Shown: positions 1 to 64,000 of the stretch, one piece after another
Numbering within the stretch: the first letter of the stretch is position 1
How the letters are laid out: every line of letters starts with the position of its first letter
Assembly: GCA_029785825.1 (NCBI GenBank)
Contig: JAFLYY010000001.1
Location: 62,001 to 126,000 of the forward strand
DNA: 64,000 bases
Direction: 5' to 3'
Source: Nitrososphaerota archaeon
GTDB lineage: Archaea > Thermoproteota > Nitrososphaeria > Nitrososphaerales > Gagatemarchaeaceae
The notes under the pieces: generated by a model
Told to the model about the DNA's origin: nothing
The model's database searches: none
The model's input: only the letters and a program-made list of their open reading frames with translations
Translations under genes and position numbers: made by a program

Positions 1-908
1 CCGCAATCTGGACCGCCGTCTTCCTCACGACTCCGTCGGCTCCCTTCCCGTATGGTATCCCCTGGGCGATAAACCTCGCAGGCGGCTGGCGCTGGATGTA
101 TGGTCTCGGCGCAATTCTTGCGCTGTTTGGCATCCTGATGAGGCTCGGAGTCCCAGAGTCTCCGAGATGGCTGATAAGCAAAGGCAGGATTTCCCAGGCG
201 GACGCTATAGTGGCGGACATGGAGCGCAGGGCCACGGAGTCCGTGGGGACCCTGCCACCTATACCTCAGGTGATCTCCGTCCCCACACAGACGAAGGCGG
301 CCCCATTCTCAGAGATTTTCAGCAATACTTTGTACAGGAATAGGACGATTCTCCTGTTCGTCATCTGGTTCCTAGGATACATGACTGTCTACACTGTCGC
401 AGCCGGCGCCACCGTGGTATTGGCTGCGATAGGCTTCGCCTTCCCCGAGAACAACGTGATAGTGGCGGTGGGCATCATCGGCTTCGTCATCGCGGGCGTC
501 CTAGCCGCCTTCCTCGGAGACAAGATGGAGCGGAAGAAATGGCTCCCGATATCGGCGGCCATCACGCTTGTCGGCGCCCTCCTGGTGGGGTCAGGAACGA
601 CCGAATTCACCACAGCCGTAACCGGTATCACTCTAATATTCATCGGCATGGACTTCTGGGTCCCGATCACATATGCATGGGTGAGTGAAAGCTTCCCAAC
701 ACGCGCCAGAGCCACGGGGTTCGCCCTGGCTGATGGAGGCGGACACCTCGGAGGGGGGGTGGGGTTGATTATAACGGCCGCTCTGGTAACTACCCTTCCG
801 GTCATGGGGGTCATGCTGACCATCGCAGGATTCCAGATAGCGTCAGCGCTGATCGCCCAGATAGGGCCGAAGACAGCTAACAAGCGCCTCGACGAAGTAT
901 CTCCATAG
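1..908 (+). CDS. MFS transporter, 5' truncated by window edge
   Basis: The frame is open from base 3, so the gene begins before the window and about 300 residues of its C-terminal part are present. The motif PESPRWLISKGR is typical of the sugar-porter-like and aromatic-acid branches of the major facilitator superfamily; it closes the sixth helix region. A cytoplasmic loop rich in charge follows, then about six hydrophobic segments, with GDKMERKK as the second copy of the MFS loop motif. It sits just upstream of an aryl-CoA degradation cluster, so uptake of aromatic acids is a reasonable inference, but substrate cannot be read from sequence. Confidence 0.85.
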   Translation, partial: AIWTAVFLTTPSAPFPYGIPWAINLAGGWRWMYGLGAILALFGILMRLGVPESPRWLISKGRISQADAIVADMERRATESVGTLPPIPQVISVPTQTKAAPFSEIFSNTLYRNRTILLFVIWFLGYMTVYTVAAGATVVLAAIGFAFPENNVIVAVGIIGFVIAGVLAAFLGDKMERKKWLPISAAITLVGALLVGSGTTEFTTAVTGITLIFIGMDFWVPITYAWVSESFPTRARATGFALADGGGHLGGGVGLIITAALVTTLPVMGVMLTIAGFQIASALIAQIGPKTANKRLDEVSP

Positions 909-970
909 AACCTGCTCAGTTGTCGCAGGGTCTTGGGAAGCTAAAGTTAGTAGGAGCCCATGGCAGGCTC

Positions 971-1384
971 ATGAGGCATGGAGATGTCTCCCACTCGACG
1001 GAGAAACTGATACGGAGCGACCCCTTCTCGAAGTCCTTGGGGGTCCATATCATCCGTCTGGGAAAGGGCGAAGCCACCACCTCCCTGAAGGTAACCAGGG
1101 GGATGCTGAATTTCCATGGGGTCGCCCACGGTGGCGTGGTATTCTCGTTAGCCGATGCGGCGTTCGCCGCAGCCAGCAACTCGCACGGAACCAGGGCCCT
1201 GGCCCTGAACTTCGACATAGCTTACAGACGCCCGGGCCTCTTGGGGGACACGCTCACGGCGGTTGCGACCGAAGAGAGCAGGGGCGCAAGGACCGCCCTC
1301 TATCATATCGGGGTAGTCAACCAGGACGGGAAGGTCGTGGCGGCCTGCCATGGGACCGTCTTTATGACGGGCGAGAAGTTCTGA
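971..1384 (+). CDS. PaaI-family hotdog thioesterase
   Basis: A single hotdog domain of about 137 residues with the family signature HGGVVFSLADAAFA, in which the aspartate and helix form the thioesterase active site. PaaI-type enzymes hydrolyse aryl-CoA and hydroxyphenylacetyl-CoA esters and often rescue CoA from dead-end intermediates, which fits the adjacent aryl-CoA genes. An in-frame TTG at 920 would add 17 residues; I prefer the ATG at 971 because the family usually begins only about 10 residues before the conserved DPF motif found here. Cytosolic. Its exact substrate is inferred from neighbours. Confidence 0.8.
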   Translation: MRHGDVSHSTEKLIRSDPFSKSLGVHIIRLGKGEATTSLKVTRGMLNFHGVAHGGVVFSLADAAFAAASNSHGTRALALNFDIAYRRPGLLGDTLTAVATEESRGARTALYHIGVVNQDGKVVAACHGTVFMTGEKF

Positions 1385-1490
1385 CGCGCCACGATACTGT
1401 ATCACTATGATCTTCGGGGAACCTGAACATCGCTTCCTGAAGTGCCCCAGGCCAGACATGCGGCCCACCAATTTATACAAATAGACAATA

Positions 1491-1498
1491 TTTATATT
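1491..1498 (+). promoter_or_regulatory. TATA box for the aryl-CoA ligase gene
   Basis: TTTATATT in an AT-rich stretch lies about 30 bp before the TTG start at 1524. This is the spacing expected for an archaeal TATA box on a leaderless or nearly leaderless transcript. It probably starts an operon running from 1524 through at least 5595. Confidence 0.6.
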
Positions 1499-1523
1499 AA
1501 ATGCATGCACAGGACTGTGCGGA

Positions 1524-2831
1524 TTGCCTCATAACTACTGGAATCCCCATGTTGAACTGGCTTCGCAGGCTGAACTCGCCGAAATGCAGCTGAAGAGGCT
1601 GAGGCACATCCTGGCTTACGTGAACAGATACAGCTCGTTCTATCGAAGCAGGTTCAAGGAACTTGGGCTGGATCCGGAGTCGGTCACCTCTCTCTCCGAC
1701 CTGCAGAAGTATCCCTTCACCACCAAGGACGACCTGAGGAGGCACAGCTACCCCAACGGGGGCGACTTCCTGTGTGTTCCTCCGAACAGGGTGAAGCTCT
1801 ACCACATGACCTCGGGGACCACTGGCAACCCTCAGACGGGCCCCTACACCGACAGGGACTATCAACAATGGACGGACCTGATGACGAGGTGCTGCGTCGC
1901 GGCCGGGGTGAAGGAAGGGGATGTGGCCCTCAACGCCTTCGGGTACGGGCTGTTCACGGGAGGCGAGGGGTTTCACCAGGGATTGCGGGGCGCAGGAGCC
2001 GCCGTCATCCCTTGGAGCGCGGGGAGGACCGAGGGGCTAGTGAAAACCATGAAGGATTTCCGGGCGACCGTCCTTTCTTGCACTCCGTCATACGCTCTAT
2101 ACATCGCAGAGACGGCGAAGAAGATGGGTATCGACCCAGCCAAGGAACTGAACGTCAGGCTGGTCCTAGCAGGGGCCGAGATCTGGGACGAGGAGGTCAG
2201 GAGGCGTATCGAGGAAGGTTTCGGCCTCAAGGAGAGGGGAGGGAGGGCAAAGAACGTGTACGGCGCCACGGAGATGTATGGGCCTGGGACAGGAATAGAG
2301 TGTGAGAGCGATTCCGGGTTCCACTTCTGGACAGACCACTTCTATCTCGAAGTTGTAGACCCTGAAACACTGGACCCGGTCTCGCCAGGGGAGACCGGCG
2401 AGATTGTGGTCACCACCCTCACCAAGGAGGCCATGCCGCTAATCAGATACAGGACAAGGGACCTGACCGTGGTAAACCAGGAAGCTTGCGACTGCGGGCG
2501 CAGCCAGTTCCCACGGTGCATGTGGGTCAGGGGGAGGCTGGATGATGTCATCCAGTACAAAGGCGCGAAGGTCTGGCCCTCCACCATACAAGAGACACTG
2601 TTGAAATTCGCCGACGTGCAGGAGTTCCAGATAATAGTCGACAAGTCCACCATGGACTACACCTTCGCCATCAACGTCGAACTCTCCGACAGGGCCACCG
2701 AAGACACGAAGGAACGGATCTCATCGGAGCTCAGGAAGGTCCTCTATGTGAAGTTCGACATCAAATTCTTCCCAACTGGGAGCCTTCCGAGGTATGAGGG
2801 GAAGGCCAAGAGGGTGCTCGTTAAAACATAG
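1524..2831 (+). CDS. phenylacetate-CoA ligase family protein
   Basis: A 435-residue protein of the usual length for PaaK-type phenylacetate-CoA ligases (adenylate-forming; acid + ATP + CoA to acyl-CoA + AMP + PPi). The N-terminus starts with the family's YWNP motif, which supports the TTG start. The ATP-binding loop TSGTTGNPQTG lies near residue 95, the YGATEMYGPG motif near 250, and a cysteine-bearing segment (ACDCGRSQFPRC) near 325, followed by GRLDDVI at the hinge to the small C-terminal domain. It heads the ring-degradation operon. Phenylacetate or a substituted arylacetate is the likely substrate given the PadC/PadD-like genes downstream; F390-synthetase-like relatives exist, so specificity is not certain. 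Confidence 0.8.
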   Translation: MPHNYWNPHVELASQAELAEMQLKRLRHILAYVNRYSSFYRSRFKELGLDPESVTSLSDLQKYPFTTKDDLRRHSYPNGGDFLCVPPNRVKLYHMTSGTTGNPQTGPYTDRDYQQWTDLMTRCCVAAGVKEGDVALNAFGYGLFTGGEGFHQGLRGAGAAVIPWSAGRTEGLVKTMKDFRATVLSCTPSYALYIAETAKKMGIDPAKELNVRLVLAGAEIWDEEVRRRIEEGFGLKERGGRAKNVYGATEMYGPGTGIECESDSGFHFWTDHFYLEVVDPETLDPVSPGETGEIVVTTLTKEAMPLIRYRTRDLTVVNQEACDCGRSQFPRCMWVRGRLDDVIQYKGAKVWPSTIQETLLKFADVQEFQIIVDKSTMDYTFAINVELSDRATEDTKERISSELRKVLYVKFDIKFFPTGSLPRYEGKAKRVLVKT

Positions 2832-2851
2832 GGCCAGGGAGGGCGCGAGCC

Positions 2852-3790
2852 ATGGAATATACCGACATAATTTATCAGAAGCGGTGGCACACTCACACCG
2901 CACTGGTGGCGATTAACCGCCCTGAAGACCACAACTCCTACCTCCTGAACACCCTCAGAGAGATGATCGACGCCTTCGACAACGCGATGTGGGACGACGA
3001 CGTTCAGTTCATCGTCCTGACAGGGATGGGGGACAAGTCGTTCTGCACGGGAGGGAACGTCGACGAGTACGCCCATACCTACGGCAAGAAGCCGGCGGAC
3101 TGGTGGAAGTGGGGGGAGATATACGGCAGGTTCCTTGACGTCATCCTGCACTGCGGCAAGCCAGTGATATCAAGAATCAACGGCATCGTCGCTGGCGGGG
3201 GGCTCGAATTCGTCGCCGCCTCGGACCTGGCCGTCTCCAGCGATAGGGCGCGCTTCCTTTCTCCGGGTCCGCGCGTCGGGATGACTTCCATCGGGGGGCT
3301 CTCACAATGGCTCCCTCTACACATCGGGCTAAAGCGGACGGCCGAACTCGTCATGCTGAGCAGCGAGATAGACGCGGCCAAGGCGCACGAGTGGGGAATA
3401 GCGAACTTCGTCGTCCCTCATCAGGAGCTGGACGCAAAGGTGAAGGAGCTGATCGACAGGATGCTCGACCTCTCCCCGACCAGCCTGCACTACTTCAAAG
3501 TCCACCTCAACTGGTGGAGGGACCTCGTCTGGAAGACCACCTGGGAGCACGCGAAGGAGTTCTTCGCGCTCAACCTCGGGTCGGTCGAGCCCACGGAAGG
3601 GCTTTCCGCATTCATCGAGAAGAGGCCCAGGAAGTACAGGGAAATCAGAGACTCCATAGCGAAGGGGATGGACCCGCGCTACCCCCACGGGCCCAACAGC
3701 GTGAAATGCCCAAAGTGCGGAGAAGGGTACTTGCCCCTGGGCTCGAAGTACTGCCTTAGCTGCGGTTCCGAGCTGGTGACCCGGTCCTGA
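2852..3790 (+). CDS. oah: 6-oxocyclohex-1-ene-1-carbonyl-CoA hydrolase with C-terminal zinc ribbon
   Basis: A crotonase-fold protein. The sequence around HNSYLLNTLREMI, then GMGDKSFCTGGNVDEYA near residues 58-72 and NGIVAGGGLEF near 110, closely follows Oah, the ring-opening hydrolase of the benzoyl-CoA pathway that adds two waters and gives 3-hydroxypimelyl-CoA. Known family members end near residue 270 by this alignment; here the tail carries CPKCG near residues 286-290 and YCLSCG near 300-304, a classic zinc ribbon. The next gene, Had, makes its substrate, and Dch follows, so the context is specific for this pathway. The zinc-ribbon fusion is unusual; its role is unknown. Confidence 0.87.
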   Translation: MEYTDIIYQKRWHTHTALVAINRPEDHNSYLLNTLREMIDAFDNAMWDDDVQFIVLTGMGDKSFCTGGNVDEYAHTYGKKPADWWKWGEIYGRFLDVILHCGKPVISRINGIVAGGGLEFVAASDLAVSSDRARFLSPGPRVGMTSIGGLSQWLPLHIGLKRTAELVMLSSEIDAAKAHEWGIANFVVPHQELDAKVKELIDRMLDLSPTSLHYFKVHLNWWRDLVWKTTWEHAKEFFALNLGSVEPTEGLSAFIEKRPRKYREIRDSIAKGMDPRYPHGPNSVKCPKCGEGYLPLGSKYCLSCGSELVTRS

Positions 3791-4803
3791 AGGCCGCTGT
3801 TTTCCATGGACCAAACACCCCCCTGACAGTCGAAGAAATGCCGGCCCCGGACCCACATCCCGGCGAGGCGCTCGTGAAGGTCGCGGCCTGCGGAGTCTGC
3901 GCCACCGACCTGCACTACCGGCACGGCACGCCCACGTTCAAGAAGCCCCCGATGGTCCTCGGTCACGAGATTTCAGGCATCGTCGAGGACGTCAGGGACG
4001 AAAGTCCTTTCGCGAAGGGGGATAAGGTCTTGATTCCCGCAGTCCTGTCGTGCGGCGCCTGCGGCAACTGCAGGGAGGGGCGCGACAACATATGCGAGAA
4101 GATGAAGATGGTCGGGAACCACATCGATGGGGGGTTCGCCGAGTTCGTCGTCGTCCCGTCGAAGATGCTCTTCAAACTCCCGAATGAGTTGCCGCTGCTC
4201 GAGAGCGCCATAATCTCGGACGCGGTCTCGACCCCCTTCCACGCCGTGAAGAACAGGGGCGCCGTCCGGGCCGGAGAGTGGGTTGCGGTGTTCGGGTGTG
4301 GCGGCGTCGGCCTCAACGCCGTCCAGGCGGCGGCGTCACTCGGAGGGATCGTCGTCGCCGTCGATGTCGACGACAGGAAGCTGGACCTGGCGAAACGGCT
4401 CGGAGCGGCCGAAACCGTCAACTCGACCACGAAGGATGCGCCGAAGGTCATCAGGGAGTTGACGGGTGGCGGGGTCGACGTCGCCTTTGAGGTCGTCGGC
4501 AAGCCGAGCGTCCTCGACCTCGCATTCAGTTCGGTGAGGCAGGGAGGGAGGCTCGTGACGGTGGGCTACAGCGAGGAGAACTGGAACTTTCGCGTCAACC
4601 GCGTCATGTTCAGAGAGATGGCGGTCATCGGCTCCCTCGGGAGCCGTCTGTCAGAATATCCGAGGATCATCGAACTCGTCAGGAGGGGCAAGATCAAGCT
4701 GGCCCCACTCGTGTCCGATCGCCTCTCGCTCGAGTCAATCAACGACTCTCTGGACAGGCTAGAGAAGGGAAGCGTTCTTGGAAGGCAGATTGTCGTCCTC
4801 TAG
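3787..4803 (+). CDS. had: 6-hydroxycyclohex-1-ene-1-carbonyl-CoA dehydrogenase (Zn alcohol dehydrogenase family), apparent CTG start
   Basis: A medium-chain alcohol dehydrogenase of about 338 residues. Catalytic zinc ligands appear in CGVCATDLHY and GHEISG, structural zinc in CGACGNCREGRDNIC, and the NAD-binding turn in GCGGVGLNAV. Between Oah and Dch it is best read as Had, which oxidises 6-hydroxycyclohexene-carbonyl-CoA with NAD. The first ATG in frame (3838) would remove the family's opening strand; the codons just before it read KAAVFHGPNTPLTVEE, a normal start for this family, preceded only by CTG at 3787, which overlaps the TGA of oah. I therefore place the start at this CTG; no ATG, GTG or TTG is available in frame. 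Confidence 0.85.
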   Translation: MKAAVFHGPNTPLTVEEMPAPDPHPGEALVKVAACGVCATDLHYRHGTPTFKKPPMVLGHEISGIVEDVRDESPFAKGDKVLIPAVLSCGACGNCREGRDNICEKMKMVGNHIDGGFAEFVVVPSKMLFKLPNELPLLESAIISDAVSTPFHAVKNRGAVRAGEWVAVFGCGGVGLNAVQAAASLGGIVVAVDVDDRKLDLAKRLGAAETVNSTTKDAPKVIRELTGGGVDVAFEVVGKPSVLDLAFSSVRQGGRLVTVGYSEENWNFRVNRVMFREMAVIGSLGSRLSEYPRIIELVRRGKIKLAPLVSDRLSLESINDSLDRLEKGSVLGRQIVVL

Positions 4804-4827
4804 TTCTAGAGGCAGGCGAAGATAGGA

Positions 4828-5595
4828 TTGGGAAAATCAGTGAGCTCGCGCATCGACGACGGGGTCGCAACCCTCACCCTATCGAGGCCCCCTCTAAACA
4901 TACTGAACATGGAGATGATGCAGGACCTCCTCGAGGAACTAGCCCATGCCACGTCAGGGCGCGGAATCAAAGCCGTCGTCCTGAGGTCGGGGCTGCCTGG
5001 CGTGTTTAGCGCCGGGGCGGACATCAGGGACCATCTCCCACCACAGACGGAGGGCTTCATCAAGACCTTCGAGAAGCTCGTCTCGTCCCTCGCTTTCTTT
5101 CCGAGGCCGACGGTGTCCGCCGTCCGTGGTAAATGCCTCGGCGGTGGCATGGAGTTGGCGTTGGCTTGCGACTTCGTCGTCGCCGAAGAAGGCTCCACGT
5201 TCGGCCAACCGGAGGTCAACCTCGGGGTCTACCCCCCTGCGGCCGCAGCCATCTACCCGAGACTGGTGGGGCTGAAAGCCGCTTCCGATATAGTCCTCAC
5301 GGGGCGGAGCATCTCAGCCGACGAAGCATATTCGTTGGGCTTCATCACTTCCGTCGCCAGACCCGGGGAACTCGACTCGAAATGCGACGAAATTCTGGAA
5401 GCCCTGAGGAGCAAGAGCAGCCAGGTCCTTGGGGTCGCCAAGAGGGCGATGCTCGACTGCCTCTCCCTCCCTCTGGGCGAGGCGCTCACAAAGTCTTCGA
5501 CATTGTACCTCGAAGAGCTGATGAAGATGCAGGACCCCCAGGAGGGCCTCGCTTCATTCATGGAAAAGAGGAAGCCGCATTGGCAGGACGGGTAG
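4828..5595 (+). CDS. dch: cyclohexa-1,5-diene-1-carbonyl-CoA hydratase
   Basis: A 255-residue crotonase-fold hydratase. The oxyanion-hole segments SAGADIRDHLP and GKCLGGGMELALA are present, as is FGQPEVNLGVYPPAA. The closing segment YLEELMKMQDPQEGL with EKRKPHWQ matches Dch proteins well. Dch adds water to the dienoyl-CoA made by benzoyl-CoA reductase, giving 6-hydroxycyclohex-1-ene-1-carbonyl-CoA, the substrate of Had. TTG start at 4828. It lies 24 bases after had and completes the hydration-oxidation-hydrolysis set of the upper benzoyl-CoA pathway. Confidence 0.9.
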   Translation: MGKSVSSRIDDGVATLTLSRPPLNILNMEMMQDLLEELAHATSGRGIKAVVLRSGLPGVFSAGADIRDHLPPQTEGFIKTFEKLVSSLAFFPRPTVSAVRGKCLGGGMELALACDFVVAEEGSTFGQPEVNLGVYPPAAAAIYPRLVGLKAASDIVLTGRSISADEAYSLGFITSVARPGELDSKCDEILEALRSKSSQVLGVAKRAMLDCLSLPLGEALTKSSTLYLEELMKMQDPQEGLASFMEKRKPHWQDG

Positions 5596-5623
5596 CCAGG
5601 ACCTTGCTAGGAGGCGGGACGCT

Positions 5624-6244
5624 TTGGTGAGATGGGGGATGGCCGTGGATCTCACACGATGTGCGGGGTGCCAGACATGCACGATCTCCTGCAAACTCGA
5701 CCACAACACGCCGCCCGGAGTCTTCTGGAAGAACGTCAGGGATGTGGAAGTCGGAGCCTACCCGACGGTCAAGCGCTTCTTCCTGCCTGTGCAGTGCATG
5801 CACTGCGCTGACCCTCCCTGCATGGACGTCTGTCCGACGACGGCGACAAGGAAGCGGGAGGACGGGGTCGTCCTCATAGACTACGAGAAGTGCATGGGGT
5901 GCGGATACTGCGTCCTTGCATGTCCGTACGAAGCGAGGTGGCTCGTCAAGGAGGAGAAGGACTACTTCGGGGACGGCCGGCTCCCACAGCCAAGGCCTCT
6001 TGGCGTCACCACGAAGTGCGACCTCTGCTTCGGCCGCCTGGACGCCGGCATCAAGGACGGGGGGAAGCCGGGGTCGGATGCCGAAGCCACTCCCGTATGC
6101 GTGAACTCGTGCCCGGCCAAGGCCATCGTGTTTGGAGACCTGGACGATCCGGAGAGCGAGTTGTCGAAGCTTGTCAGGACGAAAGAGTCGTTCCGCCTCC
6201 TCCCTGACATGAAGACGGACCCGTCGGTGTTCTACTTATGGTGA
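5624..6244 (+). CDS. padC: PadC-like iron-sulfur subunit, four [4Fe-4S] sites
   Basis: A 206-residue ferredoxin-type electron-transfer subunit of the DMSO-reductase superfamily. Four cysteine groups are visible: CAGCQTCTISC, CMHCADPPCMDVC, CMGCGYCVLAC and a last group CDLC plus CVNSC. The motif PPGVFWKNVRDVE resembles PadC of phenylacetyl-CoA:acceptor oxidoreductase, the enzyme that oxidises phenylacetyl-CoA to phenylglyoxylate. The catalytic subunit would be the molybdoprotein at 19088, which also resembles PadB. The next gene is the NrfD-type membrane anchor, overlapping by 7 bases. Start is TTG at 5624 or GTG at 5627. A related DMSO-family complex with another substrate is the alternative. 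Confidence 0.8.
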   Translation: MVRWGMAVDLTRCAGCQTCTISCKLDHNTPPGVFWKNVRDVEVGAYPTVKRFFLPVQCMHCADPPCMDVCPTTATRKREDGVVLIDYEKCMGCGYCVLACPYEARWLVKEEKDYFGDGRLPQPRPLGVTTKCDLCFGRLDAGIKDGGKPGSDAEATPVCVNSCPAKAIVFGDLDDPESELSKLVRTKESFRLLPDMKTDPSVFYLW

Positions 6245-7230
6245 CGGCAGGGGCAGAACGTGCGTCCGGCGTGCGGCTCCAGGCTCCGCAGCGAACCTGG
6301 GGATGGAGCATCGCTGCCTATCTCTTCCTGGCGGGGTCGGGGTCGGGGGCTTACGTGACGTCAGTCGCAGTTGGCTCATTCAACGCCTCGCCGTCCCCAG
6401 CTTCGTGGATTGGGGTCGTCCTCGGAGGTCCGCTGGTCCTCTTGGGCATGGTGTTCCTCATCCTGGACTTGGGAGTAAAGAACAACGCGACGAGGGCTTT
6501 CCTCAACGTCCGCACGTCTTGGATGGCCAGAGGTGCATGGATAATATCCACTTTCGCCGTCCTCGATATCGCCCAGCTCTTCTTCTCCCTGCTCCATCTG
6601 CCATGGCCGGCGGGAGCGAGCTTGGTAGCGGCAGGGTTGGCAGTCGCCACAATGTTCTACACCGGGTTCCTGCTGAAGGCGTGCAGGCCCATCACATTCT
6701 GGAGCACGATGATCCTCCCTGTCCTCTTCCTCGCATCTGCCTCTTCGACCGGGGTCATGCTCGTGGTCCTCGGGACCGTCGCCTATGGAAGCACAACCGG
6801 GTCTGTCGCCGCGCTTTCGACGGCCGACGTCTTCCTCATACTTGCGGAGTCGCTCGTAATCGTAGTCTTCCTCCTCCGCGGAGAAAGGCTCCAGACGTCC
6901 CGGGGAAGCGTACAGCTGTGGGTGAGGGGGCGACTCGCCGCCGGCTTCTGGGGTGGGGTCGTTGTCTGCGGTCTGCTGGTCCCTCTCGTCGCGGAATCTT
7001 ACCAGGCCGCGGCGCCCCTCCTCGCCACTTGCATGCTTCTTGGCCTGACGGGGGGGCTTGTGCTCAGAAGGATAGTCCTCGCGGCCGGGATCAGAAGGCC
7101 CCTGATCGACTCAGTCGTTTTTCGCGGCCCCGCCGGGTCTGTCGTCGGTGAGGGTGGCATGGGCCCGGCATCGGGTCAGGTGGACGCAGGGGCGGCCGCT
7201 GGCCTTCGGGTCTCTCCAGAAAGCGCGTAG
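6238..7230 (+). CDS. padD: PadD/NrfD-like membrane anchor subunit
   Basis: A 330-residue integral membrane protein with about eight hydrophobic segments and the opening WGWSIAAYLFLAGSGSGAY, the NrfD/PsrC signature. Such subunits anchor the iron-sulfur partner and pass electrons to the quinone pool. It overlaps padC, so the two are co-translated. The last 54 bases overlap the convergent metallo-beta-lactamase gene, and the C-terminal 50 residues are low-complexity and hydrophilic, suggesting the end was extended by loss of an earlier stop. It would link aryl-CoA oxidation to respiration. Confidence 0.8.
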   Translation: MVTAGAERASGVRLQAPQRTWGWSIAAYLFLAGSGSGAYVTSVAVGSFNASPSPASWIGVVLGGPLVLLGMVFLILDLGVKNNATRAFLNVRTSWMARGAWIISTFAVLDIAQLFFSLLHLPWPAGASLVAAGLAVATMFYTGFLLKACRPITFWSTMILPVLFLASASSTGVMLVVLGTVAYGSTTGSVAALSTADVFLILAESLVIVVFLLRGERLQTSRGSVQLWVRGRLAAGFWGGVVVCGLLVPLVAESYQAAAPLLATCMLLGLTGGLVLRRIVLAAGIRRPLIDSVVFRGPAGSVVGEGGMGPASGQVDAGAAAGLRVSPESA

Positions 7231-8123
7231 GCCATGTAAGCTTCTACCGTCATCCCGAGGAGGGGCCCGAGCAGAATATCCCTCGCGAATCCGTCCAAAC
7301 CAGAACTCTTCAGGCCTGCCTCTCGAAGCGACCGTTCCCTCATTTCGTCGACTGTTTCCCCGAGCCCCATCCCCTGTTCCACCATCGAAGAAATGGAGTC
7401 CAGCCATGCCCTCATGGTCTGCGTCTGCCTTTCGAAAGCCTCCTTTGACGTCGGCTGGGGCCCGAAGTGAGGAGCTAGGAGGAGCCGGGGCTTGAACCCC
7501 TGGATTAGCTCCACGCTTCTCACGGCTGCGCCTACATCATACACAGGAGGGCTCCCTGGCGGGAGAAGGAAACGAAGCCCCTTCCTAGTCACGCAGATCG
7601 CGTCGCCGGAGAACATCGTTCCATCGTCCGTAAAGAACGAAGTGTGACTAGGCACGTGACCGGGGGTGAAGACCGGCTGAATCTTTACGCCTCCCAAGTC
7701 ATATGCTTCTTCCCTCGCAGGCTCGAGCCTGTCTGGCTGGATGGGTGAGAGGCTCCCGATCAGCTGTGCGGCTTTGCCAAAGGAGGTCATGGATGCAGCC
7801 ACCAGCCTCGAAGGTTCGATGAGGTGCCTGAGTGCTTTCTCATGAGCTACGACAGTCGCGTTGGGAAGCCGCGGCATCAGCTCTCCTAGGGCCCCCGCGT
7901 GGTCCAGGTGGAAGTGGGTGAGGAACACATGCCTGACGCTGTCAGGGCTGACACCCAATGTACCCATCCCCTCCATCACGCTTTCCCAGTTGGTGGAATA
8001 GCCTACGTCGACCAAAGCGGAACCGTTGCTCCCCTTCACGACATAGGACGCCACTGTCTCGTCACCTCCGTATCCTCCGGTGTCAATCATGCCTGTACGC
8101 GAGGTAACCCAGACGGCGGTCAA
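7176..8123 (-). CDS. metallo-beta-lactamase fold hydrolase
   Basis: A 315-residue protein with the zinc-binding motif THFHLDHAG near residue 70 and further metal-site histidines in PGHVPSH and in APHFG. The fold is shared by glyoxalase II-like thioesterases, lactonases and others, so the substrate is open. TTG start at 8123, with a TATA box about 30 bases upstream shared as a divergent promoter with the 2-oxoacid oxidoreductase operon. The position between pad and bcr genes would suit hydrolysis of a CoA ester, but this is inference from context alone. Confidence 0.75.
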   Translation of the reverse strand: MTAVWVTSRTGMIDTGGYGGDETVASYVVKGSNGSALVDVGYSTNWESVMEGMGTLGVSPDSVRHVFLTHFHLDHAGALGELMPRLPNATVVAHEKALRHLIEPSRLVAASMTSFGKAAQLIGSLSPIQPDRLEPAREEAYDLGGVKIQPVFTPGHVPSHTSFFTDDGTMFSGDAICVTRKGLRFLLPPGSPPVYDVGAAVRSVELIQGFKPRLLLAPHFGPQPTSKEAFERQTQTMRAWLDSISSMVEQGMGLGETVDEMRERSLREAGLKSSGLDGFARDILLGPLLGMTVEAYMAYALSGETRRPAAAPAST

Positions 8124-8146
8124 AGCGCCCCGAAGGTCCTATGACG

Positions 8147-8180
8147 TTATTTATATAATTTCAGAGAAATCTATAAATAT
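8147..8180. promoter_or_regulatory. divergent promoter between hydrolase and 2-oxoacid oxidoreductase operons
   Basis: Two TATA-like boxes lie back to back: TTATATAA at 8151-8158, about 31 bases from the minus-strand start at 8123, and CTATAAATA at 8171-8179, about 32 bases from the plus-strand TTG at 8207, with GAAA just before it as a possible BRE. Both spacings predict leaderless mRNAs. The short space between the boxes makes shared regulation likely. Confidence 0.65.
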
Positions 8181-8206
8181 TAACTGGCGCCCCGCAAACC
8201 GCCCAA

Positions 8207-9097
8207 TTGAAGCTCGGAATCCGGCTGCATGGACGGGGAGGGCAGGGGGTCAAGACTGCCGGTCGGATCATAAGTACCGCAGCTTTCCTCGAAGGCCACC
8301 AGGCGGAAGACTCTCCCATGTACGGCCCTGAAAGGAGGGGCGCTCCCGTCGTGTCCTTCGTCAGGGTCTCCGACGAGCCCATAGAGGGGCGGGGGCCCAT
8401 AACACATCCCGACGCGGTTGTCCTAGCCGACCCCACAGTCTCCGACTCGAAGGTCTTCCCTGCGCTCTCGGGGCTCGCGGAAGGGGCCGTCGTAATAGTG
8501 AACGCACCGACGGGACGCGGGATCGGCTCGCTTCCTTCTCGCGCGGTCTACTTCGACGTCTCCGGAGTCACGAGCCGCTACCTGAAGAAAACGAGCGTCA
8601 GCGCGGGGATTGCCGCCGCCACATGCAAAGTACTCGGCATAGCTGGACCGGAGTCCCTCCACCGGGCAGTGGAGATGGAGATGGAAGAGATAGGACTCGA
8701 CGAGGAGTCCATACGTGCCAACCTGGCGTCCGCAGACGAGTGCTACTCCCTCTCCCCAAGGGTCTCCCCCTCGACGAAGATACAGGATGAAAGAGAAACC
8801 GATCTGGTCGAGTTGAGTGCACCCACCGGCACGCTCGCATCCATCTCGTTGATCGTGAGCACGGGGAACAGCTCCCAGAACAGGACGGGCGACTGGAGGC
8901 TCTCAAAACCCACGATAGACTACGCCAAATGCACGAAGTGCATGGTGTGCTACGTCTACTGCCCTGACTCGGCTATAACCCTCAAGCCAGACCTCACCCC
9001 GACGATAAACTACGACAACTGCAAGGGGTGCATGATCTGCATGGAAGAGTGCCCACCGAAGGCCATTTCAGAAGAAAGGTCGACGGTGTCAAGATGA
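8207..9097 (+). CDS. 2-oxoacid:ferredoxin oxidoreductase, fused gamma and delta subunits
   Basis: The first 190 residues are the gamma domain, opening with GIRLHGRGGQGVKTAGR. A linker follows and then a delta domain with two [4Fe-4S] motifs: CTKCMVCYVYC near residue 245 and CKGCMICMEEC near 275. Such enzymes decarboxylate a 2-oxoacid to acyl-CoA and reduce ferredoxin. Being directly upstream of benzoyl-CoA reductase suggests either phenylglyoxylate as substrate (PadEFGI-like, yielding benzoyl-CoA) or 2-oxoglutarate as a source of reduced ferredoxin (as KorAB does in Thauera). Gamma and delta are often separate genes; here they are one polypeptide. The last codons overlap the alpha gene by an ATGA. 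Confidence 0.85.
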   Translation: MKLGIRLHGRGGQGVKTAGRIISTAAFLEGHQAEDSPMYGPERRGAPVVSFVRVSDEPIEGRGPITHPDAVVLADPTVSDSKVFPALSGLAEGAVVIVNAPTGRGIGSLPSRAVYFDVSGVTSRYLKKTSVSAGIAAATCKVLGIAGPESLHRAVEMEMEEIGLDEESIRANLASADECYSLSPRVSPSTKIQDERETDLVELSAPTGTLASISLIVSTGNSSQNRTGDWRLSKPTIDYAKCTKCMVCYVYCPDSAITLKPDLTPTINYDNCKGCMICMEECPPKAISEERSTVSR

Positions 9098-10359
9098 AGA
9101 GGATGCTGACGGGAAACGCGGCTGCCTCTTGGGGGGCCCGCGTCTCTGATGTCGACTACGTCTGCGCATATCCCATCACCCCCCAGTCAGAGATAGTCGA
9201 AACGCTGTCCCACTGGGTGGCCGCTGGGAGCCTGAAGGCGAGATTCGTCAACTTCGACTCGGAGCACTCGATGCTGGCGGCGGCCGGAGCAGCGTCCCTC
9301 ACAGGTGCCCGGGTTTTCACCTCCTCTTCCAGTCAGGGCCTCGTCTACGGCCTGGAGAACCTGTACAGCATCGCAGGATGGAGGGCCCCCCTAGTGCTCG
9401 TCAACGTGTCCCGAGGCATGGGGATGCCGATGGTACTCCAAGTGGAGCACGGGGACGTCTTGGCAGCGAGAGACACCGGGTTCATCCAACTCCACGCGGA
9501 GACATGCCAAGAAGTTCTCGACCTAGTGCTCATGGGGTACAGGGTCGCCGAGGACAGCCGGGTACTCCTCCCGGTCATAGTCAACATGGATGGGTTCATC
9601 CTCTCCTTCGCCAGGGAGTCAGTGGACGTCCCCGAGACCCGTGCGGTCAGGTCGTTCCTGAAGCACTACTCGCGCCCGCGCCCTCTCCTCGGCCTGGAGG
9701 GCGAGCCCGTGGTCTATGCCCCCACCACGACCGACGGGGAAGTCTACGCCTTCTACAAGCGCCAGCTCCACGAGAGTTCCCTGAAGTCAAGGGAGGTCTT
9801 CCTCGAAGCCGCGGAAGACTTCGCAAACATCTTCGGGAGGCGATACGGTACCACGGAGGAGTTCATGACCAACGACGCCGATACCGTGATAGTCACGACC
9901 AACTCATACAGCTCGAACATACGGGCTGCCGTCAGACAACTCCGAGGCACGGGCGAGAAAGTGGGGATGCTCAAACTGACAATGCTCCGGCCCTTCCCGC
10001 GCCGGGAGGTGGCAGCCGCCCTGCGTCACGCCGAGAGGGTGGCCGTGTTCGAGCAGAATCTGGCCCCGGGCAGGGGGGCGATCATACATCCCGAGGTCGT
10101 GGAAGCCCTCTACCACTCGACCGAGAAGCCAAAAGTGGTCGCGTCCTTCGTCGGAGGGATAGGGGGGATGCCCGTCGGCACAGGGGAGGTCAGGGCGATG
10201 CTGCGCAAGTGCAAGGAACTCGAGTCGGGTGGAGACCCTGGAAGACCGACGCTGCTCTACAGCATGGCGAGCTGGGCCAAGATGAAGAAGTACCTCGACG
10301 TCGCGGGGGTACACGCTGAAGATACACAGGAGAATGTGACTGTTGGTCCAAAGCACTGA
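9094..10359 (+). CDS. 2-oxoacid:ferredoxin oxidoreductase alpha subunit
   Basis: A 421-residue alpha subunit beginning MKRMLTGNAAASWGA, with the pyrimidine-binding motif AYPITPQSEIVE near residue 24 and SEHSMLAAAGAAS near 55. The start at 9094 is set by the ATGA overlap with the gamma-delta gene and by family length; an upstream in-frame methionine only reads through that gene. The C-terminal half carries the usual domain II with an ENLAPGRG-like stretch (EQNLAPGRG). Works with the proteins at 8207 and 10343 as a heterotrimeric enzyme. See the gamma-delta entry for substrate options. Confidence 0.88.
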   Translation: MKRMLTGNAAASWGARVSDVDYVCAYPITPQSEIVETLSHWVAAGSLKARFVNFDSEHSMLAAAGAASLTGARVFTSSSSQGLVYGLENLYSIAGWRAPLVLVNVSRGMGMPMVLQVEHGDVLAARDTGFIQLHAETCQEVLDLVLMGYRVAEDSRVLLPVIVNMDGFILSFARESVDVPETRAVRSFLKHYSRPRPLLGLEGEPVVYAPTTTDGEVYAFYKRQLHESSLKSREVFLEAAEDFANIFGRRYGTTEEFMTNDADTVIVTTNSYSSNIRAAVRQLRGTGEKVGMLKLTMLRPFPRREVAAALRHAERVAVFEQNLAPGRGAIIHPEVVEALYHSTEKPKVVASFVGGIGGMPVGTGEVRAMLRKCKELESGGDPGRPTLLYSMASWAKMKKYLDVAGVHAEDTQENVTVGPKH

Positions 10360-11275
10360 TTCGGCCTTCAGGACGCTGAAGGACGTCCCCCGGGAAGAGC
10401 GCCTCAGGCCAGGCTCCCCCCTCTGCGCCGGATGCGGAGGCGAAGCCGTCGTCAGGCTGGCGCTCAAGGCGCTGGGTCCGCGAACCATCGTAGTCTCCGT
10501 CCCGGGCTGCCTGGCTCTCTTAGCCCTCTATCCGTACGCGACTCTCACGAGCTCCCTCCTCTTCACGACCTTCGCCAGCGGCCCCGCCGCCGCCCAGGGG
10601 ATTGTCGACGGGATAATGGCCAGGGTCGAGAAGGGAAAGCTGGCCGACCCCAACTCGAAGGTCATGGTCCTCACGGGGGACGGTGCGGCCTACGACATAG
10701 GCCTCCAGGCGACCTCCGGAGCTGTCCAGAGGGGCCTCGACTTCTACTATCTGTGCTACGACAACGAGGCCTATGGGAACACGGGCTTTCAGTACTCGTC
10801 AGCCACGCCGCTCGCAGCCTCCACTTCGACGACGGCAGCTCTAGGCGGCTCGATTGGCAGCGGACTGAAGAAGAAGAATCTCTTCGAAATCTGGAGGGCG
10901 CACAACCCCGCATACCTCGCGACCATCTCCCTCTCCAGGCCGGTCGACCTCCTCAGGAAGTTCGAGAGGGCAGCGAAGGTCAAGGGGCCCAAGCTGTTCA
11001 TCGCGTTCAGCGTCTGCCCTACGGGGTGGGGCTCCGAACCGAGGATGACGGTCAAGTTGGACAAGCTCGCCGTCGAGAGCGGGATATGGCCCCTGAAGGA
11101 AGCTGTGGACGGGAAGGTGGTCCATACCTACATACCCCGGAGGAGGGTTCCGGTCGAAGAATACCTGAGGATCCAAAGGCGCTTCGAGCACCTGTTCGAG
11201 CCTTCCAAGAAAGAAGAGACGATCGCGAGCATCCAGAGGAACGTGGATGCCTACTGGACGGATGTAATTATATAA
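10343..11275 (+). CDS. 2-oxoacid:ferredoxin oxidoreductase beta subunit (TPP-binding)
   Basis: A 310-residue beta subunit. PLCAGCGGEAVVRLALKALG at the N-terminus contains the cluster-ligating cysteines, and GDGAAYDIGLQATSGA through YDNEAYGNTGFQ is the thiamine diphosphate and magnesium site. The TTG start at 10343 overlaps the alpha gene by 17 bases. It forms the catalytic pair with the alpha subunit. The gene ends at 11275, shortly before a new TATA box, so bcr genes can be transcribed both from this operon and from their own promoter. Confidence 0.88.
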   Translation: MVQSTDSAFRTLKDVPREERLRPGSPLCAGCGGEAVVRLALKALGPRTIVVSVPGCLALLALYPYATLTSSLLFTTFASGPAAAQGIVDGIMARVEKGKLADPNSKVMVLTGDGAAYDIGLQATSGAVQRGLDFYYLCYDNEAYGNTGFQYSSATPLAASTSTTAALGGSIGSGLKKKNLFEIWRAHNPAYLATISLSRPVDLLRKFERAAKVKGPKLFIAFSVCPTGWGSEPRMTVKLDKLAVESGIWPLKEAVDGKVVHTYIPRRRVPVEEYLRIQRRFEHLFEPSKKEETIASIQRNVDAYWTDVII

Positions 11276-11290
11276 ATTAGTTAGAATAGA

Positions 11291-11298
11291 TATAAATA
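11291..11298 (+). promoter_or_regulatory. TATA box for bcr genes
   Basis: TATAAATA about 35 bases before the GTG start of bcrB, in an AT-rich spacer of 53 bases between two otherwise GC-rich genes. It gives the reductase genes a promoter separate from the 2-oxoacid oxidoreductase operon. Confidence 0.6.
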
Positions 11299-11328
11299 AA
11301 ACCTTTTCGACGCCCAGGGGGACCAATA

Positions 11329-12600
11329 GTGTCGGAGCAGAAGTTCACCCCTGCCTTCAGGGAGCTCGACAAAGCGAAGAGCATGCAGGGGGAGATGCTC
11401 AAGGCATACTTTGCATCACTTCTCAACAGCCATGCAGAAGGGAAGAAGGTCGGGTACTCGTTCGTGATGGCCAACCCCATCGAGCTTCTCTCCGTATTTG
11501 ATGTGCTGCCGCTTTATCCTGAAGTGACCTCCCTCAACATATCCTACAGGGGAGGTGCCCCCCAGCTCATCGCCCAGTCAGAAGAGGTGGGTTACTCGAC
11601 GGACGCCTGCGGCTATGTGAAGATGGGCGTGGCTTCCACGATGGACGGGACCAACACGGTCATCGGGTCGCTCCCCAAGCCCGACGTACTCCTCCTCACA
11701 TACTCTGGGTGTCAGATCTACATCCACTGGTGGGAACAGTATCACTATCAGACAGGCGCCCCAATATTCACCCTGGACATACCTTACGTGAGGGACTACG
11801 ACGGACAGGTCCCCAGGCACGACATACGCTACGTCTCCGGCCAACTACACGAAATCATATCCATGCTGGAAAAGTCTACGGGGAAGCGCTTCGACGAGGG
11901 GAGGTTCCAGGAGGTGATCCGCCTGTCCGCCGAAGCCTGGGACCTGTGGAAACAGTGCCTAGAGATGGGGAAACTCAAGCCATCGCCGCTCGACGCCTAT
12001 TTCGAAGCCATCTATTTCATGGCCCCGATAACGTTCGCTCGCGGAACCCAGAAGGCGGTGGACTTCTACAGGTTCCTCCTCGAAGAACTCAAGCTGAGAT
12101 ATGAAAGAGGGGTGGGCCCAACCGAATCTGAGAAGTACAGGCTCGTCTTCGAAGGGGTCCCCAACTATCCCTTCTTCAAGAAGTTCTGGGGGCTATTCGG
12201 CTCCTATAACGCGAGGGCCGTGGCTTCGACCTATCCCAAGGTCGCGGGCATGGTAGACACGGACTCGTTCCACCTCGACCCTAGAAGGCCGATCGAGACG
12301 CTGGCAGAGTACATGATACACGCCTATTGCAACTGGAACATGCCGATAAGGACCAAGCTGATCGAGAAGTACGTCAGAGACTACCAGGCAGACGCGGTCG
12401 TCATCCATTCCATCAAGAGCTGCCGCTCGTTTTCCATGGGCCAGGGGGACATCAGAGAGCACTTCGCGAAGGACCTCGACGTCCCGACCCTCCTGGTGGA
12501 GTCGGACCACGTCGACCCGAGGTACTTCAGCGAGGCGCAGATGAAGAACAGGGTTGACGCCTTCTTTGAGACGCTCGCCCTGAGGAAGGGGGCCACCTGA
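11329..12600 (+). CDS. bcrB: benzoyl-CoA reductase subunit B (BcrB/BzdO-like)
   Basis: A 423-residue member of the 2-hydroxyglutaryl-CoA dehydratase D-component family. Conserved cysteines near residues 94 (DACGYVK), 128 (SGCQIY) and 365 (KSCRSFSMGQGD) are of the type that ligate a [4Fe-4S] cluster. In class I benzoyl-CoA reductase, BcrB and BcrC form the module that binds benzoyl-CoA and carries out the two-electron ring reduction. The order BcrB, BcrA, BcrD, BcrC with both ATPase genes in between, and the neighbouring dch, had and oah, separates this from hydroxyacyl-CoA dehydratases, which have only one activator gene. GTG start at 11329. Confidence 0.87.
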   Translation: MSEQKFTPAFRELDKAKSMQGEMLKAYFASLLNSHAEGKKVGYSFVMANPIELLSVFDVLPLYPEVTSLNISYRGGAPQLIAQSEEVGYSTDACGYVKMGVASTMDGTNTVIGSLPKPDVLLLTYSGCQIYIHWWEQYHYQTGAPIFTLDIPYVRDYDGQVPRHDIRYVSGQLHEIISMLEKSTGKRFDEGRFQEVIRLSAEAWDLWKQCLEMGKLKPSPLDAYFEAIYFMAPITFARGTQKAVDFYRFLLEELKLRYERGVGPTESEKYRLVFEGVPNYPFFKKFWGLFGSYNARAVASTYPKVAGMVDTDSFHLDPRRPIETLAEYMIHAYCNWNMPIRTKLIEKYVRDYQADAVVIHSIKSCRSFSMGQGDIREHFAKDLDVPTLLVESDHVDPRYFSEAQMKNRVDAFFETLALRKGAT

Positions 12601-12601
12601 G

Positions 12602-13408
12602 ATGGGAAAGGAATACTTCGGGGGGGTCGACGCGGGCTCGACCTACACCAAGGCCGCCGTCATCGACTCGAAGGGGAACCTGATTGCGACGACGTCTGAC
12701 ATGACCGGGGTCAACATAATATCGGCTACCACCAGGCTTTACCATGACGTCCTCTCCAAGGCGGGCCTGTCAGAAGACCAGGTAGGTTTCGTCGTCGGGA
12801 CCGGCTACGGGCGCTACAAAATCACATTCGGGAACACCCAGGTGACGGAGATCAGCTGCCATGCGAAGGGAGCTCACGTCCTCTTCCCGGAGACAAGGAC
12901 GGTCCTCGACATGGGAGGGCAGGACACCAAGGCGATACGCATCAACGCCAGGGGGGAGGTCGTCGACTTCACCATGAACGACAAATGCGCCGCGGGGACT
13001 GGGCGTTTCATAGAGGGCTCTGCTCGGGCGCTCAACCTCAGCCTCAAGGACGTGGGGGATATCTCCCTGAAATCCACGAACCCCGTGAAGATATCGGCCA
13101 CCTGCGCGGTCTTCGCAGAGTCGGAGACCCAAGAACAGCTTGCGTGGGGGAACAGCCTCCAAGACATACTCTATGGCATCCATGCCTCCATGGCGAGCAA
13201 ATCCATCGGGCTCCTCAGGAGGGTGGGAATCGAGCCGGAGCTCACCTTCACCGGAGGAGTCTCCCTCAACCAGGGGATGGTTCGCTGCCTGCAGGAGCAG
13301 CTCGGGATGAAGATAAACACGGACAAGCTGACGATGTTCTGCGGGGCCATAGGCGCCGCCCACTTCGCGCTCGAAAAGAGCATGGTGACGGTCAGGGCGG
13401 GTGGATAG
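12602..13408 (+). CDS. bcrA: benzoyl-CoA reductase ATPase subunit A (BcrA/BzdP-type)
   Basis: A 268-residue ASKHA-fold ATPase of the BadF/BadG/BcrA/BcrD family. The phosphate-1 loop GVDAGSTYTKAAV is near residue 8 and DMGGQDTKAIR near 105. Cysteines in DKCAAGTGRF (about 129) and ATCAVFAESE (about 167) match the pair that bridges one [4Fe-4S] cluster between two ATPase subunits. It hydrolyses ATP to drive low-potential electrons into the BcrBC module. At 268 residues it is short like the Azoarcus BzdP type rather than the long Thauera BcrA. It starts 2 bases after bcrB. Confidence 0.87.
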   Translation: MGKEYFGGVDAGSTYTKAAVIDSKGNLIATTSDMTGVNIISATTRLYHDVLSKAGLSEDQVGFVVGTGYGRYKITFGNTQVTEISCHAKGAHVLFPETRTVLDMGGQDTKAIRINARGEVVDFTMNDKCAAGTGRFIEGSARALNLSLKDVGDISLKSTNPVKISATCAVFAESETQEQLAWGNSLQDILYGIHASMASKSIGLLRRVGIEPELTFTGGVSLNQGMVRCLQEQLGMKINTDKLTMFCGAIGAAHFALEKSMVTVRAGG

Positions 13409-13411
13409 AGC

Positions 13412-14218
13412 ATGATGGAGACAGCCATAACCGCAGGCATCGACGTGGGGACCAGGAACACCAAGGTCGCCCTCCTCGAGGACGGCAAGCGCATCCTGAC
13501 CATGAAGGACTACCCTACCGGTTATGACTTCGGCAAGGCCGCCGAACAGGCCCTCCACGGCTCCCTCGACTCCCTGGGCCTGGGCAGGAAGGACGTGTCC
13601 TATGTGGCGGCGACAGGCTTCGGGAGGTACAGGGTGGATTTCAGGGACATCAACGTCACCGACATCACCGCGAACGGGAAGGGTGCGAAGTTCTTGTACC
13701 CTAACACTACGTGCGTGCTGGACGTCGGAGCGGGGAACGCGAGGGCCTCCAAGGTGAACGAGAACGGAAAGGTGATCAAGTTCAGGTCGACCGAGAAGTG
13801 CGCCGCCGGCGGCGGCGGCTTCCTCGAAAAGATCTCTTTCTACACGGGGGTGAAGCTCTCTGAGCTGGGAGAGGTATCCCTGAAGGCCCTCAACCCTGTC
13901 AACATGTCGACCGTCTGCTCTGTCCTCGCCGAGTCAGAGGTAATCAACCTCGTGACGCAGGAGGTCCCCATGGAAGACATCCTGATGGGGGCCCACAACT
14001 CCGTGGCGGGGAGGGTCAGCCTCACCCTCAAACAGGTAGGCCTCGAGTCCGAGATAACGCTCACTGGCGGCCTCGTCCTCAACCCCGCCTTCATCAAAGC
14101 CCTCGAAGAGAAGATACACATGAAGGTCAACGCTTCCTCGCGTCTGCTCTACGCCGGGGCGCTCGGAGCGGCATACTTAGGGTACAAGCGGCTGGAGAAG
14201 AAGACTCAGGCAGGGTGA
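13412..14218 (+). CDS. bcrD: benzoyl-CoA reductase ATPase subunit D (BcrD/BzdQ-type)
   Basis: The second BadF/BcrA-family ATPase, also 268 residues, with AGIDVGTRNTKVAL at the N-terminus, cysteines in EKCAAGGGGF (about 129) and TVCSVLAESEVINL (about 168), and TLTGGLVLNP near 212. The stretch VINLV...MEDILMGAHNSVAGR follows BcrD of Thauera. Two different activator subunits in tandem are diagnostic of class I benzoyl-CoA reductase. The ATP-binding glycine in DVGAGNAR differs from DMGGQD of its partner, as is usual between D and A types. It starts 3 bases after bcrA. Confidence 0.87.
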   Translation: MMETAITAGIDVGTRNTKVALLEDGKRILTMKDYPTGYDFGKAAEQALHGSLDSLGLGRKDVSYVAATGFGRYRVDFRDINVTDITANGKGAKFLYPNTTCVLDVGAGNARASKVNENGKVIKFRSTEKCAAGGGGFLEKISFYTGVKLSELGEVSLKALNPVNMSTVCSVLAESEVINLVTQEVPMEDILMGAHNSVAGRVSLTLKQVGLESEITLTGGLVLNPAFIKALEEKIHMKVNASSRLLYAGALGAAYLGYKRLEKKTQAG

Positions 14219-14222
14219 TGGG

Positions 14223-15380
14223 GTGCAAGTCCAACAGCTTCCCGCAGACTTCCGGGCCGCCGCGGACGATTCTTACACGAAGTTCGAGTCCGTCGCCCGG
14301 TGGAAGGAAGCCACGAAGTCTCCCGCGGTGGGCTTCTTCCCCGTCTACTTCCCCGAGGAGCTCGCGCACGCCCTGGACATGCTCCCCGTGGGACTCAACG
14401 GCGCGTCGGGGGGCGTGAGCCTCGACATAGCCACCGCCCACACCCAATCCTTCGTCTGCTCGATTTCGCGCAGCGTCTTCCAGATGGCCCTGCAGGGGAA
14501 CCTCGACCTCTTCGAAGGTCTCGTCTTCTCAAACATATGCGACGTCGCGAGGAACCTTTCGGGGATAACCAAGAGGAACCTTCCGGCGAGGTACGTCGAA
14601 TATCTGCACTATCCTATCAACAATGGCTCCGGTTACGCGGTGGAGTACCTCAGGAGCGAATACGAGAGGCTGACCCAGGGGATGGAGAAGCTGTCAGGGA
14701 GGCAACTCGGCAGGGAGAGGCTCAACGAGAGCATTGCCATCTACAACGAGAAGAGGAGGTTGCAGAGGCAGCTCCTCGAGCTGAGGAGAGAGAGCCCATG
14801 GCTGGTCCCCTATTCTGACTGGTATTCCGTGCTCAGGGCGGGGTCTATCATGCCCGTCGAACAATACGTCGACGGAATGAAAGGGTATCTTAGCGGGCTG
14901 GTCGGCGCCCAGGGAAGGACCCAAGACAGAATACGTGTGGCCGTCGTGGGCAACTTCTGCGAGCAACCGCCTGTGATGCTGATGAAGGTGATAGAGGACG
15001 CAGGTTGCTATGTAATCAACGACGAGGCCCTGATAGGCTCCAGGTGGCTCGGGCAGGCCGCAGCCGGCACCGAGGATCCGGTCGCCGCGCTGGCCCGGGG
15101 GTACGTGTCCAACATGGAGCCGTTGACCGTACGCTTTCATCCCGGCATAAACAAACAAGAATACATCGCTTCCTTCCTAGAAGGCATCAAAGCCGAGGGA
15201 GTCGTCTTCCTCACTCCGAAGTTCTGCGAGCCGGCGCTCTACGACTACATGATCTTCAAGGGAGCTCTGGACAAGACGAAGCTGCCCTACCTTCATCTTG
15301 AGTACGAGGAATCAAGTTCGAGCTTCGAGTACGCCCGTACCATGATCGAGACGTTCGCAGAAGGGATACTCTTCGATTAG
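14223..15380 (+). CDS. bcrC: benzoyl-CoA reductase subunit C (BcrC/BzdN-like)
   Basis: A 385-residue HgdB/BcrC-family protein, the same length as Thauera BcrC. Likely cluster cysteines are near residues 80 (FVCSIS), 106 (NICDVARN), 245 (NFCEQPP) and 334 (KFCEPA). With BcrB it forms the substrate-binding half of the reductase. GTG start at 14223, 4 bases after bcrD, so the four subunits are translated from one message. The final segment LEYEESSSSFEYARTMIETF is typical of the family C-terminus. Confidence 0.87.
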   Translation: MQVQQLPADFRAAADDSYTKFESVARWKEATKSPAVGFFPVYFPEELAHALDMLPVGLNGASGGVSLDIATAHTQSFVCSISRSVFQMALQGNLDLFEGLVFSNICDVARNLSGITKRNLPARYVEYLHYPINNGSGYAVEYLRSEYERLTQGMEKLSGRQLGRERLNESIAIYNEKRRLQRQLLELRRESPWLVPYSDWYSVLRAGSIMPVEQYVDGMKGYLSGLVGAQGRTQDRIRVAVVGNFCEQPPVMLMKVIEDAGCYVINDEALIGSRWLGQAAAGTEDPVAALARGYVSNMEPLTVRFHPGINKQEYIASFLEGIKAEGVVFLTPKFCEPALYDYMIFKGALDKTKLPYLHLEYEESSSSFEYARTMIETFAEGILFD

Positions 15381-15423
15381 GGAAAGGGCGGATTAAGTCC
15401 GGGACAAGGACGCGTAGGTCTGA

Positions 15424-16578
15424 TTGAACGACGTGGCCGTCGTGGGAGTAGGGCAGACGGGGTTCGTCCAGGCGTCCGGTGTTTCAATCAGAGAGATGGC
15501 GTTCAGCGCCTTCCAAGAAGCAGTGGACGACTCCGGCAACCTTGAGGCGAAGGACATCGACGCCTCGGTCGTCTCATCGGCTCCCGAATACGACAAGCAG
15601 CGGTCCCCGGCAGGCGCCATCTCCGAGTATCTAGGGTTGAACCCCAGGCCGAGCATGTACGCGGAGTCTCTGTGCTCTTCAGGCACCACCGCGGTCAGGG
15701 TGGCCTACGGCCTGATCAAATCGGGCCTCAACGGCGTTGTCGCCGTGGTCGGGTTCCAGAAGATGTCGGAGCTATCCGCGGCCGACGTCCAGGAAAGGAT
15801 GGGGCGGGGGGCGGACATAGTGTGGGAGACCCCCTTCGGGCTCACGATGCCTGACGGCTATGCCCTATTCGCCAGGGCTCACATGCAAGAGTATGGGACG
15901 ACGAGAGAGCAGTTGGCCGCCGTGAAGGTGAAGAGCGGGAAGTACGCGGCCCTCAACCCGAAGGCCGCCTTCCAGCGAGAGGTCTCCATGGACGACGTCC
16001 TGGGCTCGAGGATGATAGCGGACCCGTTGAGGAGCCTCGACTGCACTTCTAACGCCGACGGAGCTACCTGCGTCATACTCGCGAACGCGGAGGATGCGAA
16101 GAAAATCACAGACACTCCCATATGGGTGAAAGGGATCGGCTCCGCGAGCGACGCGCTTACAGTTGCGAGCAAGGCGAGCCTGACGGGGCTCGGCTGCGCC
16201 TCGGAGGCAGCCAGTCAGGCGTACAGGATGGCGGGCGTAGGGCCCGGCGACATAGACGTAGCGGAGGTTCACGACTGCTTCACTATCTCTGAAATCTTGG
16301 CCTACGAGGATCTCGGCTTCTGCAAGCGGGGAGAGGGGGGCAAGCTGGTTCAGGACGGAGAGACCTACATAGGCGGCAGGATACCCGTGAACGTCGACGG
16401 CGGCCTTCTGGGTAAGGGGCACCCCATCGGCGCCACCGGTGGTTCTCAGATCCGTACCATAGTGAGGGAGTTGAGGGGGGACGCGGGAAGGGCACAGGTG
16501 AAGGGGGCGGAGCTTGGTCTGGTCCACAACATAGGAGGGATCGGGCTCTACGGCAACGTAGTGATCATGGGGCGATGA
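15424..16578 (+). CDS. thiolase-family acyl-CoA acyltransferase
   Basis: A 384-residue thiolase of the SCP2/acetyl-CoA acetyltransferase branch that works with DUF35 partners. Cysteine in ESLCSSGTTAVRVAYGLI near residue 82 is the likely nucleophile; EVHDCFTISEI (near 280) and GHPIGATGGSQ (near 335) carry the catalytic histidines. It overlaps the DUF35 gene by ATGA. The same pairing occurs in BbsAB, the benzoylsuccinyl-CoA thiolase of anaerobic toluene breakdown. Here it may cleave 3-oxopimeloyl-CoA or another beta-oxidation product of the ring, but acetoacetyl-CoA chemistry is also possible. Confidence 0.82.
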   Translation: MNDVAVVGVGQTGFVQASGVSIREMAFSAFQEAVDDSGNLEAKDIDASVVSSAPEYDKQRSPAGAISEYLGLNPRPSMYAESLCSSGTTAVRVAYGLIKSGLNGVVAVVGFQKMSELSAADVQERMGRGADIVWETPFGLTMPDGYALFARAHMQEYGTTREQLAAVKVKSGKYAALNPKAAFQREVSMDDVLGSRMIADPLRSLDCTSNADGATCVILANAEDAKKITDTPIWVKGIGSASDALTVASKASLTGLGCASEAASQAYRMAGVGPGDIDVAEVHDCFTISEILAYEDLGFCKRGEGGKLVQDGETYIGGRIPVNVDGGLLGKGHPIGATGGSQIRTIVRELRGDAGRAQVKGAELGLVHNIGGIGLYGNVVIMGR

Positions 16579-17012
16579 GCTGCACGACGTTCGAAAGGTT
16601 CGGGAAGATAAGCTACACGGCGGAGAGCAAGGCGAAGAGGTTTGTCGACTTCCTCGACGCGGGGAAAGTCATGGGGACGCGGTGCACCAGGTGCAAGAAG
16701 GTCTACTTCCCTCCGAAGATGGACTGCACCAACTGCCTGACCAGCGATTCGATGACATGGGTCGAGATGCCGGGGCCTTGGACGCTCCTGACCTACACCA
16801 AGGCACACTTCGCTCCGACGGGCTTCGAAGGCGACACTCCCTACGTGATCGGGGTCGCCGAGTCGGTTGGAGGGCACAGGCTCCTCGCGAGGGTCGCAAC
16901 CTCCGTCGACGACGAGAGGCTCGGCCCAGGGATGAAGCTCGAACTCAGGGTGGCACGGCTCGACGGCGGCAAGCTCGCCTACGAATTCTCCCCCTCAGGG
17001 GTCGACAGTTGA
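16575..17012 (+). CDS. DUF35 zinc-ribbon/OB-fold protein, thiolase partner
   Basis: A 145-residue protein with rubredoxin-like zinc ligands CTRC and CTNC near residues 37-55 followed by an OB-fold domain. DUF35 proteins bind acyl-CoA and hold thiolase or HMG-CoA synthase partners. It overlaps the thiolase stop codon and is followed, with another overlap, by the F420-type oxidoreductase, so the three are one operon. The aromatic-degradation relative is BbsA. Confidence 0.82.
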   Translation: MSCTTFERFGKISYTAESKAKRFVDFLDAGKVMGTRCTRCKKVYFPPKMDCTNCLTSDSMTWVEMPGPWTLLTYTKAHFAPTGFEGDTPYVIGVAESVGGHRLLARVATSVDDERLGPGMKLELRVARLDGGKLAYEFSPSGVDS

Positions 17013-18124
17013 GCGCCAGAGACCGCACCAACGCGGTGGACGCGGAGAGGGTCAGGTTCGGCATCGAAGCCCCCAACTTCCCCTGGAGCACGATCCTCGA
17101 CCTGGCGCTGGCGGGGGAGAGGGAGGGCTATGACTCGTTCTGGATGCCGGACCACAGCGTCGCCACAGGCACGAAGAGGTGGGACGCACTGGAGGCGTGG
17201 ACGACGCTCGCGTCGATTTCATCCCGCACTCGGAGGCTAAGGCTCGCCACGGGGGTGAGCGACACCTACAGGAGCCATCCTGCCACTCTTGCCCAGAGGG
17301 CCGCGACCTTGGACGCCATCTCTGACGGGAGGGCGATGCTCGGGATAGGGGTGGGAGAGGCGATGAACCTCGTCCCCTTCGGCATCCCCTACGACAGGCC
17401 GGTGGCCAGGACAGAGGAGGCCCTCGAGATAATCAGAAGGCTCTGGACCGAGGACAACGTCGACTTCAAGGGAGCATACTATAACCTGAGCGGCGCCTTC
17501 CTGCAGCCTAAGCCGTCTGTCCCGGTGTCCCCCGACAGGTACAGGCCGACCGTCCCAATCTTCGTGGCCGCCAGCTCTCCAAGGACCATGCAGATGACCG
17601 CCAGGTTCGGAGACGGGTGGCTTCCGGCCAACATGGCCATCCAAGACTACGGGGTGAACCTCCAGAAAATCAGGGAGATGGCAGGGCGAGCGGGACGGGA
17701 TCCCGGAGCCATCGAGCCGGCCCACTTCACCTACGTCGCCCTGGCCAAGAACAGGGACGAGGCGCTGAAGGGGGTGATGACGCAGGCAAAGATGCTCCTG
17801 CTGTCAAGGCCGAAGATCTTGGAGGAGCTCGGCTTCAAGCCCCCTTCGTACGACTACGAGATGACCTACAAACTCGTCTTCCCCGGAGGGGCGAAGGGCT
17901 GGGTCGCGAAGGCGTTGGAGATCCCGGACGAGGCTGTGACCAAGTCCCCCTATGTGATCGGCGGCCCGGACGACGTGGTCGAGAAGCTCGAAGGGTACGT
18001 CGCAGCCGGGTGCCGCCACTTCGTGCTCAACTTCCAAGTCCCGGCGAGGGCGCTCAGAGACACCGCGGAGCTGTTCGCCGAGAAGGTCATGCCGCACTTC
18101 AGGGGCGGCGGACCGGAGCCCTGA
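17009..18124 (+). CDS. LLM-class (F420-dependent type) oxidoreductase
   Basis: About 371 residues with the bacterial luciferase-like TIM barrel: FGIEAPNFPWSTILDLAL at the start, YDSFWMPDHSV near residue 45, AQRAATLDAISDGRAMLGIGVGE near 95 and FGDGWLPANM near 200. The family uses F420 or FMN for hydride transfer; the LLM/Mer type in archaea usually binds F420. TTG start at 17009 overlaps the DUF35 stop; a longer reading of this frame from 16682 only shadows that gene. Its role in aromatic degradation is not known; an intermediate dehydrogenase or reductase is plausible. Confidence 0.78.
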   Translation: MSARDRTNAVDAERVRFGIEAPNFPWSTILDLALAGEREGYDSFWMPDHSVATGTKRWDALEAWTTLASISSRTRRLRLATGVSDTYRSHPATLAQRAATLDAISDGRAMLGIGVGEAMNLVPFGIPYDRPVARTEEALEIIRRLWTEDNVDFKGAYYNLSGAFLQPKPSVPVSPDRYRPTVPIFVAASSPRTMQMTARFGDGWLPANMAIQDYGVNLQKIREMAGRAGRDPGAIEPAHFTYVALAKNRDEALKGVMTQAKMLLLSRPKILEELGFKPPSYDYEMTYKLVFPGGAKGWVAKALEIPDEAVTKSPYVIGGPDDVVEKLEGYVAAGCRHFVLNFQVPARALRDTAELFAEKVMPHFRGGGPEP

Positions 18125-18145
18125 ACCCGGACTGAGGGCCCAGGC

Positions 18146-18340
18146 TCACCTGGACGTCCCTTCGTACTTCTTCTTCAGGTCCAAGTCTTTGAAGGACAGG
18201 CCGCACTCCCCCTTGCTGTCGTGCATGTATGGGCAATGCTCCGCGCAGAAGAAGCCTGTCTCGGTCGCATGTATCGTCTCCGGCTGGACCGCACAGACTT
18301 CGCAGAAGTAAAGCCATCTGGAGTTGTTGAGGCGGGTCAC
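18146..18340 (-). CDS. small cysteine-rich zinc-binding-like protein
   Basis: A 64-residue protein with CEVC near residue 13 and CAEHC near 32 plus a later cysteine and histidines, arranged like a treble-clef or zinc ribbon. The GTG start overlaps the mobA stop (GTGA), which supports translation as part of the mobA operon. I do not recognise the family. A role in metal or cofactor handling is suggested only by position. Confidence 0.6.
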   Translation of the reverse strand: MTRLNNSRWLYFCEVCAVQPETIHATETGFFCAEHCPYMHDSKGECGLSFKDLDLKKKYEGTSR

Positions 18341-18954
18341 CCGGTCGCGCCCCCGCCCCTCCGTAGCAGGGAGTCGTACTCGGCCTCCGAGTTGATGTTC
18401 AGGAACGATTGAAGTTCCACGTCTAGTCCCCTCAGCTCCTCCACATCGACATAGACCACGTCCTGGAGGGAGGAGATCACCTGCATACAGCCGAGCCTTC
18501 CCCGCCCGATTGCCTCTCGGGCTGCAGCCGCCACCTCGCTCCTCCTGTAGACCGAGACCAGCGGCTCGAACCTTCCGATGTCCCGCCAGACCGGGACCGC
18601 GGCGGAATGGTCCCTGGCGCGCTCAAAGAGGCGTCGGAGCAGGGAGCGTCTGACCAGCGGCGTGTCGCACCCCACGACGGCCGCGTAAGGGTGCTTCGCA
18701 AGTTCGAGCCCCGTCGCTATCCCGGCAAGGGGGGTGCGGACGTCAAAGGCGTCGCTCTCGACCCTGACCCCGGACCTGACGAGCCCCTGATAGCCGCGTC
18801 TGTCCTTGGCGCCTATGACTACCACTACGTCATCCGAGATCTTGGACATCTCTTCGGAGATCAGCGTGAGGAAGGGGACTCCACGGTACGTAAGCAGGGA
18901 TTTGTCTCTCCCCATCCTGGTGCTCAGGCCGCCCGCGAGGACGACGGCCGACAG
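18337..18954 (-). CDS. mobA: molybdenum cofactor nucleotidyltransferase (MobA/MocA family), apparent CTG start
   Basis: A MobA-like nucleotidyltransferase of about 205 residues that adds GMP (MobA) or CMP (MocA) to molybdopterin. The first ATG (18915) would cut the P-loop; upstream codons in frame read SAVVLAGGLSTRMGRDKSLL, the complete family signature, and the only initiator-like codons before it are CTG at 18954 and 18987. VVGCDTPLVRRSLL near residue 105 is the metal/nucleotide aspartate motif. Both a bis-MGD-type enzyme (padB-like) and an MCD-type enzyme (hcrA) are next to it, so GTP or CTP use cannot be decided here. Confidence 0.8.
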   Translation of the reverse strand: MSAVVLAGGLSTRMGRDKSLLTYRGVPFLTLISEEMSKISDDVVVVIGAKDRRGYQGLVRSGVRVESDAFDVRTPLAGIATGLELAKHPYAAVVGCDTPLVRRSLLRRLFERARDHSAAVPVWRDIGRFEPLVSVYRRSEVAAAAREAIGRGRLGCMQVISSLQDVVYVDVEELRGLDVELQSFLNINSEAEYDSLLRRGGGATG

Positions 18955-19030
18955 TGGCCGGTCTCCGCCGTCAGGTCCCGGCTTCAGGGCAGCTCATCTC
19001 CGTTCGTGGGGCCGGCAAGGCAATCTGAGG

Positions 19031-19066
19031 TTTTATAGCCCCGCCAACCTCTTATAAATATAAATT
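19031..19066. promoter_or_regulatory. divergent promoter mobA / padB
   Basis: TATAAATA at 19053-19060 is 31 bases before the ATG at 19088 on the plus strand. On the minus strand the complement of TTTTATAG (19031-19038) could serve the mobA operon. An AT-rich stretch of about 45 bases separates two GC-rich genes. Confidence 0.55.
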
Positions 19067-19087
19067 AGAACTAAAAATATAAATATT

Positions 19088-21829
19088 ATGAACGAGTCGA
19101 AACGACCCGAGTCCGACTTGCGAAGGTCTGTTCCGACGTTCTGCAATCAGTGCGTCAACGGGCCTGACCTCTTCAAGGTGATCGTGGACGACGGCCGGGC
19201 CGTCGCGATAGAGCCTAACTTCGAAGCTTCGACGGTCCATCCTGCCCGAGGGCGCGTCTGCCCCAACGCCTACGGCCTCGTCCAGAAGACGTACAACCCC
19301 GACCGTATCAAGGCCCCGATGAGGCGGACGAACCCCAAGAAGGGGCTCGACCAGGACCCGAAGTGGCAGGAGATATCCTGGGACGAGGCCTTGGACTTGG
19401 TCGCCGAGAAGATGCTCGCTGCCCGGGCGAAGGGGCTCACGGACGAGAACGGGCATCCGAGGTTGGCGGCTGTCTTCGGGGAGGGAGGCGCCCCGGACGC
19501 GTACTATGGGAGCCTCAACGCCCTTCTTCAGGCTTGGGGTGGGCCCATCGACTTCGGATTCGGGACAGGCGAGGGAATCAAGTGCTACCACACCGAGCAC
19601 CTGCTCGGAGAGTTCTGGCACAGGGCGTTCATAGTCGCCCCCGACACCCCGAGCACGCAGCTCCTCCTCTCGTTCGGGCACAACGACAACGTGACGAGCG
19701 GCGTCCAGGGGATATTCAGGCATGCCGAGGGGAGAACGCGAGGGATGCGCCGCGTCCAAATCGAGCCCCACCTGTCGGTCACAGGGGCCAAGGCGGACGC
19801 GTGGGTCCCCATCAGACCGAAGACGGATGCCGCTTTCCTTCTTGCCATGCTCAACGTGATAATCTCAGAGTCTGACTGGAAGTCGACGTGCGACGTGGGG
19901 TTCCTCCAGAATATGACTAACAGCCCCTACCTGATCGGCCCGAAGGGCCACTACCTGAGGGACGCGAAGTCAAAGAAGCCCCTGATCTGGGACAACTCCA
20001 GCGGCACCCCGAAGGCGTACGACGACCCGGATGTGAAAGACCCCGCCTTGGTCGGGACGTTCAAAGTCGACGGCGTGGAGGTCGGGCCCGACGGGGAAGA
20101 GCTCCCCTGCCACGGCTGCCTGTCGAGGCCCTCGTTCGATCTGATGCGCGACTTCGTGAAGCCATACAGCCCTGAATGGGCGGCAAAGATATGCGACGTC
20201 GACGCTGACGTCATACGAAGGCTAGCGTCTGACTTCGTGAAAACGGCGAGTGTCGGCTCCACCGTCGAGGTTGACGGCATTACGCTCCCCTTCCGCCCGG
20301 TGTCCATCCTGCTGGGGAAGACCGTCTCCAACGGCTGGGGCGCCTTTCAGGCCGTCTGGGCCAGGACGGTCCTCCTCGCACTCGTAGGGGCGCTCGAAGT
20401 CCCCGGGTCCGTCATGGGCGTGAACACGCGGCTGAACAGGCCCATGAGCGACAGGCTGGAAACGGTCTCGCTCGGCGAGGACGGTTTCATGCGGCAGTCG
20501 CTCAATCCCACCTCCAAGGAGGGGTGGGAATCATCCCCGCGCACCAGGAACGCCTACAAGACGCTCGTCCCCCTCGTCCTCGACTCGTCTTGGAGCCAGG
20601 CCCTCGGGCCTTCGTCCCTCCCCTATCTCTTCGTGACCGACGAGCTCGAAGGATTCACCAGGGTCAGCCCGCCTGACGTCTGGATCGTCTTCAGGGCCAA
20701 TCCCCTGATATCCCTCTGGGACGTGAAGCCTGTCGCCGAGAGCCTGTCGAAGTTCCCATTCATAGTCGCCTTCGCTTACGTGCCAGACGAGACCAACTGG
20801 TTCGCCGACGTCCTTCTCCCGGAAAGCACGGATCTCGAGAGCCTTCAGCTCGCGCGCATCGGTGGGACGAGCTATCAGGAGCAGTATTGGGACTACACGG
20901 GGGTGGCGATAAGACAGCCCGCCGTCACTCCCAGCCACGACACCCGGGACATGACCGACATTGCGACTGAACTAGCCTTCCGCTTGGGGCTCGTCGAAGA
21001 ATACTACAAGTCGATTAACCGCGGAGCCCTCGGTTTCAGACTACGCACCCCCCATTACGACTTTTCCCTCCATCCCGGCAGGAAGTACACGTCGGCCGAA
21101 ATGTGGGACAGGGCTTGCAGGGCTGCTACGCTCGCCCTGAGCAACGGGAAGGAGGAGCACGACCTCGACTGGTTCCGCGAGCACGGCTTCTACGTCGTCC
21201 CATTCAAGCGGATCAACTGGTATCTCCATCCTCTGATGGTCGCCAAGAAGCTCAGATACGAGCTCCCATACCAGGAGCGGCTCTTCAGGGTCGGCGAGGA
21301 GTTGCACAGGCGGCTCCACGAGAAGGGGGTGAGCTGGTGGGACAGGCAACTCGAAGAGTACCAGGCGCTCCCGGGATGGGAAGACTTCCCCGCGATCTGG
21401 GAGCGGGTCCCGGCCTCCTTTGGCAAGAAACCCCAGGACTACGCCTTCTGGCTGCTCACCACGAAGAGCATGCAGTTCGTCCACGGGCTCAACGCGATGA
21501 TTCCAATGCTGATCGACGTCTCTGGTAACATCATGGGGCACAGGGCGGTGATGATGAACGCAGGTGTAGGGAGAGAGCTGAAACTCAAGGACAACGACTG
21601 GGTCTGGATACAGTCTCCCATAGGGAAGGTGAAGGGCAGGGTCCTTCTGAGAGAGGGCGTCAGGCCGGACGTGCTCGTAGCCCTGGGACAGTTCGGGCAC
21701 TGGGTGACTCCCAGGGCGAAGGACATAGGGATGCCAGGGATGAACAGGCTGGTCCCCATCACCATCGACACCACCGATGGGACAGGGAGCGGAGCCGACC
21801 TCGTCAGAGTGGCGGTGTCGAAGGCCTGA
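19088..21829 (+). CDS. padB: PadB-like molybdopterin oxidoreductase, catalytic subunit
   Basis: A 913-residue DMSO-reductase-superfamily protein. The N-terminal cluster site is FCNQCVNGPDLF (C19, C22) plus C58, with the usual third cysteine of CxxCxxxC absent; PadB-type proteins share this CVxGPDL form as far as I recall. RGRVCPNAYGLVQKTYNPDRIKAPM and GEGIKCYHTEHLLGEFWHRAF follow, then bis-MGD-binding segments and a C-terminal MGD domain (SGNIMGHRAVMMNAGV). PadB oxidises phenylacetyl-CoA to phenylglyoxylate with PadC and PadD, whose homologues are at 5624 and 6238. No Tat signal is visible, so it should face the cytoplasm. Another CoA-ester-oxidising relative is the alternative. Confidence 0.75.
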   Translation: MNESKRPESDLRRSVPTFCNQCVNGPDLFKVIVDDGRAVAIEPNFEASTVHPARGRVCPNAYGLVQKTYNPDRIKAPMRRTNPKKGLDQDPKWQEISWDEALDLVAEKMLAARAKGLTDENGHPRLAAVFGEGGAPDAYYGSLNALLQAWGGPIDFGFGTGEGIKCYHTEHLLGEFWHRAFIVAPDTPSTQLLLSFGHNDNVTSGVQGIFRHAEGRTRGMRRVQIEPHLSVTGAKADAWVPIRPKTDAAFLLAMLNVIISESDWKSTCDVGFLQNMTNSPYLIGPKGHYLRDAKSKKPLIWDNSSGTPKAYDDPDVKDPALVGTFKVDGVEVGPDGEELPCHGCLSRPSFDLMRDFVKPYSPEWAAKICDVDADVIRRLASDFVKTASVGSTVEVDGITLPFRPVSILLGKTVSNGWGAFQAVWARTVLLALVGALEVPGSVMGVNTRLNRPMSDRLETVSLGEDGFMRQSLNPTSKEGWESSPRTRNAYKTLVPLVLDSSWSQALGPSSLPYLFVTDELEGFTRVSPPDVWIVFRANPLISLWDVKPVAESLSKFPFIVAFAYVPDETNWFADVLLPESTDLESLQLARIGGTSYQEQYWDYTGVAIRQPAVTPSHDTRDMTDIATELAFRLGLVEEYYKSINRGALGFRLRTPHYDFSLHPGRKYTSAEMWDRACRAATLALSNGKEEHDLDWFREHGFYVVPFKRINWYLHPLMVAKKLRYELPYQERLFRVGEELHRRLHEKGVSWWDRQLEEYQALPGWEDFPAIWERVPASFGKKPQDYAFWLLTTKSMQFVHGLNAMIPMLIDVSGNIMGHRAVMMNAGVGRELKLKDNDWVWIQSPIGKVKGRVLLREGVRPDVLVALGQFGHWVTPRAKDIGMPGMNRLVPITIDTTDGTGSGADLVRVAVSKA

Positions 21830-21897
21830 GCACGACCAAGGGAGTCCGGAGGCGCGGCGGGGCTCACGAAAAAGGGAGGTCGAAGGCCACCCTGAAA

Positions 21898-22401
21898 GTG
21901 AACGGCGAACGCCGTGAAGTCCTGATCAGCCCCCACTCGACCCTCCTCGAAGTCCTCCGAGAGGATCTCGGCCTGACAGGGACGAAGCACGGCTGCGAGC
22001 TCGGGGAATGCGGCGCTTGCACCGTCTTGGTCGACGGGGCGCCGACGCTTTCCTGCATCACACTTGCGACAGGAGTGTCCAAAGAAAGCCGCGAGGTAAC
22101 CACCGTCGAAGGACTTGCCACAGGGGGAGGCCTCAGCCCGCTCCAGGATGCCTTTGTAGCGACAGGCGCAATCCAGTGCGGTTACTGCACCCCCGGCATG
22201 CTGATGTCGGCTACCGCGCTCCTCAGAGAGAACCCGGCCCCGAGCGACGGGGAAATCAGGCTTGCCCTGTCGGGGAACTTCTGCAGGTGCTCCGGGTACA
22301 CGAAGATAATCGAAGCGGTGAAGCTCGCGTCCGAGAAGATGGAAGGCCATGACGCCATCAGACGCGCGGTACGACTCGAAGGGTCGACGGGATCGCCATG
22401 A
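21898..22401 (+). CDS. hcrC: 4-hydroxybenzoyl-CoA reductase gamma subunit ([2Fe-2S])
   Basis: A 167-residue xanthine-oxidase-family iron-sulfur subunit. Plant-type [2Fe-2S] motif GCELGECGACTVLVDG near residue 31-46 with C at SCITLA, then the second cluster motif CGYCTPGM and CRCSGY. It starts at GTG 21898; a CTG two codons earlier would add KV. Overlaps hcrA by ATGA. It passes electrons from the beta subunit cluster to the molybdenum site of HcrA. Confidence 0.88.
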   Translation: MNGERREVLISPHSTLLEVLREDLGLTGTKHGCELGECGACTVLVDGAPTLSCITLATGVSKESREVTTVEGLATGGGLSPLQDAFVATGAIQCGYCTPGMLMSATALLRENPAPSDGEIRLALSGNFCRCSGYTKIIEAVKLASEKMEGHDAIRRAVRLEGSTGSP

Positions 22402-24812
22402 CGCTGGAAGACGCACGCCTGTCCGTGGTGGGAAAGCCGCTCCCCCGGGTGGGGGCAGCTTCGAAGGCTACGGGCCAGGCGAAGTACACCGACGACCTCA
22501 CCCTGCCGGGGACGCTCCACGCCAAGCTCCTGCGGAGCATCTACCCGCATGCCTTGGTGAAATCCGTCGATGTCTCGCGGGCTGAATCGATCGAAGGAGT
22601 CAAGGCCGTGATAACGGGGAAGGACCTCCCCACCAAGTACGGCATAATGCCGACCAGCGAAGACGAGACAGCCCTGGCCGTGGACAAGGTGCGGTACGTG
22701 GGCGAGCCCGTCGCAGCCGTCGCCGCCACCGACCCGGAGGTGGCCGATGAAGCGCTGAAGGCCATACAGGTGGAGTACGAGCCCCTCCCATCCATCTTCT
22801 CCGTCGAAAAGGCCCTCTCCACAAGCGAGCCGAGGATACACGACTACGGCCACGCCCCCAACATACAGAGGATGGCGAGCCTCGAGTTCGGGAACGTCCA
22901 GGGCGGGTTCTCCAAGGCCGAATACGTCCGCGAGGACACCTTCTTCTACGCGGGGAGCAACCATCTCTCTATAGAGGAGCACTCCGCCCTCGCCTCCTAC
23001 GGTCCGGACGGCAGGCTGACCCTGTGGTCCTCGACCCAGGTGCCCCACTACCTTCACAAGACCCTCGCCAACGTCCTGGGCCTCCCTCCGCAACGCGTCC
23101 GGGTGTCAGTCCCCGAGGTCGGAGGCGGATTCGGGGCGAAGACGGACATCTTCTCCCACGAGATAGCAGCTTCGAAGCTCTCGATGGTCACCCGGCTCCC
23201 TGTGAAGATTACCTGCACGAGGGAAGAGGTGTTCTACCTCCACAGAGGAAGGCACCCCACCGTCATCTGGCTGAAGTCGGGCTTCACCCGGGATGGCCGC
23301 CTGACGGCGGTTCACATCAGGACCGCTCTGGACGGCGGAGCCTACGGTAGCTACGGCTCGGCTACCACCTACTACACAGGCGCCCTCCTCCCGGCGACAT
23401 ATCGCATCCCGAGTTACAAGTTCGAAGGGCTCCGCGCGTTCACGAACAAGCCGCCCTGCGGCCCCAAGCGCGGGCACGGGACGCCACAGCCCAGGTTCGC
23501 GATGGAGTGCCAGATGGACAAGGCGGCCGAAGCCCTCGGCCTCGACCCCACATCAATCCGGCTCCGGAACGCAGTCAAGCCCTTCTCGAAGACGGTCAAC
23601 CATCTGAGAATCACGAGCTGCGGTCTCGAAGACTGCATCCGCAAGGTCGCCGAGGCGTCAGGCTTCGAAGGGAAGCGCGGCAAGCTCGGGAAGGGGAGAG
23701 GGGTCGGATTCGCGGTCGGGAGCTATCTCAGCGGAGCGGGGCTCCCGATATACTGGAACGACATGCCTCATTCCGGGGCCGAGGTCAAGGTGGACAGAGG
23801 AGGCGAGGTCACGGTCTACTGCATGGCCACAGACATCGGGCAGGGTTCAACGTCGGTCATCACCTCGATAGCCGCAGAGGTCCTCGGCATAGACCAGTCG
23901 GACGTCCAGGCGGTCACGGCAGACACGGACCTCACGCCGGTGGACCTCGGGAGCTACTCGAGCAGGGTCACTTTCATGGCTGGGAATGCCGTCCTCGAAG
24001 CAAGCAAGAAGATACGCAGCCTGGTCTTCAAGGCGGCCTCCGAGCGCCTCGGCGTGCCCGAGGAGGACCTCGAGGCGAAGGGGAGGCGCGTCTATTCGGT
24101 GAAGGACGGTACCAAGTCCGTGGGCTGGCCGGAAGCGGTCCGCCTCGCGGAGTCGAAGTTCGGGACGCTCGCTGCCGGGGGGAGCTACAAACCCCCGAAG
24201 CTTGCCGGGCCTTACAAGGGGTCGGGGGTGGGCCCGTCGCCTGCGTTCAGCTACTCTGCATGCGTGGCACAGGTCGCCTGCGATCCTACCACCGGCCTTG
24301 TCCAGGTGGAGGAGATATGGCTGGCGCACGATGTCGGGAGGGCGATCAACCCCAAACTCGTGGAGGGGCAGATCGAGGGGGGCGTCCTCATGGGGCTGAG
24401 CGAGGCGCTGATGGAGGAACAGGTGGTCCGCGAGGGCCTTGTGACGTCGTCGTCCTTCCTCGGGTACAAGGTCCCCACCGCCCTGGACGTTCCAGAGATC
24501 CACTCGATCATCGTGGAGACGATCGACCCTGAAGGGCCCTTCGGAGCCAAGGAGGCTGGGCAGGGGCCACTCCTCCCCGTCGCGCCTGCCATAGCCAATG
24601 CGGTCTACGATGCCCTCGGAGTCCGGGTCGACGAGGTCCCCATCACCCCTGACAAGGTGCTGAAGGCGATGGAGTCCAAGGCCAAGAAAGAACCCCAGAG
24701 GAAGCCAAGGACCTTCCCTACCGTCCAATTCCCCGAGCCAACGAATGTGGCTCCACCCGATGGCTTCGACAGACCCGTGACGAACCCGCCGGCGGGACGG
24801 AGCGGAGGGTGA
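22398..24812 (+). CDS. hcrA: 4-hydroxybenzoyl-CoA reductase alpha subunit (molybdenum)
   Basis: An 804-residue molybdenum hydroxylase-family large subunit. KATGQAKYTDDLTLPG near residue 25, GGGFGAKTD near 240, HRGRHP near 285, and the Moco-binding C-terminal segments (GQGSTSVITSIAAEVLGI; GAKEAGQGPLLPVAPAIANA with the catalytic glutamate region KEAG) are present. The stretch CTREEVFYLHRGRHPT follows HcrA of Thauera. The enzyme removes the para hydroxyl of 4-hydroxybenzoyl-CoA to give benzoyl-CoA. About 40 residues of proline-rich tail follow the core domain. Order hcrC-hcrA-hcrB, all overlapping. Confidence 0.88.
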   Translation: MTLEDARLSVVGKPLPRVGAASKATGQAKYTDDLTLPGTLHAKLLRSIYPHALVKSVDVSRAESIEGVKAVITGKDLPTKYGIMPTSEDETALAVDKVRYVGEPVAAVAATDPEVADEALKAIQVEYEPLPSIFSVEKALSTSEPRIHDYGHAPNIQRMASLEFGNVQGGFSKAEYVREDTFFYAGSNHLSIEEHSALASYGPDGRLTLWSSTQVPHYLHKTLANVLGLPPQRVRVSVPEVGGGFGAKTDIFSHEIAASKLSMVTRLPVKITCTREEVFYLHRGRHPTVIWLKSGFTRDGRLTAVHIRTALDGGAYGSYGSATTYYTGALLPATYRIPSYKFEGLRAFTNKPPCGPKRGHGTPQPRFAMECQMDKAAEALGLDPTSIRLRNAVKPFSKTVNHLRITSCGLEDCIRKVAEASGFEGKRGKLGKGRGVGFAVGSYLSGAGLPIYWNDMPHSGAEVKVDRGGEVTVYCMATDIGQGSTSVITSIAAEVLGIDQSDVQAVTADTDLTPVDLGSYSSRVTFMAGNAVLEASKKIRSLVFKAASERLGVPEEDLEAKGRRVYSVKDGTKSVGWPEAVRLAESKFGTLAAGGSYKPPKLAGPYKGSGVGPSPAFSYSACVAQVACDPTTGLVQVEEIWLAHDVGRAINPKLVEGQIEGGVLMGLSEALMEEQVVREGLVTSSSFLGYKVPTALDVPEIHSIIVETIDPEGPFGAKEAGQGPLLPVAPAIANAVYDALGVRVDEVPITPDKVLKAMESKAKKEPQRKPRTFPTVQFPEPTNVAPPDGFDRPVTNPPAGRSGG

Positions 24813-25828
24813 CCATGCTCCGTCTCCCGAAGTTCGAATACCTCTCTCCGGCCACCGTCGAAGAGGCGGTCAGGATCCTTGCGGAGGCCGGCCCGGACGC
24901 AGCGCTCGTCGCAGGAGGGACTGACCTCTTCCCGAGGATGATGAGGCGCCAGCGGGAGCCACGTCTGATCGTGAGCGCGGCCGAGATCACCTCTCTAAGG
25001 GGGATTAGAGGAGACGCGAAGGACGGCCTCACAGTCGGTCCGAACACGACCCTGGCGCAGTTGAGCGCCGAGCATGCCATAAGGAAGCACTACCCTGCCC
25101 TCTCAGAGGCGGCGGCTTGCGTGGCCAGTCCCCAGATTCGGAGTGCCGGGACGGTCGGGGGCAACCTCCTCCAGGAGACGCGCTGCACGTTCAATGACGA
25201 ATCATACTGGTGGCGGCAGAGCTCCGGTCCCTGCCTGAAGTCGGGGGGGAGCGTCTGTCACGTGGCGGCCAAGAGCGCGCGGTGCTGGGCCGTGTCTTCT
25301 TCCGACCTCGCCCCTGTGGCGGTGGCGATGGGAGCCGTGCTGTCGTTCGCCGGTCCGAAGGGGACCAGGGTCGTCCCGGCGGGGGAGTTCTACTCCGACG
25401 ACGGCATCAACCCGGTCAAAAAATCATCGGACGAAATCCTGATAGGGATATCCTTCCCATCGGCAGAAGGGCTCCTATCGACCTACCTGAAGCTAAGAAG
25501 GCGCGGCGCCGTCGACTTCCCCCTCATGGGGGTGGCGGCCGTGGTCAGGGTCGACGGCCGGGGAACCTGTCTGGAATCTCGGGTGGTCGTCGGCGGCATT
25601 GCGTCTTGGCCCCTCGCTGTTCCAGGAGTGGACGCCATCCTTCGCGGCAGAGAGCTTTCCCCCGTACTGATAGACGAGGTGGCATCAGCCGCCTATGAAG
25701 CCGCGAGGCCCATGGACAACGCCGACCTGACCCTGCTGTACAGGAAAACGATGGTCAGGGAGTACGTCGGGCGCGCCCTAAGGGGGTTCGCTCATGGGTC
25801 GAGGGGGTTTCGCCCCGCGCCTCCTTAG
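24809..25828 (+). CDS. hcrB: 4-hydroxybenzoyl-CoA reductase beta subunit (FAD, extra [4Fe-4S])
   Basis: A 339-residue FAD-binding subunit of the CoxM type (VAGGTDLFPRMMRR near residue 35; SAGTVGGNLLQETRC near 112). The insert with cysteines near residues 124, 141, 149 and 158 (TRCTF, GPCLK, SVCHVA, ARCWAV) is the extra [4Fe-4S] site that distinguishes HcrB from xanthine dehydrogenase and CO dehydrogenase medium subunits; it lets the enzyme run toward substrate reduction with ferredoxin. This is the main reason for naming the whole set Hcr. GTG start overlaps hcrA by 4 bases. Confidence 0.9.
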   Translation: MTMLRLPKFEYLSPATVEEAVRILAEAGPDAALVAGGTDLFPRMMRRQREPRLIVSAAEITSLRGIRGDAKDGLTVGPNTTLAQLSAEHAIRKHYPALSEAAACVASPQIRSAGTVGGNLLQETRCTFNDESYWWRQSSGPCLKSGGSVCHVAAKSARCWAVSSSDLAPVAVAMGAVLSFAGPKGTRVVPAGEFYSDDGINPVKKSSDEILIGISFPSAEGLLSTYLKLRRRGAVDFPLMGVAAVVRVDGRGTCLESRVVVGGIASWPLAVPGVDAILRGRELSPVLIDEVASAAYEAARPMDNADLTLLYRKTMVREYVGRALRGFAHGSRGFRPAPP

Positions 25829-25843
25829 GGCCCTCCACACTCG

Positions 25844-26716
25844 TCAGATACTGAGCCTCTGGCCGTTGCAGTAGATGTTGAACCTGTCTCCGCGCACAAA
25901 GCCTGCGAGCGTTACACCATATTCTTCAGCCAGCTGCCTGGAGAGACTGCTGGGCGCCCCAATGGCTGCTACAACCGGGATGCCCGCCATGACGGCCTTC
26001 TGAACGAGCTCGAAGCTCGCGCGTCCGCTCACGAGCAGCAGGGTGTCCGACGCAGGGAGCTTCCTCTGCAGGAGCAGCGCCCCGACCACTTTGTCCAGGG
26101 CGTTGTGCCGCCCCACGTCCTCTCTGAGGAGGAGCAGCCTTCCCTCGGGATCGAAGAGGGCGGAGGCATGGATCCCCCCTGTCTTTGCGAAGAGGCTCTG
26201 AGCCTCCTTCATCTTCTCCGGGAGCTTCCCGAGCACCCCGCCGTCGATCTGGAAGGTCCCCACAGGCCTGACCGCACACTCCGACCTCACCAGCTCGATT
26301 GACGCCTTTCCGCATATGCCGCAGCTCGAAGTGGTGTACACCTTCCTGCTGAGTCGATCGGCGTCGAAGGTGAGCCCTGGAGAGAGGGTGACGTTCACGA
26401 TATTGTAATTCTGTGGCTCGAGCGGGTCGGTGCAGTAGGCGATCGATTCGATGTCGTCGCCACGCTTTACCGCTCCCTCGCTGAACAGGAAGCCTGCCGC
26501 AAGCTCGAAGTCGTTCCCTGGCGTCCGCATGGTCACGGCCACGCTGTGCTTGGTGCCAGAGCCTCTCCCGTCCGGAGTGACGACCCTTATCTCCAGAGGC
26601 TCCTCGGTGGCGAGCAGGTCATCCTTGTCCATGGCGGAGCCACCTTCCACCGCCTTTACCGATACGGGGACCACGCTCCCGGGGCGCTCCGTCTTAGGCA
26701 TCAACCTGCAAATCAC
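25844..26716 (-). CDS. fdhD: FdhD-type sulfurtransferase for molybdoenzyme maturation
   Basis: A 290-residue FdhD protein with the sulfur-carrying motif SSCGICGKAS near residue 135, LREDVGRHNALDKVVG near 205 and LLVSGRASFELVQKA near 232. FdhD transfers sulfur to the bis-MGD cofactor of DMSO-superfamily enzymes such as formate dehydrogenases. No formate dehydrogenase is in the window, so the padB product is a likely client here. Convergent with hcrB, 16 bases apart. Start is the ATG at 26716; an ATG near 26701 is possible. Confidence 0.88.
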   Translation of the reverse strand: MICRLMPKTERPGSVVPVSVKAVEGGSAMDKDDLLATEEPLEIRVVTPDGRGSGTKHSVAVTMRTPGNDFELAAGFLFSEGAVKRGDDIESIAYCTDPLEPQNYNIVNVTLSPGLTFDADRLSRKVYTTSSCGICGKASIELVRSECAVRPVGTFQIDGGVLGKLPEKMKEAQSLFAKTGGIHASALFDPEGRLLLLREDVGRHNALDKVVGALLLQRKLPASDTLLLVSGRASFELVQKAVMAGIPVVAAIGAPSSLSRQLAEEYGVTLAGFVRGDRFNIYCNGQRLSI

Positions 26717-26755
26717 CGGCCACGCGAAGCCCCTTCGTACAGAGCACCGAAGTCC

Positions 26756-27298
26756 TCAGGCGGGGCTCCTCCCCCACGCCTTCTTCACCAGCCTGTCCAG
26801 CTCCCCCCGCCCCACATCGTCCTTCTTCGAGCCGAAGCAGTTGACGTTCTCTTCGTCGTCTCCTCCTTCCATCGTCTCTTCTCCCATGGGGAAGAGCATC
26901 CCGTTCTCCTTCTGGATGTGGACCTCAAGAAGGCCCCGGTATTCCTCGCAGAGCTGCGTAATGGCGCCGACGTTGTCACTTCCGCCTTCGTTGAGGACGA
27001 GCTGCGCTCCCAGCCTCCTCACAAGGTCCCGGCCCGCTTGGTGCTCCTCCAACATCACCTGTAATATCGGGCTTTCCTTGCCTATGCCGCGCCTCTCTAG
27101 GCAGGGGAAGAAGCAGCTCTCTTCCTTCCCGTGATGGCACCTGTCGATGAAGGTACCGCTGAAATCGACGATGTCTTTGAGGAAAACTGCGTCGACCTTC
27201 CCGCTCTGGCGCATTAGCTCCGTCTCGCGGCCAAGTTCCTCCAGGACCCTCGCTATTATCCTGTGGTCATCCCTGAGTTCGTCCGTCGAACGGGACAA
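26756..27298 (-). CDS. hemerythrin HHE-domain protein
   Basis: A 180-residue four-helix protein with iron-ligand pattern DDHRIIARV near residue 10, DRCHHGKEESCFFP near 53, LEEHQAGRDLV near 84 and LEVHIQKENGMLFP near 124. HHE proteins bind a di-iron centre and sense or buffer oxygen or nitric oxide. Its place between fdhD and the AbrB-PhoU regulator may reflect protection of oxygen-labile enzymes. TTG start. The tail after residue 140 is acidic and glycine-rich. Confidence 0.85.
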   Translation of the reverse strand: MSRSTDELRDDHRIIARVLEELGRETELMRQSGKVDAVFLKDIVDFSGTFIDRCHHGKEESCFFPCLERRGIGKESPILQVMLEEHQAGRDLVRRLGAQLVLNEGGSDNVGAITQLCEEYRGLLEVHIQKENGMLFPMGEETMEGGDDEENVNCFGSKKDDVGRGELDRLVKKAWGRSPA

Positions 27299-27319
27299 CC
27301 TTACACATCCCAGGCGAGG

Positions 27320-28360
27320 CTAGGATGACTCCCCCGAGGGGAAGAATATCCTGTTGCTCGCCGCGTCCGCCATTCCTATGCTGTAACCGGCAATCCTCCT
27401 GATCTCCCTCGCGATGAGCATCCCTGCCACCGCCTTCTTGACGTTCTTGGTACCCTTCGATATCTGTGCCCCGATGCTCCCGTCTATCGTCTTCACCAGC
27501 TCCATAAGCTTCAGCGTCTTCAGCACCCTGGAGTAGTCCTTGTTCAGGAACGCCTCCACGGACAGCCTCTGCATCTCGTAGGCTGCCTCGGACATCCGCC
27601 TTAGGGACCTTAGTATTCCCTCCTCAATGGGCTGTGCGAGGTCCTTCATGTGCCTCGCGATGTAGATACCATGGTAGACGGTGCGGTTGAGGTCCCTCAC
27701 CAGGAGGCCGTAGGTTATCAGCTCCCTGCTGTCTTTGATTCCGCTGTCGTATGCCTCCTGCGAGTTGACGCTGCAGACGGCGAGCTTCCTGATCATCGCC
27801 CTGTAGCTCCTCAGAATCTCCGGCTCCCGCCCTATCACCTCTGCCGCAAGGTCGACGTCTCCCTTCATGACGGCGGCGAAGGCGTCTCTGTGAATCGAAA
27901 GCGCGATCTCCTGTATCTCTCCTATCATGGTGTCGAGAGGCTTCTTTTCCTGTCCCAGTGTCACTTCGAAAGTCACCGAGTAGCCGTCCTCCTTCGCAAC
28001 TTCGATTCCGGGGAGGTCGAGCCTGACCTCTCGCAACTCCTTCTTCGTCCCGACGGGCATGACCTTGCGCGAGCTCACGGTCATCACGTCCGCGCCCTGC
28101 ATATAGTACGTCCATAGGAGATACCTGATCGACTTCACGTCGTCGACGGACTCCATGTGGATCTCGGCCTTCTTCTTCTCCCCCATCAGCTTCGTGGGAG
28201 CTAGCTTGAGGGATACTCCGTCCTCCACCACGAACAGCTCGGCCCCCTTCTCCATGCTGTGCTTGGTCACCCACCAGCGGGGGAGGGTTATCGTATAGCT
28301 GCCTCCCTTGATGGCCTGAAGGCTCCTGCGTCCCGGTTGCGAGGGGACCGTCTTGCCCAT
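27320..28360 (-). CDS. AbrB/PhoU-domain regulator
   Basis: A 346-residue protein. The first 60 residues (SLQAIKGGSYTITLPRWWVTKH) form a SpoVT/AbrB-like DNA-binding swapped hairpin; the rest is helical with two PhoU repeats (IGEIQEIALSIHRDAFAAVMKGD; RSLRRMSEAAYEMQRLSVEAF). This architecture is common in archaea and is linked to phosphate or oxyanion uptake. No phosphate transporter is nearby; molybdate or tungstate control is a speculative alternative given the Mo-cofactor genes upstream. It lies 93 bases downstream of mobB. Confidence 0.82.
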   Translation of the reverse strand: MGKTVPSQPGRRSLQAIKGGSYTITLPRWWVTKHSMEKGAELFVVEDGVSLKLAPTKLMGEKKKAEIHMESVDDVKSIRYLLWTYYMQGADVMTVSSRKVMPVGTKKELREVRLDLPGIEVAKEDGYSVTFEVTLGQEKKPLDTMIGEIQEIALSIHRDAFAAVMKGDVDLAAEVIGREPEILRSYRAMIRKLAVCSVNSQEAYDSGIKDSRELITYGLLVRDLNRTVYHGIYIARHMKDLAQPIEEGILRSLRRMSEAAYEMQRLSVEAFLNKDYSRVLKTLKLMELVKTIDGSIGAQISKGTKNVKKAVAGMLIAREIRRIAGYSIGMADAASNRIFFPSGESS

Positions 28361-28400
28361 CGTTCATCGCGTGAGAACATTGATTCTATTAGGCTTTTTG

Positions 28401-28408
28401 TATATATT
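28401..28408 (-). promoter_or_regulatory. TATA box for AbrB/PhoU regulator
   Basis: TATATATT in a 93-base AT-rich spacer, about 44 bases before the ATG at 28360 on the minus strand, giving a predicted short leader of roughly 18 bases. It separates this gene from the moeA-mobB unit. Confidence 0.5.
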
Positions 28409-28453
28409 CCTCGCAGAGTATGTAACCCGAGAAGTAAAATTATAGCATAGACG

Positions 28454-28999
28454 TCATGTATATTGCTTCCCTCTGCCTCCGCCCTTCGTGAGGATCCTCA
28501 GGAGCATCGCTCCGTCTTCCGGAAGGACGACATAGGGTACTCCAAGCGCCGAGCATCCTCTCTTCCCTACGGCCACCCTCCCCGTCACAAATCTCGCACC
28601 GGGGTGCAAACGCAGGAGCTTCTCAGCCTGTCCGACATCCTCCGCGCAGATTCCATGCACGGCGCCTCGGGGAGGGCCTGTCTTCCCGTGCATCCCCTCC
28701 ACCAAGACGAAGTCCAACCCTCCGCCAAGCGCCTCTGCGACCTCCCTTGCCGTCAGCCTTCTCGTGTCCCTCTTCTGAATGACCGCGACCTCGTGACGCG
28801 CGACAACGGCTACCGCCGACGCCCCGGCCTTTGCATGCCTCCATGTATCCTTCCCGGGAGTGTCGATGGAGAAGCTTGGTTCGTGGACGTGCTTGATGGT
28901 CCCGACCTTGAGCCCTGCCTTCTTCATCGCCCTGACTGTCGCTTCGATCGCCGTCGTCTTCCCTCCTCCCTTGTATCCGAAGAACACCACCAGCTTCAT
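28454..28999 (-). CDS. mobB: molybdopterin-guanine dinucleotide biosynthesis adapter MobB
   Basis: A 181-residue P-loop GTPase. Walker A is GYKGGGKTTAIEA near residue 8, and IKHVHEPSFSIDTPGKDTWRH near 38 is the MobB signature; LVEGMHG near 98 is the Walker B-like segment. It supports the last nucleotide-addition step of the molybdenum cofactor. It overlaps moeA by ATGA, so the two are translated together. Confidence 0.88.
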   Translation of the reverse strand: MKLVVFFGYKGGGKTTAIEATVRAMKKAGLKVGTIKHVHEPSFSIDTPGKDTWRHAKAGASAVAVVARHEVAVIQKRDTRRLTAREVAEALGGGLDFVLVEGMHGKTGPPRGAVHGICAEDVGQAEKLLRLHPGARFVTGRVAVGKRGCSALGVPYVVLPEDGAMLLRILTKGGGRGKQYT

Positions 29000-30339
29000 G
29001 TTTCCCGCCCCGACGCCCCAACCCTCGCGAGTTCGGCGGGCCCTAGGAGTTCGACTTCAACGCTGCTTGACGCCTCAACTTTCTTGTTCGCCCCGAGACG
29101 GACGAAGCCACTGGCTTCGGATAGACTCCCCAGAAGGTTCGAACCCCATTTCAGAGGCGTGGCGACCAAAGAGCCGTCCTCCCGCCGCAGCTTCATCAGG
29201 AAGTAGGCGTCTAGGGGTCGCCTGTTCGCGAGTTCCTCCTCAGTCCGGGCGACGACAGAGACCCTGCCGAAGTCGGGGTCCTGACCTGAGAGCATGTTGA
29301 CCACCGGGAGGGCCACGGCGAATGTGGCGAGGGCGGCCGAAACAGCGTGCCCCGGGAGGATGACCACAGGCTTCGTGACGCCCTTCCTTCTGACGATCGC
29401 CAGTCCTGTCGGCTTGATGGGCACCGCGCGTATCCCATGGAACAGGAGTTCGGACCCCGGAATCGACTCCAGCGCCTCGGAGACAAGGTCGTACTCGCCT
29501 ACGGAGCTTCCGGCTATGGTCGTGATCACATCGACGATTTCGAGGCCCTTCTCTATCGCCAAGCGGACGTCTTCCTTCCCGTCCTCGCATATCCCCAACG
29601 ATACGGTCTCCACCCCCCGGGCCTCGAGATACCCCCTTACCATGTTCGAATAGTTGTTGAATGGACCCACCCTGTGCTTCGACTTCGCGGGCCGGGGGAA
29701 CTCCACGAGTTCGCTCCCGACGGAGAGCACGCCTGCCCTCGGCCTCCTCTTCACCCGAAGGGTCGTCGTGCTGCAGGCCAGGCAGAGTGCAAGGGAAGCC
29801 GCAGTCACCGTCTGGGACCGTCTCAGTATCACCGAACCCTTGCGCACGTCCTCTCCTGAAAGGGATACGTTCTTCCACCTGGGGAACTCCCTGGACACCT
29901 CGACGCCGGAGCCCTCCAAGGCCCTGACGTCTTCTTCCTTCACCACGAGGTCTGCCCCGGCCGGCATCGGGGCTCCTGTCGCCACCTGAAGCGCCTCCCC
30001 CGGTCCGACGGCACCTTTGGCCGAACCGATTCCGTAGGGACGGACGGAACCAACGACCGTGAGGGTGACTGGCCTGTCGACGGCGGCGCCCTTCAGGTCT
30101 CTTTGCCTTACGGCATAGCCGTCCATGGCGGCGACCGATCGGGGAGGGAGGTCCCGGAGCGATCTGACGTCCCCCGACGAGACCCTCATGAGCGCCCTGT
30201 CCACCCTGACCTTCTCCGTCGGCCAACTGGTCCCTTCGAGGGCCAGCTTCGCCTTCTCCATCGCCTTGTCCGGCGGGACGAGTTTCAGCACCTTCCATGC
30301 GGCTCGTCCTACCGGCCGGGCTCCCGTTCCGTCAGTCAA
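28996..30339 (-). CDS. moeA: molybdopterin molybdenumtransferase MoeA
   Basis: A 447-residue MoeA with SVAAMDGYAVRQRDL near residue 68 and GPGEALQVATGAPMPAGADLVV near 112; TTIAGSSVGEYDLV near 290 matches the TTGGxSxGxxD nucleotide-binding loop, with AGS in place of GGV, and LPGHAVSA near 350 is the PGNP-like loop in altered form (PGHA). It inserts molybdate into adenylated molybdopterin. TTG start at 30339 with TTAATTA about 30 bases upstream as a weak TATA box. Together with mobB, mobA and fdhD it serves the molybdoenzymes in this window. Confidence 0.85.
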   Translation of the reverse strand: MTDGTGARPVGRAAWKVLKLVPPDKAMEKAKLALEGTSWPTEKVRVDRALMRVSSGDVRSLRDLPPRSVAAMDGYAVRQRDLKGAAVDRPVTLTVVGSVRPYGIGSAKGAVGPGEALQVATGAPMPAGADLVVKEEDVRALEGSGVEVSREFPRWKNVSLSGEDVRKGSVILRRSQTVTAASLALCLACSTTTLRVKRRPRAGVLSVGSELVEFPRPAKSKHRVGPFNNYSNMVRGYLEARGVETVSLGICEDGKEDVRLAIEKGLEIVDVITTIAGSSVGEYDLVSEALESIPGSELLFHGIRAVPIKPTGLAIVRRKGVTKPVVILPGHAVSAALATFAVALPVVNMLSGQDPDFGRVSVVARTEEELANRRPLDAYFLMKLRREDGSLVATPLKWGSNLLGSLSEASGFVRLGANKKVEASSSVEVELLGPAELARVGASGRET

Positions 30340-30463
30340 TAGGCATCAGTTCCAGCGCCCCTTCCCGGTAATTAACTCCCGTTTCGGCTCCTGCCTCCGC
30401 CAGTCACGACACCCCAGGGTTCCGAGCGCCTCTTTATCAAAAATATAAAAAAACTCCAAAAAT

Positions 30464-30503
30464 ATAAATAACTTGCAGCCGACGAACCGCAGCCGTGCTG
30501 CGG
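30464..30503 (+). promoter_or_regulatory. TATA box and leader hairpin before the benzoate-CoA ligase gene
   Basis: TATAAATA at 30464-30471, with a second AT-rich box at 30442-30452, precedes a predicted leader of about 35 bases. The leader region contains a perfect 7-bp inverted repeat with a 3-base loop at 30487-30503 (CCGCAGC and GCTGCGG). Most genes here look leaderless, so a structured leader on this gene may be an operator or RNA element. Confidence 0.45.
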
Positions 30504-30531
30504 GTCCTCGTGGCTAAAGAGCCTGGTCGAG

Positions 30532-32301
30532 ATGGAGACGCCCGATAGGTTCAACATAGCAGACGTCCTCCTCAACGAAAACCTGGCCAAGCGGCCTGAC
30601 AAACCCGCGGTCTACTACGGGGACGAAACGCTCACCTATGCCGGGCTCTACGAGAAGACCAACCAGTTCGCGAACTCCCTCCGAGAGCTGGCGAACATTC
30701 GCATCGGGGACACGGTCATGTTGGTCCTTCCCGACAGCCCGGAGTTCTTCATCAGTCTTCTGGGTTCGATGAAAGCTGGTGCTGTCCCCGTCCTGAGCAA
30801 CGCCCTGCTCAACGACAACGACTACAGGTACATGTTCAACCTGAGCCGCGCAGGCACCGCGGTCGTATCGGCTCCGATACTCGAGTCCCTCAGGCGGATA
30901 CTCCCGGAGCTGAAGCACCTCAGGAGGGTGGTGGTGGTCGGAGGAGACGGCACGCCCGACGCGACAAGATTCGAAGACATGATCAGGTCGGGGAGCGCCA
31001 AGGCCGGGGCTGCTGAGACCTGCCGCGACGACCCGGCGTTCTGGCTCTGGACGTCTGGCACCACAGGCTCTCCGCAGGCTGTGGTGCACCTCCACCACGA
31101 CATACTCTTCACGACAGAGGCGTTCGGGAAGAACATCCTGAAAATCAGGGACACGGACGTCTGCCTCTCGGCGAGTAAGCTCTTCTTCGCATACGGCCTG
31201 GGGAACAGCTTCTCATTCCCCCTCAGATTCGGGGCGTCCACCGTCCTCTATCCTGCAAAGCCCACTCCGGAGAAGCTCCTCGAGCTCATCGACAGGCACA
31301 GGGCTACCGTCTTCTTCGCCGTACCGACGATATACAACGCAATGAGCAAGCTGGAGGACGACGCCATCAGAAGGTACGACCACGGCTCCCTCAGGCTCTG
31401 CGCATCCGCAGGAGAAGCGCTGCCAGCTAGCGTCTGGACCGGATGGAAGAGCAAGTTCGGCGTCGAAATCCTCGACGGCATCGGGACGACAGAAATCCTC
31501 CACTGCTTCATCTCGAACAGGGAAGGGATGGTGAAGCCCGGGAGCAGTGGGCTCCCGGTTCCAGGATACGAAGTGAAGCTTGTGGATGAAGAGGGGAACG
31601 ACGTGACAGAGCCCGGAGCGAACGGCTTCCTGATGGTGAAGGGAGGGAGCACCACCCCTTACTACTGGCTCAACCAGGAAAGGACGAAGAGGACGATTAT
31701 AGGGGACTGGATCTACACCGGGGACATCTTCAGTAAGGACGCCGACGGCTTCTACTGGCACCAGGGGAGGGCCACAGACATGCTCAAACCGAGAGGGTTG
31801 TGGGTCTCGCCGGTGGAGGTCGAAGCGGCCATCCTTGCGCATGACGCCGTCTTCGAGTGCGCCGTAGTGGGTGTGAAGGACGACGCAGGGCTGGAGAAAG
31901 TGAAGGCGTTCGTCGTCCTGAAGGAAGGGCATGCGGGGAGCCCAGAGCTCGTCGCCAGCCTGAAGGAGTTCCTGAAATCGAGGATCGACTCCTACAAGGT
32001 CCCGCAGATGGTCGAGTTCGTCGTCGAGCTCCCTAAGACGAGCACGGGGAAGATAAGGCGGTTCATGCTCCGAGAGAAGTCCTCGAGGCAGGGACCAGCG
32101 CCTCTCACCGCGGCCCAGAGCGGAATGGCCGAGCCTGCCCGCAGAGGAAGAGGGACTGAGCCAGGGCTGGTGACTATGAGATATGCGCACCTGATGCAAA
32201 TCTGCAGATACCAGACGGAAGGAGCATGCCTCCGCGAGAGCAATAACCCCCACGACTGTGTGGAGACCCTCTGTCCGCTCGTCGAGAAGTTCACGACGTG
32301 A
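30532..32301 (+). CDS. benzoate/4-hydroxybenzoate-CoA ligase with cysteine-rich C-terminal tail
   Basis: A 589-residue adenylate-forming ligase. WTSGTTGSPQAVVHLHHD near residue 170, LSASKLFFAYGLGN near 213, LCASAGEALP near 288, DGIGTTEILHCFISNR near 315 and WVSPVEVEAAIL near 425 match the benzoate-CoA ligase group (BadA, BclA, HbaA). It would activate benzoate or 4-hydroxybenzoate for HcrABC and BcrABCD. The catalytic lysine near residue 510 (TSTGKIRRF) ends the usual protein. A further 70 residues carry four cysteines at 558, 566, 576 and 581, an addition I do not know from characterised ligases. Confidence 0.85.
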   Translation: METPDRFNIADVLLNENLAKRPDKPAVYYGDETLTYAGLYEKTNQFANSLRELANIRIGDTVMLVLPDSPEFFISLLGSMKAGAVPVLSNALLNDNDYRYMFNLSRAGTAVVSAPILESLRRILPELKHLRRVVVVGGDGTPDATRFEDMIRSGSAKAGAAETCRDDPAFWLWTSGTTGSPQAVVHLHHDILFTTEAFGKNILKIRDTDVCLSASKLFFAYGLGNSFSFPLRFGASTVLYPAKPTPEKLLELIDRHRATVFFAVPTIYNAMSKLEDDAIRRYDHGSLRLCASAGEALPASVWTGWKSKFGVEILDGIGTTEILHCFISNREGMVKPGSSGLPVPGYEVKLVDEEGNDVTEPGANGFLMVKGGSTTPYYWLNQERTKRTIIGDWIYTGDIFSKDADGFYWHQGRATDMLKPRGLWVSPVEVEAAILAHDAVFECAVVGVKDDAGLEKVKAFVVLKEGHAGSPELVASLKEFLKSRIDSYKVPQMVEFVVELPKTSTGKIRRFMLREKSSRQGPAPLTAAQSGMAEPARRGRGTEPGLVTMRYAHLMQICRYQTEGACLRESNNPHDCVETLCPLVEKFTT

Positions 32302-32486
32302 CCTCGCAGGAATGGCGGCCCACGGGCTGACGCGAAGAAACTGGTCCCAACCGGCGCGTCCGTCCTGCCGTTCTACACCGATACTACAGACTCCATTCAA
32401 CCCCTCCCGCACCGGTAGTCTAGGGGCGCTTACTCGCCGAGACGGCCTTCTGACGCGCCACGGGCGAGTCGCTTCCTGCAGGTCGG

Positions 32487-32494
32487 CAATATAT
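32487..32494 (+). promoter_or_regulatory. TATA-like box for MFS gene
   Basis: AATATATC, about 30 bases before the GTG at 32518, in the 216-base spacer after the ligase gene. No other feature was seen in that spacer. Confidence 0.45.
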
Positions 32495-32517
32495 CGGTCC
32501 CGACCGGGGCGCCACGG

Positions 32518-33768
32518 GTGGAAGCCCCTCCCGACTCGAAACCCAGCTACTCCGCCCTCCTGAAGAACAGATCCTTCTCGCGCCTCTTCGTAGGCCAGCT
32601 CATCTCTCAATCGGGGGACGCTGTCTTCGATGTGGCCCTCCTCTGGCTCGTCTTGGCCACCACGGGCTCTACCGTCCTCGTGGGGCTCACCCAGGCCGCC
32701 GTGCTCATCCCAGCCGTCCTGGTCTCTCCTCTGGCCGGTGTCTATGCAGACAGAGTAAACAGGCGGAACATCATGGTCGTGAGCAACCTGTTCCAGGGCG
32801 CCATCACGGCGGCTGTCTCCGTCCTCTACCTGCTAAGCTCGCTTCACTACGCGCTCCTCATCGTCCTGGTCCTGGCGCTATACAGCGGGGCCCAGTTCTA
32901 CAGGGCTGCTAGCGGAGCAATCATACCCCGGATGGTGGGGAAGGGAGACCTGGGGGCGGCTAACGGCCTGCTCACGCTCAGCCAGTCCTTCAACCAGTTA
33001 GTGGGATACAGCGCAGGAGGGATTGTGATCTATGCTCTGGGTCCCGCGGTCCCCATCACCTATGATAGTGTGACGTTCTTTGCCGCTTCCTTCGTACTGA
33101 TTCTCATAGCGAAATCGCATGGGACTCCAAGGGCCGCATCAGACCCGAGCGTTCCCCGGGCCAGCTTCTCAGTCGACTTCAAGGAAGGACTCAGATACGT
33201 CCGCGGGAACAAGCTGTTCCTCGAGATCATGGTTCTCGGGCTTCTGGTCAACTTCTTCTTCACCGCAGCGTCCACCCTCATGGCCCCATATGCGAAGTTC
33301 GCAGTTCATGGCAACGCGTCCACCTATGGCTTCCTTTCGTCCGCCTTCGCGCTGGGGGTGGTCGTCGGCTCCATCCTGATAGGCAAAGTGAACTTCAGGA
33401 GGTATGTCGGAAAGCTCGTCTTCTTCGGCATAACGGGGGTCGGGCTCCTTATAGCAACAGCAGGCCTGGTCACCAGCATACCCATCGCATTTGCGGATTT
33501 TGTGGCCGTCGGAATCCTGCTCGCCGCAGTCAACGTCCCCATCAGCGCCGTGATACAAGCACGTATCCCGGGAGAGATGCTGGGGAGGGTGAACACCGTC
33601 CTCGGCGCCACTCTGGCCGCCGCTCAGCCTGTGGCCGCGGTACTGGCCGGAGTCCTGGCAGGGCTCGCCACGGTTAGCGCCGTGTTCGTCGGCTCAGGGG
33701 TCGCAGCTGCGGGAGCGACGCTGGCGCTCTATCCGGTGTTCAAGGAGCTGGGAAGCGCACAATACTGA
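32518..33768 (+). CDS. MFS transporter (EntS/MFS_3-like)
   Basis: A 416-residue protein with about twelve hydrophobic helices. The opening FSRLFVGQLISQSGDAVFDVALLWL and the loop PLAGVYADRVNRRNIM (MFS motif A form) are typical of the MFS_3 group of exporters and permeases. It follows the benzoate-CoA ligase on the same strand, so transport of aromatic acids or export of inhibitory products is possible; the family does not fix the substrate. GTG start at 32518. Confidence 0.82.
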   Translation: MEAPPDSKPSYSALLKNRSFSRLFVGQLISQSGDAVFDVALLWLVLATTGSTVLVGLTQAAVLIPAVLVSPLAGVYADRVNRRNIMVVSNLFQGAITAAVSVLYLLSSLHYALLIVLVLALYSGAQFYRAASGAIIPRMVGKGDLGAANGLLTLSQSFNQLVGYSAGGIVIYALGPAVPITYDSVTFFAASFVLILIAKSHGTPRAASDPSVPRASFSVDFKEGLRYVRGNKLFLEIMVLGLLVNFFFTAASTLMAPYAKFAVHGNASTYGFLSSAFALGVVVGSILIGKVNFRRYVGKLVFFGITGVGLLIATAGLVTSIPIAFADFVAVGILLAAVNVPISAVIQARIPGEMLGRVNTVLGATLAAAQPVAAVLAGVLAGLATVSAVFVGSGVAAAGATLALYPVFKELGSAQY

Positions 33769-33774
33769 TTGGAG

Positions 33775-33865
33775 TGGACCGGGGGGGAATTGAACCCCCG
33801 ACCTTGGGACCCCTTGGATTCTCCCGCGTGCGAGGCGGGCATTCATACCGCTGAACTACCGGCCC
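33775..33865 (-). tRNA. tRNA-Ala(CGC) with a probable intron in the variable region
   Basis: The complement folds as a tRNA: acceptor stem GGGCCGG with CCGGTCC, including the alanine identity pair G3-U70, D arm GTTC/GAAT, anticodon stem CCCGC/GCGGG with loop CTCGCAC (anticodon CGC) and T arm GGGGG-TTCAATT-CCCCC. Between the anticodon and T stems are 23 bases where about 5 (AGGTC) are expected. An 18-base insertion just after AG would leave a normal variable loop; it contains ATCC and GGGT that can form a 4-bp helix with 3-base bulges, as in bulge-helix-bulge introns. CCA is not encoded. A TATA-like box lies at 33889-33898. Confidence 0.85.
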
Positions 33866-33944
33866 ACAAGCCCAGCCGGATGCCCGTCGTATTTAACAGA
33901 GCAACCTGCGAACGGATAAGTCGGCCCTTTTTCCACAAGACGCC

Positions 33945-35135
33945 ATGGGCGACGGCAGCGGGGTGCTGAAGCACGAGTTCCTCGAGAGGAAGATGAAGCT
34001 CGTCTGCGAGGCAATGGACGAGCGGGGGATCGACATGTGGATCACCTTCTCCCGCGAGGGGAACGAAGACCCGCTCGCCGAGGACCTGCGCTTCAACAAC
34101 CTGACCTGGCGTTCCGCAGCCATCATAGAGCGAGACGGGACCAGGACGGCCATAGTAGGAGGTCTGGAGGCGGAGCTCGTGGAGGGGCGAGGGATGTACC
34201 AGAAGGTGATCGGCTATGGGAGCGAGGGGGCCGCCCCCGGGTTGAACGAGTTCGTCACCAGGCGGAGACCGAAAAAGATCGCAATCAACTCCAGCCGCGA
34301 CCTCGGGGAGGCTGACGGCCTCAGCTCCGGGATGGAGCAGTACCTGAAGGCTGCGCTCAAAGGATACGCGAAGAAGCTCGTCCCCGCGGAGGACCTTGCC
34401 ATCGCTCTCCGGGCCAGGCTCATCCCGGAAGAGGTAGAGCTCCTCACGAAGTCGATCAGAGAGTGCGAGAAGGTCTACGACGAGTTGGAGGGTGAGATAC
34501 GCCCCGGGAGGACAGACAAGCATGTCCACGACGCCGCCCACCTTCTGCTGGAAGAGAAGGGGCTCCCTCCCGCCTGGGCCCCTGACCACTGTCCTTCTGT
34601 CCAGGTAGGCTCGGCCCCTGCTGGGCACCTCGGATACCGGGGAGCCGAGATAAGGAAGGGAGACATGGTCAGGCTCGACTTCGGGGTCAGGTACGAAGGC
34701 TACTGCAGCGACATACAGAGAGTCTACTACGTCGGAGGCGGCTCCATCCCAGACGAGGTGAAGAAGACCTTCGCCTCGGCCCGCAGCGCCAACGACGCCG
34801 CCCTTTCCATACTGAAGCCAGGCGTCCCTGGCTGGAGGGTGGACGACATAGCAAGGCGGTTGATAGTGAAGGACGGGTTTCCAGAGTACAAACACGCCCT
34901 CGGCCACGTCCTCGGAAGGAGCACCCACGAGATAGGCCCCCTACTCGGGCCGAGGTGGCCCAACAGGTATGGGAAACAGGGCGAGAAAGAGGTCGAGGAG
35001 GACATGGTCTTCACCATCGAGCCCTCGGTCGAGGGGAAGGCAGGGACCTGCAACCTGGAGCAGGACGTCTTGGTGACCGCGAAGGGGTACAAAGAGCTCT
35101 CCAAGAGCCAGCGCGAAATCATCAGAGTGGGCTGA
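33945..35135 (+). CDS. M24 family metallopeptidase (Xaa-Pro aminopeptidase-like)
   Basis: A 396-residue protein with a creatinase-like N-terminal domain and a pita-bread catalytic domain from about residue 165. Metal ligands are visible as D in RLDFGVRYEGYCSDIQR, H in LGHVLGRSTHEIGP, E in FTIEPSVE and E in NLEQDVLV. Such enzymes cut peptides ending in X-Pro and related substrates. ATG at 33945; a weak TATA-like GGATAAG lies 30 bases upstream. The downstream nicotinate gene is separated by 57 bases and probably has its own transcript. Confidence 0.85.
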   Translation: MGDGSGVLKHEFLERKMKLVCEAMDERGIDMWITFSREGNEDPLAEDLRFNNLTWRSAAIIERDGTRTAIVGGLEAELVEGRGMYQKVIGYGSEGAAPGLNEFVTRRRPKKIAINSSRDLGEADGLSSGMEQYLKAALKGYAKKLVPAEDLAIALRARLIPEEVELLTKSIRECEKVYDELEGEIRPGRTDKHVHDAAHLLLEEKGLPPAWAPDHCPSVQVGSAPAGHLGYRGAEIRKGDMVRLDFGVRYEGYCSDIQRVYYVGGGSIPDEVKKTFASARSANDAALSILKPGVPGWRVDDIARRLIVKDGFPEYKHALGHVLGRSTHEIGPLLGPRWPNRYGKQGEKEVEEDMVFTIEPSVEGKAGTCNLEQDVLVTAKGYKELSKSQREIIRVG

Positions 35136-35192
35136 CAAGGGGCGCTCTTCGGAGAAACCCTTTTGCGAAGGGGTCGCGGTGCACCCCCACCC

Positions 35193-36413
35193 ATGCCCCG
35201 CGGAGACCTGGACGATAGGCTCTTCTGGCTTGCCACAGAGAAGGAGATCAGGACGGCCGCTGCCACGGACGCCTACTTCCTCCACACGAAGAAGGTCCTC
35301 AGGAAGAACAACATCGAGTCCAGGGTCGTCATGGAGGTGTTCGCCCGGGACGTCCCCTACGCCGACAACTGGGGGGTCCTGACCGGCGTCTACGAGGCGG
35401 CCAAGCTCCTGGAAGGGCTCCCCGTGGATGTCTGGGCCTTCGACGAGGGGTCTGTCTTCCTCGCTGACAAAAGCACGGCGATGTACGAGCCGCTGATGAC
35501 GATAGAAGGCAGATACTCAGACTTCGTCGAATACGAGAACCCCCTGCTGGGGCTGTTGTCGGCTTCCACCAGCGTTTCGACCCGGGCTGCGAAGCTCAGG
35601 GTGGCGGCTGGCCCAAGACTCCTTCTCAGCTTCGGGACGAGGCGGGTGCACCCCGCACTGGCTCCGCTGGTCGAGAGGGCGTGCTACATAGCGGGGTTCG
35701 ACGGCGTCTCCAACGTGCTGGGGGCCAAGCTCCTCGGGATCGAGCCGTCGGGGACCATGCCTCACGCGCTAGTCCAGATATTGGGGAGTCAGGAGAAGGC
35801 CTGGCGTCTTTTCGACGAAGCAGTCCCGGCGGGGATCCCCCGCGTCGCCCTGGTGGATACCTTCTGGGACGAGAAGACCGAGTCCGTGAAAGCCTTCGAG
35901 GTCCTGGGGCCGAAGCTCTGGGGGGTCAGGCTTGACACGCCCGCATCCAGGCGCGGAGACTTCGCCAAGATAGTGGAGGAGGTGAGATGGGAGCTCGACA
36001 TCCGCGGAGGCAAGAAGGTGAAGATCATCGCGTCCGGTAGGCTGGATGAGGAGACAATCGCGAAGCTGAACCCTCTGGTCGACGGCTACGGCGTGGGGAC
36101 CGCCGTCGCATATCCGCCCGTCGTAGACCTGAGCGCAAAGATCGTCGAGGTCGCGGACGGCGACAGGAGGGAGTTCAGGGCAAAGCGCGGCGGGCTCGGC
36201 GGCAAGAAAGCGGTGTTCAGGTCCCAGGGGTTCAGGGACCAGGTCGTCCTCGAGGAGGCGGCCAGGCCCGGGCGCGCGGTCCCCATGCTCAAGCCATTGC
36301 TCTCCAAAGGGAAGGTGGTGGGGAGCTTCAGACCCATCGACGAAGTGAGAACCAGGGTCCTGGAAGACCTGGCAGAGCTTGGCAGGTCGACCCCGGCGCT
36401 CAAGTGGAGGTGA
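35193..36413 (+). CDS. pncB: nicotinate phosphoribosyltransferase
   Basis: About 406 residues, archaeal NAPRTase type: TDAYFLHTKKVLRKN near residue 25, FARDVPYADNWGVLTG near 45, SFGTRRVHPALAPLVERACYIAGFDGVSNVLGA near 145-175 and ASGRLDEETIAKL near 270. It makes nicotinate mononucleotide from nicotinate and PRPP. I start it at ATG 35193 because the extra residues from 35163 are arginine- and proline-rich and not family-like. It overlaps the nicotinamidase gene, forming a complete NAD salvage pair. Confidence 0.87.
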   Translation: MPRGDLDDRLFWLATEKEIRTAAATDAYFLHTKKVLRKNNIESRVVMEVFARDVPYADNWGVLTGVYEAAKLLEGLPVDVWAFDEGSVFLADKSTAMYEPLMTIEGRYSDFVEYENPLLGLLSASTSVSTRAAKLRVAAGPRLLLSFGTRRVHPALAPLVERACYIAGFDGVSNVLGAKLLGIEPSGTMPHALVQILGSQEKAWRLFDEAVPAGIPRVALVDTFWDEKTESVKAFEVLGPKLWGVRLDTPASRRGDFAKIVEEVRWELDIRGGKKVKIIASGRLDEETIAKLNPLVDGYGVGTAVAYPPVVDLSAKIVEVADGDRREFRAKRGGLGGKKAVFRSQGFRDQVVLEEAARPGRAVPMLKPLLSKGKVVGSFRPIDEVRTRVLEDLAELGRSTPALKWR

Positions 36414-37009
36414 CGCGCTCGGTGCGACCGGCGCTTCTGGTGGTCGACGTACAGGTCGACTTCTGTCCCGGTGGATCCTTGGCTGTCGAGTCAGGCGACG
36501 AGGTGGTCCCCGGGCTGAACAGGCTGATCATGGAGTTCCAGGAGCGCGGACTCCCCATCTTCTTCACAAGGGATTGGCACCCTCCCAACCACATGTCGTT
36601 CAGGAGCCGGGGAGGGATCTGGCCCCCACACTGTGTTCAGGAGACGGAGGGCGCCGAGTTCCATCCGGCACTGAAGGTACCTGCAGGAGCCCCAATCATA
36701 AGCAAGGGTGACGACCCGACGAAGGAGGCGTACTCAGGCTTCCAGGAGACAGACCTCGAGTCGCGCCTGAAAAGGGCCGGCGTTGACAAAGTCATCATAG
36801 GCGGCTTGACGACGGACTACTGCGTCAGGCAGAGCTCCCTTGACGCGATCCGCGCAGGCTTCAAGGTCGAGGTCGTTGTAGACTGCACCAGGGCCGTGAA
36901 CGCAAAGCCTGGGGACGGCGAGAGGGCGCTGGCTGAAATCGGGAGAGCCGGCGTCCGCCTGCTGAGCGCCGAGGCCGTGGCCAGGGAATTGGCCAGCACG
37001 CAGCATTAG
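36404..37009 (+). CDS. pncA: nicotinamidase (isochorismatase family)
   Basis: A 201-residue PncA: catalytic D in LLVVDVQVDFCPGGSLAV near residue 15, metal ligands D and H in TRDWHPPNHMSF near 60, K in ISKGDDPTKEAYSGF near 103, and the catalytic cysteine in GLTTDYCVRQSSLDA near 145. It converts nicotinamide to nicotinate, the substrate of the preceding gene. GTG at 36404 or at 36410, the latter overlapping the upstream stop as GTGA. Confidence 0.9.
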   Translation: MEVTRSVRPALLVVDVQVDFCPGGSLAVESGDEVVPGLNRLIMEFQERGLPIFFTRDWHPPNHMSFRSRGGIWPPHCVQETEGAEFHPALKVPAGAPIISKGDDPTKEAYSGFQETDLESRLKRAGVDKVIIGGLTTDYCVRQSSLDAIRAGFKVEVVVDCTRAVNAKPGDGERALAEIGRAGVRLLSAEAVARELASTQH

Positions 37010-37164
37010 GTCATCATCCCGGCCCTTGGAGTCGGGCCAGTCCAGATCGCCCGTCGTAGCGCGCCGCGTGCCAGACCGGTTTTTGTGCACCTTCTTTCTA
37101 TTTATCCGTTCCCGGCCTGCACGTCCGCTCGGTTTTATTAGCAGGCTGCGCCTCGTCCGTCCTG

Positions 37165-37611
37165 TTGAGCGAAGAAGCGGAGGAGTACGTCAGCTGGTGG
37201 CTGGCCCTCTCAAGGGACCCCGACTATTACACTAACACAGAGCAGGGACAGAAGGAGCTGGCCGACATGATCCGCAAGGAGTCGGAGCGCCTCCTCGAAG
37301 AGATCGGGAAGCTGGTGAAACCGACGAAGGAAATCATCTGGCTGTCGAACTTCTGCAGGTCGTGCCACTACTTCAGGGCAGAGGGGAGGAAGATGTCGTG
37401 TAGCAAGTGGCACGTTCGCATCGTCAAGCCCTTCTATGGGCGAGCCGTATGGAAACAGGTCAGATCGAAGCCCAGCGATGACGAAAAGGAGTTCGTGGTG
37501 GACGGCATCGACTGGGACACAAGATGGAAGGAGGTCTCCGAGAAGGTCGTCGACATGGCCGTAGGCATGGTGAACGGCGGGTACCCATACTTCTGCTACA
37601 GGGGGACGTAA
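37165..37611 (+). CDS. uncharacterised protein with cysteine motif
   Basis: A 148-residue acidic, mostly helical protein. NFCRSCHYF near residue 70 and MSCSKWH near 84 give three cysteines and two histidines that could bind zinc or a cluster, and a final cysteine is in PYFCYRG. TTG start with TTTTATTA about 29 bases upstream, fitting the leaderless pattern of this genome, so I consider it a real gene. I do not recognise the family. It stands alone between the nicotinamidase and a membrane-protein pair. Confidence 0.6.
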   Translation: MSEEAEEYVSWWLALSRDPDYYTNTEQGQKELADMIRKESERLLEEIGKLVKPTKEIIWLSNFCRSCHYFRAEGRKMSCSKWHVRIVKPFYGRAVWKQVRSKPSDDEKEFVVDGIDWDTRWKEVSEKVVDMAVGMVNGGYPYFCYRGT

Positions 37612-37883
37612 CCCGTCCAAATCCTGTGGGCTCGTAGAACCCGAAGCCCCCCCGACTGGCTCGTGGTTACATGTGGTCTTAGCCCTCGAACCCAAGGCGT
37701 GCACGCCACAGATGAGACCCGGTGACGTGAAGTCCGTTGTCACGACCATCAGGAGAACAGGAATGGAACCGCTGCAACTTCTGGCGCTCATAGGAAACTG
37801 CGCCGTCCCGCCGTGGAGGACTCCGGGGTGCCCCTGTCGCCTGGGTAGCATCGTTTTTACGACCATCTCTCCTCCCTCTGGCT

Positions 37884-38474
37884 GTGGCCCAGGACGCCCC
37901 ACCCATCCAGGCCGCCTCCCCTGGTCTCCCTCCTTACACGAAGAGCCTCCTGAAATGGAGCTTCGCCATCGGCGTCATCCCTCCGGTCGCCCTGGTGGCC
38001 GCCCTAGCGCTGAAGAGCACCTACATGCTTGACTACGTGCACGTGCTGACCGGGGGCGCCTGGACCGGGTTCGATCTCTATACCGGCCTGATCCTGTCCC
38101 GCATCCTGAAGTCCCTTGAGGTCCCCGCCAGGGTCGAGGTCGCCAAGAGGCTCACCCCAACGACCTTCTTCATCCTCCCGTCCCTATCTGCGGTCGCCAT
38201 AACCGCGGGCATCTACCTCGCCCAGGAACTCGGGGAGTTCAACCTGAACGACCCCTGGATACTCGCCGCCGGAGCTATAGTGATCATCCTCGTTGCCCAG
38301 GGCTTCGGGATCTTCCTTCCCAATGGGGTGAGGATATTCCTCGAACTGGCGAAGGCGAAGCCTGACACCGCCCTGATATCGAAGCTGACCATGAGGAACG
38401 TCCGCCTCGCGGCCAGCCAGGCGGTCTTCCAGATTCTGATAATATTGGTGATGGCCCACCTCGCGGTGTATTAG
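37884..38474 (+). CDS. multi-pass membrane protein (DUF2269/CopD-like)
   Basis: A 196-residue protein with about five hydrophobic helices; YVHVLTGGAWTGFDLYTGLIL near residue 52 resembles the second helix of CopD/DUF2269-type proteins, where a histidine may bind haem or metal. GTG start with a TTTTTACG box about 28 bases upstream. The stop is directly followed by the ATG of a second small membrane protein, so they are probably partners. Function unknown. The 272 bases before it show only this promoter. Confidence 0.62.
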   Translation: MAQDAPPIQAASPGLPPYTKSLLKWSFAIGVIPPVALVAALALKSTYMLDYVHVLTGGAWTGFDLYTGLILSRILKSLEVPARVEVAKRLTPTTFFILPSLSAVAITAGIYLAQELGEFNLNDPWILAAGAIVIILVAQGFGIFLPNGVRIFLELAKAKPDTALISKLTMRNVRLAASQAVFQILIILVMAHLAVY

Positions 38475-38672
38475 ATGAACACAAGCGCCCTCCTCGCCAT
38501 AGTCGTCTTCGCTGGAGCCCTCCTCCTGGTCTTCGGGTACCTCTACAGGATAGCGGCCAAGAGCCACGCGAGGGGAGAGCTGGCTGACGAAGGGATACGG
38601 ATCCTCCGCTGGGCACTGCTGGGGCAGCTGGTCATCTTCTTGATACTCGCCATAACTGCGTTCCTGACCTGA
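38475..38672 (+). CDS. small two-helix membrane protein
   Basis: A 65-residue protein with two hydrophobic helices (residues about 4-25 and 45-64) joined by a charged loop (KSHARGELADEG). The start codon abuts the previous stop codon. I do not recognise it; co-translation with the 196-residue membrane protein implies a shared complex. The following 297 bases contain an open stretch ending in an acidic peptide (38683-38739) but no start codon, so I annotate nothing there. Confidence 0.6.
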   Translation: MNTSALLAIVVFAGALLLVFGYLYRIAAKSHARGELADEGIRILRWALLGQLVIFLILAITAFLT

Positions 38673-38969
38673 TAGCTATGTCCCAGGTGGCGACATAATC
38701 TACCCAGAAGACTACGAGCCAGAAGAGGCGGACGAGTAATCCTGGAAGAACGGAAATACTTGGTTAGGGTAATGCACGTCATTACTGCATCATCTCCCGA
38801 ACACGCCGCATCACATTTCTGGGGCAGTTTGTGCGACTGGTTCCTAAACAAAGTAACAGTCGGGGAGGCGTCGGGGAAAGGTTGCGTCGCTGTGAGCGCC
38901 TCCTGCGGGTCCGATCGAACCTAGGGTACCTCAGACACAATAAATAGTGCTGTATCTTCCAGCCGGCCG

Positions 38970-39836
38970 TTGACCTCCTGTCCGAAGTGCGGAAAGGAGG
39001 TCTCGAATGAAGTCGCTTTCTGTCCTTCCTGCGGGTACAACCTGAAAGCCCATCAGGCTCCCATAGCTTCCCCTGGGGCTCCACCCCCATCTTCCGGAGC
39101 CCACCCGGGGGCCTCAACGAATGCTGGGAAGGCTGGAGTCAGTCAGGCCGTGAAGATGAGGGAGAAGTCAGACAGGGTGATGTCTGTCGCATGGATCTTC
39201 CTCCCATTGGTCGGGGTGGCATTCGGCATCGGAGGCTTTGCCAGCTTCTACGTCTTTGGGCTGGGGGGGATTTTCGTCATGCTCGGTCTGATGGTGGTGG
39301 AAATCGTCCTCATTGCGGCGTTCTGGTACTTCCTGATCTCGCGTCGGAACGACCACTTCAGAAGGGACAAGGTCCTCAGAAGCGCCCTGGTCGAATACAT
39401 CCGCCAGGAAGGGGAGGCGACTGGAAGGTCCAGTCAGTTGAGCACCGAGATCGCCACCATGAACTCCATCAACGGCGAGGCGAGCGCCGACGAGACGGAG
39501 AAATCAGCCGTGCTCTGGATCATCCTGAGCATCGTCACCTTCGGCCTGCTCGGGCTCTACGTGCTCTACTTTCTGACCAAGGACCCCTACAAGCACGACA
39601 GCAGACAGCAGGGGTTCATGCAGCAGGCTCAGTCTGCTCTGGTGAAGCTGGGAAAGACGGTGGTCAACCCGTCCTGGAAGGCCCTCCCCTCGAGGAGCTT
39701 CTTCCTGTATTTCGTGCTGTCCATCATCACCTTCGGGCTCTTCGAGTACTACTGGTACTACACCCTCATCGTGGACTTCAACAACCACTTCAAGGCGCAG
39801 TGGCAGCTCGAAGACAGCATAATGGCGGCCATCTAG
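38970..39836 (+). CDS. zinc-ribbon membrane protein (DUF4234-like)
   Basis: A 288-residue protein. CPKCGKEVSNEVAFCPSCG at residues 4-22 is a zinc ribbon; a proline- and alanine-rich linker follows, then two helices near 70-120, a soluble segment and further helices at 180-205 and 245-270 with the repeated pattern ILSIVTFGLLGLYVLYF and VLSIITFGLFEYYWYY, as in DUF4234. TTG start at 38970; a weak TATA-like AATAAATAG lies about 30 bases upstream. Function unknown. Confidence 0.65.
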   Translation: MTSCPKCGKEVSNEVAFCPSCGYNLKAHQAPIASPGAPPPSSGAHPGASTNAGKAGVSQAVKMREKSDRVMSVAWIFLPLVGVAFGIGGFASFYVFGLGGIFVMLGLMVVEIVLIAAFWYFLISRRNDHFRRDKVLRSALVEYIRQEGEATGRSSQLSTEIATMNSINGEASADETEKSAVLWIILSIVTFGLLGLYVLYFLTKDPYKHDSRQQGFMQQAQSALVKLGKTVVNPSWKALPSRSFFLYFVLSIITFGLFEYYWYYTLIVDFNNHFKAQWQLEDSIMAAI

Positions 39837-40154
39837 GGCCCTTTCCGCAGAACCGGGGACGAGGTGCGTAGGGAAGGCCAAGGTCAATCAGTCACTCGTT
39901 CCGAGCGGTGATCTGTCTCAGGTGGGCGGAATGGACCTCAGCCCTTAGCGCGGTGAAGCCCTCGCATCCTGGAAAACGGCTCCCCTGCCTTTCAGCTGTA
40001 GACGCGCCCCCTTGCATGGCGGCACCAGAATCGGCATCACGAGAGGGAGACGGACCTACGAGAAAGACAAGCCACCGCTCATGGAGATGGTGTCGAGGGA
40101 GACAGGTGACGCCGTCATTGCCTTCGCCGCCCCTCTCTGGCTCACTTCCGCTAG

Positions 40155-40523
40155 ATGTCCCTCTTCCCCACAGGGCTGTCGATTCACGAGCGTAAACGTG
40201 CAGGGGGTCCTACGCCTCGCATATTGGACCTAGAAGCCGTAGTGGGTGACCGCGTCGGGTTCAGGAAGACGATGGGCGACGGCCCCGGAGACCCCCGCTG
40301 CCAGTGGGCAGCAAAGGTGGAAGAGCGGGCCCGTGAAATCTACAAGGGTCCGCCCGACCGCATCGTCTTCCACTACGCGGAAGACGGAATCAGGCTGCTT
40401 ACCGATGGGGAAAGCAAGGTCTCCCTGCTCATAGCGGTGCGGGAGCTTTACGGGCAGATAGCGCAGACTAGCAAGCATTCGCCTGTGGTAGGGATTCGAA
40501 CTCTGGGTGGAAGTGGGCTTTGA
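40155..40523 (+). CDS. possible small hypothetical protein running into tRNA-like DNA
   Basis: A 122-residue frame; a GTG at 40242 would give a 93-residue form with the more protein-like part (QWAAKVEERAREIYKGPPDRIVFHY). No family is recognised. Its last 15 codons lie in tRNA-like sequence next to tRNA-His, suggesting either that the gene was fused to or truncated by that DNA or that the frame is partly spurious. The 318 bases before it (39837-40154) show no convincing gene. Confidence 0.3.
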   Translation: MSLFPTGLSIHERKRAGGPTPRILDLEAVVGDRVGFRKTMGDGPGDPRCQWAAKVEERAREIYKGPPDRIVFHYAEDGIRLLTDGESKVSLLIAVRELYGQIAQTSKHSPVVGIRTLGGSGL

Positions 40524-40555
40524 ACCCGCCGGGGATTATGAGCCGTGAGTTTAAA
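40504..40555 (-). other. tRNA-like 3' fragment next to tRNA-His
   Basis: On the minus strand this stretch reads like the 3' half of a tRNA: an anticodon-loop-like CTCATAA (anticodon CAT), then GCGGG-TTCAAAG-CCCAC as a T arm with one mismatch, then TTCCACC. A matching 5' half (GGTGGAA and a D arm) is not found next to it, because tRNA-His occupies the upstream side. A pseudo-tRNA, a remnant of an integration event or part of a split tRNA are the options. Confidence 0.35.
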
Positions 40556-40663
40556 GGCCCTGGGTGGGATTTGAACCCACGATCGAGAGGTGACGGCGCA
40601 GGCCTCGTGTCACGGGGCCCGCTCCACAGCCTCCTATGCTAACCAAGCTGCACCACCAGGGCC
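40556..40663 (-). tRNA. tRNA-His(GTG) with a 32-base intron
   Basis: The complement gives acceptor stem GCCCTGG with CCAGGGC, discriminator C73 and an encoded G at -1, both hallmarks of tRNA-His. D stem GTGC/GCAT, anticodon stem GGAGG/CCTCT with loop CTGTGGA and anticodon GTG, T arm GTGGG-TTCAAAT-CCCAC. The intron (40592-40623) is at the canonical 37/38 position. CCA is not encoded. A TATA-like box on the minus strand (40690-40697) is about 30 bases upstream. Confidence 0.9.
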
Positions 40664-40759
40664 GCTCGTTGCGGCGGGTCGCAGACCGTCTTTATGTCTT
40701 AACCGGCTCCCCACGAGCGGACGCAAAGCATATCGGCGGACCCCGACCGCGACGCGCTG

Positions 40760-41497
40760 TTGGTCAAGTGGTCCTTCATAGAGCTGGACGAAGTCGGGTC
40801 CACCCAGGAAGTGGCTAAGGGCCTCGCAGCAGAAGGCGCACCCGAAGGCACGACGGTGGTCGCAAAGTCCCAGACCTCAGGCATGGGGCGGCTGGGGAGG
40901 AGATGGCTGTCCCCGGAAGGCGGGCTCTACATGTCGTTCGTGCTCAAGCCGGACCGCATCAAGCGACCCGAACTGGCTACCATCGTCTCCACAGCGGCGG
41001 TTGCCGAGGGCATCGAGAAGAGCACAGGTCTTGCCCCAACGATCCGATGGCCCAACGACGTCATGCTTCGTGGGAAGAAGCTAGCAGGGGTGATTGCCGA
41101 GGCACAGGCGTCGAGCGGCGGGGTGTCCTCCATCGTGGTCGGGATAGGGGTAGACTGCAGGCGTTCGGCAGACCTGCAGTCCCTGAGAGGAGAGTCGACC
41201 ACGGTCGAGCAGGAACTGGGCAGGCCCATCGCAATACCTGAGGTCATGCGCTCCATCCTCGGCTCCTTCTCTGTGCTCTACGGCCGGTGGGCCGCCGGGG
41301 ACGACGTTCGGAAGGAATGGGCGAGGAGGGTGGGCACCCTCGGGAAGCATGTCCTGGTCAAGCTGAAAACCGAAGAAAACCCCTTTTCATGCACGGCGAA
41401 GACGCTTGAAGACGACGGAAGCCTGTCGGTCTCCCTCGCCGGGAAAGACAGGGTCGTACGGGCCGAGGACCTCGAGTGGCTCAGGGAGCAGGGCTAG
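40760..41497 (+). CDS. birA: biotin-[acyl-CoA carboxylase] ligase
   Basis: A 245-residue biotin protein ligase without the N-terminal DNA-binding domain. DEVGSTQEVAK near residue 10, SQTSGMGRLGRRWLSPEGGLYMSFVL near 38-63 (the biotinyl-adenylate loop, with GMGRLGR for GRGRxGR), RWPNDVMLRGKKLAGVIAE near 95 and VVGIGVD near 127 are present. It attaches biotin to the carrier protein encoded at 44656 (see that entry). TTG start with a GCATATCGG box about 30 bases upstream. It directly precedes the carboxylase operon. Confidence 0.88.
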   Translation: MVKWSFIELDEVGSTQEVAKGLAAEGAPEGTTVVAKSQTSGMGRLGRRWLSPEGGLYMSFVLKPDRIKRPELATIVSTAAVAEGIEKSTGLAPTIRWPNDVMLRGKKLAGVIAEAQASSGGVSSIVVGIGVDCRRSADLQSLRGESTTVEQELGRPIAIPEVMRSILGSFSVLYGRWAAGDDVRKEWARRVGTLGKHVLVKLKTEENPFSCTAKTLEDDGSLSVSLAGKDRVVRAEDLEWLREQG

Positions 41498-41550
41498 CCC
41501 TTCGTCAATCGACTACTGACGGCTGACGGCACCGCCTCTGCTGCCCACCC

Positions 41551-41558
41551 TTTTTATC
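41551..41558 (+). promoter_or_regulatory. TATA box for the acyl-CoA carboxylase operon
   Basis: TTTTTATC about 28 bases before the start at 41582; predicts a leaderless transcript covering the three carboxylase genes. Confidence 0.5.
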
Positions 41559-41581
41559 GACAGACTGGGCCCGACCCCCAA

Positions 41582-43132
41582 TTGAGCGCAGGCGACGCGG
41601 AGAGAGAGCTCGGGGAGATGAACAGGGCCGCAGAGCTGGGCGGAGGGAAAGAGCGGATCGACGAACAGCACAGGAAAGGGAAGCTCACAGCCCGCGAAAG
41701 GATAGACCTCCTCCTCGACCCGGGGACGTTCAACGAGCTGGACAAGTTCGTGACCCACAGGTCGACCGACTTGGGGATGGACCGCTCGAAGCCGCTCGGG
41801 GACGGCGTGGTCACCGGGTACGGGAAAATTGACGGCAGGCTCGCCTATGTCTACTCCCACGACTTCACGGTCTTCGGCGGCTCCCTCGGCGAGGCGCTCA
41901 TGAAGAAGGTCACGAAAGTGATGGATCTCGCACTCAAGAACGGCGCACCCATCGTCGGGCTCAACGACTCCGGTGGCGCGAGGATACAGGAGGGGGTCCT
42001 AAGCCTCGCAGGGGTGAGCGAGCTGTTCTTCAGGAACACCTTGGCGTCAGGGGTGATCCCACAGATCAGCGCAATCCTCGGACCGAGCGCAGGCGCGGCT
42101 GCCTATTCCCCCGCCCTGACCGACTTTGTGTTCATGGTGAAGGGGACGGGACAGATGTTCGTGACCGGCCCTGAGGTGGTCAAGGCCGCGCTGGGAGAGA
42201 CGGTCACCTTCGAGGAGCTGGGCGGAGCCGCTGTCCACTCTGCCCAGAGCGGAGTGGCCCACTTCGTTTCTGAGAACGAGAAGGAGTGCTTCTCGTCCAT
42301 CAGGCGGCTCCTGTCCTTTCTTCCACAGAACAACACAGAGCTCCCGCCCGCCGTCGCGACCCCGGACGGGGCGGCTAAGGAGGATCCGGAGCTGAACGCG
42401 CTCGCCCCCGGCGAACCATACAGGACCTACGACATGAGGACAATCATACTGAGGCTTGTGGACGACCAGGACTTCCTCCAGGTGCACGCGGCCTGGGCCC
42501 AGAGCGTCATCGTGGGGTTCGCACGGCTCGCAGGCAGCACAATCGGAGTGGTCGCCAACCAGCCCGCCTACCTCTCAGGGGCGCTCGACGTCGACAGCTC
42601 TGACAAGGCCGCGAGGTTCGTCCGCTTCTGCGACGCGTTCAACATCCCCATCCTCACCCTGGTGGACGTCCCAGGATACATCCCGGGCACCGACCAGGAG
42701 CACCGGGGCCTCATCCGCCACGGCGCCAAGCTCTTGTACGCCTACTCGGAAGCGACGGTCCCCAAAGTCACGGTGATAGTGAAGAGGGCTTACGGGGGCG
42801 CATATTGCGCCATGGGGTCGAAGTACAGCAAGGCGGACGTCTGCTACGCCTGGCCCGGGGCGGAGATCGCTGTCATGGGCCCGGAGGGAGCGATCAGCAT
42901 AATCTACAGGAAAGAGATAGAGGGCTCTGCCGACCCGGACGCCACCAGGAAGCAGCTCGCAGCCGAGTACAGGAAGAAGTTCGCCAACCCCTACGTCGCG
43001 GCGGGGAGGGGAGTAATCGACGAAGTGATCCCTCCATCTTCGACCAGACCCAAGCTCGTCGCAGCCTTCGAGTCCCTGAAGTCGAAGTCCGAGTTCAGGC
43101 CCGCGAAGAAGCACGGGAACATCCAACTGTGA
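41582..43132 (+). CDS. pccB: acetyl/propionyl-CoA carboxylase, carboxyltransferase subunit
   Basis: A 516-residue carboxyltransferase of the usual length. LNDSGGARIQEGVLSLAG near residue 122 and GPSAGAAAYSPALTDFVFMV near 162 form the first crotonase half; the second half carries VDVPGYIPGTDQEHRGLIRHGAKLLYAY near 360 and the AYGGAYCAMGSK segment near 400. With the biotin carboxylase and carrier that follow it carboxylates acetyl-CoA and/or propionyl-CoA. In archaea this enzyme serves the 3-hydroxypropionate routes or propionate metabolism; it could also deal with C3 products of degradation. TTG start. Confidence 0.9.
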   Translation: MSAGDAERELGEMNRAAELGGGKERIDEQHRKGKLTARERIDLLLDPGTFNELDKFVTHRSTDLGMDRSKPLGDGVVTGYGKIDGRLAYVYSHDFTVFGGSLGEALMKKVTKVMDLALKNGAPIVGLNDSGGARIQEGVLSLAGVSELFFRNTLASGVIPQISAILGPSAGAAAYSPALTDFVFMVKGTGQMFVTGPEVVKAALGETVTFEELGGAAVHSAQSGVAHFVSENEKECFSSIRRLLSFLPQNNTELPPAVATPDGAAKEDPELNALAPGEPYRTYDMRTIILRLVDDQDFLQVHAAWAQSVIVGFARLAGSTIGVVANQPAYLSGALDVDSSDKAARFVRFCDAFNIPILTLVDVPGYIPGTDQEHRGLIRHGAKLLYAYSEATVPKVTVIVKRAYGGAYCAMGSKYSKADVCYAWPGAEIAVMGPEGAISIIYRKEIEGSADPDATRKQLAAEYRKKFANPYVAAGRGVIDEVIPPSSTRPKLVAAFESLKSKSEFRPAKKHGNIQL

Positions 43133-43139
43133 CTTTCAG

Positions 43140-44654
43140 TTGTTCGACAGCGTCCTCATAGCAAACCGGGGAGAGATAGCCGTCCGGATAATCCGGACCT
43201 GCAGGATCCTTGGAGTCAAGACGGTGGCGATATACTCCGACGTGGACGCCGAGGCGCTCCACGTCAAGCTTGCCGACCGGGCGGTAAGGATAGGCCCTGC
43301 CGACCCCGGAGACAGCTACCTGAACATCGACAAGCTCGTGCAGGCCGCCGCGGACGCCGGTGTCGACGCCCTCCACCCGGGATATGGGTTCGTCTCCGAG
43401 AACTGGAACCTGGCAGAGAAGTGTCGCCAGGCCGGGATAAAGTTCGTCGGCCCCAGCCCCAGGACCCTGGTGATCGCCGGGAACAAGGTCGACTGCAAGC
43501 GGGTCGCGAGGCGGGCCGGGGTCCCCGTTATCGAAGGGGGCGGAACGGTCTGCTACACTCCGGAGAACGCCTTGGACGCGGCCCGCGAGCTCGGCTATCC
43601 CGTCCTCCTCAAAGCTGCCTTCGGGGGCGGAGGCCGTGGGATACGGGAAGCCTACGACGACAGGCAGCTCGCCCAGGGGTTCAAACTAGCCTCCATCGAG
43701 ACGAGGCGTTCCCTCGGCAAGTCGGGGCTCTTCGTCGAGAAGCTTGTCAAGCCCGCCCGACACATCGAGGTCCAGATAGTCTCGGACGGCCGGGGGAAGG
43801 TAATCCAGCTTGGCGAGAGGGAGTGCAGCATCCAGCGCAGGCACCAGAAGCTACTCGAGATGACCCCCGCCCCCGGCATGGACGAGCTCGCCAGGATGAA
43901 GGTCGCAGGATACGCCGTCGACCTCGCGAAGGCGCTCTCATACGAGAACGTCGGGACCATCGAGTTCCTTATGGACAAGGACCAGAACTTCTACTTCATC
44001 GAGGTCAACTCCAGGCTCCAGGTCGAACATCCCGTCACAGAGATGAGGGCGGGTCTGGACCTCGTTAAGGAGCAGCTTGAGATCGCGGCCGGAGAGGGGG
44101 TGGACTACGGCCAGGACGACGTCGAACTGAAGGGGGCGGCCATGCAGTGCAGGATCAACGCTGAAGACCCCGCGGCAGGATTCGCGCCGTCGAGCGGGAA
44201 GATAGACCGGCTCTTCTTTCCAGGCGGCGCCGGGGTGAGGATAGACACCGCCGTCTACCCCGGGTATGAAGTCCCCGAGTACTACGACTCCCTGCTCGCC
44301 AAGCTGGTAGTCAGAGGAAACGACATGGAGGATTCCCGGAAGAGGATGCTCCTCGCCTTGTCGGAGTTCGAAATCGAGGGGGTGAAGACGACCATCCGGC
44401 TCCAAAGGTTAATCCTGGAACACGAGGAGTTCATGGGCTGGAATCTCGACGTCGAGCTCCTCAAGAGGAACAGGATCGTCGAATCATACGTCGAGAGAGC
44501 GGCCGCCGACCGGGCCGAGCTCGCCAGTCAGGGGGCGGCCATCGCGGCGGCGATAATGGAGTCTGGAGCCGGCACGGGGCCTGCGGTGCGCGCGCGGCCT
44601 GCTTCTATGCGGCAGCAGCCTGTCCAGAAGGCGAGGCACTACGACGCGATATGA
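43140..44654 (+). CDS. accC: biotin carboxylase subunit of acyl-CoA carboxylase
   Basis: A 504-residue ATP-grasp enzyme: VLIANRGEIAVRIIRTCR at the N-terminus, HPGYGFVSEN near residue 80, the glycine-rich ATP loop KAAFGGGGRGIR near 157, RECSIQRRHQKLLEM near 230 and FIEVNSRLQVEHPVTE near 288, with the catalytic arginine and glutamates in place. It carboxylates biotin on the carrier protein encoded next. TTG start at 43140, 7 bases after the carboxyltransferase gene. The last 45 residues are alanine-rich and not part of the core fold. Confidence 0.9.
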   Translation: MFDSVLIANRGEIAVRIIRTCRILGVKTVAIYSDVDAEALHVKLADRAVRIGPADPGDSYLNIDKLVQAAADAGVDALHPGYGFVSENWNLAEKCRQAGIKFVGPSPRTLVIAGNKVDCKRVARRAGVPVIEGGGTVCYTPENALDAARELGYPVLLKAAFGGGGRGIREAYDDRQLAQGFKLASIETRRSLGKSGLFVEKLVKPARHIEVQIVSDGRGKVIQLGERECSIQRRHQKLLEMTPAPGMDELARMKVAGYAVDLAKALSYENVGTIEFLMDKDQNFYFIEVNSRLQVEHPVTEMRAGLDLVKEQLEIAAGEGVDYGQDDVELKGAAMQCRINAEDPAAGFAPSSGKIDRLFFPGGAGVRIDTAVYPGYEVPEYYDSLLAKLVVRGNDMEDSRKRMLLALSEFEIEGVKTTIRLQRLILEHEEFMGWNLDVELLKRNRIVESYVERAAADRAELASQGAAIAAAIMESGAGTGPAVRARPASMRQQPVQKARHYDAI

Positions 44655-44655
44655 G

Positions 44656-45150
44656 CTGAGCAGCGACGACGGCGACTTCATCGTCGACGCGGTCTCTGCG
44701 GGCGACGCATACGGCGTGACCGTGTCAGGGCGGGCGTATAGGCTGAAGATCAGGCCAGGGTCGTCGGCGGGGACGCTCGTCGCCGAGCTGTCAGGGAGGC
44801 CCCTCATCGTAACCTCGGTCAGGGCGACCCCCTCCGGTCTAGAGCTGACCATAGGCGGGGAGCGCTTCGCCTACCGGCGCGTGGCATCTGCGACCCGCAC
44901 TTCAACCGCCGCAGCCGCTTCGACCACTGCGAGTCCGAAGGACGTCATCGCGGCTCCCATGCCAGGCAAGGTGATCTCAGCCCTCGTCCAGGAAGGGGCG
45001 AAAGTGAAGGCTGGAGACCCTCTGGTGATACTGGAGTCGATGAAGATGGAAGTGGCAGTCAGGGCTGACCGCGACTGCGAAATCGTGGAGGTCCTCACGG
45101 AAGAAGGGGCCGCCGTCAGGCGCGGCCAGGGACTCGCGAGGGTCCGCTAG
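44656..45150 (+). CDS. biotin carboxyl carrier protein, probable non-standard start
   Basis: The biotinyl domain at the C-terminus has the canonical ESMKMEV motif; the lysine between the two methionines carries biotin. The first standard start is GTG at 44716, but in-frame codons upstream encode YELSSDDGDFIVDAVSAGDAYGV, which looks like the first beta strands of the N-terminal domain of such carriers. The only initiator-like codon available upstream is CTG at 44656, 2 bases after the stop of accC. I extend to it and flag it; the 44716 start is the conservative choice. The end overlaps the convergent peroxiredoxin gene by 4 bases. Confidence 0.75.
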   Translation: MSSDDGDFIVDAVSAGDAYGVTVSGRAYRLKIRPGSSAGTLVAELSGRPLIVTSVRATPSGLELTIGGERFAYRRVASATRTSTAAAASTTASPKDVIAAPMPGKVISALVQEGAKVKAGDPLVILESMKMEVAVRADRDCEIVEVLTEEGAAVRRGQGLARVR

Positions 45151-45611
45151 AGCGCCTTCTCGATGGCGCCGAAATCAGGGTATTTGCCCGGGTTCTCTCC
45201 TACCCACTCATAGACGATCTTCCCCGACCCGTCTACCACGAAGATGGCTCTGTTGGCGGCGTTGTACCCTTCCATCCCTCCCAATTTCTCCCAGACTACG
45301 CCGTACTCCCTGATGGCTTCCCGCTTGAAATCGCTGAGCAGAGGGAAGTTGAGGTTGTGCTTCTCGGCGAAGGCCTTGTTGGCGAAGGGCGGGTCGACCG
45401 AGATCCCGACAACGTCGGCATTCAACTTCTTGAGCCCCTCGTGCATGTCCCTGAACTCGCACATCTCCTTCGTGCATACCCCGGTGAACGCCCCCGGGTA
45501 GAACGCGAAGACCGTCTTCCTCCCAGCGGCCAGGAAATCGTTCATCTTCCTCAGCTTCAGATCCGTGTCGTAGAGGGCGAACTCCGGTGCCTTGTCTCCA
45601 GCTTTGAGCAT
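45147..45611 (-). CDS. peroxiredoxin (AhpC/TSA family)
   Basis: A 154-residue thioredoxin-fold peroxidase with the peroxidatic cysteine in YPGAFTGVCTKEMCEF near residue 46 and a possible resolving cysteine five residues later. It reduces peroxides using a thiol donor, useful for an organism with many oxygen-sensitive clusters. ATG at 45611, about 30 bases after an AAATTAAAA TATA-like box (minus strand). Confidence 0.87.
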   Translation of the reverse strand: MLKAGDKAPEFALYDTDLKLRKMNDFLAAGRKTVFAFYPGAFTGVCTKEMCEFRDMHEGLKKLNADVVGISVDPPFANKAFAEKHNLNFPLLSDFKREAIREYGVVWEKLGGMEGYNAANRAIFVVDGSGKIVYEWVGENPGKYPDFGAIEKAL

Positions 45612-45852
45612 ATCAGACGCTGCCCGAGCGGGGGCGTTTTAATTTTACCGAAGCTCGAGGTTCGTGGCCATCGCGACTAGGCGACTGTCCGGCGCCGCAA
45701 GCCACACCTTACCGCTTCCGCCCGTCGTCGCCGAGTTCGCCGCCCTGGGCGAAATCTACCTGCCGAGAGAGCAAAAGTAAGCTTACATGCGGCGTAGCCG
45801 TACCTAAAGCTGCACCGGACTGAAAAGTCCCACGCGGTCTCTTACCTCCCGT

Positions 45853-47310
45853 CTAGACTGAGGCCGGCCCCTTGCCTACCGCAGGAGTGCCCCGCTTGGC
45901 GGCGGGCCTCCTTGACCACGTGTATCTGGCCACCAGCACCAAAAGCGCCAGCAGAGCTACCCCCACGGAGGCGGTGATTGGAGCGGTTTCGTATATCGGG
46001 GTGTATGTCGAGTTGGAAGCGACCAACGTCGGCACCCCCAGCGAGGCGAGGTCACCGGCGTAGGACCCCTGTCTTTGATATGGGAGGCTCGTGAATGGTG
46101 TCTGCAGCTCCATAGGGAAGGCGCTCCCATTGCCGAGCACCACCGGCTCCCTCACGAGCGAGCCTCCAGGGTAGGTCTGGTTGAAGTCGAACATGTCCAG
46201 GGGGAGCCCAGAGTCTGCGACGAAGGTGTTGAGCGCCGGGATGTTCCAGTTGTAGTCCACGAAGGCCAGCGTGGACGCGTGGTTCATGACCGTGTGGGAG
46301 ACGTAGTTCTCCTTGGCGTAGGGCGAGATGACGAAGAACGGCACCCTGAACCCCAGCTGCACTCCGTCGACGGTCGGCGGAGGGACATGGTCATAGTACC
46401 CTCCTCCCTCGTCGTACGTGACGAATACCGCCGTCGAGTTCCAGTACCCGCTCTGCATCACCCCGTCAACCACACCAAGGAGCCAGTCCTCTCCTTCGGT
46501 CATGTTGGCCGAGGGATGCTGGTCTACCCCCGTAGCCCCTCCCCCGACCGGCATCACCCAGGACACCGACGGGAGGCTCCCGTGCTGCAGGGCGCCGTAG
46601 AAGGAGTCCCAGCTCTGGATCCGGGACGAGTACGCCCCTATACCGTCGAAATAGTTGAGAGGGAAGTTGTCCGACGCCGGGTTCTGTACGTAGTACCCCC
46701 AGCTCACCCCATAGCGGTTCAGCTCTGAGAAGATCGACTGGTTCACCGGTATGTAGGGGGGCGGCCCGCTGTCGGTGGTTATCCCAGCCCCATAACCGGC
46801 GAGGGAATAAAGTCGGTTCGGGTTGGTCATGCAAAGGCAGCTCGAGAAGTACCTGTCGGCTATGGCGTACTGCTCTGCCCAGTCCCACTCCACCGCCACC
46901 TGCGACGGACCGAAATACGTCATGGACGCGCTCCCGCTGTTTGCTGCGAACCCGTCCATCTTCCCGCTGTCCCAGTCCGCAGAGTATACGCCCTCGTTGG
47001 GGTCCGCCGTAGAATAGACTCCGTTTGGCACCTGGGTGAGGGCCCGGGCGGCGCCCGTCGGGGCGCCGAGGACGTCGTCTGGGGCCTGCAGCGACGACAG
47101 TAGAGGCGAAGGGCTGCTCGAGTTCATGGTCGGATAGAGGCCGAAGATGTTGTCGAAGCTGTGGTTCTCCATCATCACGATCACGACGTGCTTTATCGGG
47201 GTGGCCGTGCCCGACGCCCCGGCCGCGGGGATTGCGCCAGCCATGACCTGTGCCGCAAGCAGGGAAGCAACCAGGACCGCCGTGAGCCTGCGGGTGGGAA
47301 CCGGTGCCAC
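45853..47310 (-). CDS. secreted, membrane-anchored phospholipase C/acid phosphatase-like protein
   Basis: A 485-residue phosphoesterase (PF04185 type). An N-terminal signal segment (residues about 7-32, VLVASLLAAQVMAGAIPAA) is followed by HVVIVMMENHSFDNIFGLYP near residue 41, the family's metal and nucleophile region; VTYDEGGGYYDHVPPP near 300 supplies further ligands. A hydrophobic helix near 448-465 followed by RRPAAKR suggests a C-terminal membrane anchor facing outward. Substrate may be phospholipid or other phosphodiester. Confidence 0.83.
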   Translation of the reverse strand: MAPVPTRRLTAVLVASLLAAQVMAGAIPAAGASGTATPIKHVVIVMMENHSFDNIFGLYPTMNSSSPSPLLSSLQAPDDVLGAPTGAARALTQVPNGVYSTADPNEGVYSADWDSGKMDGFAANSGSASMTYFGPSQVAVEWDWAEQYAIADRYFSSCLCMTNPNRLYSLAGYGAGITTDSGPPPYIPVNQSIFSELNRYGVSWGYYVQNPASDNFPLNYFDGIGAYSSRIQSWDSFYGALQHGSLPSVSWVMPVGGGATGVDQHPSANMTEGEDWLLGVVDGVMQSGYWNSTAVFVTYDEGGGYYDHVPPPTVDGVQLGFRVPFFVISPYAKENYVSHTVMNHASTLAFVDYNWNIPALNTFVADSGLPLDMFDFNQTYPGGSLVREPVVLGNGSAFPMELQTPFTSLPYQRQGSYAGDLASLGVPTLVASNSTYTPIYETAPITASVGVALLALLVLVARYTWSRRPAAKRGTPAVGKGPASV

Positions 47311-47396
47311 GCCTTCCGCAAACGCGCTGGCTGGGATATATCGGTTGCCGGAACTTCGGGCCCCTTACAAGGCATATCAGCCCGGTGGCCGGGGCG

Positions 47397-48656
47397 TTGT
47401 CGTTGCTTCCTCCTGGCGCCGTGAGGCCCGACTACGAAGGCTACTGCCTTTCCAACGTCCCCTCGACGGTCCAGTCTCTCTTCGGCCTGGACCCTGGGAG
47501 ACCGCGACTTCCGAAGGACGCACTGGGAGACGTGGAGACGTCGGGGATCGACAACGTGATACTCATGCTATGCGACGGGCTGGGATACAACGAGTGGCGC
47601 AGAACACCCGGGACCGGGTTCTTCGGCGCCTTCAACACGAAGGGGAGCGTCAGGCCGATCACCAGCATCTTCCCCTCGACCACGGCCGCGGCGCTGACCA
47701 GCGTCAGCACCGGCCTGACCCCACAGGAGCATGGGCTCCCCGAGTGGTTCGTCTACATGCAGGAGCTTGGGGAGATCATACTCACGCTTCCGTTCTCCAG
47801 GCCGGGGGAGCGCGGCCGAGACACCCTCAAGGGAAGGTTCCCCGAACGCGCCCTCTTCGACGGAGCCCCCGTCTTCCGCCGGCTGAAGACAGAAGGGATC
47901 GGATGCATGACGTTCACGGGCGGCTACCTTGCCAACACGGTCTACTCCACCCTCACCAGGGCAGGGACCGGCGTCACACCATACTCGAGCGCATCCGACC
48001 TCAGCGTGTCCCTGAGGCGCTTCGTTGAAAAGGCGAAGGGGAAAAACTTCGTCTACGTTTACTGGAGCGACGTGGATCACATCGAACACGCCTACGGCCA
48101 GGGGACGGACGAGTCTCTCGTCGAGACATCCCTCATATCACATGCCATGCAGGAAGGGTTCCTTGACAGGGTGGACAGGGAGGCGGCCAAGAGGACCCTG
48201 ATTCTACTGACCGCGGACCACGGCCAGCTCACCGTCGAGCCGGAGAAGACGGTGTATGTGAACCGGTTCACCAAGCTGACGAGGAACCTGCAAAAAAATC
48301 CACATGGAGACATGATCCCTCCATGGGGAAACTTGAGGGACACTTTCTATCTGGTGGACGAAAGCCGACTCGAGGAGACGGAGAGATACATGCAGGAAAA
48401 GCTAGACGGCGTGGCCACGGTCATGAAGACCGCCGACGGGATAAAGGAGGGGCTTTTCGGCATTAACAGGCCGAGCGGGAGGTTTCTGAGACGGGTGGGG
48501 AACCTGATGGTCTTGCCTCACGGGAACAGGACCGTCTTCTACAGGTACAAGAAGGGCGCCATCCCGGACCTCAAAGGACAGCACGGCGGGCTCTCCAAGG
48601 AGGAGATGACCATCCCCCTCGCTGCTGCGAGGCTCTCGGACCTGCAGGGTCACTAG
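47397..48656 (+). CDS. alkaline-phosphatase-superfamily phosphodiesterase/nucleotide pyrophosphatase
   Basis: About 419 residues. Metal ligands in NVILMLCDGLGYNEW, nucleophile region SIFPSTTAAALTSVSTG, WSDVDHIEHAYG, LTADHGQL and GQHGGLSKEE match the nucleotide pyrophosphatase/phosphodiesterase group. A longer reading from 47304 would overlap the start of the divergent phospholipase gene; the TTG at 47397 (or 47403) has an AGGCATATC box about 25-30 bases upstream and is preferred. No signal peptide, so cytosolic. Confidence 0.8.
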   Translation: MSLLPPGAVRPDYEGYCLSNVPSTVQSLFGLDPGRPRLPKDALGDVETSGIDNVILMLCDGLGYNEWRRTPGTGFFGAFNTKGSVRPITSIFPSTTAAALTSVSTGLTPQEHGLPEWFVYMQELGEIILTLPFSRPGERGRDTLKGRFPERALFDGAPVFRRLKTEGIGCMTFTGGYLANTVYSTLTRAGTGVTPYSSASDLSVSLRRFVEKAKGKNFVYVYWSDVDHIEHAYGQGTDESLVETSLISHAMQEGFLDRVDREAAKRTLILLTADHGQLTVEPEKTVYVNRFTKLTRNLQKNPHGDMIPPWGNLRDTFYLVDESRLEETERYMQEKLDGVATVMKTADGIKEGLFGINRPSGRFLRRVGNLMVLPHGNRTVFYRYKKGAIPDLKGQHGGLSKEEMTIPLAAARLSDLQGH

Positions 48657-50797
48657 GCGCTTCGGGCGGCCCTGGCGTCGACTGAAACCATCTCTTCCCC
48701 CTTCGCCATGAGCGGGTTCACTTCGATCTCCTGGATCTCGGGGTGATCCAGGAGTATCCGCGAGAACCTGGAAACGGTCTTGGCCAGCTGCGCTACAGAC
48801 GCCTTCGGCCCTCCCCGGTATCCCCTCATCAGGGTCCCCAGGCTGCCTCCGCTGATCATCGACTTCGCCCAGGCCGGGGTCACGGGCGCCACGGCCAGCG
48901 AAACGCCCCGCAAGAGCTCCGTGTAAGTCCCTCCGAACCCCACCGCCACCACCGGCCCGAAAGTAGGGTCCCGCGTGCACCCCAAGATCAGCTCCAAGGC
49001 GTCCTCCACCATCTCCTGGACCAGCATGCCCCCGAACCGGACCTTCCTTTTCCTGACCAGGCTCTGAAACCGGGCGAGGGCGGCTCCTGCCTCTTCAGGG
49101 GATTGCACCCCCAGGACTACCCCTCCGACGTCTGCCTTGTGAGGGAGGTCGGGTGACAGCAGTTTGCAGGCGACGGGGAACCGCCACCTCTCCAGTCCCT
49201 TGAGGCCGGCCCTCGTCTTGATCACCAGGGAGCGGGGTTCCCTTATGCCGTGACTGGCCAGAAGGCTCGCCAGCTCCTCCCGAGTGAAGGGCCCGTCCGT
49301 CTCCCCTGCCCTCCGCCTCGTCGGCGCCTCCTGCGCCAGGGAAGTCTGCTCCTTCCGCATCTGCGCGTATCTCAAAGCCGCCGAGAGGGCTCGGACCGCC
49401 CTCTCAGGGGTCGGGAAGCTGGGGATGCCGGCCTCCATGAACTCCGTGTGGATGCGGGAGGCAAGCTCCGACCTCCCTACGACGCACATGCACACAGGCT
49501 TCCCGGTCCTCCGGACGGCCGGGATCAGCCTGCTCGCCACGTCGGGGTCGATGCCAGGGGTCTGGTGGGTAGGGATGACAAGGCACATGTCGTATCCTTT
49601 TGACGAAGCGACCTCCTCCACAACCCTGACGAACTCGTCGGTGCTCGCGGACGCCGTGAGGTCGACCGGGTTCTCGAGGGCAGCGTTGTATACGAACCCG
49701 GACCCCTCGAACTCGGAGCGGAGGCGGTCAGCCACCCCCTTTTCCAGCGGGTCTGTCCTCAGGCCGGCCTTCTGAGCCTCGTCGATCGCTATGGTCCCGG
49801 CCCCTCCCGCGTTGGTGACCACCGCAAGCCTCCTGCCTGCTGGCTTCGGGAGCATCAGTAGCGCCACGGCGAAATCGGCAAGCTCCTGGAGGCTCGCCGC
49901 CTCGACGACTCCTGCCTGTCGGAACGCGGCACTGTATACGTCGTAGTTCCCGACGAGAGACGCCGTGTGGGTCAGCGCCGCCCTGGCACCGCCCGGCGTC
50001 TTCCCTGCCTTGAACACCACCACAGGCTTGGACCTGGACGCTCTGCGGGCCGCGCTCAGGAGCTTCCTCCCGTCGCGCGCCCCTTCCAGGTATAGGACGA
50101 TCACCTTCGTCTCCGCGTCGTCTGAGAAGTATTCCATCACGTCCTCTACCGAGACGTCTGCCTGGTTCCCGGTCCCCACCAGGGCCCTTATCCCCGCCCC
50201 TTCGGCCGTCAGCTCTTCTATGAGTGCCTGGCCCAGGTGCCCGCTCTGGCTAATGATCGCTATCCCGCCGCGCAGGGGCTTCAGGAGCGACGCGACCTGG
50301 GTGCCGTCGGGGAGAGTCTTTGTTGGGCGCAGGAAGAGCGTGTCCACCCCTGACACCATGTCGACCACCCCGATGGTGTTGGGGCCGAGGATCCTCATCC
50401 CGGTTTCGGCGGACATCTCCGTCATCCGAGCTTCGGCGTCCGCCCTGCCGGCTTCGGCGTAGCCGCTCGTCACGACGATGGCCGCCTTCACGCCGGCCCT
50501 GGCAGCCGACTGAATCACCCCCAGAGCCTGGGGCCCGGGAACGGCGATCACGAGCAGTTCGGGGACCTCGGGGAGGGCCCCGACCGACATGTATGCCCGC
50601 TGACCCATCACAGAATCGTGCGTCGGATTGATGGCGTAGACGCTTGCTTTGAGGGCCCCCCTTCGACGGTTCTCGAGTAGGTTGGCGAATATTATCGACC
50701 CCATCTTCCCGGGGTCGGACGAGACTCCCGCTACCGCTATGCTCCTGGGCGCGAAGAAGCTCGCCATGCCCGCGGCGCGGTCTTCAGGCGTCGTCAT
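48653..50797 (-). CDS. ADP-forming acyl-CoA synthetase (fused alpha-beta)
   Basis: A 714-residue protein in the order CoA-binding domain (SIAVAGVSSDPGKMGSIIFANLL near residue 17), ligase domains with the phospho-histidine motif ALTHTASLVGNYDVY near 274, and an ATP-grasp beta domain (KADVGGVVLGVQ near 550; EIEVNPLMAK near 690). Such enzymes interconvert acyl-CoA and acid with ADP/ATP. In this genome it could gain ATP from acetyl-CoA or aryl-CoA products, or act as hydroxyacyl-CoA synthetase. It overlaps the phosphodiesterase gene by 4 bases, tail to tail. Confidence 0.87.
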   Translation of the reverse strand: MTTPEDRAAGMASFFAPRSIAVAGVSSDPGKMGSIIFANLLENRRRGALKASVYAINPTHDSVMGQRAYMSVGALPEVPELLVIAVPGPQALGVIQSAARAGVKAAIVVTSGYAEAGRADAEARMTEMSAETGMRILGPNTIGVVDMVSGVDTLFLRPTKTLPDGTQVASLLKPLRGGIAIISQSGHLGQALIEELTAEGAGIRALVGTGNQADVSVEDVMEYFSDDAETKVIVLYLEGARDGRKLLSAARRASRSKPVVVFKAGKTPGGARAALTHTASLVGNYDVYSAAFRQAGVVEAASLQELADFAVALLMLPKPAGRRLAVVTNAGGAGTIAIDEAQKAGLRTDPLEKGVADRLRSEFEGSGFVYNAALENPVDLTASASTDEFVRVVEEVASSKGYDMCLVIPTHQTPGIDPDVASRLIPAVRRTGKPVCMCVVGRSELASRIHTEFMEAGIPSFPTPERAVRALSAALRYAQMRKEQTSLAQEAPTRRRAGETDGPFTREELASLLASHGIREPRSLVIKTRAGLKGLERWRFPVACKLLSPDLPHKADVGGVVLGVQSPEEAGAALARFQSLVRKRKVRFGGMLVQEMVEDALELILGCTRDPTFGPVVAVGFGGTYTELLRGVSLAVAPVTPAWAKSMISGGSLGTLMRGYRGGPKASVAQLAKTVSRFSRILLDHPEIQEIEVNPLMAKGEEMVSVDARAARSA

Positions 50798-50854
50798 GTC
50801 AGCCCGGTACCGGCTGGCTGGCTAAAAGGTGGGGCGTGACGCTGCGGTCAGTGC

Positions 50855-51523
50855 CTATCGTGTGATCGAAGGCGTTCGCAGGTGGACCTCCATCCCCGAG
50901 TCCTTCAGGACCTGGACGGTCGCGTCTATGATGCTCCTCGGCCTTATGCCTCCCGCCCACCTGCTGATGTTGGCTACCGGCGGGCACCCCGGCGGCGGGA
51001 TGCAGAGCCGGTTGAGCCTTTCAAGGTCGGTGTTCAGGAGCAGGGTACCGTGGACCAGCAGAGCCCTGGGGGTGGCCCTCGCCGCCATCCCGGACACCTT
51101 GCAGCCGTCCACGTCGATTCTGTTTGGGGGCGCGAACCCGGCGGGGACGCCGCGCCTCTCGAGCGCCCGGACGACGTAGCTCGAGGCCTGGCCGAAGATC
51201 TTGGCGGGAGAGTGGAAGGGGCCAGCCGACCTGACGAAGATGCTCCAGTTCAGGTTCCCGCGGTCGTGGTAGACCACACCGCCCCCGGTCTCCCTCTGGA
51301 CGACCTTCACTCCGAGCCTCTGGGTCAGGCCCTCATGATACCAGCCGTACCTGGCGTTCTTCGCCTTCCCCCTCACAAGGCACTCGGAGTCCACCCAGAA
51401 CCTGACCGATTCAGGGAGCTCCCCGGCCTCGACCTTCGCGAAGACCTCCTGCTCCCTGGCGACGTTCTTCTCTGGGTCCAGGGTCCGGTCATAGCTGACC
51501 AGGACCTCCTTCCCTGAAAACAA
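50855..51523 (-). CDS. lplA: lipoate/octanoate-protein ligase A-type protein
   Basis: A 222-residue LplA-like catalytic domain: VFAKVEAGELPESVRFW near residue 27, the lipoyl-binding RETGGGVVYHDRGNLNWSIF near 78-97, and NRIDVDGCKVSGMAARATPRALLVHGTLLLN near 138-168 with the catalytic lysine. It attaches lipoate to E2 or GcvH proteins. None are in the window. It lacks the LplA C-terminal domain, as is common for archaeal split ligases. Confidence 0.82.
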   Translation of the reverse strand: MFSGKEVLVSYDRTLDPEKNVAREQEVFAKVEAGELPESVRFWVDSECLVRGKAKNARYGWYHEGLTQRLGVKVVQRETGGGVVYHDRGNLNWSIFVRSAGPFHSPAKIFGQASSYVVRALERRGVPAGFAPPNRIDVDGCKVSGMAARATPRALLVHGTLLLNTDLERLNRLCIPPPGCPPVANISRWAGGIRPRSIIDATVQVLKDSGMEVHLRTPSITR

Positions 51524-52034
51524 TGCTCACCAGCCGCTCCTCTCAGAACCTCGGGAACCTGAGCTTCCGATGGCGACCGAGTGCCCAGTGCTGTACCCGC
51601 TACACTCTACGTCATGGAATGCGGAGAGGATTGCGAACTGAGTCGAGATGACGAGGATGCGGAGGAGCACAAACCACGCCCGTTTCATGGTCTCACAGGC
51701 CGGGCCAGCGGATTTAAGGGAGACTCGTCCGGAATGAGCGGCGGGCCCTCATCCGCCTTCTCTGAGAGATTCGGCGACAGAACGCGAAGTGCGACTGACA
51801 GCCATCGCCCCAGAGCGGAGCCCCCCTGAGTCATGCCTGCCCGCGGACCCTCTCGGGCCCCTGGCTGTGCCGTCAACGCGTCCACGGCCCTGTAGAATCA
51901 GAACGGTTTCGACGGAGGCGGGTCTCTTAGGACATCAGTTGCCTTTCCCAGCGTGGCGCGCTCTTGCTGGCACATGGCAGAACCCGCAAGGGCAGCTTTT
52001 CAATCGTTCGAATCTCGCGAGAGCTATGCTGGGG
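51524..52034. other. 511-base intergenic region, no gene recognised
   Basis: Short frames exist on both strands, but none resembles a known family, has a good promoter spacing or shows protein-like composition. I see no tRNA or repeat in it. Confidence 0.5.
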
Positions 52035-52715
52035 TCAGAGCCTCTTCGAAAGCTCTCCCAGCATTTTGGGACCCTCGGCCGACTTCAGCGGCTCGCCGTG
52101 GCCGCTCAGCATGACCTCGAAGTCAAGGGCAGCGAGCTGTTCTATGGAAACCTTCGCCTGTTGCATGTCCTTTGTGAACTGCGGAGGGGGCCCCTCTAGC
52201 TTACCCTTCATGTATCTGGCTGTGTCTCCGACGAAGAGTACCTTCGACTCCCTGTCGAGGAGCGAGATGCTCCCTGGGGTGTGACCGGGGGTATGGATGA
52301 CCGAAAGCCGGCCCACGGCGTCTCCGTCCTTCAGCCTCCTTTCGGGCTCTACGGGCTTGACGCCCATCATCGATGACGCCACCTTGAACGCTAGCCCGAC
52401 AGCCCCGCCGGGCGAGGGATATTTCGCCTTCCCTGAAACGAAATCTGCGTCTGCCTCATGGACAGCTACGCTCGCCCCAGTCGCAGCCTTCAGGGCAGCC
52501 AGCCCCCTGACGTGGTCGATGTGGCAGTGGGTGATGACTATCGTTTTCACGTCCGAAGGCTTCCGATTTGCCGCCGCGAGGAACTCCAGGATCTTCTTCC
52601 CGTCTCCCTCCATTGTCGCATCCACAAGCGTCAGGGTGCCCCCTTCCTCTTCCACCAGGTAGGAGTTGGCGTTGGTGCCGTCGACGTACTGGATCCCCTT
52701 CACTATCTCGGTCAA
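52035..52715 (-). CDS. metallo-beta-lactamase fold hydrolase
   Basis: A 226-residue MBL protein with TLVDATMEGD near residue 30, the zinc motif THCHIDHVRGL near 60, PGHTPGSISLLD near 142 and LSGHGEPL near 210. The short form resembles glyoxalase II-like and SoxH-like hydrolases; substrate unknown. TTG start, 33 bases after a GTTTATAG box on the minus strand. Confidence 0.82.
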   Translation of the reverse strand: MTEIVKGIQYVDGTNANSYLVEEEGGTLTLVDATMEGDGKKILEFLAAANRKPSDVKTIVITHCHIDHVRGLAALKAATGASVAVHEADADFVSGKAKYPSPGGAVGLAFKVASSMMGVKPVEPERRLKDGDAVGRLSVIHTPGHTPGSISLLDRESKVLFVGDTARYMKGKLEGPPPQFTKDMQQAKVSIEQLAALDFEVMLSGHGEPLKSAEGPKMLGELSKRL

Positions 52716-52763
52716 CGTCTCTCCCTCTCTCGGGTCCGGCCTTCCTATAAACAGAGGGGTGAG

Positions 52764-53747
52764 TCAGCTGTGCCCGGTCACAGGCTGAGGGAGATACGGC
52801 TCCTCGAGGTACTTCGTCTCGCCTTCCGAAAGCTTCACGTCCAGGGCTCCTGCCATCTCTTCCAGGTGCTCCACCTTTGAGGTCCCGACAATGGGGGACG
52901 TCACCCCTTTCTGTAACAGCCAGGCCAGGGCGACCTGGTTGGGGGTCGCACCCTTCTGCTTGGCCGTCTCCACAAGTCTTCCCACTATCGTGTCGTTCTG
53001 TGGCTTGCCCACATACCTGCTGTGGCCCATGGTGCCGGGGGCGACTCTCCTGCTGTCTCCTTCCTTCGGCGCCAGCTTTCCGTTCTCGAGATACTTCCCC
53101 GACAGGAACCCGCCGGCGGTCGGCCCCCAGGGGATGAGGGCGACCCCCTCGGACTTGCAGAGGGGTATCATCTCCCTCTCCTCTTCGCGATAGAGGAGAT
53201 TGTACAGATTCTGCATGCTGGCGAAGCGCTCGTACCCTTTCATGTCGCTGGTGTAGATCGCCTTCGCGAACTGCCAGGACCACATGCTGGAGGCGCCGAT
53301 GTAGCGCACCTTCCCGTTCCTTACTAGGTCAGTCAGCGCTGAAAGCGTCTCCTCTATGGGGGTCTCGTAGTCCCATCGGTGTATCTGGTAGAGGTCCACA
53401 TGATCGGTCTTCAGCCTCCCGAGCGACTCCTCCACCTGCCACATAATGTGGCCTCTGGACAGCCCGCGCCTGTTGGGCCCCTCGCCCATCCCGCCGCGGA
53501 CCTTCGTCGCCAGCACCGCATCGTCCCTTATCCCCTGGAGGAACTCCCCGACTATCTCCTCAGACCTCCCGTTCGAGTAGACGTTCGCGGTGTCGTAGAA
53601 GTTGATCCCCATGTCCCAGGCGCGTTTCAGGACCTTCTTCGCCCCTTCCCCGTCCACCATCCACGCCTCTTCATTCCCGAATGTCATGCACCCGAGACAG
53701 ATGCGGGAGACTTTGATGCCCGTCTGCCCTAGCCTGACGTATTCCAT
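52764..53747 (-). CDS. aldo/keto reductase
   Basis: A 327-residue TIM-barrel reductase with the catalytic tetrad visible in NFYDTANVYSNG (D and Y), ATKVRGG (K) and YQIHRWD (H), and the NADPH loop GTSKVEHLEE near residue 290. It reduces aldehydes or ketones with NADPH. It shares its strand with the PEBP and MBL genes, but spacing and promoters suggest separate transcription. Confidence 0.88.
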   Translation of the reverse strand: MEYVRLGQTGIKVSRICLGCMTFGNEEAWMVDGEGAKKVLKRAWDMGINFYDTANVYSNGRSEEIVGEFLQGIRDDAVLATKVRGGMGEGPNRRGLSRGHIMWQVEESLGRLKTDHVDLYQIHRWDYETPIEETLSALTDLVRNGKVRYIGASSMWSWQFAKAIYTSDMKGYERFASMQNLYNLLYREEEREMIPLCKSEGVALIPWGPTAGGFLSGKYLENGKLAPKEGDSRRVAPGTMGHSRYVGKPQNDTIVGRLVETAKQKGATPNQVALAWLLQKGVTSPIVGTSKVEHLEEMAGALDVKLSEGETKYLEEPYLPQPVTGHS

Positions 53748-53760
53748 GATTCTGACACTG

Positions 53761-54228
53761 CTACCTTTCGTAGGTGCCTACGAGGCGGGCCTGCTCCAGG
53801 ATGGAGTCGGAGATGGCGTCGAGCAGCTGGGAGCGGGCCAGGCCCGGTCCCAGCTCCATCTCCTTCCCCAGCGCATAGATCCAGAAGTAGTAGTGGTGTA
53901 CGCCGTGCCCGTTCGGCGGATAGGGCCCCATGTACCCAGCCTTGTGGGTCCCGTTGACGCCTCCCACGAAGGCGTCGGGCCCCTGACCCTCAGAGAGGCG
54001 GGTGACGCTAGCCGGAATCCCGTACAACACCCAGTGGGTGAACCCATGGGGGAGCGGCGCGTCGGGGTCGTGACAGACCAACGCGAACTCCTTCGTTCCC
54101 TTGGGGGCCCCGCTCCACTCGAGAGGCGGAGACTTGTTGCCTGCGTCACCTCCGTACTTCTTGTCCATCCGTCCGGAAGGCCCGAAGGCGGGGCTCGTAA
54201 CCCGGAAACTACCAAGTTTGAGGCTCAT
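53761..54228 (-). CDS. YbhB/YbcL-type PEBP protein
   Basis: A 155-residue phosphatidylethanolamine-binding-like protein: SPPLEWSGAPKGTKEFALVCHDPDAP near residues 33-57, HWVLYGIP near 63 and GVHHYYFWIYAL near 108. These are found throughout prokaryotes; function is unsettled. ATG at 54228, about 28 bases after a CTTTTATC box on the minus strand. Confidence 0.85.
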   Translation of the reverse strand: MSLKLGSFRVTSPAFGPSGRMDKKYGGDAGNKSPPLEWSGAPKGTKEFALVCHDPDAPLPHGFTHWVLYGIPASVTRLSEGQGPDAFVGGVNGTHKAGYMGPYPPNGHGVHHYYFWIYALGKEMELGPGLARSQLLDAISDSILEQARLVGTYER

Positions 54229-54275
54229 AGGTCAGGGACGGGGGACCAGAGCGATAAAAGACTAGTTGCCCGGTG

Positions 54276-54452
54276 CTATAGCGACTTCGGGCCTTCTGGT
54301 CCCGATGACTCTCGTCGCGCCGTAATGCAATGGCAGTCGCACTTCGTCCAGGTCAAGCGGCCGAAGGAGACGATACCGGCTTCGACCTTCCAGTGCTTTC
54401 CGGCGCTGGCGCAGTTCAGGCAGGCGTCGTTGGTCCCTTCGGTGCGCGACCG
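54276..54452 (-). CDS. possible small cysteine-rich protein without a standard start
   Basis: Downstream of the DUF885 stop, in another frame, the minus strand encodes a compact peptide containing ACLNC, GKHWKVEAG, FGRLTWT and KCDCHC, which looks like a zinc-binding protein rather than random translation. It is open from about 54460 to a TAG at 54276 but has no ATG, GTG or TTG before the first cysteine pair; CTG at 54419 would split it. It may use an unusual start or be a remnant. Confidence 0.3.
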   Translation of the reverse strand, partial: RSRTEGTNDACLNCASAGKHWKVEAGIVSFGRLTWTKCDCHCITARRESSGPEGPKSL

Positions 54453-54453
54453 C

Positions 54454-56154
54454 CTAGAGTCCCGCGTCGCGCTCTACGGCCTCTCTCAAGGCTTTCAGAG
54501 GGATCGCCCCTCTCCCCAGTACGGAGTCGTGGAACCTCCGCGCGTCGAACTTCGGCCCGAGCCGCTTCCGGGACTCGTCACGGAGCTTGAGGATCTCCAG
54601 CTGTCCGGTCTTGTAGGCGAGCGCCTGGCCGGGCCAGGTGATGTACCTGTCCACCTCGTTGACGATGTTGTTCTTGGCCAGCGCTGTGTTTTCCATCATG
54701 AACTGGATGGCTCGATCCCTGCTCCAACCCATCGCGTGCATCCCGGTGTCCACGACTAGCCTGCAGGCCCTCCAGGCGTCGTAGGAGAGGATGCCTATGC
54801 GGCTGAGGTCTGAAGAATACAGCCCCATCTCGTCCGCGAGTCTCTCCGCATACAGCCCCCACCCCTCTATGAACGCGGTCACCCCGCTGTTCTTCCTGAA
54901 CTCCGGGACCCCTTCCAGCTCCTGGGCTATGGCGATCTGGAGGTGGTGGCCGGGGACCGACTCGTGAAAGGCGAGCGCCTCAGCCTCATACCTCGGCCTG
55001 GTCCGAGGCTCGGAGGTGTTGATGTAATACCTCCCGGGCCTGGAGCCGTCGGCGGCTGGCTGCCGGTAGTACGCTATAGTCGAGTGCTTCTCTTCATGCT
55101 CCTCCATCCTGGCGACCTCGCAGGGGGTCTTCGGAAGTCGCCCGAACCACTTTGAAATCGCAGCGTTCGCCCTTGAAAGCGCGTCCACGGCCGCTTCCTC
55201 GACCTCGTCTCTGCTGTCAAAGTACAGCGACGGGTCTGTCCGCAGCCTGTCGAGTGTCTCCTTGAGCCCGGATGCCCCGAAGACCATCTTGCCGAGCCGT
55301 TCCATCTCCCTGTCAATCCTCTCCACCTCCTTGAGCCCGGTCAGGTGGACCTCCTCCGCGGCCAGGTCCAGCGAAGTGTGGACCCGAATGAGCTTGAGGT
55401 ATGCCTCCCTCCCTCCGGGGACGTGCATGATGCCGGCGCTCTCCTGCGGCCTGGCCCTGGGGAGTATCTCCGCCTTCAAGAACTCGAGATATCCCGCGAA
55501 AGCGGGCCTGGCCTGCCTCCCGACGGCGCTTTCCAGCCCCGCCCTGAACTCGTGCCTCTGCCCCTCGGTCCAGTCGTCATGGGAGACCGAGAGGGGTCTG
55601 AGGAGAGCCCAGTCCCTGTCAGGCTTCGTCAGCAGGTCTGCCAGCTCATCCACCACCTTCTCCACTTCCTCCCTGACCGCCGTCTTCCCTGTCGACGCCC
55701 CCGCCCTGAGGTTGGCGACGTGCTGAGCGAGGTACGCTCCGATGGCCTGCCACCGCCTTATCATCGAGGTCCCCTCCTCGAAGGTCCGGACGGGCTGATA
55801 CGACTCGACGTTCAGGAGCTCCACCTGGGGTCCGCCCAGGGGGTCGACGACCCAGTCGTCGAGGCCGCACGAAAGATAGTCTGCCGCGGCTCGGGCATCT
55901 ACTGCGAGCGCGGTCCTGGTGAGGCTCTCCGCGGCTGGCAGACCGTCTTCGGGGATGGCCTCGCATCTTCGTACCACTTCCTCATACTGCCTGCGGACCC
56001 TGTCCCTCCCTTCTGGGGTGATGTCTGGGAGCCTGTCGTCGAACCTGCGGTCGCCGAGGGCGGTCGCCGAAAGCGGCTCGTTGGCTATCCTCTCCTCCCA
56101 GTAGCTCTCTGCCAGTCTCGAGAGGGTCTCGCGGGGGTCTTCTTGACGCTCCAT
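54454..56154 (-). CDS. DUF885 family protein (putative metallohydrolase)
   Basis: About 566 residues. The motif AFHESVPGHHLQIA near residue 380 (HExxxxHH-like) and EGWGLYAERLADE near 415 place it in DUF885, a zinc-peptidase-like family of unknown substrate. Start is taken at ATG 56154; a GTG at 56175 adds seven residues. N-terminal region TLSRLAESYWEERIANEPLSATALGD is typical. No signal peptide, so cytosolic, unlike many bacterial members. Confidence 0.82.
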   Translation of the reverse strand: MERQEDPRETLSRLAESYWEERIANEPLSATALGDRRFDDRLPDITPEGRDRVRRQYEEVVRRCEAIPEDGLPAAESLTRTALAVDARAAADYLSCGLDDWVVDPLGGPQVELLNVESYQPVRTFEEGTSMIRRWQAIGAYLAQHVANLRAGASTGKTAVREEVEKVVDELADLLTKPDRDWALLRPLSVSHDDWTEGQRHEFRAGLESAVGRQARPAFAGYLEFLKAEILPRARPQESAGIMHVPGGREAYLKLIRVHTSLDLAAEEVHLTGLKEVERIDREMERLGKMVFGASGLKETLDRLRTDPSLYFDSRDEVEEAAVDALSRANAAISKWFGRLPKTPCEVARMEEHEEKHSTIAYYRQPAADGSRPGRYYINTSEPRTRPRYEAEALAFHESVPGHHLQIAIAQELEGVPEFRKNSGVTAFIEGWGLYAERLADEMGLYSSDLSRIGILSYDAWRACRLVVDTGMHAMGWSRDRAIQFMMENTALAKNNIVNEVDRYITWPGQALAYKTGQLEILKLRDESRKRLGPKFDARRFHDSVLGRGAIPLKALREAVERDAGL

Positions 56155-56294
56155 CTCACTACCAGGGAGCCACACGTCCTAAACTGTTACCGAAGCAGAC
56201 ACGAGCGACGGCGGAGGGTTGACGGCCTTCGCGCAGGAAACGGCCCCACCAGGGACTCGACGGTCATGCCGAATCGGGGCCCCTCGTCGCTCCG

Positions 56295-57836
56295 CTAGCT
56301 CCTCGCTCTCTGGACCAGTTCGAGCGGCTGCCTCCCACTCGATGCCGGCAGCCCTGTGATCCCTCCGACGAGGCTCTCCGCGGCCACCCCCTTCCTCTCC
56401 AGCGCCTTCGCCATCATCAGCGAAGTGCCGCCGGCCATGCACACCAGCAGCAGCGGTTTCCCGTCCTTCGGAAGGAGTTCCTCGAACTCTCCTGAAGGCT
56501 CCGACCCGTTGAGGACCGCCTGGACGTCCCTCGCGTCGGCGACCTTCACCGACTCCCTCTTGACCCCCAGCGACGATGCGATGATCTCGACGCCCGCGTC
56601 CCTGGGCGTGAAGCTGTTGTGCACCCAGAGCACCGCGCCGTAGTCTCCGATGCACGATACCGCCTCGTTGAGCCTCACCTGGTCCCTCTTCCCCTTCCTG
56701 GCCACGGCCTGCACCTCAGAGATGTACTTCGAGGAACCGTCGGCCACCATGACCACGAACTTCTTCCCCACTCCGTAGTTCAGGAGCTGCATCGTGGCGT
56801 ACAGGGCGAGCGCCCCGCTCTCGCCGACGTCGTACCCCTTCCGGTTGAAGAACCCGAAGACCTTGCTCGCTTCTTCGAAGTCAGCTTCGTGCTCTCCGGC
56901 GTAGGCCTCCGGCTCGTAGAACTTCAGCCCGGCCGCCTTCTGCTTCGTCCGGATGCCGGCGACGTCCTGGCCCGAAAGCGGGAAGACTACCCTCGTCCCC
57001 TTCCTTCCATGCCGCGAGGCGACATACCTGCTTATCCCGGTGGCCGTCCCTCCGGTGCCGAACGCGCAGACGAAGTCGACCTCTCCGAGGGTGTGCCCTC
57101 GCTCCCCCAGCTGGGCATCGACCTCAGGGCCGGTCACCGTCCTGTGGACTTCCACGTTCAGCTCGTTGTCGTACTGCTCGGTGCAGAACCCGCCGTATGC
57201 CCGGGCTAGCACCTTGGCGAGCCCTATCGCGTCCTGCCGGGCCAGGAGCGCCTCCGCTTCGCCCCTGACGGCGTCGAAGCGCTTGGGGTCGAACCCCAAC
57301 TCCCCGAGCTGCTGTCTGACTCCTTGGGCGACGCCCTTAGCCATGGCCATGTCCTCGTCACCGACCATCCCGGGCGCCGGGCATATGTCGATGTCCAGGT
57401 TCAGGAGCCTGACCCCTCCCGAGCGCAGCCGCTCCGTGACCCCCTGCTGCAGCCTCCTGGATACTATGGCCACCACGTCCAGGCCGAGCTTCCCGATCTC
57501 CCCGAGGGCGAGGCCGAAGTTCCCCGACGTAGCCTCGAAGACCGTCTGGCCCTTCGTCAGCCTCCCGCTGGCTATGGCTTCACGCAGGATCGCGACCGCC
57601 GGCCTGACCTTGACCGAACCTCCGGCGAGTCTGGAGTCCATCTTGGCGAACACCCTGACCCCATCGGAGGCGAGGTCCAGCCCGTACTCAGCCTTCGCGC
57701 ACTCGAGCACTGCGTCGGTCACTTCAAGCAGCGGGGTCGGGTTGGCGGCCTTCCCGCCCGCGAGGTGAGGCACCCGTGCCAGTACCTCCGAGTCGAACCG
57801 CCTGAGAAGCTCCATGTCGGAGTCTGCCATCTGCAT
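56295..57836 (-). CDS. PLP-dependent cysteine-synthase-like enzyme with C-terminal rhodanese-like domain
   Basis: About 513 residues. The N-terminal 360 residues are a fold-type II PLP enzyme: lysine in GGSVKVRPA near residue 76, SGNFGLALGE as the substrate loop near 105, and GTGGTATGISRYV as the phosphate-binding loop near 255. From about residue 375 a second domain with WVHNSFTPRDAGV and a loop LLVCMAGGTSLMMAKALE resembles rhodaneses, with cysteine at the active-site position. This suggests sulfur chemistry. ATG at 57836 is preferred over 57872 because TTATATAA at 57862-57869 would overlap the longer form. Confidence 0.75.
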   Translation of the reverse strand: MQMADSDMELLRRFDSEVLARVPHLAGGKAANPTPLLEVTDAVLECAKAEYGLDLASDGVRVFAKMDSRLAGGSVKVRPAVAILREAIASGRLTKGQTVFEATSGNFGLALGEIGKLGLDVVAIVSRRLQQGVTERLRSGGVRLLNLDIDICPAPGMVGDEDMAMAKGVAQGVRQQLGELGFDPKRFDAVRGEAEALLARQDAIGLAKVLARAYGGFCTEQYDNELNVEVHRTVTGPEVDAQLGERGHTLGEVDFVCAFGTGGTATGISRYVASRHGRKGTRVVFPLSGQDVAGIRTKQKAAGLKFYEPEAYAGEHEADFEEASKVFGFFNRKGYDVGESGALALYATMQLLNYGVGKKFVVMVADGSSKYISEVQAVARKGKRDQVRLNEAVSCIGDYGAVLWVHNSFTPRDAGVEIIASSLGVKRESVKVADARDVQAVLNGSEPSGEFEELLPKDGKPLLLVCMAGGTSLMMAKALERKGVAAESLVGGITGLPASSGRQPLELVQRARS

Positions 57837-57861
57837 ATGAAAGGGCTTTCCGGGTGCCTCC

Positions 57862-57869
57862 TTATATAA
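57862..57869 (-). promoter_or_regulatory. TATA box for the PLP-rhodanese-like gene
   Basis: TTATATAA about 30 bases before the ATG at 57836 on the minus strand; the box helps fix that start. It lies in the short spacer after the SRPBCC pseudogene. Confidence 0.6.
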
Positions 57870-57898
57870 CATATGTTATCCCTCGGCCTGTCGTCGTC

Positions 57899-58339
57899 CT
57901 ACCTGTTGGGGTCGCCCTTGCCCGTCGTTATCAGGCTCTTGAGGCTCCCCCTGATGTACGAGCCCCAGGCGTCCGTGCAGACGCCGTAGCACTCGATCCG
58001 GGGGACGAGCCCCTGGTGGGTGAACCTTACCTCGGTCTTCTTCCCCTTCCTTGGGATGTCGAAGACGATCTTGGTCCCTGTCCATTCACTCTTGTCCTTT
58101 ACGAAGTTGAGGTATCCGTCCATGACGTCCCAGACCACCTTCTTCCCCGGGACCATCTCAGTGATCTTCTGGGTGCTGCGATGCACGTCCTCGTAGCGCT
58201 ACGTCCATACGCTCCCCACCTTGTCTGTGCGGCCCTCTATGTCCCCAGACCACCACCCACGGACGTTGTTGATCGCCACATAGGCTTCCTCGGGGGACTG
58301 CTCTACTAGGAAGGCAGTAGTGTAGCTGTCTCCGGCCAT
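57899..58339 (-). pseudogene. SRPBCC/AHSA1-like gene interrupted by an in-frame TAG
   Basis: From ATG 58339 the frame reads YTTAFLVEQSPEEAYVAINN, then VRGWWSGDIEG, up to VWT at codon 46, then TAG at 58201-58199, and continues without shift as RYEDVHRSTQKITEMVPGKKV to a stop at 57899. The two parts join as one START/SRPBCC domain of normal length (about 145 residues), and the TAG is where related proteins have an aromatic residue, so TAC to TAG is the simplest change. A TTTTAGG box is about 27 bases upstream. It is a recent nonsense mutation, a sequencing error or, less likely, readthrough. Confidence 0.7.
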
Positions 58340-58568
58340 GTCCGGCGTCGGCGGGGGCCCGGCCTAAAAGTCGTTCTCAGGACGGCGCAAAGAGGCGGCC
58401 TTCCGTCCCGGTACGGGACCGAGCGGTCCCCAGCATCACGCCTCCAACGGACGTCTCGGGACGACCTGAACAGGCGGGTCCGTGCCAGACTGAGGGTCTA
58501 GGCTGACCGGGTGAAACCGCTTAAATCGGATTCCGATGCGGTGCGGGCCGTAAATTGAAGGGGATCCC

Positions 58569-59351
58569 GTGGAGGAAGGGATGAAGGGCCAGTCCTTCCA
58601 CCGGCGCAAGGTCAGGGTCCAGGAAACCCCGTCGTTGAACTTCGACGAGTTGAGGGCCAGGACCGTCAACGCCCTGGACAAGCTCGGAGGGCAGAGGTTC
58701 TCCGCCGAGCCCGGCGGATACTCGCTCGAGAACTGGTCCAGGGGGGTGAACGTCCTTCTCGACGAGTTCGAGGAAAAGGCCGGAGCCGCGAGACTTTCGC
58801 CCGAGTACCTGTCGAAGCGCCGCGACCTGAACGCCACGTTGTCAAAGCCGGTCGTAGTCGCATCGATAGATGACCGCATCTCCGAGCTCAGGTCGAGCAT
58901 CGCTGCCGTCGAAGGGAAGATAGAAACCGAGAGGACCACGAGGGTCAGAAGGGTCGCAGAACTGAAGACGGAGGAGGCGCGATGCTCGGGGGAACTGGAG
59001 GAGGAGAGGAGACGGGTCGCTGGCGAGGCTCCGCCCCTACCCAAAGGCTCGCTCTTCAGCCGCCTCCTGGGGAGGTCCAAGACCCCCGCAAAGGTCTCTG
59101 AAAACAGGATAAGGGAGCTTGGCGCAAAGCTGGCCGCCCTTTCCGAAGAGATCGCCGAACAGAAGAAGCAGCTGAAGCTGGTCGACCTCCATACGCCTGG
59201 GTCGCCTTTCGTCGAGGACTGGACCCAACTCGATTCGATGCAGACCAGGCTGAAGGGCCTTGAGGCGGAGAAGCTCGAGAGGACCCAACTGGTCGCAGAG
59301 AGGGCGGAGATGATGGGGTCGATGGCAGAGGCTATCTCAAGGATTGAGTAG
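58569..59351 (+). CDS. coiled-coil protein of unknown function
   Basis: A 260-residue, highly charged protein. Residues about 100-150 and 175-250 are heptad-like and rich in E, K, R and L (ISELRSSIAAVEGKIETERTT; IRELGAKLAALSEEIAEQKK), separated by a short proline/glycine hinge (PPLPKGSLFSRLLGRSKTP). No catalytic motif is visible. GTG start at 58569; an ATG at 58581 is possible. A structural or scaffold role is inferred only from shape. Confidence 0.6.
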   Translation: MEEGMKGQSFHRRKVRVQETPSLNFDELRARTVNALDKLGGQRFSAEPGGYSLENWSRGVNVLLDEFEEKAGAARLSPEYLSKRRDLNATLSKPVVVASIDDRISELRSSIAAVEGKIETERTTRVRRVAELKTEEARCSGELEEERRRVAGEAPPLPKGSLFSRLLGRSKTPAKVSENRIRELGAKLAALSEEIAEQKKQLKLVDLHTPGSPFVEDWTQLDSMQTRLKGLEAEKLERTQLVAERAEMMGSMAEAISRIE

Positions 59352-59503
59352 CCTGGCTCCGGGCGCGGCCAATGCCTGAACAATGGGCGTCTGCCGCCCT
59401 GCGGATTCAGCGGCTGACATCTTCACACGCGGGCCGAGAAACCATCAACTCGCAGGGCTGTTAACAAACGCTAAGAGCCTGGAGCCCTCGAGGCGAACGC
59501 GGC

Positions 59504-59983
59504 TTGGCAGGAGAAACGGCGCCTCTCTGGGTAAGGAACGGCCCCGACTTCCCCTACGACCTCTGCTTTGACTTCGAGAAGAGCCGAGTGCTGGTCCTCA
59601 GCGCTGGGAGCCTTGCCCGCGGCCACGGCTACCTAGGCTCCTTCCTCGGGGGAGGGAGGCGCGCGCTGAAGGGGCAGTACGAACTTTTGCAAGAGCTCAC
59701 GATAGAGGAGAGGCTATCGGCGGACACGGGGAGCCTCCTCATCCCATTCAGTAGCGTCGTCAGGGTCACGCTGGCCAAGCCGTGGGGAAGGGCGCCCGTC
59801 CTCATCCTGGCGACAGCGCTCGAGGGACAGTCGAGGCAGACTTCCAACGGAGACCAGTACGTGATGAGACGCGAGTTCAGCCTCTCGAGCAACAGGAAGC
59901 TGCAGAGCCAGCAGATTAGCGAGATCAGGGAGGTGCTCTCTCGCTCCGACCTCGGTACGAAGTTCGAAGACAGGACCGGGTGA
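59504..59983 (+). CDS. hypothetical protein, PH-like beta fold possible
   Basis: A 159-residue protein with alternating hydrophobic strands (SRVLVLSAGSL; TGSLLIPFSSVVRVTLAKPW; VLILATALEG) and a final amphipathic helix (SQQISEIREVLSRS), a pattern like small PH-type domains. No family is recognised. TTG start at 59504. It follows the coiled-coil gene by 152 bases on the same strand. Confidence 0.5.
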   Translation: MAGETAPLWVRNGPDFPYDLCFDFEKSRVLVLSAGSLARGHGYLGSFLGGGRRALKGQYELLQELTIEERLSADTGSLLIPFSSVVRVTLAKPWGRAPVLILATALEGQSRQTSNGDQYVMRREFSLSSNRKLQSQQISEIREVLSRSDLGTKFEDRTG

Positions 59984-60115
59984 GCTCGCCAGCCCTACCC
60001 CGAGGCAACCTTCGGGGGGCCCGTCAGGGGTGCAAGGTCTAGAGCGTCGGCAGCGAGGTTGGTGTTCTCCCCACGGGTCCAAAGCCTCATTGGGGGGCTG
60101 TCCCCACGTCGCGCG

Positions 60116-60277
60116 ATGGCGTCCTATCGCAAGCGGATGGAAGAGAAAGAGCGGCTGAGGGACACGAAAGGGCACAACCACCCTGCCGGCGAGAAATGCG
60201 GCCCCCACTGCCCTAGAAACGAGAAGTACAAGGGTCCGGAGAAGAAGCCGAACATACTTTACAGGAACAGGCGGTAG
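60116..60277 (+). CDS. small basic cysteine/histidine protein
   Basis: A 53-residue protein from ATG 60116, rich in K and R (YRKRMEEKERLRDTKGHNHP) with CGPHC and histidines that may bind metal. An upstream in-frame start at 60059 adds 19 poorly conserved-looking residues. I cannot name it; its composition suggests a nucleic-acid-binding role. Confidence 0.4.
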   Translation: MASYRKRMEEKERLRDTKGHNHPAGEKCGPHCPRNEKYKGPEKKPNILYRNRR

Positions 60278-60392
60278 CAGGCCAAAGGCGAGGCGCGGTT
60301 CGGTTAGCTATCATGCGTCGCGTCCTCGGCGAGACCCGGGTCTAGGGCGGGTTCAGGGACCTGGAGCATAGGCATCGGGTATAGTGCCGCGG

Positions 60393-60426
60393 GTCGGATT
60401 TATCACTACCTAGGTGGGCTCAAATC
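60393..60426 (+). repeat. 34-bp direct repeat, left copy
   Basis: A perfect match to 62725-62758. It starts GTCGGATTTATCACTACC and contains the 8-bp palindrome ACCTAGGT. It lies at the GC-rich to AT-rich boundary, just before the ribbon-helix-helix gene. Confidence 0.95.
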
Positions 60427-60463
60427 TCAACCGCGATATCTATCCCATATCCTATAGTAGTAT

Positions 60464-60471
60464 AGTTTATA
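60464..60471 (+). promoter_or_regulatory. TATA box for the ribbon-helix-helix gene
   Basis: AGTTTATA, about 36 bases before the ATG at 60504, preceded by TATAGTAGTATAG at 60453-60465. The same TAGTAGT core recurs at the promoter near 62128, so both could bind one repressor. Confidence 0.5.
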
Positions 60472-60503
60472 TGTCTCCAATATCCATCAGATATCTGAAA
60501 GCC

Positions 60504-60824
60504 ATGTCAGATTCTGAGCCGCCTAGCTTCGTCCGAGTCACGATAGACGTGCCACAGGATACTCTAAACACACTGGACAGAATCAAGGAATTCGCAGGTT
60601 ACTCAAGCCGCGGGCGGACGATCCAAGCCCTGATTGACGCAATAGGAGAGATGAGTGTGGATTCTCAGAATATCAACCAGGCAAGACAGGAATTCAGTCA
60701 GCTTGGACAGAAAAACCTTCCATCAGCCGAGCAACTCGTAGCGTTCTTTGCCACGTTCGCGAAGTACGCAAACCAAGTGGATAATCTCCTCAGAAGACTG
60801 TCACGGTTCGCAAAGGTCTCGTGA
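60504..60824 (+). CDS. ribbon-helix-helix (CopG-like) regulator
   Basis: About 106 residues. SFVRVTIDVPQDTLNTLDRI with FAGYSSRGRTIQALID is the beta strand and two helices of a CopG/Arc-type DNA-binding domain; a helical tail follows. A start at 60414 lies inside the direct repeat and ahead of the TATA box, so the ATG at 60504 is chosen. The P-loop gene begins 7 bases after its stop, so they form an operon. Confidence 0.75.
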   Translation: MSDSEPPSFVRVTIDVPQDTLNTLDRIKEFAGYSSRGRTIQALIDAIGEMSVDSQNINQARQEFSQLGQKNLPSAEQLVAFFATFAKYANQVDNLLRRLSRFAKVS

Positions 60825-60831
60825 ACAGAAA

Positions 60832-61428
60832 TTGTCTAGCGAGGAGCAAGAAAGTGAGGACAGGCGTTTTCGAATCATTGTTGGGGGTCCCCCGAACTCA
60901 GGGAAAAGCACTTTCGTCGAGGATCTCAAGCGTGCTTTGGAGGATGAAGAAGTCGATGTCGATTCAGTAGATTTCGATGTCTGGTCTCCAACTCTCGATT
61001 TAATACAAGGGAAGGAAAGTTCAGAACAGCGAGCATCCCACAAGAAGAGGGAAGTTACTGAGAAGGACATCGATGATGCGAAGTCGAGACTGGAAAGAGC
61101 TTCTCTGGTTCACCAAGTTGTCCTTATGGATGGGCCAGGAAAGATATCGGAACAGGGCGCAGTTCTGTACAGAAGTGCTACACATTCGATTATCGTCTGT
61201 CAGGAAGCTGCCGAATCAGAAGGGAAAGACTGGGCGAAATTCCTTTCAAGTCTGGAACTGGAACCTGTGGCAGTGGTTCTAACACGCCTTGAAGGAAGTC
61301 AGGATGAAGAGAGGCTCGAACCCGGCCCACCTATCACCGCACTTCTAATCGGTCTTAACAGGCAACCTAGGGTCACTCCAGTTATTCGAAGGCTCGCTTC
61401 GCTCGTCAGACGCAGGTTAGGCGTCTAA
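60832..61428 (+). CDS. P-loop NTPase of an accessory module
   Basis: About 198 residues from the TTG at 60832. Walker A is VGGPPNSGKSTFVEDL near residue 17, Walker B-like VVLMDGPGK near 87, and VVLTRLEG near 135 resembles a guanine-specificity or switch position. The GGPPxSGKS form recalls the kinase domain fused to Csx3, but no CRISPR array or Csx3 part is present here. It pairs with the RHH regulator. Base composition is AT-richer than the core genes. Function unknown. Confidence 0.6.
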   Translation: MSSEEQESEDRRFRIIVGGPPNSGKSTFVEDLKRALEDEEVDVDSVDFDVWSPTLDLIQGKESSEQRASHKKREVTEKDIDDAKSRLERASLVHQVVLMDGPGKISEQGAVLYRSATHSIIVCQEAAESEGKDWAKFLSSLELEPVAVVLTRLEGSQDEERLEPGPPITALLIGLNRQPRVTPVIRRLASLVRRRLGV

Positions 61429-62124
61429 TTCTTCCAATTTGCGTATTGCCGCATCTACCTGGCGAAGCTCGTTTCTTCTATCGTTTAGTCTGATGGTGAT
61501 GGAAAGACCTACATTCTTCTTCAATTCGTTGAACTTTCTGAACGCGCTTGTTTCATCGATTTTGTAGACTTCGGATTCTTTCAGAATCTTAACGACGTCC
61601 AAATCGCCTTCGACTCTTACAATTGCATTGAATTCTTTGGCCAGTTTTTCTTCTAGTTCTTTCACACGCCTGTACGATTGATGATTGACTCTATCCCACA
61701 TCCTAGTGAGTGTTACATGCCCGATTGCATTTCGCGTTGCAGTATCTCTCGTGTAACTTATCGAAAGTGAATCTCTCTTTGCTTCGAAAACCAGAAAATC
61801 ATCCGTGGCCTTGTCGTAGACGATCTTGAAATTGCGATCCAACACCAGACCACGGACATCACCCAAGTCGAAGTTGCGAAGGTTCTTCCTGATTACGATT
61901 TCGGCGTTGTTGTCGAGAATCCTCGTTATCACTTTGACGTTATCTCCTATGTCGACATACACCCTGAACTCTTTTGGTATGTACGCTGCGGCAGATCCTC
62001 CACTCTGCACAATCCTTCGCGGATACTCTCTTTCGTACTCTAGAGTCAAACGTTCTGCCTCCTGCCCACAGCTTCCGCATTTGCCATTTCTACCACCTGT
62101 GACACTACTGCCATACACTACCAA
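61417..62124 (-). CDS. zinc-ribbon and AbrB-like domain protein
   Basis: A 235-residue protein. CGSCG near residue 16 is half of a zinc ribbon or knuckle; RIVQSGGSAAAYIPKEFRVYVDIGDNVKV near 37-65 is the AbrB/MazE-type swapped hairpin. A beta-rich middle and a coiled, charged C-terminal helix (KELEEKLAKEFNAIVRV) follow. TTG start at 62124 within an inverted repeat. Overlaps the convergent P-loop gene by 12 bases. A DNA-binding regulator of the island is the likely role. Confidence 0.55.
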   Translation of the reverse strand: MVVYGSSVTGGRNGKCGSCGQEAERLTLEYEREYPRRIVQSGGSAAAYIPKEFRVYVDIGDNVKVITRILDNNAEIVIRKNLRNFDLGDVRGLVLDRNFKIVYDKATDDFLVFEAKRDSLSISYTRDTATRNAIGHVTLTRMWDRVNHQSYRRVKELEEKLAKEFNAIVRVEGDLDVVKILKESEVYKIDETSAFRKFNELKKNVGLSITIRLNDRRNELRQVDAAIRKLEELDA

Positions 62125-62135
62125 AATAGTAGTGT
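62102..62135. promoter_or_regulatory. inverted repeat over the start of the AbrB-like gene
   Basis: ACACTACT at 62102-62109 and AGTAGTGT at 62128-62135 are perfect 8-bp inverted arms, 18 bases apart, covering the start codon and the region next to its TATA-like sequence. This looks like an operator, possibly for autoregulation. Confidence 0.45.
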
Positions 62136-62162
62136 ATAAGGTCTTGGAAGCTTTCCAAAGGG

Positions 62163-62170
62163 TTTAAATC
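62163..62170 (+). promoter_or_regulatory. TATA-like box for the DUF7669/AbrB gene
   Basis: TTTAAATC about 29 bases before the ATG at 62194, in the divergent spacer shared with the AbrB-like gene. Confidence 0.5.
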
Positions 62171-62193
62171 ATTAGACTTAGAAAGCTTAGAAT

Positions 62194-62676
62194 ATGCCGC
62201 GCTATAGTAGGCCCGTATGGCAGATGATAAAGGAGGCTGTGGAGGAGCTGGGCGACATCACTGGCCCCACCACCGTTCAATATGTCCATGACCACTTCCC
62301 GGACGACAACGTAAACAGCAATACGATTCAGACACAGTTGATCGCATGCTCAGTCAACCATACCTCGGCGGGCAAATTTGACGACCCGAATAGATTTCTG
62401 TGGTATCTCGGAAACGGACGCTACAGGGCTTACGACCCTGGATCAGACAGGATTGAGGTGAAGGAGAGGTGGAGAATTGTTGAGGTGAAGCGCAGACCTC
62501 CCAGAGTGCCGCCATTCGACGAGGTTCCGTTCAGCAGGGTCGAAGGGGGTAATCGCATCGCCCTGCCGACCGCAGTAATTCAGGGGTTGGGCCTTGGTCC
62601 AAACGACATCGTCGTATTCGTCAGTGAGAATGGGGGCTTCCACCTAAAGAAAGGGCGCCTTAGAATCGAAGTCTAG
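62194..62676 (+). CDS. DUF7669-like/AbrB-like protein
   Basis: A 160-residue protein. The first 90 residues (PVWQMIKEAVEELGDITGPTTV through NRFLWYLGNGRYRAYDPGSD) resemble a winged-helix HARE/DUF7669-type domain often seen with restriction and defence genes. The last 50 (GNRIALPTAVIQGLGLGPNDIVVFV) look like an AbrB-type hairpin. The two-domain form points to DNA binding. It is the last gene before the right copy of the repeat. Confidence 0.6.
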   Translation: MPRYSRPVWQMIKEAVEELGDITGPTTVQYVHDHFPDDNVNSNTIQTQLIACSVNHTSAGKFDDPNRFLWYLGNGRYRAYDPGSDRIEVKERWRIVEVKRRPPRVPPFDEVPFSRVEGGNRIALPTAVIQGLGLGPNDIVVFVSENGGFHLKKGRLRIEV

Positions 62677-62724
62677 TACTCCGAGAAGACGGACTAGCAG
62701 AAAGGCAAGACCAGGGTGTGGTTC

Positions 62725-62758
62725 GTCGGATTTATCACTACCTAGGTGGGCTCAAATC
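62725..62758 (+). repeat. 34-bp direct repeat, right copy
   Basis: Identical to 60393-60426; the flanking bases on both sides differ between copies. Together they bracket about 2.3 kb and four genes. The remaining spacer to 62943 shows no convincing gene. Confidence 0.95.
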
Positions 62759-62943
62759 CGAGTCGCATAAGGCAAAAGCCGAATGATTATGTGGCTACTG
62801 ACGTATCGATGAGTTCGAGTCAAGGAGCAACTAGCTTTCGAACGCCCAAGTTGAAGGTTGTAATCCTCGAAGTCTGACCCCATTTCTGACCCACCGCTTG
62901 ATAAATCTCGACTATGGCGTTCGAGATGTGGGTTGGCGCGAAT

Positions 62944-63612
62944 TCATAGGCCTCTCACAGCTGGTGCCGCCTTTGCTCCTTGGATGGTAATTGGCTTGGC
63001 GGACTTCCAAATGTGGTAGAACGCTTCTCTGAATGTCCTTACTAAAGCGCCAGCCAAGATGAAGCCCGCTTCGAAATTGGCGTAAAGTGAATTCATTCTC
63101 AGCTCGGCGGAACCCACGTAACACAAGCTGCTGTCAGAGATCATTATCTTGGCATGGACCGACTCATAATGGAACCGATCATCCACGGAGGGGAGGGAAG
63201 CAGTGACGTCTCCCAACTGAACATGATATTCCCTAAACTGAATCCGCGATGGGTCACCCCAGGATAGATAGATGTCAGAAAGTCTCCTAGCCGCTTTCTG
63301 GACCTGAAGATTCGTGTCGTATTCTCTGGTTAGGCAACGCACAAACACGCGATTGCGAGCCAACCGCCTAAGCAAGTCAGCGTAGAGGAGAACGGCGTGC
63401 TCCTCAAGGAAAGGCGCTGAAATGAGTAGTTCCTCCTTTGCTGAGTACTGTATGACCCTGAACGCAACGGCCGTTGGGACAACGCCTGGGAACTTCAGCT
63501 GAAATCCCGATAGTTGTGCTTCGGGCATGGAAAAGACAGGTACGACGCCCTCTTGCTCGACTCTTCGTATGAGCTCGTCCGCTACCGAATCGGTATTGGA
63601 CGTGTCAAGCAT
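62944..63612 (-). CDS. phospholipase-D-fold protein, DrmC-like
   Basis: A 222-residue protein with one HKD motif, VHAKIMISDSSLCYVGSAEL near residue 150-170 (H, K, D and the following GS). ELLISAPFLEEHAVLLYADLLRR near 63 is the first half of the PLD fold without a second HKD, as in DrmC of DISARM. It overlaps the DUF1998 gene by 8 bases, in the DISARM order DrmB then DrmC. It may be a nuclease or a structural PLD. Confidence 0.65.
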   Translation of the reverse strand: MLDTSNTDSVADELIRRVEQEGVVPVFSMPEAQLSGFQLKFPGVVPTAVAFRVIQYSAKEELLISAPFLEEHAVLLYADLLRRLARNRVFVRCLTREYDTNLQVQKAARRLSDIYLSWGDPSRIQFREYHVQLGDVTASLPSVDDRFHYESVHAKIMISDSSLCYVGSAELRMNSLYANFEAGFILAGALVRTFREAFYHIWKSAKPITIQGAKAAPAVRGL

Positions 63613-64000
63613 TAGTACCGACCCTCCATAGTTTGAGCACGTCCTTCCTGCTCAGGAGGTTGTTCGGTGTGTAGAACCGGTCGCCTCCCTCAGCAGGAAT
63701 CAGCGGGTGACACAATGCGTCTCGAACAAAAAGGCACTTCACGCAGGCGGTTTGGCAATCATAACGACAGTCACTCACCTTGATCTGAGCTGTTGAGAGC
63801 CACTCAGTCAGCTTACGCTGTACTATGTAATCTACTCCGCTTGTTTCCACGTCCTCCCTTTCTGCGATTAGGACACCGCAGTCGCGTAGCAGGATCTTTC
63901 CAGCAAATGCGCTGTCAGCCAGCCCCGTCACTAGGGATGCTTGCGAAATCAACGCGTGTTCCACCCCATGGAGTATGGGGATCAGTGTGTCCCCTCTCTC
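63605..64000 (-). CDS. DUF1998-type protein, DrmB-like C-terminal part (truncated by window edge)
   Basis: The frame is open to the window end and carries the C-terminal part of the protein: LHGVEHALISQASLVTG, then GVLIAEREDVETSGVDYIV and CRYDCQTACVKCLF with further cysteines and histidine, as in the zinc-binding end of DUF1998 proteins. In DISARM and related defence loci, DrmB carries this domain and works with a DrmA helicase; that gene would be beyond 64000. Only about 130 residues are seen, so assignment rests on the motif and the PLD neighbour. Confidence 0.55.
   Translation of the reverse strand, partial: ERGDTLIPILHGVEHALISQASLVTGLADSAFAGKILLRDCGVLIAEREDVETSGVDYIVQRKLTEWLSTAQIKVSDCRYDCQTACVKCLFVRDALCHPLIPAEGGDRFYTPNNLLSRKDVLKLWRVGTNA

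Follow-up and report, generated by a model that had tools for sequence, protein, structure and literature searches.

We find that a 2.3-kb unit at one end of the window (the whole stretch of 64,000 nucleotides that was analysed, which corresponds to positions 62001-126000 of contig C1 in genome G000) is best described as an integrase-less mini-element bounded by att sites, similar to the bacterial CIMEs, that recombined site-specifically into the 34-bp attL of a resident element of about 25 kb. We assign this reading a probability of about 0.72. A previous sequence-only reading of this DNA proposed a non-autonomous integrated element, and the proposal is now well supported, both by a junction with one copy of the repeat in the related genome G004 and by the nesting of the cassette at an island with a tyrosine recombinase.

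The cassette is delimited by two plus-strand copies of a 34-mer that are 100% identical. The left copy (60393-60426) is the attL of the cassette on the chromosome side, and the right copy (62725-62758) is the junction between the cassette and the resident element. The perfect 34-bp repeat around four genes reported by the sequence-only reading is thus exact, and all four reading frames are open. A chance origin of the pair is negligible. The central palindrome also reported is there, as the 34-mer is all but 2 bp of a 36-bp imperfect palindrome, TCGGATTT-ATCACT-ACCTAGGT-GGGCTC-AAATCCGA. The palindrome has complementarity at 13 of 18 positions (a value reached by 6 of 100,000 shuffles), and its arms, TCGGATTT and AAATCCGA, are the T-arm of tRNA-Phe copied in both orientations. 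We considered and rejected that the 34-mer belongs to an intact tRNA: ARAGORN and Rfam find none at the repeats, and the T-arm stem stays open. A whole-genome search (1.97 Mb) finds the two copies and none besides with up to three mismatches. Amongst 300 genomes of the order, a 23-bp core of the repeat appears in G000, G004, G011 and G019 only, all of the same genus. Over five copies, the conservation of the 34-mer is 99%, versus 48-70% in the flanks past the 8 bp derived from the tRNA. The search of other loci that had been suggested shows that related elements in three other genomes use the 34-mer as their att site; with this, and with only two copies in its own genome, we reject an ordinary dispersed repeat. 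In this Nitrososphaerota genus, a family of integrative elements targets the 3' end of an intron-containing tRNA-Phe(GAA) gene, and the 34-mer serves as their left att site. Searches of viral contigs (with the repeat and two proteins), of plasmids (with two proteins) and of PDB sequences gave nothing useful.

The cassette is the outermost part of a low-GC island of 27.5 kb (C1:122385-149865) that extends beyond the window to the tRNA-Phe gene. At the left repeat, the GC content falls from about 63% to about 48%; it is 46-60% from there to about 150 kb of C1. The change in base composition first attributed to the cassette is therefore present at the left repeat, but there is no recovery at the right one. 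Because the GC content stays low past the right repeat, the shift marks the larger island and not the cassette alone. The left core repeat of the island is a 17-bp sequence that repeats the tRNA-Phe 3' end in reverse complement, TGCCGCGGGTCGGATTT (60385-60401, plus strand), which overlaps the left 34-mer. The right end of the island is TGCCGCGGGTCGGATTTGAGCCGAC, the tRNA 3' end read backwards, whose first 17 bp are those that recur at the left; this second copy of the 17-mer (C1:149849-149865) is inside the tRNA-Phe gene. With the 17-mer at both ends, it is the whole island that is bounded by the 17-bp core repeat. The tRNA-Phe gene (C1:149849-149970; L027:1849-1970) scores 40.4 bits with Rfam, and its anticodon is GAA by inspection. 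The gene has an insertion in the region of the D arm, a probable non-canonical intron that is variable among congeners, and it is missed by ARAGORN in every mode tried. Elsewhere on the contig, a lone copy of the tRNA-Phe 3' core with one mismatch lies at C1:1181-1197, a long way from the island. There is also a perfect 174-bp inverted repeat with an outer 144-bp pair (92%) around a low-GC ORF of 564 aa (C1:159599-162234), possibly another mobile unit.

The resident element starts at the right 34-mer and has its right terminus at tRNA-Phe. Its left terminus (62725-62783, plus strand) consists of the 34-mer followed by CGAGTCGCATAAGGCAAAAGCCGAA; it is common to the G004 elements, with 93-97% identity over 59 bp to those on contigs C2 and C44. 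A tyrosine recombinase, in which the residues R...HxxR...H...Y can be read from the sequence, is found outside the window at C1:144054-145301; the closest integrase found relative to the cassette (PF00589, E = 1e-4) is about 20 kb off. Recombinase orthologues 87-95% identical occur on three G004 contigs. The distance from the recombinase to a tRNA-Phe-type att is about 4-7 kb at four loci, in G000 and in G004 contigs C2, C44 and C18, where the right end of C2 is another att and not the tRNA. The 34-mer and close recombinase orthologues are found together in G000, G004 and G011 (the latter a contig-end fragment), while in G019 the 34-mer is present with no recombinase match, and in G013 and G018 the recombinase is present with no 34-mer. 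The cargo of the island includes DISARM (drmC, drmB, drmA), a TdeIII-type restriction enzyme and methyltransferase, DpnI, and a HEPN protein. The DISARM core adjoins the cassette, spanning 62944-64000 of the window and C1:125605-130292. Its first gene in the resident element encodes a DrmC-like PLD nuclease (62944-63612, minus strand; PADLOC DrmC, E = 6.6e-30; Pfam PLDc_2), and the window ends in the C-terminal part of DrmB (63605-64000, minus strand; whole gene C1:125605-127329; PADLOC DrmB, E = 6.7e-73; MZB domain).

What the site probably looked like before the cassette can be read from G004. Two related elements in that genome, with blocks 90-94% identical, have left ends that carry one 34-mer and lack the cassette. 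The sequence after the single 34-mer, CGATTC..AAGGCAAAAGCCGAA, is the same as that found 3' of the right 34-mer in the window. When the cassette is excised in silico, the resulting junction is identical to that of G004 C44 at 57 of 60 positions and to that of C2 at 55 of 60; the cassette's own left end agrees with the C44 left end at 7 of 26. The left chromosomal flank is 86% identical to G013 and G017, and the similarity stops exactly at the att site, with different DNA beyond it in both. From the flank homology and the G004 junction together, it follows that the outer left boundary belongs to the chromosome, and that the resident element originally began on the left with what is now the right 34-mer. 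The search for an empty site, advised by the sequence-only reading, has thus produced a precise one-copy junction, with the provisos that the relatives are mostly draft genomes, some in short contigs, and that G004, which has several tRNA-Phe contigs, may combine more than one strain.

The cassette has four intact genes. The first (60504-60824, plus strand) encodes a small RHH-like DNA-binding protein of 106 aa, proposed by sequence inspection; the RHH assignment has a match to the NikR N-terminal RHH, but a weak one (E = 0.003). The P-loop NTPase that follows (60832-61428, plus strand) is clear, with a match to the full PADLOC model PDLC01515 (E = 4.7e-21), and it resembles the AAA domain of Csx3-AAA: residues 5-188 align to positions 101-281 of PDLC01045, which is the AAA part only, without the Csx3 domain. 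Its start codon is presumably TTG, and by inspection its Walker A motif is GGPPNSGKST. A structure model of this protein was dropped as too poor (pLDDT 54), and the fold search from it was likewise left unused. A scan of the neighbouring genes found no CRISPR-Cas. Convergent with the P-loop gene is a gene (61417-62124, minus strand) for a protein of 235 aa with an AbrB-like N-terminus and a conserved C-terminal domain, with homologues in G143 and G250. Of the zinc ribbon and AbrB domain once described for it, the AbrB part is maintained by inspection, but the ribbon is weak, with one CxxC in a segment missing from the nearest homologue. The C-terminal half matches 3cxj only weakly (E = 0.014), and we do not use this as evidence. 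The last gene (62194-62676, plus strand) encodes a DUF7669 and AbrB/MazE-like protein of 160 aa, 52% identical to a G052 homologue, in which DUF7669 is solid (PF24706, E = 9.9e-14) but the AbrB/MazE tail is sub-threshold. In the divergent promoter region, there is an operator-like inverted repeat ATACACTAC-N7-GTAGTGTAT (62113-62137) with 9-bp arms extended by hand; arms of at least 8 appear in 0.9% of the shuffles of the 86-bp stretch. None of the four genes encodes a recombinase, as had been observed before, nor a relaxase or a transfer protein.

The complete cassette is seen in one genome only, and no larger relative carrying the same genes is found amongst 400 genomes of the class. Taken separately in the class-wide search, the P-loop gene has a match in 1 other of the 400 genomes, the AbrB-like gene in three other genomes, and the DUF7669 gene in four. 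In G250, which is from another family, the convergent pair of P-loop and AbrB-like genes is kept, and the P-loop gene is truncated. The genes are not fixed in all relatives, since the AbrB-like gene has no match in 30 congeners.

Several other small units are found at tRNA-Phe. With at most one mismatch allowed, the 17-mer core is present in 20 of the 31 genomes of the genus, often in multiple copies with differing palindromic continuations. In G004 C18 and G017 C8, the right end of the resident element family holds an integrase-less 2.65-kb ShosTA unit (ShosA, E = 2e-66; ShosT, E = 2e-16) bounded by imperfect repeats of about 40 bp, the empty form of which is found in G000 and in G004 C44. 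The ShosTA-like cassette comes with a wHTH gene at L077 (G004:C18), 8283-10946, and at L120 (G017:C8), 2578-5243. G027 has an integrase-less att-bounded unit of 1.9 kb with a DUF6036 nucleotidyltransferase, which together with a wHTH-like protein has an AbiE-like layout (L137, G027:C81, 5102-7033). In G011 and G019, a 9.3-kb integrase-less att-bounded unit carries DpnI, DndB-like and methyltransferase genes. A 4.6-kb contig in G010 (L070, G010:C19, 757-4501) shows three att-like sites about 1.8-1.95 kb apart that surround PhoU/PiT and racemase/nitroreductase genes. We do not count these G010 units as support because PhoU/PiT-type genes flank the chromosomal tRNA-Phe too. The remaining small integrase-less units at this hotspot favour the mini-element reading, and they make a defence or toxin-antitoxin cargo plausible for the four-gene cassette, which from its DNA-binding proteins and its Csx3-AAA-like P-loop NTPase may be a self-regulated module of one of these types. 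Of the mobile regulator or defence cassette suggested at first, mobility agrees with the att bounds and the one-copy junction, while the defence part is guilt by association.

The mechanism that we propose would start with the resident element itself recombining into the 3' end of tRNA-Phe. As the cassette encodes no recombinase, it moves, or once moved, probably by means of its neighbour's. The resident recombinase, or that of a co-resident relative, would act in trans on the 34-mers, so that the cassette is probably mobilised in trans, judging from the sequence of a single insertion. The crossover would take place within GTCGGATTT, the 9-bp stretch that the tRNA core shares with the 34-mer, where it must fall if one enzyme performs both reactions. 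A crossover for the resident element at the central ACCTAGGT palindrome was rejected, as on the tRNA side GGATTT is followed by native tRNA sequence. Recombination between the two 34-mers is predicted to release a circle joined at ...GGTGTGGTTC-34mer-TCAACCGCG..., and to leave behind the junction TGCCGCGG-34mer-CGAGTCGCATAAGG. The attP that we infer for the cassette lacks TGCCGCGG, the tRNA 3' end; thus, direct integration into tRNA-Phe would remove the end of the tRNA, a loss that insertion into the resident attL avoids.

CIMEs are usually explained as decay remnants (PMC5704250), and archaeal elements are reported to lose their integrase after integration (PMC8371274). It is quite conceivable, if on balance doubtful, that the cassette is also what is left of a larger tandem element with its own integrase, reduced to two att ends and four genes; its small size and a right side without the TGCCGCGG tRNA end go in that direction. 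In the other direction, all four genes are intact, have operator-like spacing and take up the room from one repeat to the other, and gene fragments are absent; units of similar size (1.9 and 2.65 kb) are also found repeatedly at the site, so the small size may be native. The identity of the repeats and the tandem arrays common at tRNA-Phe agree as well with integrase-free homologous recombination or gene conversion between the att repeats of tandem elements. The same repeats are expected from homologous recombination over 34 bp or from an internal deletion in a larger element. We regard the route by homologous recombination or gene conversion as improbable, given that 34 bp is a short substrate and that the duplicated stretch coincides with the att site of an element, not with a more extensive block of homology.

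Direct repeats flanking a unit could also be the long target-site duplication of a transposon or IS. The cassette has no transposase, and its ends have no terminal inverted repeats, and the would-be duplication is a pre-existing att, single in other genomes, which makes this origin very hard to sustain. For four immobile host genes that happen to lie between copies of a dispersed repeat, we found no supporting evidence; with a 34-mer present only twice in the genome, and the AbrB-like gene missing in congeners, that explanation is barely credible, and the empty site refutes it. An integrase-less mini-element recombined into the attL of the resident element is the reading that we keep.

A broader and rather speculative extension, which we think unlikely in full, is that the tRNA-Phe locus is a shared platform where a conserved recombinase inserts and exchanges integrase-less defence cassettes of about 2-9 kb, the four-gene unit being a new defence or toxin-antitoxin system. 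The att sites would then be palindromes mimicking the tRNA T-arm, and the tyrosine recombinase would be kept near the tRNA. The several small units that one tRNA carries in uncultured Nitrososphaerota, some of them with known defence genes, offer a testable model of the swapping of defence modules in archaea, and a four-gene cassette with a Csx3-AAA-like NTPase is a candidate for a new defence or toxin-antitoxin system.

Amongst known systems, Csx3-AAA is a CRISPR ring nuclease fused to a kinase-like domain (PMC7371418). The P-loop protein matches its AAA/kinase-like part over its whole length, but the cassette protein has no Csx3 domain, and its partners are RHH and AbrB-like proteins. An integron array has mostly single-gene cassettes, a structured attC, and an IntI-type integrase with attI, and it does not describe the cassette, which has four genes in convergent and divergent arrangement, identical palindromic 34-bp sites and no adjacent integrase. 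A platform at tRNA-Phe would be similar to an integron in function, but with multi-gene modules. The cryptic integrated elements of thaumarchaea target tRNA 3' ends with a median att of 17 bp and integrate in tandem or piggyback; by definition they encode an integrase, and the smallest is 2.6 kb with the integrase included (PMC6563490). The resident element fits this class, being from the same phylum, at a tRNA 3' end and with a 17-bp core; it has an integrase, whereas the cassette has none. In the piggyback insertion of NitEve-E7 in NitEve-E6, whose site is only approximate (PMC6563490), a smaller element is also found within a larger thaumarchaeal one, but the site of the cassette is the att itself, resolved by the one-copy junction of a related genome. 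The nearest described kind is the bacterial CIME, a cis-mobilizable element that undergoes site-specific accretion with ICEs or IMEs at tRNA 3' ends (PMC5704250). Like a CIME, the cassette is integrase-less, has att sites at both ends (34-bp direct repeats that are the attL of related elements), lies in tandem with a recombinase-supplying element at a tRNA gene, and has no transfer genes. It differs in being archaeal, of about 2.3 kb, and located at the distal attL rather than at the attR on the tRNA side, with a mobilisation that is predicted. Integrase-less att-bounded cassettes have been described in bacteria and are apparently poorly characterised in archaea, for which this cassette, by virtue of the one-copy junction in a related genome, is a well-delimited case.
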